The notes under the pieces were generated by a model. It saw only the letters and a program-made list of their open reading frames with translations. It had not been told where the DNA came from and did no database searches. The position numbers were made by a program, and so were the translations under genes. A DNA stretch of 64,000 bases, from positions 6,158,001 through 6,222,000 of the forward strand of contig JAGUCH010000006.1 of assembly GCA_019096065.1 (NCBI GenBank). Direction: 5' to 3'. The stretch's first letter is position 1, and each line of letters starts with the position of its first letter. Shown here in pieces: positions 1 to 64,000 of the stretch. The DNA comes from Paracyclopina nana (Eukaryota; Arthropoda; Copepoda; Cyclopoida; Cyclopettidae).

Positions 1-1148
1 AAGTCGATGTTGGTCCGCTTGATGCTCAGCTTCTGCGCGCCCGGCGGGCCCACCGGGTCGATGGCGGCTGACCCCACGCCGGTCACGCCGCTTAAAGTAG
101 CCTGGAACGACGGAGCAAATTCGTAAAATGGATCCAGCTAGTCACCGCGTTAGTTTCAGTTGCGATCGGAACAACCTTGAATTGCCATTGCATAAAAAAA
201 AAAGTTTTGGCTGGCCGAAGCGCCACATTTGGCTCCAGCGGCGAGACTTGGCGTCACTGAGGAGCAGTACCTGAAACGGGCCGTTGCCGGAGATCTGGAA
301 GACGAAAACGTTGCCGTCCACTTTGTAGTTGCCCCTGATCTTGACCACCGGCACTGTGAGGCTGATGAAGAGCGTCCTCGAGTCGAGGTCCGCGGAGATG
401 CGGTTCGTCACAAACGTGGACAAATGCCTGACAATCACCTAGCGTTTGAACGCAGAAAAAAAAAGAGTAGTGGAGTCGTTTAACGTCATTGCCACCGCAA
501 AAATGCACTAAAAGCAAGGACAACCAGCGTTGTGTGTACAGTAGTATAATAAGCATCTGATGAAGCAAGGTTTTCCCGAAAAATGCCATAGTGGCCTTGA
601 GTAATTTCTCGGAATGAAGCAACACCGAAATGCCATTAACGTCAAAAGGGGCAGACCTTACTGCAGCATGTTTCAGCCAATCTCACGCGTCAAAAAAGCC
701 CAAAAAGCGCAATTTATGTTTATAAAAGGATTTAGCGGTAATTTTCCAGCGCTACGGTGGCGCCATCCTAAGCGGCAGCGGCCAAATGGCCGAGCTGAAT
801 AAATCTTGCGTACGCTTAATTTGGTGGGGTCAAGGTTATGCATATTCAACTCACGTTGGAAAATTCCGACTCGATCTGCACTCCAATGCCAGGCTTGGTC
901 TTGAACTTGATGTTGTCAATCTCCAGGGGCTCACTGGGCCTCAGGTTGAGCTCGGGGATGCCCACGGGCATGAGGGACCTGAGGTCCTCCAGGGTCCTGG
1001 CCAAGCACGTGTCAATGGGCTGCGAGGCCACGCACGAGGACAAGTTGTTGGCGAACTCGTCCTTTTTCGAGTTGGACGTGGCCTCTTGGCCTCCCGAGGT
1101 CGTGAAGCTGGCTAGAATGGCCAACACTAGCGTTGTGGGCCGAACCAT
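1..1148 (-). CDS. Takeout/JHBP-domain secreted protein, 5' part (three exons, continues off the left edge)
   Basis: Coding exons in order are 855-1148 (98 codons), 271-438 (56 codons) and 101 down to 1. Donors read AAC|GTGAGT and CAG|GTACTG, acceptors read CTAG|GTG and CCAG|GCT, and all junctions are phase 0. The ATG at 1146-1148 opens a signal peptide (MVRPTTLVLAILASFTTSGG). It is followed by the cysteine-containing segment expected near the N terminus of the family (SSCVASQPIDTCLARTLEDL), then GIPELNLRPSEPLEIDNI, then the beta-rich part with NYKVDGNVFVFQISGNGPFQ joined to ATLSGVTGVGS. This order matches the haemolymph juvenile-hormone-binding/takeout fold, a secreted lipid-ligand carrier. 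Members act in haemolymph or cuticle and are often hormone- or feeding-regulated. The ligand cannot be told from sequence. The C-terminal half lies outside the window. Confidence 0.85.
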
Positions 1149-1504
1149 GATGATTGTTTAAAGAGTAGAATAATCTTTAAATAAGCGAATAATTTAATTC
1201 AAGATTTAGGATTGGTTTCCCTCATGGAAAGAGGACGACTCTCGCTCACTGGAGCCAAATTTGGTAATGCAACGCGAGAGCTCTTCAGACTCTGGCAGAG
1301 GACTGAATTGGAAGTCCAATAGCGCGGCGCTATTTACTCGATATCATTGCGCTTTACACACACACACACTCATGGAGTTGCCCCTCGTACACTCGACGCA
1401 ACACGACACGTTCCGACGCAATTTGGGCGTGTTAAACCAATAACTCTTCGGAGAAAAATCAGGCCGAAAAAGAGGAGCAAACGGATTCACACTTTTATGC
1501 CTAT

Positions 1505-1523
1505 CCGCCAGATGGCGCTGCGG
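1505..1523 (+). promoter_or_regulatory. CTCF-like motif
   Basis: The sequence CCGCCAGATGGCGCTGCGG fits the arthropod CTCF core (CCGC-N-AG-R-N-GGCGC). It is one of about a dozen similar sites in the window; see the findings. Confidence 0.4.
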
Positions 1524-1855
1524 TTTGTTTGGCCGGCAGAAAAGCTAATGCAAGAAAAAGCTATTTTCGCCATTTAGGCCTCAAAAAGGCCAAAAATCAC
1601 TGTTTAATGCAAATGCCCACTTCAAGCATTTTTCACCCGCTCTACTACATCTCAAATGGCAATGAAAAAATGATACTGGCAGTTTGCTTTGTTGTAAGCT
1701 TAAATTAGCTAAAAATGTTGTTTTTTCCCTGAATCAGGAATTTCAGGATGATATAATTTAGCCTCGCTTGATTAGTCAGTTGTTGAAAATAATGGACGTA
1801 GCATGCACGAAAAAAAGATCAACCACAGGAATTTAACACGCATTTGCGCGCATTC

Positions 1856-1861
1856 TTTAAT
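1856..1861 (-). other. Probable polyadenylation signal of the cysteine-rich gene
   Basis: TTTAAT on the plus strand is ATTAAA on the coding strand, about 50 nt after the TAA at 1912-1914. Spacing and orientation fit, but the hexamer is the second-best variant in AT-rich DNA. Confidence 0.4.
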
Positions 1862-1911
1862 ATATATACAATTGAAAAATAAATATTGCACACTTTCGTA
1901 ATGGCTGTTCA

Positions 1912-4900
1912 TTATTGGCACACTTTGCACCAGAAGACTGGCTGGCACTTTTGCGAGCACTTCTCCGTCTTGGCAAGGCTCGAATTTGCGCACTTTCGCC
2001 TCGGCATCAGTCGGCACTCGGTGGCCACAACATTTTTGCATTTCCTTTGGGGCTCAGTGCGACACTCGATGCGAGTTTTCGTCCGACATCGCGCTTTTGG
2101 AGGGATTAATGCTCGCTCGAACGTCGCACACCTCTCGCGAGGCACCTAAAAAACATACCATGCGATAAAAAGAAAGTGAAATCGTATACCAAAAAATAAT
2201 GGCCATAATCGGCTGAAGGACATGACTTGATTTCTTCACCACGCAATATGGGGATGAAAAGCTACCATACTTATTCCAAATAAAGGGCTCCTCTTAAGAG
2301 CATTTTCAGCGGAACATTAGATTACAGGCAATGTGCAACCTATCAGCTTTAAAAGCATATTTAGCCTTAGAATTCCGCTATGAAATTCAAAGAAATGTAA
2401 ATCTATGATCTAGTACAGCTCTGAGCTAGTAGTCTTTTTTAAGACGGAACATTTTCATTTCTATCACTCAACCTGTAAAGGGAACTCAAAATTAAAGGTT
2501 AATATTCATCGGAACATTTCTTGTAATAATCGCGCAACCCATCGGTAACACCAATAGATTTTACCTAAGAATTCCATCTTGAAAAAGTAAATACGCATGT
2601 GCAAACTTTGATTTTAAGAAATCAATGCCAATATCTATTGAATGGCCAACCTATTCTTAGTATTAATAGTATTTTTCACCTTGCGACATTTTGTTTGCGG
2701 AAAATCCTGGCAGTTTTCCACCGGCTTTTCTTGGCACTCCTGATGCGGAATGGTCATGCACACCTTCTTGTCTTGGTCAGTGCATTGTTCCTTGCACAAG
2801 TTTGAGCATTCCGTTTTCATCACCATTGAGCACTCCTCGCGGACCACAGGATCACATTTTTGAACCATTTTCTCGCGCGGCACAAATCGGCACTCCTGCC
2901 GTTTCTCAAGCTTGCAATCTTGCCTTGGCAGCTTGAAGTCGATCTTGACGCAAATCTCCTTGAGCGACAATGGCATCATTTGCGTGCCACAGTCCACAGT
3001 GGGCCTCTGCACGGGCACTTCCACGCACTTTTCGGTGAAGGCTCGCATCTTCACCTCCTCGCACACCTCGCGCTCCACAGGCCTTGGCACGAACCGGCAC
3101 ACCCTCTGGGCGTCCGGGGGAGGCGGGGCCGAGGGCGGGGCCTGGGGTGGGCCTTCCACCACGTCGCATTCCACCTTCTTGTCAGGCTTCTCCACGATGT
3201 CACACTCCATCCGGATCTTCTCCTTGCACACCCTTGTGGCCTTTTGGGTAGGGATGTCCACGCAGACCTCATTCTTGACCTCCTTCATGACAGGTTTGCA
3301 CACCTCTTTTTTCACCTGGAATCTGGAATTGAATTTGCTTGCAGGCATATTTGATTTTGAAAATTACTTGGGTGCAGTTCTTGGTTGGAGTGTACTGGCA
3401 TTGGATGGCCGGAGCCGGAGTCGTGGAAGGTCCATTAGCGTAGGTCGGTGTGGGCGAAGGTGGCAAGTACGATCCATAGGTGTATCCAGAGTTCTCTGCC
3501 AATGACTTGAACGGGTTGTCAATGCCCGGATGCCTGGTCCACTCGGCATCTCTTTTGTTAACCAACTTCTCGCCATATTTCCTCGAGGCTCGTACGGGTG
3601 GCAAGATTTGAGCTTTAGGTACTCCATATGAGTAGGATGGCAAGTCAACCGGTGGCTCTCCCTGATCCTCACAAATGTACTCGAAATCTTGCCTGCACTT
3701 CTCCTCCCAAACCTCGTGACATTCTTGCTCGGTTGTATTGGTGACAAACTCTTTGCACTCTTCCACAGTTTCCTCAGTGATGTCCGCGTCGCACTCCTCA
3801 TAGGGAACCGGATTGCACTCCTTCACCAGCTTCGTGGTATTGAGCGTTTGGCACTCCCTTTGGAAGCAGATTGGAGGCGGGGCAGTGGGAGGGGGCAGGG
3901 TGGTGGAGGGCGTAACCATGTCACACACTTCATCCATGGCTTGATCTGTGACGTTGACGCAAATCGGAGTTTTCACCACATCCTCAATAATTTCACACCT
4001 GTAAAATTTTTTGATTTCTTAAATGATTTATTTCTCGAAAGATTTTGTTTTTTCAATAATTATTGGGAGACATGTTTGCCGATGAATTTTCCCAACGTGA
4101 ATCCGTTGACCGGTTTAGACGTCTCGAAAATTTGAGATAATTTCTGGTCGGGATGCAACATTCGGCCGTTGTTGGGATCTTGCAAGCCGTGGCGCTTGGC
4201 ATATTGCCAGACTTTCTTGGTTATTTGGGCTCGGGTGCCTTTCTTGATGCCGCAAATCTCGGCCAGGATCGGGTCCAAGACCAGCATTTTCCTAATGCCT
4301 TCGCCTTTTGCCATTTTTGTCCAATTTTTTAAATCACGGAGTTCTAACCGTCGCGAGTTTTTCACCAGTTGTGATTTCGCGAGAAAAATATTGCAGCTTC
4401 GCGAGATAATTTTAATTCTTGTATGCGGAATATTATAAGTCATGAACCGATTAAAACTAACTTATATCACACCCACTTGGGATGGCGCCACTGTAGAGTG
4501 GGAACAAAAATACCAGAAGTATTTGCTTTGCTTTTTTGGCTTTTTTGAATTGGCAAAAGCCAAAATTTTATCTCGTACGCAATTATCGCTTAAACAATTG
4601 ATGTTGATGTGGCCCATACATAATAGTTTAAGGTTAAAAAGGAAGTGTTTTTGGTCGCGAAAATTACTAATTAAAAGAGATTTATGTTACTTTGTTTCCA
4701 TGACTGGTTTGGTGATTTCCCGGCAGTTGGTTTGAGGCAAGGTTACATTGACCGTTTCGCACTTGTTCTCCCAAACGTCGTCATACATGGTTTGGCATTG
4801 CTCCTCCTCAATCGTGGTACACTCCTCATCAAACCTGAAAAAAACTCATTCAGTATTGCTTTAACATTATAATCTTTATTAGGCAATCACTTTGTTTCCT

Positions 4901-6009
4901 TCTCTTCGCGACATTCCACATCATTGACTAGGCTACATTCGCGCTCCGGAATGACCCTGCAATCCTCCTGTGAGTCCACTGTGCAGACAGGCTCACTGAT
5001 GGTGGTGCACACGGCCTTTTCGATGCTTTGGCACTCGGCCTTGCTCTCAGTCCGGCATTGCTTCTCAAGCACAGTCTCGCAAACTTCCTCTTCAACCACC
5101 TCACAGCTGAAAAATCAGATAAATCCTCGCGGATTTAACAAAGTGCATTTGCTTTGGGCCAAACTGCGAAAGTGGCCGTAAAATGGTTTCTTACAATTTT
5201 TTCGAGGTCATATCTAGCTTATGCAGCATGAAAAAGGTGCATATAAAACGCTGTATGCTCAGTTAATTGCAATAAACAGACTGCTATGTGCAAGGTAAAA
5301 CTTCCTCCTTAATTATTATTTTGGTGTATTCCCATGATCAATGAACCGATTGCATGCAGTGTGATCATGATCCAGGTGTTGCTATCCTGAAGATGATCCA
5401 CATGAAATATGCGTTGTCACCGCACTAATAAAAAGTCTTCCTTGATGGCAACCAAGATATTATTTTACCTGGTTTGGTTAAGCTGCGGCTGCTGATAATC
5501 AGGGTCGCAAATCTCCTCAGGGACAGGCTCGCAAATTTTGGCATCCACATTGGCACACTCCTCTTTGGCAACGTCGCCACACATCTCCTCCATGACTGTG
5601 ATGCAATTGCCTCCGGATTCCTCATCAGCTGACTGGTCAAGATTAACCAGTCCGCACTCCTTGTCACATGCCATGCCTCCAGCCTGGCACTCAGACCCTT
5701 TCAAAATGACAATTTTCTGAATTCCAATTTTATCTCCAATAATTATAATTATTTACCCGGAATTCCATCTCCCTTCATTTGGACATAGGAGCATTTTGGT
5801 CCAGGATCTCCGAGCAACTCATTGGGATTGATCACTTCTCTGGCAGGTCGATTGTAGTACATTTTCGGACTAGTTAAGAAGGTTCCAAGGCCGGGCAAAA
5901 AGGCCGCTGACACGTGGCCTTGATATTGCTGCTGACCTTGGCCAACCACTACACTCACAGCCAAAATGCAACATGTTGCTGATACGATGAATTGCACTGG
6001 ATTATTCAT
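1912..6009 (-). CDS. Secreted cysteine-rich repeat protein (about 780 aa), function unknown
   Basis: Exons in order are 5757-6009, 5469-5697, 4891-5106, 4691-4834, 3368-3998, 2680-3315 and 1912-2145. All junctions are GT-AG and the phases agree (1, 2, 2, 2, 0, 0). I chose the ATG at 6007-6009 because it begins a good signal peptide (MNNPVQFIVSATCCILAVSV); the upstream in-frame codon is GTG, not ATG. The mature protein is a long series of single cysteines every 8-12 residues with acidic/basic spacers, such as EVCETVLEKQCRTESKAEC and REECSMVMKTECSNLC. A proline/threonine-rich linker near 3470-3650 and a PPSAPPPPD linker near 3110-3140 interrupt the series. The C terminus is more basic (ARCRTKTRIECRTEPQRKC). 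I recognise the style from uncharacterised extracellular arthropod proteins but no named family. The 3' splice site of exon 2 (ATTTTGAAAG|GG) is weak, so that junction is the least certain. The large fourth intron contains the SWIB gene. Confidence 0.75.
4027..4032 (-). other. Polyadenylation signal of the nested SWIB gene
   Basis: TTTATT on the plus strand gives AATAAA on the coding strand, about 28 nt after the SWIB stop codon. This suggests that the nested gene ends its own transcript. Confidence 0.5.
4060..4314 (-). CDS. Small stand-alone SWIB/MDM2-domain protein, intronless, nested in an intron
   Basis: An 84-aa ORF starts at an ATG with a good context (AAAATGGC, 4312-4314) and stops with TAA at 4060-4062. 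Nearly the whole protein is one SWIB domain: MLVLDPILAEICGIKKGTRA, then QITKKVWQYAKRHGLQDPNN, then GRMLHPDQKLSQIFETSKP and GFTLGKFIGKHV. The pattern (T/Q)KKVWxYxKxxxLQDPxNxRxLxxDxKLxxIF is characteristic of SWIB domains in chromatin factors (BAF60-type) and of small bacterial, chlamydial and plant SWIB proteins. An in-frame ATG at 4441-4443 could extend it to 127 aa, but that extension has no domain features. It lies inside the 4000-4690 intron of the cysteine-rich gene, same strand, without introns of its own. It may be a retrogene or an acquired gene; its role is presumably in DNA or chromatin binding. Confidence 0.75.
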   Translation of the reverse strand: MAKGEGIRKMLVLDPILAEICGIKKGTRAQITKKVWQYAKRHGLQDPNNGRMLHPDQKLSQIFETSKPVNGFTLGKFIGKHVSQ

Positions 6010-7120
6010 AATGATGGCATCTGTGAATTTCACAAGAAAAAATTTACAATTTGGGAAAGAGTCAAAATGGACACGTCCATTTTCGTCGAGATCTCACAAT
6101 GGCTTTGAGCTAGACTCCATTATAAACACGGGAGAAAACACGCCTGAGCCAAAACCACACTGGGACATTTTGAAACTTCGAAAATATGCTTAAAATTTTA
6201 AAAGGAAGCTGAATGTTAAAAATTAAAATAAAAAAATCTTTGAAATTCAATTTATGGAAAAATGAGGTTAATAGAGGTAGCTTGGCCCAGTGTGAGCGGC
6301 CGACGTATCCTGATGCGATGCGATGCAATCTAGTTCTATGTAGTAATTATACCGAACATAGCTATGATTTTGAAAAACTTCGCTGAGCTATGATAATTAG
6401 ATACGAAAAAATAGCCTGATTTTAACAAAAGATGCAAAATTCGTACTTGTCACGGAAATTAATTTGTACCTTTCTTTTTTTTGAATGTGAAAGATTAGCT
6501 TACTGCTAATTATGGCACATCATAATAAGTACTCTTAATTGGAACCTTTTTCTTGGAACCGTGATGCTTAGGAGAGTGGAACTGAGACCAATTTGTCTTA
6601 CCTTTGATTCAAGAAGGTTGTGAAATGCAGTAATGTTGTTACAACATTAACTTTTATGATAGCTGATGATCTTGACACCTTGGCAGAAAAAAGGCGATTG
6701 ATTCGGTATCGATGGAATATGCACACGATCATGGTTTTTTCGTCGGTGAACAACAACACAAATGCTTTTCACACAGGGATAAATCAGACATGAAAACTTC
6801 CGCCACCTACAACGCGCTTAGCCATCCAGGCGACCAGTGTGCAAAGCGCAACGTTGTTTCCATTTTGCCCAATGACAAAATCGTAGAAAAAAATATTTGC
6901 AAAGCATTTAGCTAACAAAAAATCATCTTTTTGGAATTTCACCTTGTAACTCGTGAGGTTGATTGGTCACTCCACTAGAATCGATGCCTACTTGTGAGCT
7001 TAATTAAGCTGGGGCGAAAATCAAAATATCAGTGCACGCCGGTCATCTGACTGAGGAAATCAGCTGACTAGCCAGTTGCTTCATAAATCCAGCAAGCTGA
7101 GTCAGACAACAAGTCTGTTG

Positions 7121-7225
7121 TTTCAGCTGACACAATGACTGCATCACCTGACACCGTTGCTGCATCAGCTGATCGGCAAGCTACATCAGCTGACACAATA
7201 GCAGCATCAGCTGACAGAATAGCGA
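7121..7225. repeat. 21-bp tandem repeat, five units
   Basis: Five consecutive 21-bp units begin at 7121, 7142, 7163, 7184 and 7205. The core is CATCAGCTGACACAATAGCA with a few substitutions per unit. In one plus-strand frame the array is open and would encode a seven-residue repeat of the form SAD-x-x-A-(A/S/T). There is no ATG in frame before it and a stop follows near 7238. Confidence 0.85.
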
Positions 7226-8654
7226 CATGCATCCGTTGAAAGCAGATACTTGTGGCTCATGAATCTTTGGCGAATTCGACGACTTTTCCTTGGAAATGCA
7301 GTGAACCAACTCAATTATATCTGCATAATATTTACCCTTTCACCTCCATGGCCTCACTCGAGCCCAATTTTCAGCTAGGAGAAAACCTGGTCGTGATGCA
7401 TTTTTGATGGTCACTTGAGACTGCTGTGAATTCCATCGAGGTGTGAAACATGAATGCTTGCAATTATGCACTACCATATTATTACAAAGTAGCTTGTATT
7501 GGAAATACAAGATTAATTGCTGAATTTGCTGCCTCGGTTCTACAACCATGATTTTTGTGAAATTGTCCAGATTCCAAATCAGGTCAGAAGCCCATCATCA
7601 ATCAGGATGTAAAAAATATACACTGCAATTTATGAAAACACAGACTACGCAATAAAATAAAGTATAGTTAAATATGCATCATATTGTGCTGAAAAGCTTA
7701 AGTATAAAGTACTTCAAGTGATACGATGATCAACGGGTTAGCATGCATAACCGATAGGGAAATTTTAAGGCTACCAAGGAAATTCTTTGAGTTTGCTTCC
7801 CCTAGATTTTTTTATCATCTACAATTGCAGTAATAATTGCTATGGAATCCGTTTTTCGCCTTTTAAAATTCATTTGGACAATTCACACCGTTGAGAAGTG
7901 ACATAACTGACATTTGCTGCTTGATCGAATTTGTCCCACTTGACAGCTATCCGCGCGCATCTTGATTGTCGTTAGGTGATGCAGTTTGGCAGAAATGTTC
8001 TTCTCACACTTCTTCAATTTGGAGGCATCAACAGGAACAATTGCATTTATGAAAAGCATACAGGAAATTATTTAATATAATTTACAGACGGAAAACATTT
8101 TCCACTCTTGAAGCCTTTTTCTGAAAATTTACTAATTTGGCTGAAATGGAGCTTATTGCGTAGAAAATGCCTTTAAAAATACGAATAACATAAGTGGATA
8201 TATGGCAATAATGAGATTATAATTATGCGACTGAGCACAGATTACAGCAGCAGCAGCAGCCAATCTACATTTTTGATGAAACCACCACTAAGGAGCACAA
8301 CTTTGGTGCCACAAATTGTGTCCAATGTTTTCGGTGGGTCGTCATTTTTCAGGGAGAAAATCACATCATGCAATCATGACAGAGGACTTTCCAGGGTCAA
8401 TATTTTTTGGAGGAAAAGCCCAAACTGGCCCTCGGGAATTTCTGGTATTTCTGGTAGGAAAAAAGTTTTTAAGAATAGTAAAATAGGGTTCCAAAAAAAA
8501 CATGCTCATCGTTTCCTCTTCAATGCAAGCATATATTTAAATTTAGAGCACTTTTTATGAAAATAATTTCCTGATTGATCCGAAAAATTGACATTTTCCT
8601 ACAAATAACCTAATAAAAACGTAGAAATTGTGCTATTTTATGTGGCGTCGATCC

Positions 8655-8669
8655 TAGTGGCGCCATCTA
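8655..8669 (-). promoter_or_regulatory. CTCF-like motif
   Basis: On the minus strand this reads TAGATGGCGCCACTA, containing the AGATGGCGC core. Confidence 0.35.
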
Positions 8670-9864
8670 TTTTGTAAGTGGTTTTTTTTGTTCTTTAGCA
8701 AGTTTTGAAAGGTGAACAAAGCTTGATTTCTTCTTCCTCTCTTTTCCCATTTTTTCTCTAGATGTTGCTCCTCTCCTCTGTAAAAAAGGCCTCGAGGAGA
8801 GGACGGCGACGACGACGACCTCGAATTCCCGAGGCCGTAGAATTCAACTTTGGCTGACCTCTCAAGGAAGTTGTTCTGCACTACATCTTGGCACTTTGCT
8901 ATGTGTATTTTTCGCCATCACAATCACACAATGTAAGCTGAATTTATCTTATATTTGGTATTTCATATCTGAAATTGACATTCGATTGACATATTGAAAC
9001 CCTATTATTAAATGTTATGTACCAAAAAAAACCACCACAAGGCGCTTGCTTTGAACGCTGTCTTATTAATTGTAAGAAGCTGAATGATGAAAAAGTATTT
9101 ATCAGAGTAAGTTTCAGTTCTCTGTTACCGTTGAAAAGTTGGGCAGGACTTTTAATGACTTGGTAATGTGACATCTACTTTTCGACGCACATTTCTTTCA
9201 TAATTATAAGCACATGAAAATAATACGCTTACCAGCTTTAATGCGCCACCTGGTGTTTACTTTTGAACAGGACAAAGCATTTTGGGTTCACAGAAAAAAC
9301 CCATTTTATCAAGTGCCTTACATGTCTTATTTCTTAAACATGAACTTTTGCTTGCCAGGTATTCTAATACGAGGTAAAAAAAAGACTTTTGACAGCTTTT
9401 TATAATTAAAATATTGGAGACCTTGATTAGCTTGTGCTCTATTTTAGTAGCAGCTCCTTTCTCTGCTAATGAAAAGAGGAGAAAACCACTTCCTTGCACC
9501 AACAACAATAAAGTAACATCAAAAGGCCATTTAACAAAGCATTCTAAAGATTCAAAAGGAGCTCAAGGGAATCATGAGCCTGCGTCATACTTGCCACAAA
9601 AAGTCATATATACTAGTTTGTGGCATCAAAAGTAAATTTCACCCGTGACTAAGCAAGCATTTCTGCTACGATTCACAAAAGCATATACTATACTATATAG
9701 TGGAAAAGTTCAATATGTGTTGGAGTTATCAGCACTGATTTGCTCACCAAAAAAAGGAAATTGCAGAAGAAAAAAGGACGTCTCCAGACGTCTAGATTGA
9801 GAAAATAGCATTGGAACGTGGGCACAGTGGGCAAAAAGCAAACTTTTTCTTGCCTTTCTTGTAG

Positions 9865-10800
9865 CCATGGGCTTTCGCAGAAAGAAGTGGCCAGGATAAT
9901 CGAGGAATTCAACTCGACAGCTCGAGGTGACGCATTCGAAATTTGTCAGACAAATCATGGCTGCTATCACAGCAGAGATGGTGTCCTCAGAATGCAAGCT
10001 GAAGCACCAGACTTGGCCTGGAAATATACGGCCATCATTCTTGGATGCTACGTGGTAGGACTCATCGTTCTCCTCCTGCATTTCATCAAGCAGAAACATG
10101 GTCAGGTAAGATGTCGTCTCTCAATTCTGAATACTTCTGCTTCTTCCAGAATTAGAGAGCTACACTGGAATGTGAAACATTTCCGGAAAAAGCACTAAAA
10201 GCGAGTTTATCAACTTGTCACAAAGTTACCAAGATCTCTAACACGCGAAAGTCACCATATGTGCTTAGAAAATGCCAAAATTTGGCACATTATGATAAAA
10301 TTGTGTAATCTGGCAACTCTGCGTATTCAAACAAAAGAAATGAATCTCAACCATTTGGTTTCCAATAACAAAACGACATATTCCAGATTTCTTGCCATGA
10401 CTTGTACTTGGAGATTTGTCCAAGTCGATTTACGGGTCTGGAATTAGACGACAAGCCTCAAATGATTGAAGACGGCGAAGACGACGAGAACGAAGAGGCT
10501 ATGGAGGCTGCTGGTGATCTGGAGTTTGGCGATGATGACGAAACTGTGATGAAAATTGTCCGTGATCCACCAATTATGATGCTGCCACATAATGAAACAC
10601 GTCGCAGCAGTCCAATGGCGAAGATCCGGAACGGGAAATGTGTGCGAATGATGTCCAAAGTGTCCGAGTTGGAGGAGGAGAATGCTGAGCACAATGACGA
10701 TGATGACCAGGATGACTCCAATGACTCAGCAGCCTCAAATGGAGGCTGCAGTAGCTTTTCGGAACGACCTCAAACGACTTTGGCAGAAACGAGCTTGTAA
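9865..10800 (+). CDS. Single-pass membrane protein with acidic cytoplasmic tail, last two exons, unrecognised
   Basis: Exon 9865-10105 follows a strong 3' splice site (TTTTTCTTGCCTTTCTTGTAG before position 9865) and ends CAG|GTAAGA. It joins in phase 0 to exon 10387-10800, which starts after ATTCCAG and ends with TAA. The first exon encodes a polar segment with three cysteines and a possible N-glycosylation site (EEFNSTARGDAFEICQTNHG). A clear transmembrane helix follows (YTAIILGCYVVGLIVLLLHF) with positive residues after it (IKQKHGQ), which predicts N-out/C-in topology. The tail holds acidic runs (DGEDDENEEAMEAA, HNDDDDQDDSNDSA) and ends TTLAETSL. There is no in-frame ATG before the helix other than one that would cut the ectodomain, so upstream exons are needed. 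I do not recognise the family. Confidence 0.65.
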
Positions 10801-10928
10801 TACTAAAGTATATATACGTGGCTGTTTTTTTAATTGTGAAAGCTTCGTACACCATACATATTGTACGTAATACTATTCATGTTGATGATGTTACAATGAT
10901 TATTTTTCATGCAAAAGTTGAATGTCAT

Positions 10929-11379
10929 CTAATTTTTCCACTCTGGTACATAATTGTCTTCGAAGGTTATGGTTGGAACGAATCCGGAATCCTTATCAAC
11001 GTAATAGCTCACTTTCATTAACCTGTTGCAATTTAAGTATATAGGAGCAGCGTGATGCATTTACCTTATAACCTGTCAGTTTATTGGACATACCTTCCAT
11101 CAGGGAGCCACACTTGGTACTCCCCCTCGGTACGATCTGGATTGCTTTCCTCCTTTTTCTCAGTGTGCTGAAAAAAGGCTCCATCAGCCTTGGCCTCCCT
11201 GTCATTCACGTCCCAATTAAATTCGTACTATGGCAAAGGGAAAAAGTAACCAGCTTCGAAAAATAAACTATAGTAAGTTATATTACAGGCATTGGCTTTT
11301 CCTCTTCTTCTTGTGGCAGAGGAACACCAAAGGCTAAGTAGGGGCACAGCAAGAAAACAAATAGAGGCCAAGACTTCAT
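10929..11379 (-). CDS. Cuticle protein with R&R chitin-binding domain (pro-resilin-like), complete
   Basis: Three exons: 11287-11379, 11094-11227 and 10929-11022. Introns are 59 and 71 bp, GT-AG, phases 0 and 2, giving 106 aa. The signal peptide is MKSWPLFVFLLCPYLAFGVP. The mature part carries the extended R&R consensus: YEFNWDVNDREAKADGAFFQ, then EGEYQVWLPDGR across the second junction, then LMKVSYYVDKDSGFVPTITF. This domain binds chitin in the procuticle. The PDGR motif being rebuilt exactly across the intron is strong support for the model. It lacks the Gly/Pro/Tyr-rich elastic repeats of true resilin, so it is best called a small RR cuticle protein. Expression is expected in moulting epidermis. 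It is head-to-head with the myosin gene. Confidence 0.9.
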
Positions 11380-12379
11380 GCTTCCTCTTTGAGCTGCCTT
11401 AAAATACTAAAGCCTGGGAAAACTGTGCAACCAGAAAAAAAATCGTTTATTTTTGCTCACTCGGATGAGTTGGTAACACAATTTTTGAGGTGTGCTCTAT
11501 GTTACGAGAGAGTTTGCAAAAATGCTGCTGCTCAATTTACGTATTTTACAAACTGCCAAGGCCATTCTTTCATCAATTCTAGTGCAAAAGTGCAATACTC
11601 GTAAAAGAATTGGATGACATTTTAATGGCCATAGAGAAAATGCACCTTTCTACCACAGCTGATGAAAGCTTTCTAAACCCATTGGTCTGCATAATGAGAG
11701 TGGTTTTTCTTCTAATAAGTTAAGAAAACATTGGCTGCTAGAAAAGCTTGAGTCAATATACTAGCTAAAACTCATTTCAGTCTGTTATCCGCAGGCCACT
11801 GAAACGTAACACCAACATTTGCCAAAAAGTACATAAAGGCAATCTGTTACAAAGGAGGCTCTAATTGGACCCACTTTAATAGTATCTTCTTCTTCTAGAA
11901 TTCATGTCTATTGTGTACATCGCGAAATCGCTCAAGCAGGTGATTTTTTCTAAGAATTCCAGAGGAGAATGAATCATTTAAGGTAGTCAGTAATTGGTGT
12001 GTCGCCATATTTGTCCGCTTGGTGTCACTAGTGCGCGAGGCAAGCTGAACGCAACAGTTGACTCGCGCGCCACCTCGCGGCCACTTTTGGCATAACAGCA
12101 CATGTGACAACAACAACGGCAACAAAACTACAAAAGTGTTTTTTGAATGGCGCGCCGCGCCTTCCACGTGCTTCTGCGATTGGTGGAAGTTGCCGCCCCC
12201 CTCAGCTGTCTTCTGTTCCTCCGTTTCAACCGAATTAAGCTGACTTTGGAGAAATTAAAACAGCCGCGGAAATCAAGGGGATTTTTTTAATTTTCCGCCA
12301 AATCACAGTGCGTCCAGCGGTTGACGAGCGAATTGTAAACAAAGACGTTTCGTGAGTGATAAGGCGATAACGCGCTAAA
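11380..12379. promoter_or_regulatory. Head-to-head intergenic region between the cuticle protein and Myo18
   Basis: About 1 kb separates two divergent start codons. The half next to Myo18 (about 12000-12360) is richer in CpG than its surroundings and contains a CTCF-like motif at 12065-12082. The half next to the cuticle gene is AT-rich. No coding region is supported. Confidence 0.5.
12065..12082 (-). promoter_or_regulatory. CTCF-like motif upstream of Myo18
   Basis: On the minus strand it reads GGCCGCGAGGTGGCGCGC, a near-perfect CCGC-N-AGGTGGCGC core. It lies about 300 bp before the Myo18 ATG, between two divergent genes, where an insulator would be useful. Confidence 0.5.
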
Positions 12380-13653
12380 ATGTTCCATTTTGGCCGTAAG
12401 AAGGACAAAGAGGAAAAGGAGAAGCGGAAGAAGGACAAGAAGGAGAAGCACAAGCAGTTCATCGAGTCGATGACGAGCGATGAGCTGTCCAGGTTGGACG
12501 AGCTCCGGAGGAGCTTCACCACCTCTGGAGGAGCTGCCAACGCCAAAGACAAGTTGCCGTCCGGAATCACGGCAGACTACCGCAATTTGACCCTTCCGGA
12601 CTCGTCTGGAGCCGAGTCATCTTCGAGCTTGAGCAGGCCCACGTCATTGAACTCAGAGGTAAGCCATTTTACTTGATGAGCGACAGCATTTTCGCTAATG
12701 GTGCATGGCAGTCTCATATTCATTTACACTCTGATGTTGGGTTGAGCTGCTTGTAAAAAATAGCTGCACATATTTGCTTTTCCTTCAATTCATCATGGTT
12801 TTTTTCAAGGCTCCTCCGCTGCCAGAGAGGCCACCACCAAAGATCCAGAAGAAGAGCATTTTGAAGTCATCCACCAAGTCGTACGACGTGACGAGGTCGG
12901 TCTCGAGTGACCTCGACGACTCCAACATACTGCTCAAGAACACGAGGGACAATGAGTACATCAATGTTTACCGACGAAGCTTGATGAGCCCACAGAAGAG
13001 CTGCAGCAGTCCATCGTCTTCGGCTCACAGCAACGACGACTTTGCCGACCGTGATCTCACCTACGAGGTGGCTCAACCCACCATCAAAGTCCGGGTGCAT
13101 TCGGATCACGTGAGCCCGGTGAGTCCGCCACCATTGGCGAAAGCGCTGTCACCGATCAAGGCTTCCGCTCTCAATGGGGAAAGTGTGGGGGTGAAGCAGC
13201 GACCCATGTCGGCCAATTTCCCCCTGAGCTTGCCATCGTTGCAATGGAGCGAGGACGACGAGGCCGTGCGTGAAGTCAGTGCCGAACTCGTCGCTCCAGG
13301 TGACTACGGATTCCACATCAAAGAGAGCTTGGTCAAAAATAGACCCGTGTGGCTCATCGAGTCATCATTGCCTTCTTCAGCCATGCCAGCCTCCTTTGCT
13401 GTCGGCGACCAACTTGTGGCTGTGAATGGTGTCAACGTCCAGGGCATCCTGGACCGCGATGAGGTGCAGAAGATGATCAAGACCTCCAATGCCACAAGCC
13501 TATCTCTACATGTGAGTATATATTTTTTTCGGTTATGCCCAAGTTTGATAACAATTTAAATCAAAGGTCAAATCCAGTCGTGAATGTGTGGAACTGGCCA
13601 AAATCGAAAAAACAGGCAGTGATGATGGATCGAGACGGAAAAACACGATGAAG
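12380..13653 (+). CDS. Myo18: Myo18 N-terminal module: KE-rich start and PDZ domain (three exons)
   Basis: The first exon starts MFHFGRKKDKEEKEKRKKDK, the charged KE-rich opening typical of the long myosin-18 isoform. The second and third exons carry a PDZ-like domain: AELVAPGDYGFHIKESLVKN, PASFAVGDQLVAVNGVNVQG (the GDxLVxVNG signature), DRDEVQKMIKTSNATSLSLH and then VKSSRECVEL. A proline-rich stretch (APPLPERPPPKIQKKS) sits between. The last exon ends NTMK|GTAGGA in phase 0, so it can join either the alternative exon at 26537 or directly the motor exon at 37833. Confidence 0.88.
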
Positions 13654-16600
13654 GTAGGACACACGCATTTTTCTTCTTCCTTGAACCGAGATTGTAGCAT
13701 TTTCACTTTCATCTCCGAGCGCTCAGCTGCGTCTATATTCTGACACCACAATGCCAATCTCCCATGATGCATTCATTTCATATTTTTGCTTAAAATTCAG
13801 GTTTTCATATTATAAAGCCAAATTTGATTTTGGCACTAAATCACAATGGGGGCCCTTCCTGAAATCTTGATTTTTCTCTCTATTGTCAAGCATAAGTTAA
13901 GCAGAAACAATGGAAGCTGATGTTCACAATAATACAGAGCCTTGAAAAAATCGGTTTCATAAGCCAATTACGTGGGGAAGTGTTTCAATATGAGGTGAGC
14001 CATCATCGCCAAAGGAAATTGCCATCCTGCACACGTGCTCCATCTGTTTTTAGTTACGTAATATTGATTTTCGTCTATTAACGAATGAAAATCTCGCATC
14101 CTCTTTTAGCTATTTATCTCAGTCACGTTTCGTGCATTTTGCGAAGTAAAATCGCAAGAATCATAAATAAGGCTCATGCAGTTGAAGTATTTTTCATGCA
14201 ATTGGCTGTGTGTGTGTGCCCATCCACTTAACGTTAGGAAAACCTTTTTAGAAGCAAGCTTTGCCATCATCTTGACGGTCCTTGGCACGTTCTTTTTCAT
14301 AAAGGTAAAAAATATACCTGATAGCATACACATGCTTAGAAATAGGAGGAAATGCATATTTCTTCTTTTTTGAGCTCGGAAAACGCACAGTGGGCTAATT
14401 TGGCCTGAAACAGCTGCCAAAAATTCGTGTTGTACTTCAAAAAATGTGTAGTGTTCTCAGTGTGAAAAAGTAGCTCGAGAGGAAATAATAGCTCTTTTGC
14501 AAGTACATTTCAACGACTATGACCTCCGTGAAGACGAATCTTGATCCTCGATTGTTATCTGAAGCTTCATTAAACCTTAGTAGCTCATTTCAGTCCATTG
14601 CAATTGGCAATTTAGCTAGAAAAACAATCTTCTTTGAAACTTTTGTGCTGTCACGAAACGAAAATTATTTCTGCTCGTGCTCAGCGTACTTTTACATTCT
14701 GTGTGGTCTGAATTGACACCACATTTACGTAACCCTTCAGGAAAACTACGATTTTTGTACGGCTAAATCAAAGCTACCCTATGGAAAGGTTTTCCCTTGA
14801 ATCAAGAACCGTTTTTATCCCAAATGAGTCATGATTTTCTCAAGACCTTGCTTTAGATCTACATGCAGTGTGCTCCACCGAATAAGGTGAGATCAATCAA
14901 GTCTGCAATTTTCTATACAAGATGATGGTTGCAATAGGCGTTCTAATGATGTCCACATTACCCGTAATTTTGGCCTTGAGATTGGCAACAGATCCCAAAT
15001 TGAGATTCATTTTGAAAAATTGTGACTGTACGTAGTAAGAGAGTGAGTGCAAATTGCATAATAGTCGTAGTAGTAGTAAATCCTTTGCCAACTCGTTTTA
15101 TGGGCTACTTGATAAGCCAAAAGAGGCACAATTGATTATTTGCCACCTCACGTTTTGTGCTTCCTGTTAAGGCTGAAAAGTATCAGATTTCATTACTTGG
15201 CTCCTTTTAAAAGTCTCCTAAAAGAGATGAGTGTAATATGGAGCAGATGAGCAGAGCACATGAGATTCCATCTGCATTTTCACGGATCATTTTCCATCAT
15301 GGCCATGAATAAGATTTGGCTTCAAAAACGAGGTCACTACATATGAAAAAAATATCTTATCGTTTACGAGTGTCTTGCAGCTAAGTGTGGGTGTTTTCTG
15401 CGCTTTTACATCGACTTTTGTCCATGCTTTAGACAGATTGTCGGAAGTCGCATTTTCTGCCCATAATTTTTTTGGGTGGAAAAACCTCAAAAAAGGTGCA
15501 CTGTGGGCGTTTTTGCTGGATAAAGAGTAAACAAAATGAGAGGAAATGCTGAATTATCTAATGTCGCCTCTGGGGCAAAGATGGCGGTTCTAAAGTAAAA
15601 TTCTAAGTCCGTGGGAGACGGATGATGAAAAATAGAACTTTTCTGGCGTACCGTGATGTACGCTAATTTTGGAATTATGTCATGCATCTTCATCTGAAAT
15701 TGATTGGTGCGAAACTCGCACGCATGACGTGGCGCCACCTTGCGGTGATAACATCTACATTTCCTATATTTTGAATGCGTAACCTTCTCACAATCAAAAA
15801 TATTATATTCAATTTCCTCGTTAATTGCTTTGATTGAGTGTGGAGTAAAAAGTCGTATTTTTCGCTTTATTATCATTACTATTATCACAAGTAACATGAA
15901 TGTAATGCGGTTTTATGGATATGGCACCGCAGGCAGTATAGCAAAAGAGTTATCGTACACTAAAAGCATCAAATGGTCAAATTCTGGCAAGAAACGCCGC
16001 TTTGAAGAAATTTTGGTTTTCAAGAATGAAATCTCGCGTGAATCACAGCAAAAACTGATGGCCGTTCAAGGAGTAAAAAGCAGCCAAAACAAGTGAGGCT
16101 ACCAGTGAGTTGAATTTCATTGTAGTAGTAGATCTTGCTGCAGATGCAAGGCCATGCTCTTGTTCATAGAGGGCGTGGTTGATGGTCCTTAATAAGGGGA
16201 AGGTGGGGCCACCGCACTTTCCCCGGAAGTCATCCGTGTCAATGGACCAGGTCATGACCCCAGCCAGTCCTTGGGTGTAGGCAAAATTGGTTTTGAGCCT
16301 GATCGACTCTTGGTTGTCGTAGGACACCCATTTCTCCTTCTTGTACATGTAGGGGGCCTTGTGGCTGTCCTCCCACTCCACAGTCCACGACTCGGTGTCG
16401 TCAGTGTCCATCAGCTCCTCGCAGATCTCGTTGTAGCCAAGGAAACCATCCTCTCGCGTATACGGACCCTGAAATGAAATTGCGTGGTCATAAATTATCC
16501 GGTAGATGGCGCTGTGTCTATGGCTTCGAAATCAAGTCCACTGTTTCAGGTAAAAGTTCTTTCTTTAACATTGCCTGCTCATGTTATTTTTTGTGCAATA

Positions 16601-19600
16601 GAATTCATATTTTGCCTACATTTTTCGCATTTGTTTTTTAATCAAGCTCGGACCAGGCTTGAGTCCGACTTAAATTCGGGTGAAAAATACAGGGAATAAT
16701 CCGAGTTTTCCTACCTGGAACGAAGTGGTCTTGGCTCTCGCGCCCATCTTGTTATCGTGCGGGTTCATCAGGCTGAATGCGCGACCGTAGAGCGGCACAC
16801 CGAGCACAGTTTTCTCGGGCCTCGCGCCCTTCGACATCAGGTACTCAAGCGTGTAGGCCACGTTCAAAAACAGATCTTGGCCTTTCTCGCGGGGGCGCGC
16901 GTACAACGGGGCGTTGTGGCCGGTCAACTGGTCCCACTTGCCGTGGTAGTCGTAGCACATCACGTGGACAAAGTCCAAGTACTTGTACATTTGCGGGATG
17001 TCGTAGGAGACGTCGATGGTGGGCGCGGCCGCGCCGATGGCCGCTGTCAAAAGGTAGCCGTGAGGCCGGAAAGCCTCCGACAGTTCTCGGATGAGGTCGA
17101 TGAAGTGCTCCTTGTCCTCTGGAAGGCCGCCACGTTTGCCTGGGTATTCCCAGTCGAGGTCAAGGCCGTCAAAGTTGTACTGCTTGCAAAAGGCCACCAC
17201 GCTTTCGACGAACCTTTTACGCCTGGCAGGATCAGCGACCATTTCCGAGTACTTTTTGCTTCCCTCGTTCCACCCTCCAATTGCTATTGTGACCTTGAAA
17301 AAAGCAGAAAATGAGTCAGCTGATTTGACCAGTATGCCTTTATTAAGAGAAAAAAAGCAGCCAGCTAATGCGTCAGCTGATTTTTCGTTAAGCTCCTAAT
17401 TTGACTAGTGTGCCTTTGCTAACTTTTGGCTCTTTCTGAACAAATCTAGTCAGCTGATTTGAGCAGTATGCTTTTGTTTACAAATGGATCATAACATTGT
17501 TAACATCTGGTAATTTTAAACAATGCCGACTTTCAGCTGACTTTCGACTAGTATGCCTGTTAATATACAATTATGGTTGCCTACCTTGAGATGAGGATAA
17601 GCATATTTGAGATCAGTGGCCTTTCTGAAGCCTTGAAGGCCATAGCCTTCCTCCAAGTCCATCCATGGGTCCAGGGGCTTGATGGCATCCTTCTCGGAGT
17701 CGAGGCCAGCGAAGCTGTAGATCAGGTTGGTGCACAGGCTGGGGTCGATGTCCTCAGGGGTGAACTTTCCGTCTTTGGGCCTGTAATTGGCCCATGTGCC
17801 CCAGTAGCAGACGACCCTTTTGTTGTGTCCTTTCACTGTGTACTCTTGGGTCATCATGGAGTTGTCATCCCTGCCCGAGGCCGAGACAACGGCCAAAAAG
17901 GCCGCGGATAAGAGCACAAAATGCATAGTAGTCTCTGTGGGCAAAGATGGGTGTTGTAGATGCGGAACTAACACACTTGTCCTCTTGGGTAGGTTTCACT
18001 TTTCATATCCAGTTGATTTTAGGTCAGCACAAGCAGGTGAGTCAGGACACAAAGTGCAACTGAGGCTGTAGTATAATCCAACTCTCACTGTCTGCCTGGA
18101 CACACTGGGGCTACAGCCATCAAAAAACCCTGGCTGAAAACCAAACAAAAAATTATGTAACGTACTTATGTAGTGTTGGGAGGATTTCGAAAAAACTGCT
18201 TTGTTCTGCTTGGAAGTCCAGTGTGCACGGGTGGATAGTATATAGACTATCTTATGTACCTTAAATTCTGAGTACGCGCGCGCGCGCGCAATTCCAAAAG
18301 CCTTTGTTGCTCGGGGCTTTTTTGAAGCTTGGTTCTTTTTGATGGCATTACTACTTCATACACCCAACAATGTGGTACCAAAACTAAAGAAGAGGAACTT
18401 CAACAAAGCCAAGAATTTTTGGGAGGGTTGATTAAATATGATTTTTGGCTGTAGTTATCGTTATTGCATCAATCCGTTATTCAGGCTATACTTTCGCCAC
18501 CTTGGCCTGTAAACTATGTAATTGTAGAAAACTTTTCAAACTTCCTCGAGGAGACACAGTGGTTTTTCCTTTGTTCCACTGTGTGCTCAATTATTCTGCT
18601 GCTGGCTAAAAGTTGAGACTCATGCGGTTTCAGAGGTCAGGAGAAACTTTTTCTCCTCCTGGCATCTTTTAGGACACTTTTATTGCCAACCATAAATGAT
18701 GCATATTATAGCTGTTTACCCTAGAGAAGACCTTGGAAGTTTGTGAAGTCATACTTTAGGGTGGAGGTTTTTTTCTATATCCCACATTTTCCAGGAAAAT
18801 CAGATCGTTACCGAGATAATGAAGGGCATTATTTTAACTGTCACTTGATACAATTGTCCCTGCAAGCCCTTACTTTTCCTTACCGAAAAATGGCTGGAAG
18901 GCAATCGGAGTTTTCTTTGTCCTTTTGATCATTTAGAGTTTATTACTTTTCGAACAAAAGATTTGCTCGTCTGTGAATTCGAGAGCCAAGCTTATTTTGG
19001 TTCGATTCATTATTGCTCTGTAGCATAATTCTGCGATCGGAGCATGATGAAATTATTGCAAGGCGTGGCTGCTCATTTTGAGCATGTCACTGTGCTGACT
19101 ATCTTAAAATATTAAAAAGTTGTGTGCATACGTCTAGTCACCTTGAAAACCTGGTTTCTTTCATATCTGTATCCCTGTTATTGCAATCTCCCTGAAAGTG
19201 GATGTCTAGAGCATTAGGGCTGACATTCAGGAAAAAATAGTATTTTAGCCTTAATCATTGAAGGGTGACCATTTATTGGAATAGAGCGTGGGCAGATGAA
19301 ATCGTTGAATAGCTGATGGAAAAATGGAGTAACCTAAGGGTAGCTTTTCTATTCCGAGCCTGCGAGAGTGATAATTTATTTTTGAATTGCATTAAAAAGT
19401 CCATTTCCTTGCTGAGCTTGCGTTATACTGAGTGGAAATGCTGTGTGGTACTTTCAAATTTTTCCTGTCACGCCTGAGCTTGAGCATTATTGTACTGGAT
19501 GATTCATGACGGAACAAATACGTTTTCTCCTCTCATGTCAGGAACATATTCATTAGTCGCATTGCCATCATCGCGCAAAATAATGCTTCCTCATTGCATT

Positions 19601-22600
19601 GCTGCATGTTTTGAGGAATTCCAATTACTTCACTGAGTTATTCGGCTCAAAATTGCGGCCAGATGACGACAAGCATTATTTCTCTGTTTGTTTTCCTTTG
19701 AGATTGAGCATCACAGTGGGGGTGAAACCTGGATTTTTCCAGAAAAATGTGTGCCCAGTGTGTGTACAGAAACTCTTTGAGCTTGCATAATGGGGGTCTA
19801 ACTTAATCTTTAAAGTTTCCAGGTGCGCTTTTTAATCTTATCTGAGCGTCTATAAAGCCGCACTTCTTATTCCAGTTTTTTGCGATTTTGAAAAAAGTAG
19901 CCAAGATTATTTAGAAAACTAGTTAGAATTATGCTATCTTTCTGACTTCCTGCCCTGGAGAATTTTGTATTGTTGCTGGAATTTGGCGAGAAATTAGGCT
20001 TTTTCCACAGACAACAATGTGGGAACTGCTTAGAACATGTTCATCAACAAAAGTGTGGGATTTTAAAGCTGCCAAGTTCCGTCGTCGTGCCATGCATACA
20101 TACTCGGCGTTAGTTCTACTTTATTGGTTCTTCTTTGTACCAGATTCGTCAAGCTTCACTGCTGTCAAACAGTGCAAGTCGAAATTTAAAATGAGTTCCT
20201 GATTAGCCATCAGGGGGCGCCACTTTGTAGTCATGCTGCATTTACCTTTAGTGTGGCGCGCCACCTAGCGGCGTTTCATTGCATTTTTCGGCCACACCCA
20301 ATGTGGGAATTTTTCAAGAGCTTATCAAAGCTGTAAAGCACGCAAGTGGGCAATTTGCATAAAGTACTGCAATTTTTTTATTTACGTCATGTCCATTGTA
20401 AAAATTCCCAAGCATGCAAAGAACTACAGTAATTTTGGCCGGAAAGCCTTTGAGGCATCAGCATAGCAATAAAGCAGTATGGTTTGCTCTACATTGAGCT
20501 GATACATGTTGATATTTGGCTTCATGGCTTTTTTCACTGTTAAGCCAATATTGGCTTTATTTTGACGCAAAACACGCAAAAACACCACGTGGTTTCACAA
20601 CAACTATCAAATAACCCTAACGTTCTTTTTTGTATTTGTTCAACTCGATTGCGCCATTCTTTTTGTTTTTGATATGATTTATAGATTTGGAAAAAGGCTC
20701 ATGTGTCAAAAATAGGAAGCCCAATTTCCCATTTGCATGCCTATTTTTGTTGGCAGTCAAAAAGTAGTTCAAATCAATTATGGTCGCTATTTTGTGATTT
20801 CACCCACATAGTGCTAAGCATGATGAGAGAGGGAGTAGAAGTGAAAACGGTTTCCTTTTTTTGGCAGTTGAAAAAATCAGGTAGCTTCAAGGCTAAACAG
20901 AATGGATGATGCACTTCTGCTTCAGACACAATTTTTCCGTTGCTCCTTTGGCGTTAAACTCCCCATTTCCTTTCTGGTCTCTTCAAGCTTGCGTGCTTTT
21001 TTAGCAGCTGCTCCTATATTTGTTGTTATTGCTTCCCAAACTCTTTTTTGTGCAAAGACGTCGTTTTTATTGGTACTTTGTCCGTTGGATGTGTTTGAAT
21101 TGTCAAAATTGATCATTCAAGCACGATACGTAACATGCTGCAGGTTTTTCTTCTGTGTGACATTACGCAGCAGTAGGGTTAATGCTGCTTTGTCTGTAAA
21201 ATTAACTTTTCCCAGAGAGGCCAGAATGAGAGGTGGGTAATTAGCCAAATCGCTTTAGAAAGTGCCTACCTAATGGATTTTTTCAAAATCATCAAATATT
21301 GCCCATTTTGAACTATCTGATGATGGGAGGCCAGCTATTAACGATCCATCAATTTTGAAATTTGACCTTTTCCCCCACTGTGGATATAGTATGAAAAAAG
21401 TCGTGGAACCCAGATCAATCTTGACTAGATACTACAATGGAATGTGGCTCGCATTCTTCAACTACTTAGCCGAAATAGGAGGAGTTTAGCCTCGATTTCG
21501 TGCTGCGGTTCGAAGCTGGGCCCTTTAAAGCACCTTTTGACTTTGACCCTGGGGCAAGTCTTTTTTCTTGTTGTTGTTCAAACACACTCAAATTACACTG
21601 TCTTCGTCTCGGTCGTAATTGCAGAGGCAAACCATGAATGAATTGCTATAAAACTCACGAAAATCAGCTGTTGCAAGGTTCAAGACTCCCTTAGTGAACC
21701 TAGTTGCAAGGTTGGTTGCGATCTGATGAAAAACGCAGATTTTTTCGAGGATTTGACCCCATTGTTGTCAGTCAAACCAGTGTATTATTGCAGTTTTATT
21801 TAGGAAAAAATGTATACATCTACATTTTGCGCTAGAAGGCAAAGTCAAAAAGGAAACGTTAGCATAATTGGTGTGCGTTATTTTTGCTGTCAGGCATTAT
21901 TATTCTCGGCTGTTTGGTCAGCTTGCATCTGAAGAGGGGGCAAAAACCTGCTTTTAATTTCTTTTTCTATTCATGGCTTCCATTTAGTAGTAATTACAGC
22001 AAAAACTAGATTTTCATATCACGAAATAGGATTGTGAGTCACAAAATCTGAATAAGAATCCTGAATTCTTAAGCATGCAATGCAATGGAAGCTTTTTTCA
22101 GTTATGAATATTTTATGTACTAGAGATATCCATCTATGACATTTTCAAAGAGGCAATTTCACAATTTCCCATTGTGAGTGATGCTGTGCCCACCCTGGGA
22201 TCTCGAGGGATCTATCTTGAGGCGTCGCTACAGGGCTTTAAGTTCACCTGGTCATCTCAGGCTTCTTTGTATGCTAGCCAATCTTAAAGGGTGTTTGGAT
22301 TTTTTGCCCATAGCGATTCGTTGGTGGAGAGATCAGCTTCTTCTGCCACACAATGGGCAAACTCCCACCTCAAAATGGAATTTTTCTCACTGCAAATTAT
22401 TCGCGAGGTGAGAAAGATTGAAATCACTTGGCGACAAATTTCGTGACCTCGCCCAAGGTGAGCGGCCGAATTTGCCCAATCTTAGTTTTCTGGACTTGAA
22501 GGACGCGCCTAGTTTGCATTCGTGCAGTTTTTTCGCATGCATCTCCATGATTGCGGGTACGTCAAGCCAAGAGTGATCATAACTGAGCATAATTGTTCGA

Positions 22601-25600
22601 CACTTCATATTCTTAATTGTCAGCAATAGTCGGTACTTTTGACAGGTGGATTTTGCCAGTGTGCTGCTACTACTGGTGGTAGGCAAGCGGCGGCGCTCAA
22701 ATGTATAGCCAACAGTTCGTTGAAATCTCTTGGTTTGGTACCTGTGGAATTTACCTGCTCCAGCCAATCCTCCCTTCAGTCCTACCCTGCCTTCTGTCAG
22801 CGATCCAACGAACTTGGATTTTAAAAAGTGCAGCAGCGGTTGAAAACTAGCATTTTTCCCAAGAAAGTTTGGAGAAATCATACATACCATGCCAGCTTGA
22901 TTGTCAACTTGCGAAGAAGAAGACTAAGAAGAAACAGTTATGGCTTTTTGCTACCACTTCAAGCTTCGCATACCCCACCCCAAAGAGATCAATGGGAAGA
23001 AACTGCTCAAGTTCAAACTAGTGGTTCCATTCAAGTCCAGGAAACTAAGTTTGGGCCGATTCGGCTACTCATCGTTGGGCGAGGACACCAAATTTGTCGC
23101 AAAGTGTTGGAAACTTTTACGCCACAAGACGTACGAGACCTTGTGATACTAAAACCAACTGGATTCAAGCAGAAACAAAAGATGACGATGTTGCTGGTGG
23201 GGCTATTGTTGGGCGGAGGAGAAACTCTCTCGCCCTGCTAATTCTTAGTTGGCCCCGGAAATGAGCTCGTGAACTTCTCTACATTGAAGATGATCTCAAA
23301 AATTCCTTCTAACTCTGTACATAGTCATAATTAAGAAATCATTAATAATTATCTAGTGCTCACGAAATAATGAATTCACATACCAGAACCGTCTAGAAGA
23401 GTGCTTATTTCAGTCCGTGCTAAAAGTGGAATCAGTCGACTTTACACGCATTTTGTAGTGTAGCAAATTGCGTCTCGCGTTGGTTCTATCGCCTTGGGCA
23501 TTTTCTTGATGCGCGTTTGATAAATTGCCTATCTGTTGTGATTGATTTGTCCACAATAATTGTGTTGGATCGTCAAAATGGCGAGCATTTTGAAGAAGAA
23601 TTACTTGCTGTAATTCTGTTTGAATGCTTGCATTTCCGACTCATTATTTGCTACATGAATGGATGGTCATAAAAGTCAGCCAGGGTAGTTGTCGCACTGC
23701 TGTAATTTTTCCATTCATTTTTTTCATGGTTGCATGATTATGGCAAGTACGGAAGCCCTGTCTGTAGCACGTAATATTTCCTAGAACTGCAATTTAAGCG
23801 GGGAGTGTCTTGGCGTTCAATCGGATCATTCAAATAACACAACGCGCAACCTCTCTTTGCGTTCGATTTGGAACTTTTGCGCAACTTCCTCCAAAGAATC
23901 ACACAACCTTTACGAGCTCTTCAAACATAATAATACTATGAGTATTTTGAAAGAGTCATGGTCTTGAAATTGCACAATTTTGTTATTGCTTGATTCTATA
24001 AATCCGGTTTAAAAGCAACGAGTTTGGTTCTTTGGAGGTGTCAAAAAATTATTAATTACTTACTCGTGAATTTCCTTATGATAAGGAAACGTGATATTCT
24101 TTGCTGATGAATAACTTGAGAGTAATTTAAAATGGAATACTATTTGCTCAGTAATTTATCATTATTCCTGGCCTTAGAAGTTACTCAGTGAATTTACAGC
24201 TGCAATGAATCATTGCCTTTTTTCACTCCTTATTTATGGCGATCCCAAAGTCATTCTCCTCATGCCCATGAAACTTATTAGGGGTGGAACATTGATATGC
24301 TTCTTCCTGCTCGTATGTAGACTTCTCTCGAAAAGTGTCTTAATAAATGCAATTTTATTAGTATGCAGCTAAACCACATTAGCTGAGCCAAGCCACAATA
24401 TAATTAAAATTGGCCAACCTTGAGCATCTCAATGACATTTTGGCAAATTTTCTTCATTATTATTAGCAGCTTCCTAAAATTCTGCGCAGGTCGCAGTGTC
24501 GGCATTTTTGAGCATCATTACGCAATCCTCGCGCGCGCGCGCGTGTACGTGTGAAGAAATAGTGAGCCTTAAGGGATTTGTGGGGCACTAATTCAGTTGA
24601 CCTGGTGATCTTGAAAAATTTCCTCCTTGATTCATAATGTCTTCTTCGTCTGAAGTTTTTGCAACCTTGACTCATAATTTCACTCTTCACATATGCAAAT
24701 TAGCCGTTATTTATTTCACGAGAGTCTTGGCTTGGATCCATTTAAGCTGGGTCATTCTGTGAATTGCTTTAATTACCCGTCAATAATTTGCATGAACTTT
24801 GTGTATGACCTCAGGAATGTGCTAAGCGTTGTTGCAAATGGTTACAAAATGGAAATTACCCAGAATGCGGAAGAAATGGTTGTAGTAGTAAATAAATTCC
24901 TAATCGTTGTTCGTAACGTTGAATATCTTTGAACTGCAGCTGAAATGGCAAAGCTCGTTTTTTGACTCATTTTTTGCTGCTGGGCTAGTTTTTTTTAAGT
25001 GGGCAATATACTATTGACAGTGGACAGATGTGAACAAAAGAATGATAATCATAATGCGAAATTTGTCCACCACTTTTTACAAATTCGCATTCTTCCATTA
25101 AATGGGAGAAGGTGTAGGTGTATGAAATTAGCACCTCCCACCTCCACTTTTTTTCAGTAGTAGTAGCTATCTCACATTAATTGAGAAGTCGAATAAATCT
25201 TGGTATCTGCTCGTGCAGATCTGAATTTTGACCATCTTGTTAACCTGAGCACACTGGGCGTGCTACTATTTCAAAAAAGCCAGCTATTCTTTAGGCTATA
25301 GTCAAAGTGTGTATCCAATTACAGCCGAAAAGCCATAATTGGTAGCAAGTGTCAAATAACTCACTCGACTGCATATCACGTGACATTTTCACCCATAAAA
25401 TGGGTGTAGTAGCAATTTTTGCTTCTCACCCTCAAGGGTACGTGAGTGTGCGATAGTAGGTCAAAACTCTATGATTGGGGTTATTTTTCAACTTGGCCCT
25501 CTTTAACTCGATCCTGCTTCGAGTGTTGCTGCATATTTTCGACAGTGCTACTCCACCCCATAAAGAAATGTGTATTGGTTTTTGTACTGCTGATCTTGAG

Positions 25601-28600
25601 GTGGATCTTGATGACTCAGAAGAGGACGTCTTCGTTGCCACCCAACTTTGACAACGATCAAGCCATCCATTCCAAGCAGAAATATAATAACAATAATGAC
25701 AGGCAAGCCAGAATTCGTTTTTCATTCATGCTGCAGTAATGAGGCAGATTTATATCTGAGGAAAAATGTTGCCAAAATGCAGATAGGAATCGCGGACATT
25801 AGTCAATATCATTTATTTGCTTTTTGGGTCATCGTCATAATAACCCCATTTATTACAGTCATTAGGACAGCCTTGGGCTTTATTTTTATACGTTTATGCC
25901 ATGGCAGGTGTTTTTTTACGATCTGTGTACAATGGTGATGATGGGTCATTTACCTCTCAAAATGAGGTCAAGATTAACGAAAATGATGAAGTTGGGTTGC
26001 AGTTTTAGCCTTAAAAAATTAAAAGGAAGGAGTGAGGTTGACATGGCTGGCTTTTTGACGGAAAAAACACTTGTTCCATCACTCGTTATCTCTCCACGTC
26101 CTTTTTATGTGCTCGTCTGCGTAGATAAATAAGAGGGGCTCGTCCGCGTTGCGAGGGGTAATAATCACGAGTACACTAAGTACACATGTGAATTCCACTC
26201 GTATGCTCAAAATATTTCCACATGAATGTAGTTCCTGAATAAATAAAAAAATGTTACCCTTGCCTTGGGGTATTTTTTTCGCCTTCACACAATAAAAGAA
26301 GCATCAGCCTCGGAGGCTGAAACTTTGGTGCAGAAGAAGGCTTGACAAAGTAAACAGCCTCAAAATGAGATGTAGCCCCAAAAATTGACCCTTGGGGCAT
26401 TTTTCGCCCACTGTGGCGTCATGACGTTGTAGGAATGATTTCAAAGCGCTTCAGCAAAGTTGCGCGCTCAGTTGGCCGACGAGCTGCTTTAGTCGGCCGC
26501 GTCATGTCGTCCCGATAAGTGTTGAAAAGCATCAAGATGCCGGTGATTTTTGGCTCTTTTGAGACCTCGCTGCGAGGCCAGGACTCCCCGAGGCCAGACA
26601 GGAAAGTGCTGCACAAAGGCTGCTCCGGACATTTGCACGGGCATGGAGTGAAAAAAGAACGAGCCTCGAGGACGCCCGAGTTCAAATTCAGCAAAAATTG
26701 CTGCAACGAGGAGGGAGGAGGCTGCTCCTCGAGCGACGAGGCCCAGCCTCGGAGGTCGCAGTCCTCGGAGTACACGCGCTTCTCCACTCCCATCACTAGA
26801 CGCTCGACCTCGTCCAATTCAGCCGTGGCAGAGAGGCTGTACAACTCGCCCACGAAGGCCACGACAGCCAAAGTGCGAGCCGAGAGGACGGCCTCGGATG
26901 GCCTCAAAATGGCGGCTGATTTGCACGGCGGCAGCGGCGCGAATAATGTCCACTACAACAGTCTTCCTCGGAGACTTAAACGATCGGCGAAAAACGGCAG
27001 CGCTGAAGAAGAAGACTCTGGTCACTTTAGCAGCTCTGAGGACAACAACGAGTTTTTGGCCAGGCATGTCGTTGACCTCGTCACGGGCCATGCCAATCGA
27101 AAGCAGAACTTGATCCATGGCACCTCAGATGACGAGCTCTCCATGGAGGAATTGCGGAGAAAGCAGAGGCAAGAGAGGCGGGATTATCTGCAGCAGAAAA
27201 CGCGAAGAGAGTCCCCGTCCCCCGTGAAAAACGGAGAAAATGGAGGCCGAGGCCGGAGGTCGTCTGACGAGACCTCCGATTCCTCCTTTTCGCCTCCGGC
27301 CTCGCCGACTTGCCGGTCAGCCTCGAATAAAATGTGGGGCAGCAGGTCTGCGGTGGCGAGCGGCAAACCGAGGCCCCGGTCATCTGGCAGCAATAGCTGT
27401 GCGTACGCTTTTGGCTCGAGCACCAAAAGATTCCTGGAGGAAAAGAAGCTGCCCAAAATGATGATGAGCCCATCACCAGAATTGGGCCGCACTCTGAGTG
27501 ATCCAAGAAATGGTGGACCGTTGAGCAGGCAGCATTCGCGTGAGAACAAGCAAGAAATTGCCAAGGCATGGCTCAGATTCAAGGAAGACATTGAGGCTGC
27601 CATGCAGAAAAAGCCCAACAGTGGCTACTACAAGGATTTGGCGGACATGATGACCACCAAAATGGAAATGCTCAACGATGAGAAGGTAAATGAAAGTTTG
27701 ACTGACGCGTTTCGATGCGTACATGAATGGGTCGTGTTGCACGAGTTTGCATACATTTAACCCTAATTCTTGGGCAATGCGAAGGCTCCAGATGATCGAT
27801 GTGCTCCAGCACGTTTTCCAGCTCGAGCGTTAATAAGGCCATTTCGGCCACCAAAATCGATTTTCAAGCCGTCGAAATGGAGCACACTTCTGTTGCTGGC
27901 TAATGCGAAACCCTTGAGATCCCAATTCGTCATGGGCCATTAAAACACTTTTTCTTGTCGTCGCCGCGAAACTTTTGTCGTCTTCGCCATATGTGTTTCA
28001 TTACGGTGTAATTGTTTGTGGCCAATTCATTGTGTGTGTGAGTGGAGGTTCTTTTCATCTGAGTGGGTGGACATGAAACAGATAATGAGCTCTGGTGGTC
28101 TTCTTTGTCTGCAGGTGCTGGCATCACCTCAAAAATAGGCCCCTAAAGAACTATCCGTAAAAACCCTCGTGATTCGTGAATGTGCTGACTTTGCTGAAAG
28201 TGTCAATATTGAAAGTTTGTTTCTTTTTCCACCACTTTCTATTTTCTTTGGCGAATGAACTATTGCAAAATGTACGATTCAAGCTTTGTCAAAACATGCT
28301 TGGTGTGGCCACCATGTGGGAATAATGCTTGTGCTGTTGTTGTTGTTGTCTGTGAAAACAAAGTGTTAGGGATACCAGCTAACTCATCATGAGCATAAGT
28401 GAATGAGTGATGGACCCACATGTGAATTTTTGTAAACAAAAAACTGGTTGATTTTAATTTTTTCAAATGCAATGCTACCAAATGCTACATGAAAGGATTT
28501 GCACAGAGTCAAATTCAGTTTCTCTTGGCGGATGATTTACGATAAGAAAATGTGTGACTGTAATGACCTGCTGCGAATTGGGGTCTCAAGGGTCGCTCAT

Positions 28601-31600
28601 TGCTAGGCAATGCATGTGTTCTCCATCTTGCTAACTCGTAGCTCATTATTGGTGGACACAAATGAGCTTATAAACACCTGGGCTGAAAAACTCGAGGAAC
28701 ATACTACGTAGATCATCAGCAGCAACGCAAAGCCACACCCACCTACTATAGCAAAGATGATGATGATCATGCGTTGGTTAAATCTATTTTTCGGCCATTT
28801 TTTCTCAGCTGTGGTAGCAACTTGGTTGCAAAACTTGCTGCTCCTCTATGAAGGCCCACACATGTTTTGGTTGTTGTTTTTTTACCCCTCAAGTGCCAAA
28901 GCATGACTTTCTACTTAGCTCTCCCACCTTATAAGCAAACTGTATTTTTCCTTTGAAATATTTCATCTCTTGACACTTTGATTTTTTCTGCCAGACCCCT
29001 GCCAATTCTGCTTGGCAATCTATGTAAAAAAAGGCTTTTTGGGGTGTGTGACGTCTGATCATGAGTTATGGGAGTCCATAATTTGTTTTCTCTCTGTCTC
29101 CAATTGTTGTCTTGTCTCTGTCCATTTGCAAATCTCCTTGCTATTTATTGTTATCTGTCAAGCACGCTACCAACAACACGAGACAATCTGCCCACGTGCT
29201 CATGTGCTTATCGAAATTTGGACAAATATTGGCAATTCCAACGTTGCCAAAATTCGTGCCTCACGAGCCATCTTTTTGTTTTAAGCTATTTTAATTTTTC
29301 TCACGAATTTATTTTTTCCTACTTCGTTGAAAACAATTGAGTATGACAAATTGGGAGTGAAACAATGGCGTGGTAATCATCAGCAATCCTTGCTTAGCCA
29401 GCCCACTTTGATTTGGGCATATTTGCAAGCAGATGACCGCCCCCACAAATCGTTGTTTGGCTTAATTTGTTATTTATTCAAAAACTTTTTGTGGGAGCTG
29501 TCTTTTCAAATTACCAGTTTTTTGGTCTCTCCTAAAATAGCTGCAGGCAAAATGTTCCTACACACACTGACTCAACATGCTGAAAATCATGAAAAATTGC
29601 CCCTTTTTGCCCCCACTGTGGTGTTTGTAGTTAAAAAAAAACAGCCATTCCTCGTCGTTGTGTTGTAGGTATTTTGTGGAAAACAGACTTTACTATAATT
29701 GGGTAGTAAACAGAAAATTTTTGCTGGCATTGATCACGTAGGCGTGAAAACTTGAGATTCTTGTGACGTGGGATGAGAAGAAGAATGGATTGGGTCATTC
29801 CTCTATTATATGCGCAGTGGGCGTGTCACTGTGCTACTGGACAATGCGACACTCCATATGACATCATTGTACTCGATAATGAGCCTTGGCCTCTCAGAAT
29901 AATTTTCATTATGATACTGAAAAGCCCAACCCCATTCCATTTTTCATGAACATGAAAATCACGATGGACGACATCTGTCAGAAAAAGTGAACTTCCCAAA
30001 ATAATTTGCCCACTCTTGCCCTCATGATAACCTTGAATTTTTCCTCTCGCGATCACATCATGATGAATTCTCATTATTCCATTTATTTTCAATTTCAGGT
30101 AAGCCGCAAATTTCTGCGTTAAATGCGCATGTGTCTGGATAAGTATGGTGGGAAAAGTGTCGTTTTCTGTCGTGATGCCTCGAAAATTCTTATCTCTTCT
30201 TGTTTTCGGCACTTTTTGTGCCAAAATGGCCGCCCCGCTTTCACCCTTCCCCATTGACGATGATCTGGCTTTTAAGAATGTCGTGAGGGGTTTTGAGAGC
30301 ACGATTTCTACTTTGATCAGAGATGCATTTGGGAATGATAGTGGAATGTTTTTATGGACAAACTTAATGAAGCCTTTTGGCGTGATAACCAACGGAACCG
30401 CGCGTTCAAATCTCCATCCGACCACTTTGAAAAAGTAGAGCTCAGAGTGTAGCAAAAAAACACCACTTTCATTTCGTTACACTGACTGGAAATAATGGAT
30501 CCTTTATGGCCAAACTGGGATAAACACCAAGATAATTTGACCCCTGTGCATCAAAACACTTCCCTGTATTCACTCTTGTAGAGGTCAATTTTTTTGGCTG
30601 CACGCTTCAAAATGTGCGTGCAATCAAAACAGGATATTTGCAGCGTTGGAAAAAATAGCCATGTTGACTAATGCGGTGGGCTGAAATTGAAAGCATTTGA
30701 GCAAAGTTTGAAGTTAGGCCCACAAATATGACACGCAACCTTAGCAGCGGCTATTCTTATTATAGGCCTCATGATAGGCATAATCTTCCCAATTTGGAGG
30801 AGTCGACGAATTTTGGTATGCAAAACGATGCTGCCAAGCTTACGAAGTAAATTGTTGTGTAATTGAGGAGGTTTTTGGAAGAAAGAACAACAACAACTGG
30901 TTTTTTCCCCTCCTCCTCCATCTTTTTAACTTGACTTCATTTGCGTTGGCGAACTTGGCAAAAAGCATAGCATTACTTTTTGGTCAAATCTTATAGTATT
31001 ATCATGTCAAAATATCAGCTAATGGTGGAATACTCTCAGCATGATATTTGAGTGTTTTCAACGCTCATTACCAAGATTATGCCGGGAAAGAAAAAAGCAT
31101 TCTTGAGCATCATCATCCACGTTATTCATCATGATCCTAATTGAAAATTGCCCTTTCAATGTAAGGAGAAAGTTTTTTTTCAAGACCAGAAAAAAGGACT
31201 TGTCATGTGGGGAGGTCTGATAAGATAGCTAGATGAAAATGACATTGGCATTTCCCAACCCTAATTAGGGTAGTCATAACAGTTAGTGCTTCGAGAGAGA
31301 AAAAAAAGCGTAGTAGAGATCGTAGACGTGAATGCCAAATGAGCCAGCATGTTCCGGTCATTTGTACGGTAATTTCTCAGTCCTCCTCCTGCAATTAAAA
31401 TCCGCCCTACGCTGAACAAAAAAGGCCCCACCGCTGCCACCCATTCGAATTCCTGCACGTCGACCTACTCTACAAATTTAGGGCTAGGGACAAAATCACC
31501 CAATAGCACACAACAATAATGGTCAAAAATGGCTTCCTGGCTTTAGACTACGATTAACAGGCCCATTTTGAGCCGATAGATACATAAAGGAAGCAGGTAA

Positions 31601-34600
31601 TATTTACGGCCATATACATGTAGACATGCTTGCGTATAATATGTGCATATTACCATGTGCCTTATTGGGAGCTCATCATCTCTCGTTTAAATGTCAAACA
31701 GCTCGTGTTATAATTAGAGTGTTGCAATATTTTTAAAGATTTCTAAAATTGCCCTGTCAGGATCTCACGTTTTGGGTCAATTTCCTCCTTGGTGCAAAAG
31801 GATTGCTCAACAGTGTATTTTTTGCCCTCTTACAACTTCGAGTCATTATTCACTCCTTGCAATTCTGGAATGTGCCGTTTTCTTTAAAAAAATTTCTAGC
31901 TTGAGTAGCGTTTTCTTTGGACCACCCTGTATTCGAGCTGGTGCAATATTTTCCATACAAAATGACGTGAAGCTCGTAAAAAAGCGGATTGTCACGATCA
32001 GTTCTGACTCTAGTGGGACCAGACAATTAAGTGAAAATGTCATGCAGAATTCCCACAAGCATGTCATGTCAAAAAAGGCTGAGTTTCTCTGGCCGAACGG
32101 GTTGCTCTATTGTTGCAAAAACTGAGACAATTCAACGGAACAGCAGCAATAAAATGCTGGTTGGACAAGATTGGACGCCTCCCTTTGAAAAAACGCGAAT
32201 TAGGTTACCTCTGCACAGCAAAGCTTCCATTTTTTGCCTTGGCTAGGGAGTGGTAGAATAGAAACTGATCTTGATTGTGAAAGCTAACTTTGTTGTTGCA
32301 TTCCTCCTATTTGGACGCCCTTTTAGCTTTGCAAAGTTGTAATGAAAACAAATTGAGCAATTTGTAAAGAGGAAGGTTGTGTGAATTTAGGTTTGTATCT
32401 TCTTGTTGGTGTACAACATTGGTCATGTCATTTATCAACATCTTCAGACTTTTTGGCCATTAATGCCCTTATGGGAATCGGGTTTTTTTGCCCAGACACG
32501 AGACAACTTGTAATTTCTTCATTCATTTCACTTTGGACGTAGTTTTAAAATATCTCGGCATAATTCATTTCCGCCTCTTTTTTTCCACTCGAGTTGCCTT
32601 TTTTGATTCAATTAGCTATAAGGCTGCAATTTGGCCATAGCGTGATAATTGGCAAGTACTCGATAAAATAGAATGTCGAGTGTCCACATCGACTCAAGAA
32701 GTGCGTTGGCATTTCCTAGCGAAGCCGTGAAATGAACGCCGAAATTACATGTTGTCATGTGGCTGGCCAAAAAACCGATTCCCAAATAGGCCTTAATGGC
32801 CAAAAAGTCCGGCCATGTTGATAAGTGGCCCTTTTTGACCATTGTTGCACTTGGACAATTGCTTCCGCAATTCCCAATTCTTGAGCCCATTCCTCCACGT
32901 GACTCGCAATAATTGAGCCTGATTTGGAATCCCCTTGCGAATTTGAGACGTTTTCGTATTTGGACATCGATGAACTTTACGCTTCTCTTGTTAGCAACCT
33001 TCCAACAAGGTTTGACATGGCACAAAAAATAAGCGGGCCTGAAAATGAATGTTGTGGCCCACTTTGAAAATATTTGCAGGAAAAAGGAAAAAATGTTTTC
33101 CAAAGTTCAAAGCTGACTACTCAAATTACAATGGAGGCTTTTAAAATGATGACCGCCGCGCGCGGTCTCTTTAATCCTTTGTAGCCGGAATTTTAGGCCT
33201 TGTGTGTGTGACCTTTTTGTCAATAGATAAAAGGAGATAAATTGCTCTAATGAAGTTAGTGAATAGGGGAACAAATGGGGCCATCGATAGGGGCCGTTGA
33301 TAACCCGCCATTTTTGGGCATAACTAAACTACCTTTCTGTAAAACTACTTCTCTATTTATGCTATACTCCACCATTCAGAGCACACTGGGCTGGAAGAAT
33401 GAGCAATTTCAATTGACCTTTATTTGGGCCAATTTCTTGCAATGATGCATTTGCAATCTTTTTTCTCGTGAAATGGATGCTTGAGATGCATATGTAGTTT
33501 CGAAGCAATTGTGCACGGCTCAGTACGCGTAAGCAGTATGAGTCATCAAACCGGAAGATGAGGAGGCCGACGCATTGGGTCTACATCTCAAAACGCAATC
33601 ATAGTCCAAAAGACCCGCAAGCTACTGGAATGCACAACGGGCAAAAAAGAGTCTACCATATACCTTTTTTCGATCTGACAATTGAGAGCAATTTTGTGTA
33701 GCCATTCTGGTTTATTTTTCATCATTAAAAATCAAATATAACTTGAGTTATTATTTAAGTGTTTCTAATTTTGGGGGATTTTGTGTGCTAATTTTTGCTA
33801 GTTTGTCGTCGAACTAATTTTGGGCTTAGCCAGCCTATTTCCTATGGTTTAATTTACTGCTAATTGGAAATGGCTTGGCCCAGTGTGCAAAGTGGCATTT
33901 GCTTAAGCACTTCTCTTGGAAACTTGCGATTTTGAGTTGCCATGTCATTCTGCAAAATTGTTCCGCGTAAGTGCATTTTGTCATCGAGACGCATCGAATC
34001 TCGTCAATGCGAGTTTTGTTATTTATCACATGTTGCGAAGCAAAAAATGAGAACTTTGATAGATGGCTGGTGAGTGGCCATCAATTGCAAGAAAAGAGAT
34101 GCTTATTTCCTTCTATGGTCAAATGATAATGGGTGGTATTTTTTCATCGGGGGACCTAAAAGCCACGTTATCATAACTATAGGGGGATATAATTTCAAAA
34201 ATGGACGATTTGCATCAGGACATTTCCTGGGCTTGATGCATCATTGTCAGCTTCGTCTTTCAATTTTGCAATACTCAATGAGAGCAGGTGATCGGTTTTT
34301 TGCACCGCCCTGGCAAAGATATTGACAATTGAGCGCAGTGATTTGGCAAGCTGTAGGAAGTGTGCGCATGCTCCATTTGGTGCCAAAACTGAAATTGTCT
34401 CGCTCTTTTTTACTTGTTCATCTTGAAGATCTTTACAATAGCTTTCTCTTGAGCATCTCTTGCTTCATCAAAATTGTTTGCCGAAATCGATCAGGGCTCA
34501 TTTGACATTCATGAAATCTCGGTATACTTTTCTTTTTCCAGTAGCTGAGCTGGGCCTTTGAAAGTAGACGAGCGAGGCACTGGTGTCAAAACCTCGAAGG

Positions 34601-37600
34601 CTTGAAGTCGAAAACAAGGCACTCTGTCAATGTGCAACTTTAGCTGCTATTTATCACTTCACAGTATATAGTGCCATGAGCGATCATCAGTCCTCGCCAA
34701 ATGGCAGCAATCTTTGGTAGATATCAATCGCGAAGCGGAAGCCTCTGACCTGTAAATGATGTTGCTGCTGATGCATCATCGGTGATGGTGAAATCAGCCT
34801 TAAGCAAATCAATTAAAAATATCACACATGTTCAAGAAGGAAGAATTTTGAAATGTCGCATTAATGAACCGCGTGGTTTTAAACGATGTCAACAAAAGAT
34901 GAAAAAGGTCGTGATCCCATTCTTTACATATGCATAAATCCTACTTCAACTTGTGAAAAATCGCCCATAGGAAGTCGAATCCTAGTTTTCCGCATTTTTG
35001 GGATGCCGGCTGAGCTAACGTGACGTCATCAGCGCGTGAGCGGAGTTACCCAGTTTTCGTTAGAGCTACAAGAAGTGAAGTAAAATAAGTGGTCTAAAAG
35101 AGTCAACTTTCTCTTATGATAAAGCCACTTTTTCAGCAATTGCCATTCGAGTAGCACTTTTAATTTGTGCTTTACTTGCCCAAAAGCAAGCCCGAAGGCC
35201 AGCCTAACTTTCTCAAAAAAATTGAATTTCAAGCGAAATAAGGCTTAAAATATGGTACAATGGTAATATAGTTTGGTGTTTTTACTCCAACACACTAGCT
35301 TAGATAGCAAAAATCCCACCTTTCAGAAAATAATTAAGAGAAAAAGCTATAAAACAGTTTTGGGATGCCCAACGTAAGAAGTGATCGGGCATCCAAAATG
35401 TTCTATTTGTTGCCGGTAGGATAGATATGAACATGTTTACTGTTTCCTATAGCTTAGAAGTGCAACGTCGGAAGCCTGAGACTTCCTGCCTTGATGATTT
35501 GATTTAAATGCCATTACAGATGCTGAGGTCAAACTTACTTTCATGAAGTGTTCACTATAATTGCTCTCAATTTCAGTGTTGCCTCCTTGATTGATGCCTA
35601 TAAAGCAATTTTGAGTTCCCTTTTTTAGACTTTTTGACACCTGACCTATTTAGCATTTGATAAATGGCTCGATCTGCCATTCCAGATTGTCGTATTTGGT
35701 CTTGACTGTGAGTGAGAAAAACTGTCTTCCTCTCAGTGTAGTACACTTCTTAAAAAATATGGTCTTTTCATATAGGTAGTTTATCTGTCATCAAGAATGC
35801 ATAGGTGCCAAAAATGGCTGATGCTTTTCTCAATCACGTGTGGGTGCTTTGAAAATATTGGTGATAAAAGAGGACTTCCTTTTATTATATTAGTCTATGA
35901 TCAAAATATCAAGTTTGTCAGCTAGAGTTAAAAAATGGATGCAGGAAGAATTCTCGAGAGATCTCCATTTCTGATATAACTGTGTTGCACATTCCTGCAA
36001 CCCTTGGCACATTTTTTTCGTAGGCTGCTGAACTTGATTCAGATGTGCTGCTAAAAAATAAATAATCACGACTTATAAAACGGGCGAATTCTGTGCCTAA
36101 ATCGAGTAAAGTGGCCCAAGGATCACTTTGCTTCCTCACGTACTAAACTAAATATGCAGGCTCAATTTTATGTCGCGTTCATCTACATCCTTTTTTGAAG
36201 AGTTTGTTAATTTTTTTGTAATGATGGGTGAACACCATATGGGTTCCAATCATCATGTCTTGCGTTTTCAGCTTGGTTTTTTAAAAGCTACAAATCCATT
36301 TTTAATGATGATCAAGTCCAAATAAGTCCATCTTCCAGTCATCTTCTTCTTCCTTTTGGAAGTGTTTTTTGCTGTGCGATGCAATTTATAATAGTGCTAA
36401 TAGGAAGTCCCTGCAGATATCCCCCAATTGTTGTCCCATCTCTCGCGTGCACAGTGGGCCATTTTGACGATGGAAGCCCCATTTCTTATAATTGAGCGCG
36501 CCATCTTGAAATTTGAGCCAAGTGTGATTTTTCATATTTTTTCAACCACACAATTCTCCATTGTGGTCCGCTATTTTGAGCAACAACTGCATTTCTGCTG
36601 ACCTTCCTGGTCGTGACCTTCAACGACGGAATTGTTTCAGGTTTGGACAAGTTGCCCGCTCAAAAAAGAACGGTTACACCATTCTAAAAAATCAAACTAA
36701 AATGTTGCTTGTATTAAAAAAGAAAAATCTACAGCACTAGAGGAGTTTTCTCCTCCAAAATAAAGTGTACCGTAAAAGTTATATACTGGTATAAAATTGC
36801 AATAGGTGGCACTCCTTATTGTACTATAAAAGCGGTTTTTCGTATCAAAGCTTGATGATCCTCGTGGATTCGAATAATAATACTGGTTGAATAACGTGCC
36901 CAAACCTTAGCCCTGAGCACTCACAAATACAAAGAGCAGCCATTGAGTTGGTATAGGATGTAAAAGAGGAGCCGCATCTTCACTTTCATGATTAAAAATG
37001 AAATCAATTGTGTGAAAATTGATAATTAGCAAAATTGAATCGAATGTGTGCATAAACTCACAATGTGGTGTTTTTTAAGGATTGCTGGAAAGTAATTTAA
37101 GCTTTACCAGAAATTTTGAGCTTTTCTTCTTTGAAATGCAAGTTTTTGTTTGCCCTTGATGATTGAAAACTGGAAAATCACTGTTTCCCTTGACTTGCGT
37201 GGGTGTTATTGGTGGTGTTGCTGCTGAATTAATCATCGATTTTCGCCCCCATTTTAAGGGTCAGCTGCTGTTCAAGGTGTGGTGTTGTAGTACCCCAACT
37301 GAATGCATCAGTTTTCAAGGGGTGCCCAGGGGCAAAATCATGACTCAAAAAAGCCTCGCTTTGATGCTTCAACTAAATAAATAAAGCCCACTACTATGAG
37401 CATGAATTCTTGTTTGATTTTTCGAGTGCTTGTTAGTAAATAAAAGCAGTCGAGCAAGATTATAGCAAAAGATCTCTTATGCTGGAATTGCTCACTGTCA
37501 GCTGTTGCGGAGGCTCCAAAATTGATCCTCAAAGATTATAAGCAGAGTGGACACTGTTTAAGAGGCTCAAATGTCAAATTGCGTCAATTTGCAAAAGTGG

Positions 37601-40600
37601 ACATATTAGTGGCGCTACTTTGCACTATTCAACTATGTTTTATCATTGCACAGAGTCTCTATTCATTCGAATAGAAGAGCACCATCGAAATTTAGGCCAA
37701 AAAAAGACTTGTCAAAAAAGTAGTGCCATAAACCAGGTAGCTTTTACAATCTACACAAGATTTCATATTAGATTAATTTAGTGTATAGACATGACTTTAT
37801 TAATAACTTTTCTTCTTTGTTTCGCTTGACAGGCCAAATCTGAGGACCAGCTTGAAAATGAGCAGGCTTTTCTGGAAGCTGACCGAGTGTGGCTGGTGCA
37901 CCGAGATGGATTCGCGGCTGCTGGGCTCCTCAAGGACAATGCTGGAGAAGGCATGGTTCGAGTCCAGCTCGACTCCAGCGGAGAAATATTTGACGTAATT
38001 ATCCCTTTAATCAGCTCATTTGTGAAATTTGAAGACGCTGCAATATTTGCTTTCCAGGTGGAAGAGGACGATGTGGAACTGGCCAATCCTCCAGGATTTG
38101 ACAAGGTTGAAGATCTTGCTCAGTTGAGATACTTGAACGAGTCCTCCGTGCTCCACGTGCTACGTCAAAGATACGGCAACAATTTGATCCACACCTACGC
38201 TGGCCCCTGCATGATCAGCATCAATCCGATGGCCAACTTGGCCATCTACTCCGACAAGATCATTGACATGTTCAAGGAGTGCCAATTGGAGGACATGCCC
38301 CCGCACGTATACGCCGTGGCCAACACGGCCTACCGAAGCATGTTGCGTACGCGCAAGGATCAATCCGTGGCCATGATTGGCAGATCCGGATCCGGAAAGA
38401 CCACCAACGCTCGCCACGTGCTCCAGGCGCTGATCCTGAGCGGAGGCTGCCCCAACAAGTCCATGAGCGTGGACAAGCTGAGCGCCATCCAGACCATCCT
38501 CGAGTCCTTTGGCCACACGAGGACCATCATGAATGTCAATGCCACGCGCGTGGCCTCGCTCTTCAGCCTCGATTTCGACTCATTGGGACACATCGTCTCC
38601 TCTTCGCTGCAAACCATGATGCTCGAAAAGTCCAGGGTCATTCGAAGGCCAGAGGGTGAGCCGACCTTCAACGTCTTCTACCAACTCTTGGCCGGCCTCG
38701 AGGCTGGCCTCAAACGCGAACTCCACCTGGACAACCTCAACGAGCCCAACTTGTTCATGACTCCGCTCACTCGGCTGGAGGACAAGTCCAAGGCCAGCGT
38801 GACCTTCAGCAAACTTTGTGTGGCCTTCAAGGCCGTGGGCATCAGTGAGGCCGAGGCCAAGGCCATTTGGTCGGTAATTGCGGCCATTTACCATTTGGGT
38901 GTGGCCTCTGTGACTAAAGGCCCGATGAACCGGACGGCTTTTGCTCGGCCTCAGGCCGCGACGAAGGCCGCCATGTGCCTGGGCACGACAGTGGAAGACC
39001 TCACCAGGATCATCTTCCAGGGCAACACGAGCTCAAGCACGCTGAGTCGGAAGTTGAGGTCGGCCGACAAGGAATCGGCCAATTTGCCCGATGGCATCGA
39101 GTCCCTCGAAGGCTTCGTCATGGGCCTCTACCAGGAGGCCTTCAACGCCGTCGTCTACATGATTAACCGGTCCATTTCGACGACGGCAGCCGCGAGCAAC
39201 ACCATCTTCGTGGTGGACACGGCGGGCTTTCAGAATCCGGCCACGTGTGGTCGCATGGCTGGTGCCACCTTTGAAGAGCTCTGCCACAACTACACCAACG
39301 AGAGGCTCCAGCTCATGTTCCACGAGCGGACCATCGCCTCACTCTACGAGAAATACACGCAGGAGCAGGTGGAGTGCGACATGCTCGCGGACATTGAAGA
39401 ATTGCCCACTCCGGCCCCATTGGTAGCCTTGATTGACAAGCAGGCCGGCGTACGGGTCAGCCAACATGACCTGGCCAGCGCGGACCGGCGCGGCCTCCTT
39501 TGGCTCCTGGACGAAGAGGCCATTTTTCCAGGGGCCACGGATGACTCCTTTGTGGAACGGCTGATGCTCCAGTACAACCAGAGGGGCAGTGAAGATTTGC
39601 TCCGCCAAGGACCCGTGGAGACGAACAAGAAGCAGTTTGTGCTCCAGCACTTCCAGGGCACCAATCCTGTCCTCTACAACGCCGAGGGCTGGCTGCAGGC
39701 CTCCAGAGAGGACGCGGCCGTAAGGGCAGCCGGACATTTGCTCCAGGAGTCGAATAAAATCAACGTCTCCGATTTGTTCCTCACGAGCCGAGGACCGATG
39801 ACGTCATTGTCTGGATCTGTGGCGGGGCTGGAAGGCAGCCATGGACTCCGGAGGATGTCCTCCATGAGGAGAACCTTCACCAGTGGGCAAGCTGGCATTA
39901 AACGCAACTCGGTGGCCTTGCAGGTCAAATTCCAAGTGGATGGCCTTTGTGAGCAGTTGCGAAGGACCAAAATCCACTTCGTCCACTGCTTCCTCCCGCA
40001 ACACTCGGCCGGCCTTTGTGACATTAAGGCCACCAAGGGCAAGTCCTCGACTACATCATCCTTGGCCATGGAAGAGGCTGTTCTCAATTTGCCTCTAGTC
40101 AGATCGCAAGTACGTAAAATTGAATCTAAGCCACAAAATCTGCTGCATTGATTTTTACAATTGTAAAGCCTTAAGGCTTTCTAGAGGTGGAAATCTTGAA
40201 ACCTTCATAATTGTCATGAGATATGGGATTTTTGTCAATGATGGTCATTTCTTCCATTTTTCCAGCTAAGAGGAGGGCAAATTTTGGATGCAGTTCGATT
40301 ACATAAGAATGGATATCCCGAGAGCTTGACCTACGGCGAATTCTGGAGACGCTACAGAATCATGTCTGAGGAGATGCAAAAGCGCACCCCGGCGCACACC
40401 GAGCTCAAAGAGGCCGTGGAGGATCTGCTGGCCGAAATGGAGTTGGACAAGTCCTCATTCCGGATGGGCAGCACCCAGGTGAGTTTTTCTTTAATTTCAA
40501 GAATTTAAAGTCTGGTGTGGAAAAAATGAGACTTTTTTTTCATCAGACTACACTAGTCTTATCACCCCTTGTATCTTTGGGTCTTTCAACTACTTCTACT

Positions 40601-43600
40601 TTCTCGTCAGTGACTTTCATTCACGCTTGTTGACCCACACTGGGGAAAGTCAACATTGAAAGCAGCTTTCTGTGGGGAAATTTTCGAGTCCAATTCGCCC
40701 CATTGTGACCCTGTTGTTCACGGGGGCGGATAAATTTGGACGCGACGACATTTTCTGTTGTTGGCATTCAGGTCAAAATTGCGCTAAGAAATTACGTTTA
40801 AGTGAACAACTAGCACAACACACATTTTGATGATATCATGGTCAATGATGATTTATGGGAATTTCTTCTGGATGGATGCTCAGCACGAATTTTCCCGACG
40901 TCATTGAGAAAAAAGATTAATTTGTCACATGAACAACAACAATAACTTTAAGGGCTTAAAAGAGTTGCCGAGCAAAGATTGTTTGCCTTATAAATGGCCT
41001 TTATTGCGTATAGAAAATAAGCCATTGAGTACTCATTTTTCGGTGATGGTGGAGGAAAAGTCTGTTGGACACTGTGTACCGCTGATTGTGTATAAAAATC
41101 GTTATTTTGCCGAAAAAATCTCAGTTTGACACGAAAAATGGAAAAGATTTGCCAACTTTGTGACTGCACATTTTTCGGTGACGGGGGAAAAGTTTGTTGG
41201 ACACAGTGTACAACTATATGCGAAATCCGCGCGGCTTTACGCGCGCATCAAGCTCTCGCGCATTTGTCAATGCGGTCACGATGAGCACGCACTGAGAAAA
41301 ACGAAGAGGAAAAAGAATCATGGAGGGAAAAAATTGAAAAGAAGATGATGTTGGCTAGCAGTAACGGAGTAACATTTTTGGCGGCCTCGAGCTCGCAAAA
41401 AAGCATGAAGAGGTCACAACGCGCGGACTCTCCTGGTTACTTCACTCTCAGCGATTCCGATGGAGCTTCCAATCCCGATCGGGATTCATCTCTGGAAGAA
41501 GACAATGGCTGCTCCCCACCAAGATCTTTGGTGTACAAGATGTGTTACAACCAGAGGAGTCGCAGTGAGCCTCCAATTAGTGCCAATCATCATCACAACT
41601 ACGTGCGGGTGGTGAAGCCAAATATTGCCTCCAATGAGGCTTTGGTGGATCAGAATGCTCCTCCAAGACCACCTCCACCCTTGTCATACGCGTCAACGTT
41701 GCCACCTCTGCCAAAGAAGGTGGGAAGCGTGATGAAAAAAAACAAGAGCAAAATTGTCACCAATTCTTCTTCCTCGTCAAGGCCAATTTTGCAAAGGGTG
41801 CAGCCATTGCAAATCCAGTCACCATCAATGATAAGCATGGTCCTCAATCCTACTAAAACCACGCAAAAGACCAGATCCACTTTGAGCAACGCGGAGGAAG
41901 GAGCCATGCCAAAACAGCAGCCTCTGCTGTCAAGCAAGGCCAATCAAAGGCCATTGTCTTCGAACGAGCCTGTGACCTTTGTCAAGGCTTTCCAAAAGGC
42001 CAATGCAAGTTTGATGGCTGAAGATATTCCCAAAGCAAGGTCAGCTAATTTGAAGAAAAAGACATCTGAGCAAGGCCAAAGTGGTCTTAATTCACAGCCA
42101 GGGTATTTGAGGCCGACGAAAAATGCTGTTTTCAGACAAAACTCTGATAGCAACGTGAGAAAAGTAGCTAGTAGCAGTGATGACCGAAGGCCAAAAAAGG
42201 CCCGAAGGTCAGCCTCGACTTCCAGTGATGATTCTTCCATTATGGGACAAAAGAAATTGGATGTGAACAAGAAAGTAAGTGAAAATTGTAAGGGAAGCAG
42301 CCTTGGCGCAAAAAAGGCCATGAATGAGACGAAAAAAGGCCAGCAAAGGTCGTCGCCGAAAAGTGTGCGAAAAAAGGCCAAAGAAGAAGAGGAGGAGGAA
42401 GAAAACGTTGATTTGTTCAAGAATCCAATTCACAGCCTCATCAAGTTCTATGAGGAGGAAACTCAAGAAGGCCATAAAAGAAAGGCCGAAATTGACAAAA
42501 AGCAGCCTGTTGTGCTAGAAGATTTAAATGCTGCAGAGAAAAATTCCAGATTGTCCTCCAGTTCATGTGTGACCAATTTGAGCCAAATCAGCCAGTTGAG
42601 TGCTGACAAAATCCACAACTGGTTAAACAGCCCCATCATCGCACCAGACAAGGATTTGAGCGTGACTGAAATCAGCATTTTGGACCAATATGTCACTGAC
42701 ATGATCAGCTTTTCCAGTGGCAAAAAATCATCTGAGGCCATCACGGTGATTGAGGACGTCCAAACTCCATCTGAAGAGGAGTTGAGTCGTGGAGTCTTCA
42801 CTGAAGTCTCCTTTGCTGGAAATGTCAAGCAAAAAGTTGCGAAGAGGGAGAAAATTGAAGTGAAGAAAAGTCAAGATATGAAAAATGGCCCAATTCCTTC
42901 ACCAAGGGTGAAGAAAAAGGCCAGAAAAGAGCAAATGCTGTTGGAGCACAAGGAAAAAGGTCACCAGGCCTTGTCCTTGGTGATGAAACAGATCAAATTG
43001 GTAGATGATGTTGATGATGATGGCCTCCAATGCCTCAATGATTTATGCACCCAAAGTCAATTTGTGGAGCAAGAAATGCAGAAAGAGCAACAGTCTCATG
43101 ATCAAAGTCTGTCAAAAAAGGTAGGAGGATATGAATTGGATTAGCTCACACTGGGACAAAAAGGTGCTGAAAAAAAAAAATAGATATCTGTTTTTATTTT
43201 TAGGGGTTTTTTTTGGTGGCTATTGGTATTTAAATGAGTTTTGGGCGGGGATTTTTTCACGCAAAAGCGGATACAATTTCAGTTTTCGTATGGGGATTTT
43301 GGCACCATAATGATATGCTATTCAAATTTGCTTTATAAATGGTTATTTGCTTTTGGCATCATCAACTTGCTCTGATGGTGCAGTGAAAATGCACATAATT
43401 ATTTACTAAACAATGGAGATGAGAGCTTTTTCATAAATTGAATCGAGGCAATAGACTTTTTGTGGTTACTGAGCTGTAAAATGGGCTTAGATGTATATTT
43501 GAATGACAAGTTTGCCATAAAGCTCAACTTAGGGCGTGGCCTGTCTGTAAAAGTAATGCAAAGCCAAAATTTGTTCAGTACAAAAAATAGGCATATTGAT

Positions 43601-46600
43601 GATTGTCTTTTCCACTTTTGACTATGATAAATCATCTCAAGGCTCAAAGTAGCCAAAAATGTCATTTTGGGCTTTTTTCAACAATTTCTGACCATATTTG
43701 GGAGCTGTCATCTGGGTGAAGCTTTCCTGTCCATTTTTTGTTTACTTTTTTCATTTTATTGCTTTTATTGACGCTCAAGCGCTTGTGTGGGAGTTGTCAA
43801 CTCAATTTTAGGCATAACCAGTCCAAAATCTCACCAACTTTCTACTACTAGCTCACATGTCCACATGTGGGAAAGTGCACTTTACTGCTTAAAAACATAT
43901 GCGCTCAAGTCATAACGGGATAATAATCCATGATGAATTTATGCACCGACAACAAGACGTCTTCGTGTGTGGTTATTGTTGCGTTGCCATTATCATTGTG
44001 GCTTTTTTCCTCGAAAACTATTTCCTCCTCTAAGCAGATATTTTCTTCTTCTTCCTTTAATTTTCTAACCTATTTAATGAGCTGTAAAAGAAACTTTTTC
44101 ATTTTCCTAACTCTAAGTATCATCATTTTGACAAAACTCATTGAGGAAAGTCTCAAATTTCTCTAATTACAAGTGAAGGAGTGAGACTTGAGGAGGTAAA
44201 ATTATTCTAGCATTTTCCTTTTTTCCATTCAGTGTTTTGCTTATTAAAAAAGTTATCATTGGCGCGATAGGTTATTTTGAAATTGTGGCTGGTACCAAGC
44301 AGTCTGCCATTAAAATGAACGGTTTTTCTGTCGCGCCTGAGTGTCTAGACTTGTTTTTTTTTGACAATTTGCCACAGTGGTAGGTGTTGCTTGATCATTG
44401 CAACTATCTGCCAAACTTCCTTTGGTGAATTGATTGCCTTCTGGAATGAAATCTATTTTCTCCCACAACATAGCAGTAAATTCGGCAAAAACATGGAAAT
44501 CTCATCAAGTTGCTGCTGCAAAAACAGGGAAATTGACACCACTCCAGAGATGGTGATTAGCTGGCTAGCAATTTCTATTTATTTGCCAGAGCTTTGTCAT
44601 TTTCAAGGCTCATTCTCATTATTGGAATTGCATCACTGGAGCCCCTCCTCACCAACTCAAATCTTGGAGTCACTTTCTTGACCTTAAAGATTTCAATCTT
44701 GTCATCCTGTCAATATTCATTTTTGTTTTGTCTTTTGAAGATGGGCGAAAAGAATTCCACTTTCTCTCCTTTTTTTCTGCTTTGATCAAAGCAATGCTTA
44801 TTTATGCAGAATTTCATGATACAGCTAATAATAGCCCGCCAAAATCACCTTTTTTAATTGAATTTTGCATCAGGGGGTGTAATATGTTATAAATGACAAG
44901 ACTGAAATTGTGCACGTGTCGTTCTTACAAGTTTCCCGCCGTCGCTTCTTAATGCATGCAATTGATAAATGGATGGAAATCTTCCGACTATTAAAACTAG
45001 TTAATTTACTCCTAATAGCCATGCCATCATTTGGTGAATTGCGTTTCTCAAGATAAAGTATACTGCGTTAAAAAAGTGGCCATAATACAAATCAGTTCAA
45101 AATGTTTACAATTCTTGCAGTTATGTCAGCTGACGCGCCACGTACGTGGGTGCGTCTGCACAGCGTGCCGCGCCATGACAACCATACCACTTTTAAGCTT
45201 GTTGATCATTTTAAAATTGACGAAAGTCCCTCTTTGGCAGGACGCGTCGTGCTCTATTCAAAATGGGCAATAATACGAGATTGCCAAAAAAGCAGTAAGG
45301 AATTTTCTTAAGCTTGCATCATCAGTTGGCTCGCTTGAAACAAAGCAATTCATAATTGTTAAAAAGCTTTTTAGGAATGCAAAGAACTGTGACCAATTAT
45401 GGCTTTTTATGACAAGTCCCAGTTATCATTGGAAATGGAGTGAAAGTTGGACTCTTTTGTCACGTCTTCTTCTTGGAATTGTGAGAAAAAGATGATCCTT
45501 GAAATGTTCAAAAGATGGATGCATGACGATGTGTCTCCATAATTATTAGAATTCAAGTGGAGCATAAATCAATGGATTTCACTTGATGGATTCTTTTGTT
45601 GTCAAATTTCAGGTTTTCCTACGGGCTGGAGTATTATCACACTTGGACGAGGAGAGAGAAGATAAGCTCCGTGATCAAGTGGTCCGCCTACAAGCCGCAT
45701 GTCGTGGTCATTTGGCGAGAAGACAAGTCCAAAAATTAAAGGTTCGTTATCTGCGCCCCTTAATAAATTTCATTACTCAGTCCGCGCAGCTGAGTGTGAT
45801 CTGAAAAAAATCGCACTCTTTTTTCACTTCACACATTTGTGGATACTATACATTAGGTTTTTGTTGAACATATAGTTTGCTTTTTTAGGGGACATTTCGC
45901 GTAAAACTAATAAGAACATCCGTTTGTACGAGACGTTGCAGTGCTTCACGCAAACGTTTGTTTTAAACAATTACATTAGAAAGCCTGACACTTTAGTCTT
46001 CCATGCATTTATTTATTTCACGTGACATTATAAGGAGAAAGGGTTATATGTAGTCATTTGTTCGGATCAGACTCTACGCTCAATATTGCAAATGAACAAC
46101 GCAAATTCATTCAGCTGGAAGGGCTGGAATATTTTCTAAAATCGTGTGTGTGTCACGTGGTGTGACTTAATGGGTCGCGTTAATTTTGAAAGTGATTTAG
46201 CTGAAAATGCAATTTTCCCATTCTCTCACGCATTTCTTGCAAAGTGGAATTTTTGCAATTGCTGCTAATTGCTACACAGCTATTAGGCTCTCAAAATTGA
46301 CCCCAAAAGCCACAATTTCGATGTCTTGGCAAGTAGAAAATATGTAGAGTGAGTGAAAAGTTATGGGCATGTCACCCAATTAGGCCGATTTAAACAAGTT
46401 GTTGTTGAATTTCAGACCCAGGACATTGCCATCAGATGCATTCAGAAAAACGTGCGAAAATTCATGGGGGTCCGAGGTTGGCCTTGGTGGAGGCTGCTCA
46501 TCAAGATCACGCCCATGTTGAACGTGCATCGCACCGAAAATCAGCTCAAATCGCAAACAGTAATTATTATTCATGAAATACAGAGTTAAGTCACTATTTC

Positions 46601-49600
46601 GCATTTCCAGGAGGAACTCGAAGCTCTTCGGGCCAAATTCGAAAAGCTCGACAAAGAGAGGCTGGAATTGAAGCAGCAAAACGAAAAGCTCGAATCTAGG
46701 GTAAGTTGTCAGTTATTCGTGCCATAAATCTGGGTTAGCAGTTGTTCAGTCTGAATTATTTCACATGCCACGGCATGGCATATTGTTTTAATGGTCTCGT
46801 CATATGGTGCATAAATGGATTATGAAGTGCGCCGCAAGATGGCGCTGCCGTCACTCAACTCGTGATCCAGATCCTTTAAAGCTATTTCTTTCTATTTGCA
46901 TCACTTCTGCTTGCAAAGCTAAGTGGGGGCGACATAAAAAGCGTGTCACTTTCTTGTTTCTGCCAACTTTACACATTATTGCTTTTTCAGCTCAGCGAAA
47001 TGGCGGCCGATCTAGCCGAAGAGCATTCGACAGCGACTCTGGCCACAGAGAGGTTGGAGGCCGAGCAATCCGAGAGGATGAGGCTGGAGAAGGACAGAGC
47101 AGAGCTTGAAGTAAATCCAATATTCATCTATCTCTCGTTTCAAATCTATAGCCTTGCTTATGAACATTGATATCCGATAGAGTTTACAATTTTTTTTGGG
47201 TAATTACAGCAACGCAATAAACAACTGCATTCGACCAATGAGCGAATGGAGATGGAGTTGCTGTACAGCCGGGCTCTGGACATGAACGGGTCCACAGGGG
47301 ACGACGAGGATGGAGTCGAGCCATCGATTTACAAGCAGAAATACGAACGATCTCAGAAGGAGTTGGAGTACACCAAAAAGAGGCTGCAACAGCAGCATGA
47401 GGACGACCTCGAGCAGCTAATCGCCCTGAAAAAGCAGCTCGAGAAGAAGGTAGCAAATGGCGCGGCAAATTGGTCTTTGTGCTGTAACTTTATTTAATTC
47501 AAGCTCAACGATGCCTATGAAGAAGTAGATGAGCAGCGCCAAGTGGTCGCTCAGTGGAAACGGAAAACGCAAAAATCTGCTGGAGAGCTGAACGACATCA
47601 AGCTTTTGCTGGAGGAGCAAACCTCTCGAAATACTTTGTTGGAGAAGAAGCAGCGCAAATTTGATGCTGAAATTGGACTCTTGACCGAGGACAAAAAGCA
47701 GGAGGTGACTGCTCGAGAAAAGCTCCAGCGTGAAGTTGACTCTCTAAAGGCCCAAAAGTACAGCCTTGATGAGCTAGTTCATGTAAGACCAATGTAATGT
47801 AATTGTGGAATGAGAAATCATTTTTTCCCCTTTGCAGACAATGAAGCTGGACATGGACGACAAGGATGAGAAAATCAGACTTTTGTCCAAGGAAATTGAG
47901 GACTTGAGCTCTGGTGGCGCCTCTGAAGAAGAAGTGGCTAGCTTGAAGCGGCAAAAGAATGACCTCGAAGCAAGGCTCAAGGATCAGGAGGAGGAATTGG
48001 ACGACCTGGCCGGTCAAGTACAGATGCTGGAGTCTGCCAAGACCAAGTTGGAAATGTCATTGGCAGCCATCAAGAAAGAGCACAGGCGAGAAATTGCCAA
48101 CAAGGAAGAGGAGCTTGAGGACATTCGCACATCAGCGCAAAAGAAAGTCAAAGCGTTGGAACAACAGTTGGAAAATGAGCATGAGGAGCGCATGAACTTT
48201 GTTCGGGAGAAGCATGAACTGGAGACTCGCATTATTCATCTCCAAGAATTGGCTGCACGATCAGCAGATGAGGAGCAGGTTTCCAAGTTGAAGAAGGACC
48301 TCAAGCGTACCAAGGCTCTTCTCAAGGATGCTCAGCTCATGATTGAGCGCTCAAGAAATGAGTCATCCAGCAAGGTCGTCCTCAGGCAGTTGAGAAATCA
48401 GGTAACCTCCATGTTAAATTCATTTTTGTTTTTGAGCATATGGTACATAACTATATTTATTAAAAGCTGGAAGATGCTGAGTTTGCCAAGACTGCTGCAC
48501 TCAAGTCAAAGCAAAATCTTGAGCTTGAGTTGTCAGATGTCCAGCAACAATTGGAGGACATCATGAGGACCAAGAATGATGTGGAAGACAGATTGATGAG
48601 GATGACCAGAGAAAAGTCAGACATTTCGTCTCAACTAGAGGACAATGAAGAGGAGCTGCAAGAAGTGATGAAGAAATACAAGGCCACTGTTGCACAGCTT
48701 TCAGTTGACCAGGTAATGCGAATAGGACATAGCTTGTTAAATAAGAATTTAATTAAATGCCTTTTTTGTTCAGATCACAATTCAAGAGCAGTCAAGTCGA
48801 GTCACTGATCTGGAGAGTGAACGCAACAGTTTGAAAGAGCAACTTGCTGAATTGAGCGCTCGCATTCAAAGCCTCGAAGGTGAGCACATCATGAACCCAG
48901 CTCAGAGCCGGTTGGAGCTGAAGGTCAAGGAGCTGGAATCAAGGCTAGACTTGGAACTAACGACACGAACTCGCATGGAGACTCAAATCAATCGACTGAA
49001 AGAGGCCATTGAAAAGTTGAACATTGAATGTGACAGCCTCAGAAACAAAGAGGCTGGCGCTCAGGACTCGGCCCGTAAATTGCAACGACAACTGCGAGAC
49101 CTAAGGGAGGACCATGCCAATTTGCTCCAAAAGGAAGTTGAGACCAACTCAAAGAAGAACGAGTTTGAAAAGCTGCTCGAACTATCCGAAGCTGAAACGG
49201 TGACGGCAAGAAATGACCTCAAGTTGGCCTTGAAGAGGATTGAAGATTTGCAGACAGCCATCAATGGTGAACTTGACTCTGAATCAGACCTCAACAGGTA
49301 CATCTTTAAATTATGACTAACTAATGCTACAGGCTTATTCACTAGTGCATATTTCAGTGATGGAGACAGCGATACTTCTGGGGAAGGCATGAGTAGCTTT
49401 CTCGAGCATCACCGACGTGCCATGAGTGTTCAGCAAGACCGAGAGATTCGATCATCCGTGGCTCGTGATTCTGCTGTCAGACAATTGGAGAGCATGTCTG
49501 AAGAGCCTGAATTGTAAGCTTCTTTTGTTGTAGAACAAGCACCACTTGGCACTATTATGTTCACGCAGGAATTTGTAACCAAAAAGCCCAAAATTTGGCC

Positions 49601-49922
49601 ACTTCTTTTTGGTAAGGTGACAGTATGCTCTGCTTAATAATGACAAGCATGATGGAGTGTTGATTAATTTTGACTGGATTAACATTTTGAATGCATCCAA
49701 TTCGATTAATATTTGGGGAGCATTTTTTGGATGTGTTGTATTTTGCAGACGAGAAAAATTGCATCCACTTTAATCAACATTTGGGGAGCATTTTTTGAAT
49801 GTGTTTTACTTTGCAGATCAGACACTGAATCAAAACCAAGTGGCCTTGAAATCAAATCAGAACTAAGCCTTGATTCCTCTGATGGAGAGTCAGAAAGCGT
49901 AGTTGTAGAATCACATGCTTGA
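12380..49922 (+). CDS. Myo18: Class XVIII unconventional myosin (Myo18/Mhcl-like), whole gene
   Basis: Coding exons: 12380-12658, 12810-13511, 13567-13653, [26537-27685 alternative], 37833-37994, 38058-40109, 40266-40478, 45613-45741, 46416-46559, 46611-46700, 46991-47110, 47210-47449, 47504-47782, 47838-48401, 48467-48712, 48774-49297, 49358-49513 and 49817-49922. All junctions are GT-AG and all phases agree. The PDZ form without the alternative exon is about 2030 aa, and the form starting at 26537 is about 2057 aa, close to vertebrate MYO18A. Order: KE-rich start, PDZ, motor, IQ, long coiled coil, acidic/serine tail. Class XVIII myosins have a weak or inactive motor and act as actin-tethering scaffolds, for example in stress fibres, muscle and Golgi. 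The gene hosts a chitinase gene in one intron and a large ORF in another. Confidence 0.93.
15729..15747 (-). promoter_or_regulatory. CTCF-like motif downstream of the chitinase gene
   Basis: On the minus strand it reads CACCGCAAGGTGGCGCCAC, with the full CCGC-N-AGGTGGCGC core. It lies just past the chitinase polyadenylation signal. Confidence 0.5.
15866..15871 (-). other. Probable chitinase polyadenylation signal
   Basis: TTTATT here reads AATAAA on the coding strand, about 170 nt after the chitinase stop codon. Confidence 0.4.
16043..17926 (-). CDS. GH18 chitinase, single catalytic domain, nested antisense in the Myo18 intron
   Basis: Three exons: 17585-17926 (114 codons), 16715-17293 (193) and 16043-16468 (141 plus stop), all phase 0, giving 448 aa. 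I chose the ATG at 17924-17926 because it starts a signal peptide (MHFVLLSAAFLAVVSASG). An upstream in-frame ATG exists (17972-17974) but puts polar residues before it. All four arthropod GH18 motifs are present: VTIAIGGWNEGSKKYS, FDGLDLDWEYPG with the catalytic glutamate, FVHVMCYDYHGKWD and GVMTWSIDTDDFRG. The enzyme hydrolyses beta-1,4 bonds of chitin in cuticle or peritrophic matrix. There is no CBM14 chitin-binding domain. The C terminus is instead a hydrophobic segment (FNSLVASLVLAAFYSL) after a Ser/Thr patch, which suggests a GPI anchor or membrane tether. Intron 1 (17294-17584) contains four copies of a 27-bp motif. Confidence 0.92.
17315..17560. repeat. Interspersed 27-bp motif, four copies in chitinase intron 1
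   Basis: Copies begin near 17315, 17372, 17449 and 17532. The core is TCAGCTGATTTGACCAGTAT followed by GCCTTT, and spacing between copies is irregular (57-83 bp). The second copy is split by an insertion of about 20 bp. Confidence 0.6.
18275..18289. repeat. (CG)n microsatellite
   Basis: Alternating CG of about 15 bp in AT-rich surroundings. Two similar tracts occur at 24531-24543 and 57762-57777. Confidence 0.9.
20255..20271 (-). promoter_or_regulatory. CTCF-like motif upstream of the chitinase gene
   Basis: On the minus strand it reads CCGCTAGGTGGCGCGCC, one of the best matches to the CTCF core in the window. A weaker match (CATCAGGGGGCGCCAC) lies 47 bp to the left, at 20208-20223, in the opposite orientation. 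Confidence 0.5.
22410..23150. repeat. Degenerate inverted repeat with coding-like arms
   Basis: About 120 bp on the minus strand (22410-22540) resembles about 120 bp on the plus strand (22957-23080). Both contain stretches such as TTCAAGTCCAG(A/G)AAACTAAG and TTGGGCGAGG. The arms translate to related peptides (FKSRKLRLGKFG and FKSRKLSLGRFG; TKFVAK in both after a one-base shift in the left arm). I do not recognise the source protein. It looks like two decayed copies of one coding sequence in opposite orientation. Confidence 0.5.
26537..27685 (+). CDS. Myo18: Myo18 alternative first coding exon (PDZ-less isoform)
   Basis: This is 383 codons from ATG 26537 to the donor GAG AAG|GTAAAT, phase 0, so it joins the motor exon at 37833 in frame. 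An in-frame TAA at 26516-26518 and no pyrimidine tract before the ATG argue for a first exon rather than an internal one. The ATG context (AAG before it) is good. The peptide is basic, Ser/Arg-rich and disordered (SSDEAQPRRSQSSEYTRFST; FSPPASPTCRSASNK), then ends in an ordered block (KAWLRFKEDIEAAMQKKPNS, GYYKDLADMMTTKMEMLNDE) expected just before the motor domain. Drosophila and vertebrate myosin-18 genes also make PDZ-containing and PDZ-less forms. Confidence 0.82.
27686..37832. other. Myo18 intron between alternative first exon and motor
   Basis: About 10 kb of AT-rich DNA with no supported exon. It contains CACTGTGGG-type motifs at about 29611, 33382, 33878 and 36450, a perfect TGACGTCA palindrome at 35021-35028, a hairpin at about 35360-35398 and a weak candidate secreted ORF at 30145-30438. 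A 209-aa minus-strand ORF at 29826-30455 overlaps the latter and lacks protein-like features. Confidence 0.6.
30145..30438 (+). CDS. Weak candidate: small secreted protein ORF inside the Myo18 intron
   Basis: A 97-codon ORF with an internal ATG at 30175-30177 would begin MPRKFLSLLVFGTFCAKMAA, which resembles a signal peptide, followed by PLSPFPIDDDLAFKNVVRGF and an amphipathic-looking segment. It has one possible N-glycosylation site (NGTARSN). No splice partner, polyadenylation signal or known domain was found, so chance is a fair alternative. Confidence 0.2.
   Translation: MVGKVSFSVVMPRKFLSLLVFGTFCAKMAAPLSPFPIDDDLAFKNVVRGFESTISTLIRDAFGNDSGMFLWTNLMKPFGVITNGTARSNLHPTTLKK
37833..40478 (+). 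CDS. Myo18: Myo18 motor domain (exons 37833-37994, 38058-40109, 40266-40478)
   Basis: The block begins AKSEDQLENEQAFLEADRVW, runs into the SH3-like region (VWLVHRDGFAAAGLLKDN) and then the motor. The P-loop is GRSGSGKTT at 38379-38405. Switch I reads NVNATRVAS, where conventional myosins have NxNSSRFGK. Switch II is replaced by VDTAGFQNPA near 39212-39240. The SH-helix region is KIHFVHCFLPQ. These replacements are class-typical for myosin-18 and predict little ATPase activity. The 63-bp intron at 37995-38057 is a multiple of three and has no stop, so an unspliced reading would add 21 residues; comparison of GEIFD|VEEDDVELAN with the family shows that it is removed. Confidence 0.92.
41033..41216. 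repeat. Direct repeat 135 bp apart, upstream of the intronic ORF
   Basis: About 47 bp around 41034-41083 and 41169-41215 match with a few differences. Both contain CATTTTTCGGTGA, then GGAAAAGT(C/T)TGTTGGACAC and GTGTAC. A CpG-dense stretch (41219-41270) follows immediately, then the ATG at 41345. Confidence 0.7.
41345..43144 (+). CDS. Large intronic ORF (599 codons; probably 592 codons plus a donor), nested gene or alternative Myo18 first exon
   Basis: An uninterrupted ORF starts at ATG ATG (41345) and is far too long to be chance. It is rich in Ser, Lys and Glu and looks disordered and nuclear: PPRPPPPLSYASTLPPLPKK, DDRRPKKARRSASTSSDDSS, VRKKAKEEEEEEENVD. A more structured block follows (SLIKFYEEETQEGHKRKAEI; KIHNWLNSPIIAPDKDLSVT). 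The frame runs SLSKK|VGGYELD-stop. AAAAAG|GTAGGA at 43120/43121 is a fair 5' splice site in phase 0, and no AATAAA was seen soon after the stop. The next plus-strand acceptor that I can support is the Myo18 neck exon at 45613, also phase 0. It could therefore start a motor-less Myo18 isoform of about 1457 aa, or be an independent nested gene. I recognise no family. Confidence 0.7.
   Translation: MMLASSNGVTFLAASSSQKSMKRSQRADSPGYFTLSDSDGASNPDRDSSLEEDNGCSPPRSLVYKMCYNQRSRSEPPISANHHHNYVRVVKPNIASNEALVDQNAPPRPPPPLSYASTLPPLPKKVGSVMKKNKSKIVTNSSSSSRPILQRVQPLQIQSPSMISMVLNPTKTTQKTRSTLSNAEEGAMPKQQPLLSSKANQRPLSSNEPVTFVKAFQKANASLMAEDIPKARSANLKKKTSEQGQSGLNSQPGYLRPTKNAVFRQNSDSNVRKVASSSDDRRPKKARRSASTSSDDSSIMGQKKLDVNKKVSENCKGSSLGAKKAMNETKKGQQRSSPKSVRKKAKEEEEEEENVDLFKNPIHSLIKFYEEETQEGHKRKAEIDKKQPVVLEDLNAAEKNSRLSSSSCVTNLSQISQLSADKIHNWLNSPIIAPDKDLSVTEISILDQYVTDMISFSSGKKSSEAITVIEDVQTPSEEELSRGVFTEVSFAGNVKQKVAKREKIEVKKSQDMKNGPIPSPRVKKKARKEQMLLEHKEKGHQALSLVMKQIKLVDDVDDDGLQCLNDLCTQSQFVEQEMQKEQQSHDQSLSKKVGGYELD
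43145..45612. other. Myo18 intron after the nested ORF
   Basis: AT-rich, no supported exon. It contains CACACTGGGA at 43147-43156 and a CpG-rich patch at about 45125-45180 with the palindrome CCACGTACGTGG. Confidence 0.6.
45613..49297 (+). CDS. Myo18: Myo18 neck (IQ) and coiled-coil tail
   Basis: Exon 45613-45741 encodes VFLRAGVLSHLDEEREDKLR and an IQ motif (VVRLQAACRGHLARRQVQKL). Exon 46416-46559 gives TQDIAIRCIQKNVRKFMGVR followed by GWPWWRLLIKITPMLNVHR, the conserved post-IQ block of the class. From 46611 to 49297 the protein is nearly continuous heptad coiled coil, with family landmarks such as YTKKRLQQQHEDDLEQL, DLEARLKDQEEELDDLAGQV and LKKDLKRTKALLKDAQLM. Introns here are 51-99 bp apart from two longer ones. 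The tail mediates dimerisation and scaffolding. Confidence 0.93.
46832..46850 (+). promoter_or_regulatory. CTCF-like motif in a Myo18 intron
   Basis: CCGCAAGATGGCGCTGCCG, in the 290-bp intron between exons 46611-46700 and 46991-47110. Confidence 0.4.
49358..49922 (+). CDS. Myo18: Myo18 last two coding exons with duplicated 3' splice site
   Basis: Exon 49358-49513 (SDGDSDTSGEGMSSFLEHHR...) ends GAATT|GTAAGC. Two acceptors 68 bp apart can complete it: AG at 49748 gives the short end LREKLHPL-stop, and AG at 49816 gives LSDTESKPSGLEIKSELSLD... ending VVVESHA-stop at 49922. Keeping the intron would stop at once (TTG TAA). The downstream acceptor preserves an acidic Ser-rich tail and is probably the main one. 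Confidence 0.8.
49693..49828. repeat. 68-bp tandem duplication covering a 3' splice site
   Basis: The segments starting at 49693 and 49761 match over about 60 bp (GCATCCA..., TTTGGGGAGCATTTTTTG, GTGTTTTACTTTGCAG-like). Each copy ends in TTTGCAG, so the pyrimidine tract and AG of the last intron are duplicated. Confidence 0.85.
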
Positions 49923-50966
49923 GCAGCAAAAAATTGTATTTCCCCGTCTGTGATGAAGAAATGAAAAAGAAGAAGACGAACAAAAGTGCCCGTATTGACC
50001 CAAATAGGCTCGTGATTCTGAGATTGAGTGAAAATTCCTTTTTTACACTTGGAGCCAGTCAAGTAGCATCACTAACTATAACCCACACCCCATGTTGAAA
50101 CAAAAAATCCCCACCAGATTTTTTGAGTTTGTTTGTTCTTCTCGATTAGGGGCTGATTTTGAGGGCACACGAAAAATAGTCGTATAATACTAATGATAAT
50201 GCAAGTACCATAAACTGAATTGAGTCGATTTTGCTCTTTTCTTTCTGGTATAAGAAGCTACATACTACACACTGCATATAAATGGAAAAATTTGACTAGA
50301 ATGTAAAAGAAAAATAAACGTGATTATTTTAATAGGGAAACTATACCTCTACTACATGCAAGGAAAGGCCATTAAAGATATCCTCGGTTCACTCTCAAGA
50401 AACTCCTTTATTTCGGTATTATTTTTTTTTGTCACATATGAATGTGTGTGTGTATAATTTCGGCCTAATGAATGATTTATATCTTAATTCATAGCTTAAA
50501 ATGATGGTGAGAATATTGAGAATTGCAGGCATTTTTCGAGATCAATGATAAAAGCGTTATTTTACCAGTGGGGGACGAACCTAATAATATATGTTTATGA
50601 ATAAGAATGATTTTATCACTGGGTGTAGCATAGTTTTGAGTAGATCATGGGCGGGATATTTAGCTAGAAGCTTTCTATAATAGTAATACGCAATAATTAC
50701 CTCGCTATATACTTTTATAGCTGGCAACATCTGCCATTTTATAGCCAATTTCAAGGGTGGAAAAGGCCATTTGTCTTCGTGTATTGGTTTCTTAATGTGG
50801 TGCAAGGCAACTTAAATAGCTGGAATTTTTTGTAAAGCTTGTCTCGTATATACCTTTTTGTATTGTAGATGATAATTTGCCGTAAAGTAGCTGAGTATTG
50901 TTAAGGGGAGGGGCCAATACAGAAATTGTTTTTATCAGAGTGAATAGCTAACTTATGGTATATATC
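49923..50966. other. Convergent 3' region of Myo18 and the MDM1-like gene
   Basis: It holds the Myo18 3' UTR with AATAAA at 50313-50318 and, on the other strand, AATAAA (TTTATT at 50407-50412) as a possible end of the MDM1-like transcript. The two transcripts would then end about 100 bp apart without overlap. No coding region. Confidence 0.55.
50313..50318 (+). other. Polyadenylation signal of Myo18
   Basis: AATAAA on the coding strand, about 390 nt after the stop codon, followed by a T-rich stretch. Confidence 0.5.
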
Positions 50967-53900
50967 TCAAGGCTCGTTATTGGCCTCAGAGGCCATGGCC
51001 TTTTTGCTGCCCCAGAACTTGTCAAACTTTTCTCTAGCACCTTCAAGGACCTCGGAGGCTGGAGGTCGATGACTCATGGCCTCACTCGAGGTCGAGGCGT
51101 CATACATGGCCGTGGTCATGGGGTCCTCGAGCACCCTGTAATTGGCCTTGGCCGTCTCGTAGGGGTCCTCGAGGACGCGGTAGGATGGTTTTTTCGGCGT
51201 CGTGGTGGCCTCTTTGGCGGCCTCGAATTCGAATGAGGGCTCCTCGATGCACTTGAAGGCCTTTGAGCCGTTCACGTGGCCTCCGTTCCTGTCCGAGGTC
51301 GGCATGCCGTCATCTGAAAAAATTAAGGTTGAGGCCGCCGGTAAATGATGCAATCCTGTTGAAAGAAGTACCTTTCACATTTTCTTCTTCTGGAATGCTC
51401 GGATTGGGGTGGGCCTCAGTGGGCCTATTGGTGGTTTCGCCCAACTGGTTTGAGGACGAGAAAGCCGGCCTCATAAGGGTGGAATCTTTGATGAGGCCGG
51501 GCTGCAGATCTCTCGCTTCCTTGGCCAAAGAAGAAATTCTTTGGTGGCTTCCGTGCAACGGAGCTGGCACTCCTCGTCCTAGATTGATGGCAGTTCCGGA
51601 AACGCTGTCGAACAGGCTCGAATGATCGCTCATTGGGCTGTGTCGTGACGATTCTGCAGTCGAAGAAATAATATGAGTTGAAAATATGTTGTTGAAATGC
51701 ATGCTTAATACTATTTGGCCGATTTTTTAAGCTATAGCTATAAAGGTTGGATGCTCATAAATATTACATTTGGATTCCATTTTTGGATGTCAAGCAATTT
51801 TAGCATGAACGCTTTCTACGCAATAACTTAAATATATCACAATCGCAGAAGAAAAAGCCTATAGTTAAGCTAGGTTCTGCCTCGCTTCATGAGCTTTTTT
51901 GCCCTTCAACTGACCTCCATCTTTGATGCTTTGAGTGACGGAGAAGGTCTTGCCCGTGTCCAGCGGCACCGTCCAATTGATCGGGTCTGGCGACCTCACC
52001 ACAGCCTCGGGGCTTTTCACTCGGGTCGGCTCGGGAGGGCTTTTCACCACGGGCTCACGGAAATAGTCGATATTGTTCTCAAAGGCTGATGGTGGCCTCG
52101 AGGACGCGACCGAGGTCGCCCCAGCAACGCCCCCTTTAGTGGAGGACGACCTCGAAAACGGCCTCCGCGAGAAATCAGGCATGCCCGACGAGGCCGCTGA
52201 CCTCACTGAGCCCGCACAGCTGTTGTCATCTGCAAATATTGTATTGGGATATTGGCCAGAATTCACAGTATTTTGCGGCTAAAAATTTGTTTGAGGGAGT
52301 AAAAACAGGAAGGAGATTATTCCCATGTATTGATTTTAGGTTACAATTCGGACATGCACAGTGGGCCAAAAGGGGATATGGTAGTGTTAATGCAGCCCAC
52401 TGTGGTATATGGCAATTTCGCGAGCTTTTTCTACTACAATAATGTATACACGAGTTCATTCAAAAAACCTTTTTCTTCTACCATATGGGACGCAAAAATA
52501 GTAGTAGTTGCATATTTTATATACCATGCCGACATTCCCATGTAACCCTTTGGTTGTTGTTGGTATCGATACTGTAACTCTGGTATATAACACGGTCACG
52601 TGACTGCAGGTGATGTAATGTATTTCGACAAAATACAGGCAATGAATAAATGGCATACAATATTTTTTAGTACAAAAAAGCAACACACAACAAGTAGTGT
52701 CCATTTTTCACATGATGTGGTGCTGTACTGTTAATTACGTGCAACAAATTATTGATTAATTTAATGCTGGTTTCAGCTGAAAATGGTACAACGGCTGAAA
52801 CCCGGTGAGGTGATGTATTTCACGGAATTTAAAAAATGAAAAAAAAAACTGTGTCTGTATTCAATGCTGTCTCGTGTTGTACTTACTAAGAGGAGCCATC
52901 TGATTATTCGTTTTACTTTGATTGTGGCTGGGAAAATCTCGACTGTCGCATTTCAAGGCCTCAATGCGGGTCGATTTGGCCTTCCTGGCGGCCTCAGAGT
53001 CGTTGGAGGTCGACCTCGGCTTAGCCTGTTGTTGCTGTGGTTGTTGTGGCGTAGTACTAGTAGTAGTGTTTAATGTGGCTAAAGTTCAGAGATAGAAAAC
53101 AATGATGTCTTTACTTCCAGAATTTCAGCTTTTAGGGTCCTAGTTTAAAGCAGAGACTTATATTTTAAGAGAAGTGCATTAGTGATGACGTCATAGGGTG
53201 CGTTATGTACGTAGTGGTCACGCTCCAAAAGAGACAATAATAAACCCTCGGCGCTGGCTGACTACATCTGGGCTAGGGCAGACTTTTGATTCGTCATATC
53301 TCCAAAAGTATTCATTTGAGCCCAAATGGTGCTTTTATTCTCAATTCTAATTAGATCAAAATATATTGTTTCTATTACAAGTATTTTTGAAGTTCTTATT
53401 GAAAATTTCAATATTAGTAAAAAGCTTAATAAAAATTCACGGCTGATTCATAGTTACCAGAAATTGAAAACAAAGGTTAAAGTCTTTTTGGCATTTTTGG
53501 GTATTAATTGCGCTATAGATAGCGCTAGACAGTAGAACGATTTAGTGCGTGACCACTACCTGCAATGTTTACATTTCATCAGCACTTCTCTTAAAATATA
53601 AGTCTCTGGTTTAAAGTAGTACGTAAATATAACAGCTGCTGCTGAGACGATTTCCGTTACGTATGGAAATCAGCCACTAGCAATTTAAATAGCTTTAATG
53701 GACGATATGACAAAATATAGTAACAACAGTCTAATATGTATTTTTAAAGGTAATGTAGTATTCAGCAGAGCGTGGATGTATTCAAATACTGTAGTAACTA
53801 AAGGAGTAAATCTAAGCTCTCTTTTTCCAGTAAGATACGTATAAAAGTCTCGCAGCTAATGTAGATCTAAAGCATTTGAGACAACTTCAATAAAAAACGT

Positions 53901-56900
53901 GACAAAAGACAAGAAATACAGTACGAAAAATGGGTGACAATAAACAAGGAATGGAAGCTCTAAAGATGTAATATACCAAAAGTGTCTCGTATCCTTTCAG
54001 AACTTTGTGCTTTAATCTTGAGAACTGTATGAAAAAGCATAAGATTTAGATGCCTCCAGCGTGAACAAGTGCATGTGTACTAGTAGTTAACAATCTAGCT
54101 AGTAGCCCTTTCATTTTGTATCAGTACTGTATTATCATTATGATAGACCATTCAGAAGCAGATAACAGCCTCGAGTAATTCGAGGTCACTCTCACACTCT
54201 CTTTCACATACTAAATCATTATTTATCCACATCACACTTTTTTATGTAGTTAATACATTACAACACACAGCCGCTAGCGGGCAGTAGCAAAAAGGAAATA
54301 CTCAGCATGTATTCTGTATTCAGCCGCTACAGCCAAGTGTGTGTGTGTATTTCCCAAAAGTTACAATAAACATAATATTAAATGGGGCAGCAACACTCTC
54401 ACACCGCACACTGGTCACAGATGGTCACGACACGACGTCAGGGAACATTTATGGCGCATAAATTGCCTAATAATAAGTGTACGTATTCGCGTGTCTCATA
54501 CTCACTCGGTCGTTGTCGTTTTGGAGGCTGCTGCGGAGGCTGCTGTTGAGCCTGAGCCTGGATTGGAGGCTGTTTAGCCTCGCCATGACATGGAGCTGGA
54601 CTCGGAGCCACCGAGGACGAGGCCGTCGAGGCTGATGGAGGTCGCGAGGCCACTCGTTTCGTGGGTGATTTAGCACGCGCTCCTACACAGAAAATGCCTT
54701 AGCTGTATTTCATGATATTACAGTGACGTGGCCTTTTTTGCCTTACCTGCAATTGGTGGCCTCCTTGAGGCGGCTGAGTCGACCACATCCGACCTCCGGT
54801 TGTGCAGAGCTCCAGTATCACTGATTGGATGAGCGGACTCGGAACGACTCGACTTGGATGAGGCCCTGTTCGGGGGCGGGGCCGTTCGGGGCCTCGGTTG
54901 GCGGCCCAACGAGGCCGACTTTGAAGGCGAAATGCGATCACTAGTTGAGCCAAGTTTAGCAGAAGTGGCCTCGGTTGGCCTGCAAAATTGTAAAGTTTAT
55001 CCTGAGGATGCATGCCATGAATTTTGATTAAAAGGCTCAGTCTCTAACCGAGAATTGCCGAAATAGAACTTTTTCTGGCTGTGGTTTTTTGTTGCATTTG
55101 TCAATGCATAGAAAAATCCCCAGCTTGACACTAAGCCTTGGATGTTTCACGCACCTTGGACTGTTGATGGCTAGTGATAACGCGGACAATGACTCCCTTC
55201 TGGCTGCGGCCTCGTGAAGCTCAATCTGCTTGTGGTAGAGGTCGGTCATGTGAGGCGGAACGAGGTCAGTTCCCCAGCCTCGGCACTGCAAACAAGATAC
55301 ATAAATTAGTCCACCAGCCGAGCCATGATAAAATGCTTTTTATCAAAAGTCATTTCACTGAAATCGATTGCCATTTCGCTGAAAATTATATTGATTTTGC
55401 TGAACATCAAGTCGATCTCAGAGACAATGAAAGTCAGAGTGAAGGTCACTCTATACGCGTTCATCATGCAAAAGTCAATTTACCAGACATGCACAAAAAA
55501 AAGAAAGCCAATTAATTGATAACGAATGTAATTTCATTGATATAAGTGTTGTATAACATACCTTGTAGTCATTGGCTTGTTTGCGCAGCTCGACAACTTC
55601 ACGATACCAAGGCTCGCCCTGAAGGCTGGTGGCCTTTTGCTGCAAGGCCAGCACTTGCTGCTCCTCTTTCTGTTGCTGCCTTGTGAACTGTTTTGACATT
55701 GATGGGGCCTTACCAGTCGTGGCAGTGGGCGGGGAGATTTGCCCATTATTGGGCACGAATCGGCCTTCACCCAGATACTCGTACTGGGAGAAAGGCCTGA
55801 ACCTTTGCTTGTATTCCGATCTGTACTCCCGCCTGCTGCGGAAAGCATATCCAAATTAAAGCTAAATGACAGTAACAGCAGCCTTGCTTCGGCCTTCATA
55901 CCTTCTGCTGGTGATGTCTTGGCTCGCACTCATGCTTTTAGTGCCTACATCTTCAGATTGGCCTTCACCTTCATTTCCAACTGTATCTGAAATACGAAAT
56001 ACATTTACATGTATTTTCCTCCTTATCAGGCAGACATGGGGAAAGCCACTGTGGCTTTCTAAATGCTTCGAGGTGGCAATTTTGAGCAAGACCACTTAAT
56101 TTTTGCCGCTGCTGTTTCTCAAGTTTTTGCTCGGTGCATTTTTTCCCGCTCCCTTCCACACAGTGCACCAAAGGAGAAAGAGAGCTAGCCGTTGCATTGC
56201 CAAGAGAAGACATGAGAAGTCGTAAAAAATATGGGACCAACTTGTGCTTTCACAAGATCGAGGAAAAGAGTGGATATTTTTTTCACCTACCTTTTGCCGA
56301 ATCAATTTGGCCCATTGAGACAGATTCCTTCATTTGTGGCTGACGGCTGCTGCTGCTGCTGCGATTTTCAGTGCCGCTGAAAATAAAAGACATTTGAGCT
56401 CGGGCCCATTTTCGACCCATGTCGCCTCGTTCGCACAATGAGGCGCATCATTAACCAGCCATAAACAATAGAGATAATGTAATCTTTTGTGATGGAGCTC
56501 AGGCCGGCCAAGCGCAAAGGACGTTTTTGAGGGCCAGATAAAGAAGTTTTCAGATTGGCAGGGGGGAAAATGAAGTCAGTGGAAGAGAAAAACTTTTTTG
56601 CCAACCCACAACTTTCGTACGCTGCCCATTTCCCAGCGTGGATATCATCGCAGCGGTAAAATCTCATTCCAGTTTCTTTTCTTCATTTGGCCTCGTATTA
56701 ATGCTATACAAGTGCAAAGTCTTGGCCTCTGCTTTAGGCCCTCGCCAGCCTCCTCGAGGCCATTTTTGGCCATAAATCTTCTCTCTCTCTCTCGGAAAAT
56801 GGAGCTCTTCTTTGGACGATACTGACATCCACGAGAAGTGCTTATTTTTTGCGCTGCTTCCCCTTCCCTTTTAAAGCGCGTAGGGTATCTTTTTCGCGAT

Positions 56901-59634
56901 ATGCCAGTAGTTTTTAATGTTGAATGAGAGCTAAAGGGGATCGATTTCTTTATGCCTGCTCCTCCGTCATTTGCAACTTTTTTCCGAGTTCTGGCAAATT
57001 CTTTACTGAAGGCATCACCTCGATCATTATAAATGCGAAAACGGGCGTAGGCAATTATTAAACGAGGTCGGACTGGCGAAAAGCTGAGCCGTAGCTTTTG
57101 AATAAACCATCACCGCCAAACTTTTCTTGATGAAGGAGAAGGGGAGCAAAAAACTTGCTCGAACATTGTTGCGCGCTGCTTGGAAGTCCGTACAAAACCC
57201 CGCGGAACAAAGCGGACGTCTGGCGTTTACCTGGTGGTGGTCGTCTGTCTGCTCCATTTGCTGGAGGGCGCGGGCGGCGGGTAACTGCTCAGCATCGGTG
57301 ACCCATCCTGAAGCGACGAAAAAAAGCCTTTAGGTTCGCGTAAAACTTTCAACGAAAACGCATGCAACAAGCGAGCAACGTTCCCTCGACGGCAAAAAAA
57401 GAAAGAACGAAACGAAGTCTTTTAAGGGCATGCTTAAACGATTGAAAGCGTCCTCGGATGTCTCGAGGCCGCTCGAAGCGAACCTGAACGTCGTCGTTGC
57501 CGCGGTGGTTGGCCGCGCGTCTTTTCGCCGAGGCCGGCCTCGAATGGGCGGCAGCGGCGGCGGAAAGCGCGGGCCGGATCTCGGAGCCTCCGTGGTGGTC
57601 CGCCAGCCGGAAGAGCGGGTTCCGGATCCCGGGTCCCTCGGACTGGGCCCGCCTTTGGGCCTGCTTGAAGCCCTCCCGCCTTTGGCGCCTCTGCGTGGTC
57701 AATCCAATGAATTCCTTTTCGGCCAAAAACGAGACGTCGATAGCGCTCGGCTTAGTCTAGTGCGCGCGCGCGCGCGCAAGTTCACGGAGTAGCAAAAAAT
57801 CTCCCCTATTCGATGGCGTCTAGCCGTCTTAACGCGGCAAGGTGTGGCGGAAAGGCCATTTTTTGCCACCCGGCAAAAAATGGTGCAACTTTGAGACGTG
57901 GAAGCTCTTGCCCTGTTCTGCTCCTCTGTTGGGCCGAACCCGATTCAGACGCATCCAAAGGGGTTGAAAACCGGGGTCAAAGCGGAACTAGACGGGCCGC
58001 AAAAAAGGAATGACGCGTCACCCTTTTTACTCGCTTTGCTTTGTCAACTCGACGCGTTTGACTCAATTTACAAATCAATCCGAAAGGGAACATGAGAACG
58101 GATCGCGCGCGTGATTGATGGACTTTTTTAGCGCGCCTATTGCTCTTTTTTTTCGGGTACGTGGGCGGATCGAGAGGCTCACCACTGTGGGGCAAATCGG
58201 AAAAAAGCCCCAAAAGCATCGCGTAAAAAAGTTTCCTTTTCTCGAGAATGCACCAAATTGCATGCGCGCAAGTTGCAACGCTCGAAAAAAAGTTTTTTTC
58301 GTTTAGTTTTGCCGCAAAAAAAGCGGCCATGGTCCGTTCTCCGATTCAGTGAGCTAAGCGAGCTCTTTGGAAGCTGAAACGACCTTAAAGGGCACGAGCT
58401 GGCTACCTATAACTACCTCGGCCTCCGTAAAGCGGCCTTAAATCTCAACTTTGCCGTAGTTATTCGACCGTTCCCTCAATGCGAAGCTTGCTTTTGTTGC
58501 CCATCGATCGGCTCAGTCATCGCTAAGCTAAGATATTTCCTAACCTAATTTTGATGCGCTTAGCTTACTATGAACACGAGAAGGAGCTCCGGTCTCAATT
58601 TCTCGAAAAGAGTAAGTTTTTCATATGCATCCAAACCAAAGAGCGCTTCTCTCGTTTGGGCGTGCCAAAAACAACCTTTTTTGGTTAAATGCCACAGTGT
58701 GAAAACCCGCGTTAAAAAGATCCGTTTTTCAGCTGGCCTCCGGCGTTCTGGGCGTCGCTCCGCTCGATTCCCGTAAAAGCGCGCGCCATTTAAGATATAC
58801 TAAAGAAGGCCAAAAAGATGATGGATGACCTACCCTTTCTCTGGTATGGTCGACTGCCTCGGATTCTGCGTTATGCGAGGCCCTGGTGGGAAAGGCCGGT
58901 GCGAGGCTGGGGTCGAAAAACTCGTGGCTTCTGTAGGCCAACTCGGGATGCTTCTTCTTGCGCGGAAAGTGAAAGTCATCTGGAATGTGAAATGAGAAAA
59001 ATCAACACCGCTGCTGCTGGCCTCCGAGGCCGCCACCATGCATGGTTGTCGTGAGGAGGTCGTTTAAAATAGAGTTTGGCGCAATCCTGGCTACATTTGC
59101 CGCAGTCTATGAGTGGTTGTTGCAGATCCACGGATTCCTCCACGGATTCCTCCAAACTCGTAACTATTTTTGCCATGAAAAATATACTTCAGCGAGCATC
59201 ACCATCCTTTTTATCATTCGATGTTCCCAAAAAGATAACATTTCTAAATGACCTTCAGTGTTTTGCTTTGAAAACGACCGCTAGGTGGCGTTTTCTCTTG
59301 TGAGCTTTTTGAAAAAGGAGAAAGCTTTGTTTTTTGCTATGAGGAAAAGCTGGCATTTTTCTTCATTTCTGCAGCTACAAAATATGGTGCTCTCCAGCAC
59401 TATTTGATGGCTGCGTCCTAAGTAAAAGGCCAAAAAAAAGTAGTGAACAAAGGCCGCGCGAACGTGAAAAATTGGGTGAAATTAGTCCTGATTCTCACCT
59501 GCATTGCTAGACTTTGGAGGATGCTTCACCACGACCTCGTTGGCAGTGGAGGTGGACAGTGAGGCTGGATTGGAGGCTGAGGCTGATGAGGCGGCCTCAT
59601 GCCACTTGTAAGTGCTCCTGTACTCGGAGTAGAG
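50967..59634 (-). CDS. MDM1: MDM1-like (nuclear/centriolar MDM1 homologue), 14 coding exons, extreme N terminus uncertain
   Basis: Exons in order: 59499-59634, 58834-58979, 57484-57756, 57231-57307, 56291-56376, 55902-55986, 55562-55835, 55155-55285, 54747-54979, 54506-54682, 52887-53078, 51915-52229, 51372-51653 and 50967-51313. Every phase agrees, giving 917 codons from the first exon listed. Family features seen: an N-terminal SEY repeat (LYSEYRSTYKWHE); a central block with YRSEYKQRFRPFSQYEYLGE, EPWYREVVELRKQANDYK and CRGWGTDLVPPHMTDLYHKQ; a C-terminal PDPINWTVPLDTGKTFSVTQ; and an end VLEGAREKFDKFWGSKK. Vertebrate MDM1 binds microtubules through such repeats, sits in centrioles and restrains centriole duplication. 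The linkers are Ala/Ser/Pro/Gln-rich and presumably disordered. YRVLEDP occurs twice near the end. The start may be ATG 59719-59721, in frame and in good context, or an exon further right. Confidence 0.85.
53079..54505. other. MDM1-like intron carrying a hAT-like element
   Basis: AT-rich intron. Its left part contains the 458-bp element at 53151-53608; the rest holds only a short TG run at 54338-54349 and no exon. Confidence 0.6.
53151..53608. mobile_element. Non-autonomous hAT-like transposon (MITE), 458 bp
   Basis: Perfect 27-bp terminal inverted repeats lie at 53151-53177 (starting CAGAGACTTATATTTTAAGA) and 53582-53608. They are flanked by a perfect 8-bp target duplication, GTTTAAAG, at 53143-53150 and 53609-53616. 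A second perfect inverted pair, GTAGTGGTCACGC, lies inside (53211-53223 and 53547-53559). An 8-bp duplication and CAG-starting ends are typical of hAT elements. The interior has no transposase, only a 69-codon ORF that looks random. Perfect ends and duplication suggest recent insertion. It also contains a TGACGTCA palindrome (53186-53193). Confidence 0.93.
56776..56790. repeat. (CT)n microsatellite
   Basis: A run of CT of about 15 bp within the MDM1-like intron 56377-57230. That intron otherwise shows no supported exon. Confidence 0.8.
57757..58833. other. MDM1-like intron with CG tract at its 3' splice site
   Basis: No coding exon is supported. It begins (in gene direction) after exon 58834-58979 and ends at the acceptor CACTAG at 57757, directly preceded by the (CG)n tract 57762-57777. 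The region is relatively CpG-rich (about 57800-58350), unlike other introns, and has CACTGTGGGG at 58183-58192. Confidence 0.55.
57762..57777. repeat. (CG)n microsatellite in place of a polypyrimidine tract
   Basis: On the coding strand this alternating GC tract is followed at once by CACTAG and the exon. An in-frame TAG spans the splice site, so the exon cannot extend upstream. Confidence 0.85.
59278..59290 (+). promoter_or_regulatory. CTCF-like motif near the 5' end of the MDM1-like gene
   Basis: CCGCTAGGTGGCG, a good core match, in the first intron of the MDM1-like gene (58980-59498). Confidence 0.4.
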
Positions 59635-62600
59635 CTGCAAGGAAAGAGGCTGATCAGGGCTTCTCCACCAGCAGTAATTAGACTCCCGCTCTTCATAGTG
59701 AACTCCAAGCAAAAAGGCCATTCTTTGGCAAAGGTCTTGCTGCCCTGCCACATTACACCCAACTAACTGGACAGGTGCGCATTGTGTGCATACAAAACCT
59801 CATTGTGCTAAACATATCAAAAGGCCAGGGCTGCTGCACACTGGCCCATTTGACCGATGAAATGCTCAGGTAAACAAATATGGAATTTGAGCCCAGACGT
59901 GTATCTTGCCATTTTGGAGCGGCCTTTGATGATTTGGCCTTCATACCGGCCCCCAGTGTGCTGTAGGTGTAATGTCAGCTAACCATAGGACTCTTATAGA
60001 AAGGCCAGGTTTCTACTGCTGCTGTGGCTTCGGCTGTGTGAACAGTGCAACTGCTGCTGAGCTGGATTTGGAAATTCAATTGCTTTCTAGCTTGGGACAC
60101 ACCAAGTTCTATTTCACTACATTTTACTAAGAGAGATATGGATTTTTGTTATTCAAATCAGGCAAAAAGTCTTAGAAATTGACAGCAGTGTCTTTCCCAC
60201 TTACGCTGAATCAATGTGATTGTTTCGAAAATTGAGCACCACTTTTTAGGCCCCAATATGTATATAGCTACATCGCTAAATTGCTTAGCAGTAAAAATAT
60301 CTCTCAAACTAATGTAAAAATTGACTTCAAAAGTGAATTTTTAAAACTCTTTGAGAAAAGCGACCTTTCCTAGAAAAAACCACAAGCTAAGCCATTTTGA
60401 TCTTTCGGTCTCTCTCAGCTTGGGATAAATTGATGATCTGCCACTTTAAGACAAAGTTGTTTGCCATGGGTAAGCAAAACCGGCAAAAGAAGGGCTTATA
60501 ATAAAATTGAATTGAAAGCCTTGCACTTAAAGGTCTTGATTCTATAGATAGGGCTTAATCGGGAGGAGATTTTGCAAATTGCACTTGAAATTGACTGAAT
60601 CTCGGTGGAATGAAGAAGCCTTGCTGCAGAAAAAAAGACAGGCCAAATTAAGTAGGTAATTTGTCTGACAAGAGGCAAAGCTGAGGAACTAACTGCCAAA
60701 AAGAGTTAGCAAGCTTGAGCACAAACTTTTAATTCTGACAAGAGAAAAATGGCAGGCTTGGCACTTGTACTTCTTCACGCCTCCTTGAGCATTTTTAATT
60801 TGAGACCAATTTCGGCGCAAGTATCTAACCCGAAAGCTACTGTGAAAAAAATTCAGAAATTCACCTGAAAGCTGGCTCTTTCAAGGGTGCAATTTCACTT
60901 TTATGGCCTCCTTCAGCCGTAAAGTCTTCGATTAGCCAATTTCTGGCTTTATTTTCTGCGGGCTGAGATCATCTGCTATCGTACACCAAATGTTAATAGT
61001 TGCATCCGACCTTGCAGGCAACTTGAGAATACATGTGTGTATCCAACGATTAGTACATAATAGTACAGCAACTGGGAGAGCAGCTCATAATAAAACAGTT
61101 TCTTTGCCACATAACAACAGCCCACAAAATGCAAATAAGCCAGGAAAATGCGGGAATACACCAATGTATCCAGGATCTAATCAGCTTTTTGACTGGGTGT
61201 GGCTACATTCGAAGATAATCTTTTAAGAGCAGCCCAGCAAAAAGTTGCAATTTGCCGCGTCATGCATGCATAATCTTATCATAATGAGGCTAGGCTAGAG
61301 CTGGGTTGAATATGAAATGTCACCCCAAAAATGGTGAAACAATGAGGAATTGTGCTTTTTCTCCTCTGCACTGCAGTGTGGAAAGATTTACAACTTTCCA
61401 CCTTCAAGAGGTGTCAACCTTTATGAAATTAAATTACTCTTTTAAAAGTATGCATTTACCTTTTCTGCCTCGAGAGCGGGGCAGGCCTTGCACAAGTTCC
61501 AAAAGTGTGAGATCATTTTTGGTATTATTTACAGTGTCCTTCAACAACCACTTTTTGGCCAATACTGAGCCATGCACCACTGAGGCTCAGCTGCTGTTTT
61601 GGGAGATGCTTCTAAGTCTGCTGTTGATGAGGTTACTTTCCTCCGTTCTTTTCTACACCCTGTCCCACTGAACTTTCGCACCATCTAACAACTTTGGGTG
61701 AACTGCTGCCATGAAGAAATCTAAGCCCAATTGTGTGAATACTATGACAGAGAGAGAGACAAGGGTTTTTGTCTGCTGATTCCACAGTGGAACGACGACG
61801 ACGATTGAGGCTCTCTTTTTTAGTATACCAGCAAGAGCACGCAGCAGCCTCAGAGAGATGGCACCACTGTGCATGACATGCACAGCTGATTGGAAAGCCC
61901 CTGTCTCTCCACTCTGGGGGTATGGGTAGCAAAAATTCCCATTTTGCCAACAGCTCAGTAATCGATCTGATTAACGAATTCCACTTTCTCTTTTATGAAA
62001 TGAAAATGTTTGGAAAATGGGCCTTTCAGAAATTCCCCAGTGTGCTGAATGGACTTTCTCTCTCGCGGTGAAGGGCGGGACAACCCGAGCCGGTTTTATA
62101 CATGCAGGGTGGGGTTGTTTGCATCACATTTCCTATTGATTCCAACGAGCTTCTTTGCAGATGAGGATGGCTGGCCTGGCAAGAAAGCAGCGCTAGGAGT
62201 AGCCTTCGACGGCCTTCAAGGCCGAGAAAGGCCGCGCTATGTTGTTGCAACAGAACTGCAGAGTGGCAGTTGCCTCTGAGCACTAGGAGCACCAGGATGA
62301 TTGGCTCTTCTTCGCTTTTTTTTCAATAGGATAAAATCTGACTTTGATCTATTTCTTTGATATAACAGCTCAAGTCCCAAGGGAAGCTAAAGGCCAGCAA
62401 TACCAAAGAAGATTTTTCTCCAATCTAGTTTCTTTTTATAAAAGTATCACAATTCTTTCTGGCAAACTTCAGGCAAATATTTGGTATAGGCTTTCTCCGC
62501 AAAATCAGTATTTGCTCTCACTGCACTTACTCCAAAGAGATGAAGTTGCAGCAGGCAATAAAATTTGCTTGAAGTATCTTGTTGACAGTTTGATGTGGTT

Positions 62601-64000
62601 TGCCCACTGTGATATTATTAAAACGAAGAAACATGACACTCTGATCCATCAACTGCAGAAAATAAGAGCGCAGTCCCAAGGGACTTGCTCACACACATAC
62701 AAGAACTCTTGACTGAACTTTAAAAAGGGGGAAAATATGCATCTCTCATCATCTTGTAGTTGTCACCTAGATTGCTGGCATCAAAATAAATCCAAGGATT
62801 TAAGGAGTCTACAACGCTCGTGTCATTTTGGGAAAAGTTTCGCACACACAAGCAAAAAGAAGCCTCTGATCAGATAATGCTCAGTAAAGACAAAGAGAGA
62901 TTTATCAGCGTAAGGTCTTTCTTTCAGGGCCTCATTCGACTTTCATTTCCTATAAAGGCCACTGTGCACGGCGCTGAGAGAACATCAATAAATCAATGAG
63001 TTTAAAGAAATTAATGAGGTTGCGTTATTTTGGACAATTGTTGCGCGCCGCGTGCGTCCCCGGAAAAGTAAACAAATTGTAGAAAATGTAGATTTGTAAG
63101 CCTTTTGCTTTTCTTCAAAAAAGAAATACTTATAGTTTGAAGAAGAAAGAGAAAAGTAGTAATTTCTTCACCATCATTTCTTGACATGCTCTCATGTCAT
63201 AAAGCGTCTCGCGTTTCTCCTTGTGTATATTGTAGTAATGTATAGACTACTTCTTGCAACTTTTCCTCCCTATAACAACCTGAACGATACTCCAGCAACT
63301 TTGTTAGTGTGCTATATAAAGAGAGGAGAAGCCCTAATAATTACATTCCCTTTGAAATTCTTGAGAACAATGCAGTAGAAGCCCAACTAATCTAGATCAG
63401 GTCCAGTGCATATTTATTCTATGCCTATGCAGATGAGATTGAAGGGAGACTGCGAAGAAGAAGCTAGCCTATATGCTGTATAAAGTAGCACTCTGGGCTA
63501 AATGCCCATTCTTAGCCATTCTTATTTGGTATGCACTGAACTCTGATCCACTTTTAAGAAATTAACAGTTTTATTCAAAAAGTTTTTTAGATTTTCAGTC
63601 TTTTCACTAGCCACGAAATTGGTGGATATTGAGATTGTACATCCAGCCTAGTCTCTATAGTGCATACTACCTTCAGACTTTTATCCCTACTTTGGTGCAC
63701 TGTGGGGTTCTCCAGAAATCTCAAATGGACTCTCATTAGAAAGCTAGAAGCTCAAAATTGCCTTTTTATGACAAGAACAAATGGCTTTTTTCTTTCCAAC
63801 GCAAGAAAATGTACATTTTCTGCGAAAATGGATGCCTGATTTTGCTTGCTGTGCATTTTTGAAAAAAATCGAATCGTCTGTGATGATCATGTGTTGAAGG
63901 GCCCAGTGTGCTCTAGGGCCCTCTAAACACGAAAATATGTCGTGAGATTGAGGCGCCTTTCTTGTGGAAATTGCACCTTTTTCTATTTTCATAAATGCCT
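59635..64000. other. Upstream region of the MDM1-like gene, no supported gene
   Basis: It may contain the promoter and a first non-coding or short coding exon of the MDM1-like gene. A good minus-strand donor (CAGC|GTAAGT) occurs near 60205 but has no open ATG exon before it. Plus-strand ORFs of about 120 codons at 61306-61671 and 62344-62712 have no recognisable domain, signal peptide or splice context. CACTGTGGG-type motifs are frequent (about 59951, 62036, 62602, 63698 and 63901). Confidence 0.5.

Follow-up and report, generated by a model that had tools for sequence, protein, structure and literature searches.

A probable orphan gene nested on the same strand within a myosin-18 intron of Paracyclopina nana

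The window is a 64-kb stretch of Paracyclopina nana DNA whose + strand carries an animal myosin-18 gene (Myo18). Exon boundaries were drawn from frame continuity and splice sites, and the resulting sequence-based model (12380-49922) encodes a clean 2030-aa frame; the length of mouse myosin-18A alpha is given as 2035 aa in PMC7900500. The modelled protein has the domain order PDZ, SH3-like, motor, and coiled-coil tail that identifies Myo18. Pfam matches to Myosin_head (E 1.5e-108) and Myosin_tail_1 (E 1.5e-10) exceeded their cut-offs, as did the PDZ match (PF00595, 24.6 bits vs cut-off 23.2), and SH3_Myosin-XVIIIa scored 25.6 bits, under its cut-off of 27. The P-loop GRSGSGKTT is at residue 518 of the model. 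Among its least certain parts is the small exon 13567-13653, with an acceptor score of only 1.1. Nine of the 15 listed Myo18 introns (a list that omits the long introns ending at 37833) are 51 to 99 nt in size, and the gene has an AATAAA at 50313. A second start, ATG 26537, opens a 383-codon exon (26537-27685, + strand) with a phase-0 donor (AAG/GTAAAT) and CpG enrichment upstream of it, and joining it onward would give a 2057-aa Myo18 that lacks the PDZ domain. Judged by frame and phase, this exon is a probable alternative long first exon of Myo18; its product had no Pfam match at E ≤ 0.01.

Another Myo18 intron harbors a nested GH18 chitinase gene on the opposite strand (16043-17926, - strand). 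It was modelled as three coding exons encoding 448 aa, the middle exon matches Glyco_hydro_18 with E 1.6e-62, and an AATAAA is located 171 nt past its stop. Elsewhere in the window, an open reading frame (ORF) at 4063-4461 (- strand) encodes a SWIB/MDM2 domain (E 1.5e-21), with Cys-rich open frames to either side on that strand. Features of the intron between the motor and IQ exons are collected in Table 1.

Table 1. Coordinates of the host intron, the nested open frame, and associated features
Feature	Position	Strand	Basis or remark
Host Myo18 intron, motor to IQ exons	40479..45612	+	5134 nt; clean 2030-aa frame, motor and tail Pfam matches
CpG-rich stretch before ATG	41195..41344	+	CpG observed/expected 1.62; promoter-like, putative function
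Main coding exon, 592 codons	41345..43120	+	ORF length, frame-specific codon signal, composition
Predicted 83-nt intron GTAGGA...TTTTTATTTTTAG	43121..43203	+	donor/acceptor pair scans
Predicted last exon: nine codons, TAA 43231-43233, 3' UTR	43204..43360	+	translation, hexamers; end guessed
Myo18 IQ/neck exon	45613..45741	+	its acceptor is the target of the proposed headless junction

The host intron contains a stop-free run of 619 codons (41285-43144, + strand), or 599 codons counted from ATG 41345, and the ORF 41345-43144 lies entirely within this one intron. Among 300 first-order shuffled copies of the intron, the longest stop-free run had a median of 132 codons and never exceeded 229. Codon log-odds, trained on modelled exons and measured against intron sequence, were +0.175 per codon in this frame vs -0.05 to -0.40 in the five other frames. 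When the ORF was divided into ten blocks of 60 codons and one of 19, the signal was positive in 9 of 11 blocks, with values of -0.07 and 0.00 in the remaining two. The open frame is coding. Codon usage was also considered as a means of separating a nested gene from Myo18 and was rejected because the correlations were too alike (0.34 with the chitinase and 0.40 to 0.58 with four parts of Myo18, including 0.40 for the motor and 0.58 for the tail). The hexamer AGGCCA is over-represented relative to a second-order model, both in the window (57 vs 25.8) and in the ORF at 41345-43120 (12 vs 2.9).

Translated to position 43120, the ORF product has 592 aa, a mass of 65.6 kDa, a pI of 9.49, 14.5% Ser, and 11.1% Lys, and it contains two NLS-like basic clusters. 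Basic, rich in Ser and Lys, and largely of low complexity, it probably evolves fast, and the NLS-like clusters suggest that it is possibly nuclear. A search of the P. nana genome (92 Mb, 10 contigs) with the ORF as DNA or protein returned only the ORF itself at E ≤ 0.001. No matches were obtained with phmmer against PDB at E up to 10, and no Pfam family matched the whole protein or its C-terminal 252 aa at E up to 1 or up to 10. When only the N-terminal 300 aa were searched, KH_DTX3L (E 0.033; 14.5 bits vs cut-off 27.4) and Iec3-like_M (E 0.44; 12 bits vs cut-off 29.3) appeared; both are under their cut-offs and were judged to be chance matches rather than relatives. Pattern matches in viral and prokaryotic contigs numbered 600 and 579, respectively, and none was confirmed by tblastn. 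We use "orphan" here to mean that no relative was found in the PDB, Pfam, viral, and prokaryotic collections or in the species' own genome.

These searches also bear on the origin of the frame. With at most one intron in a frame that is itself within an intron, and with an 11-A run 25 nt past the stop codon at 43142-43144, the ORF could be a retrocopy, a transposon remnant, or a dying frame. However, the genome search at E ≤ 0.001 turned up neither a spliced parent nor a second copy, although a very diverged parent may escape it. Weak protein matches were limited to two, at E 0.118 and 4.64, and both appear fortuitous; unmasked tblastn on the fetched stretch did not recover the former at its place. 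The frame is intact across about 600 codons, and no repeat of at least 18 nt flanks it on both sides. Such an origin is therefore very improbable.

The 150 nt preceding the ATG are CpG dense, as first reported in the initial annotation; the observed/expected ratio in this stretch was equalled or exceeded in 89 of 6385 overlapping windows of 150 nt. The corresponding ratios upstream of the other presumed Myo18 starts were 1.88 and 1.23, and that of the chitinase was 0.14. An Inr-like TCAGTTTG is found at 41121, upstream of the CpG-rich stretch. The CpG patch suggests an independent transcription start, which would fit a nested gene and an internal Myo18 promoter alike. The previously noted direct repeat is also present, with copies of about 50 nt at 41026-41079 and 41161-41211 (+ strand) that are 132 to 135 nt apart. 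Both copies, read in the ORF frame, encode FFGDGG(G)KVCWTxCT, and a DNA search of the species' own genome placed the repeat region 41026-41211 at a single location. The second copy lies inside a 48-codon Cys-rich upstream frame (41138-41284), which is closed by a TGA before the main ORF. Five ATGs, from 41138 to 41320, precede the ORF start. Since the TGA at 41282-41284 is in frame with the ORF, the acceptor of a cassette exon would need to be 3' of it. No acceptor scoring at least 2 was found from 41285 to 41419, and inclusion of the ORF as a cassette exon within full-length Myo18 was rejected.

The ORF carries a phase-0 donor (AAG/GTAGGA) at 43120, 21 nt ahead of the in-frame stop codon; the coordinates, donor sequence, and phase given for the frame from ATG 41345 in the initial annotation were confirmed. 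With a model trained on the locus, this donor scored 9.59, which beats 13 of 19 modelled donors, ties one, and is below five. The tied donor, at 13653 (the end of the PDZ part), is an exact nine-base match, and dropping this twin from the training set lowered the score to 8.74, still over 13 of the 19 left-out scores. Sites reaching 9.59 in the window numbered nine on the + strand, including 43120, and ten on the - strand. When the codons of the ORF were shuffled 2000 times, 0.45% of the shuffles placed a phase-0 donor this good among the final 20 codons, as computed with the twin donor 13653 in the training set. The donor score and the shuffle test indicate that splicing at 43120 is likely. 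A donor as good as this one (42274; AAA/GTAAGT, phase 0) lies mid-frame, so a donor match by itself is weak proof, and the strength of donor 43120 fits a fusion to Myo18 and a short intron equally.

The fusion had been put forward as a headless Myo18, in which an internal promoter would drive a first exon ending at 43120 and spliced to the IQ exon at 45613, with the motor absent. The phases on the two sides agree (0), and the fused frame is clean, predicting a protein of 1457 aa, by a very rough estimate 165 kDa, composed of a basic low-complexity head, an IQ neck, and the coiled-coil tail. These parts of the proposal hold, and together with the donor, the CpG patch, and the lack of AATAAA described below, they make the isoform mechanically possible. 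The gene also has another apparent long alternative first exon with a phase-0 donor (26537-27685). However, 45613 had been taken as the next usable acceptor, which overlooked one at 43204 (TTTTTATTTTTAG/G), only 83 nt from donor 43120. This nearer site would give an intron of the usual length and close the frame after nine codons. Joining 43120 to 43204 yields a 601-aa protein ending GFFLVAIGI (SKKGFFLVAIGI), the nine-residue tail being too short for a coding signal. If the 83-nt intron is instead retained, the frame reaches TAG 43142-43144, giving 599 aa ending SKKVGGYELD. The ORF unit is thus complete without Myo18, whether this intron is spliced or kept.

Acceptor 43204 scored 11.07 with the trained model, exceeding 15 of 18 modelled acceptors (-0.2 to 13.5, each left out in turn). 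With a generic splice-site model, which uses approximate frequencies, it scored 11.9 (modelled acceptors, 0.2 to 12.1) and outranked every other acceptor between 43125 and 45613, including the IQ-exon site at 45613 (9.5). The trained model reverses this order, with 45613 at 13.5 when itself left out, a result that favors the fusion. Donor/acceptor pairs 45 to 160 nt apart at the score of 43120 plus 43204 (20.67) were then counted over the 64 kb; five were found on the + strand and none on the - strand. The five comprise three modelled Myo18 introns, which belong to the training set, the 43120/43204 pair, and 29986-30099. The last of these (+ strand) scores like some modelled introns and perhaps marks an unseen exon or a chance pairing. 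Sixty random first-order copies of the window contained 27 such pairs (0.45 each), or about 0.0004 expected per 60 nt. At lower thresholds, modelled introns were a minority (7 of 20 pairs at score 18 and 3 of 7 at score 20).

Donors of long introns (13653, 27685, and 40478) served as controls. None had an acceptor above 4.0 within 45 to 110 nt under the trained model. Out to 160 nt, the values were 8.7 (at 13801) for 13653, 4.9 for 27685, and 2.4 for 40478. Under the generic model, acceptors near these three donors reached 9.7, 6.9, and 9.6, respectively. Three pairs attained the 43120/43204 score with that model, namely, 43120/43204 itself and two from donor 40478 that are presumably decoys; no modelled short intron did so. 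Decoys near long-intron donors therefore do occur. In our judgement, 43204 is nevertheless less likely to be a decoy than a real site, and good sites lying near each other would be likelier to be spliced together than sites 2.5 kb apart.

The poly(A) signals point in the other direction. The stretch 43145-45612 contains no AATAAA, and an ATTAAA first appears only at 44243. The earlier statement that no polyadenylation hexamer follows shortly after the stop is correct for AATAAA but not for variant hexamers, which are present as TATAAA at 43334 and CATAAA at 43432 and 43516. TATAAA 43334 is a possible poly(A) signal of a nested gene, non-canonical at best. The missing AATAAA is the strongest point of the headless reading, although a gene nested on the host's strand might be expected to lack a strong signal, since such a signal would truncate the Myo18 transcript.

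Taken together, these data indicate that the ORF is probably a separate, same-strand orphan gene, with one exon or two, nested in the Myo18 intron and ordinary in kind. This reading is favored because donor 43120 has a strong acceptor 83 nt on, at the usual intron size. It builds on what was observed, namely, the coding frame, the splice-site strengths, and a genome search in which no second copy was found, and the CpG patch and the precedent of the nested chitinase gene add to it. Counted against it are the lack of an AATAAA after the ORF, whereas Myo18 and the chitinase gene each have one, as well as the decoys in the controls, the upstream ATGs, and the lack of a homologue in the collections searched. 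The gene would be driven by its own promoter upstream of 41345. Its transcript would consist of the 592-codon main exon with the 83-nt 3' intron, or with none, and its product would be basic, largely low in complexity, and perhaps nuclear. An orphan nested gene had been the fall-back of the initial annotation and fits best, with or without the predicted 3' intron. Like known same-strand protein-coding genes nested in introns, the ORF forms a complete coding unit in one intron with a promoter-like start region. It differs from them in belonging to no recognised family and in having a poly(A) signal that is at best non-canonical.

The headless Myo18 isoform is unlikely by comparison. Besides the competing acceptor 43204 and the comparable mid-frame donor 42274, the ORF product has no meaningful similarity to that of the 26537 exon (best E 3.3), and no tested feature links the ORF exon to the myosin tail. 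Both products could also be made, the nested-gene mRNA alongside minority transcripts that skip 43204 into the Myo18 tail. Acceptors 43204 and 45613 are both strong, and the exon can continue in an open frame through either one. Positive support for this dual output was not found, and rare read-through would be hard to distinguish from noise; we regard it as improbable.

Precedents for motor-less myosin products exist. Drosophila myosin rod protein and molluscan catchin are described as motor-less products of muscle Mhc genes (PMC3912159) and resemble the proposed isoform in placing a unique N terminus on downstream myosin exons. In those cases, however, the host is a muscle Mhc gene and the proteins have been described, whereas here the junction is predicted and a closer acceptor competes. 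According to the same source, rod-protein N termini are unconserved even among close insects and allow no reliable prediction without mRNA, so equal caution applies to the Myo18 ORF. Myosin-18A alpha, beta, and gamma are presented as N-terminal isoforms that all retain the motor domain (PMC7900500). They resemble the 26537 PDZ-less form in their varied N-terminal extension and differ from the proposed headless form, which would drop the motor. A full-text search of the literature collection used here found no paper on a headless Myo18A isoform.

If headless Myo18 is real, class 18 would have its own equivalent of myosin rod protein and catchin, a protein that would enter filaments or scaffolds while lacking an actin-binding head. 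At least three alternative N-terminal ends would then be available to the gene: one with the PDZ domain, a long one lacking it, and a basic, possibly nuclear head in place of the motor. Each of the latter two would have its own promoter and a long first exon of low complexity. This arrangement is doubtful. If the ORF is instead the separate nested gene that we favor, it would be an orphan left unannotated by the homology searches run here, and the Myo18 locus would hold two nested genes. Such a gene would be useful for annotation rather than surprising, and of moderate interest as an orphan.
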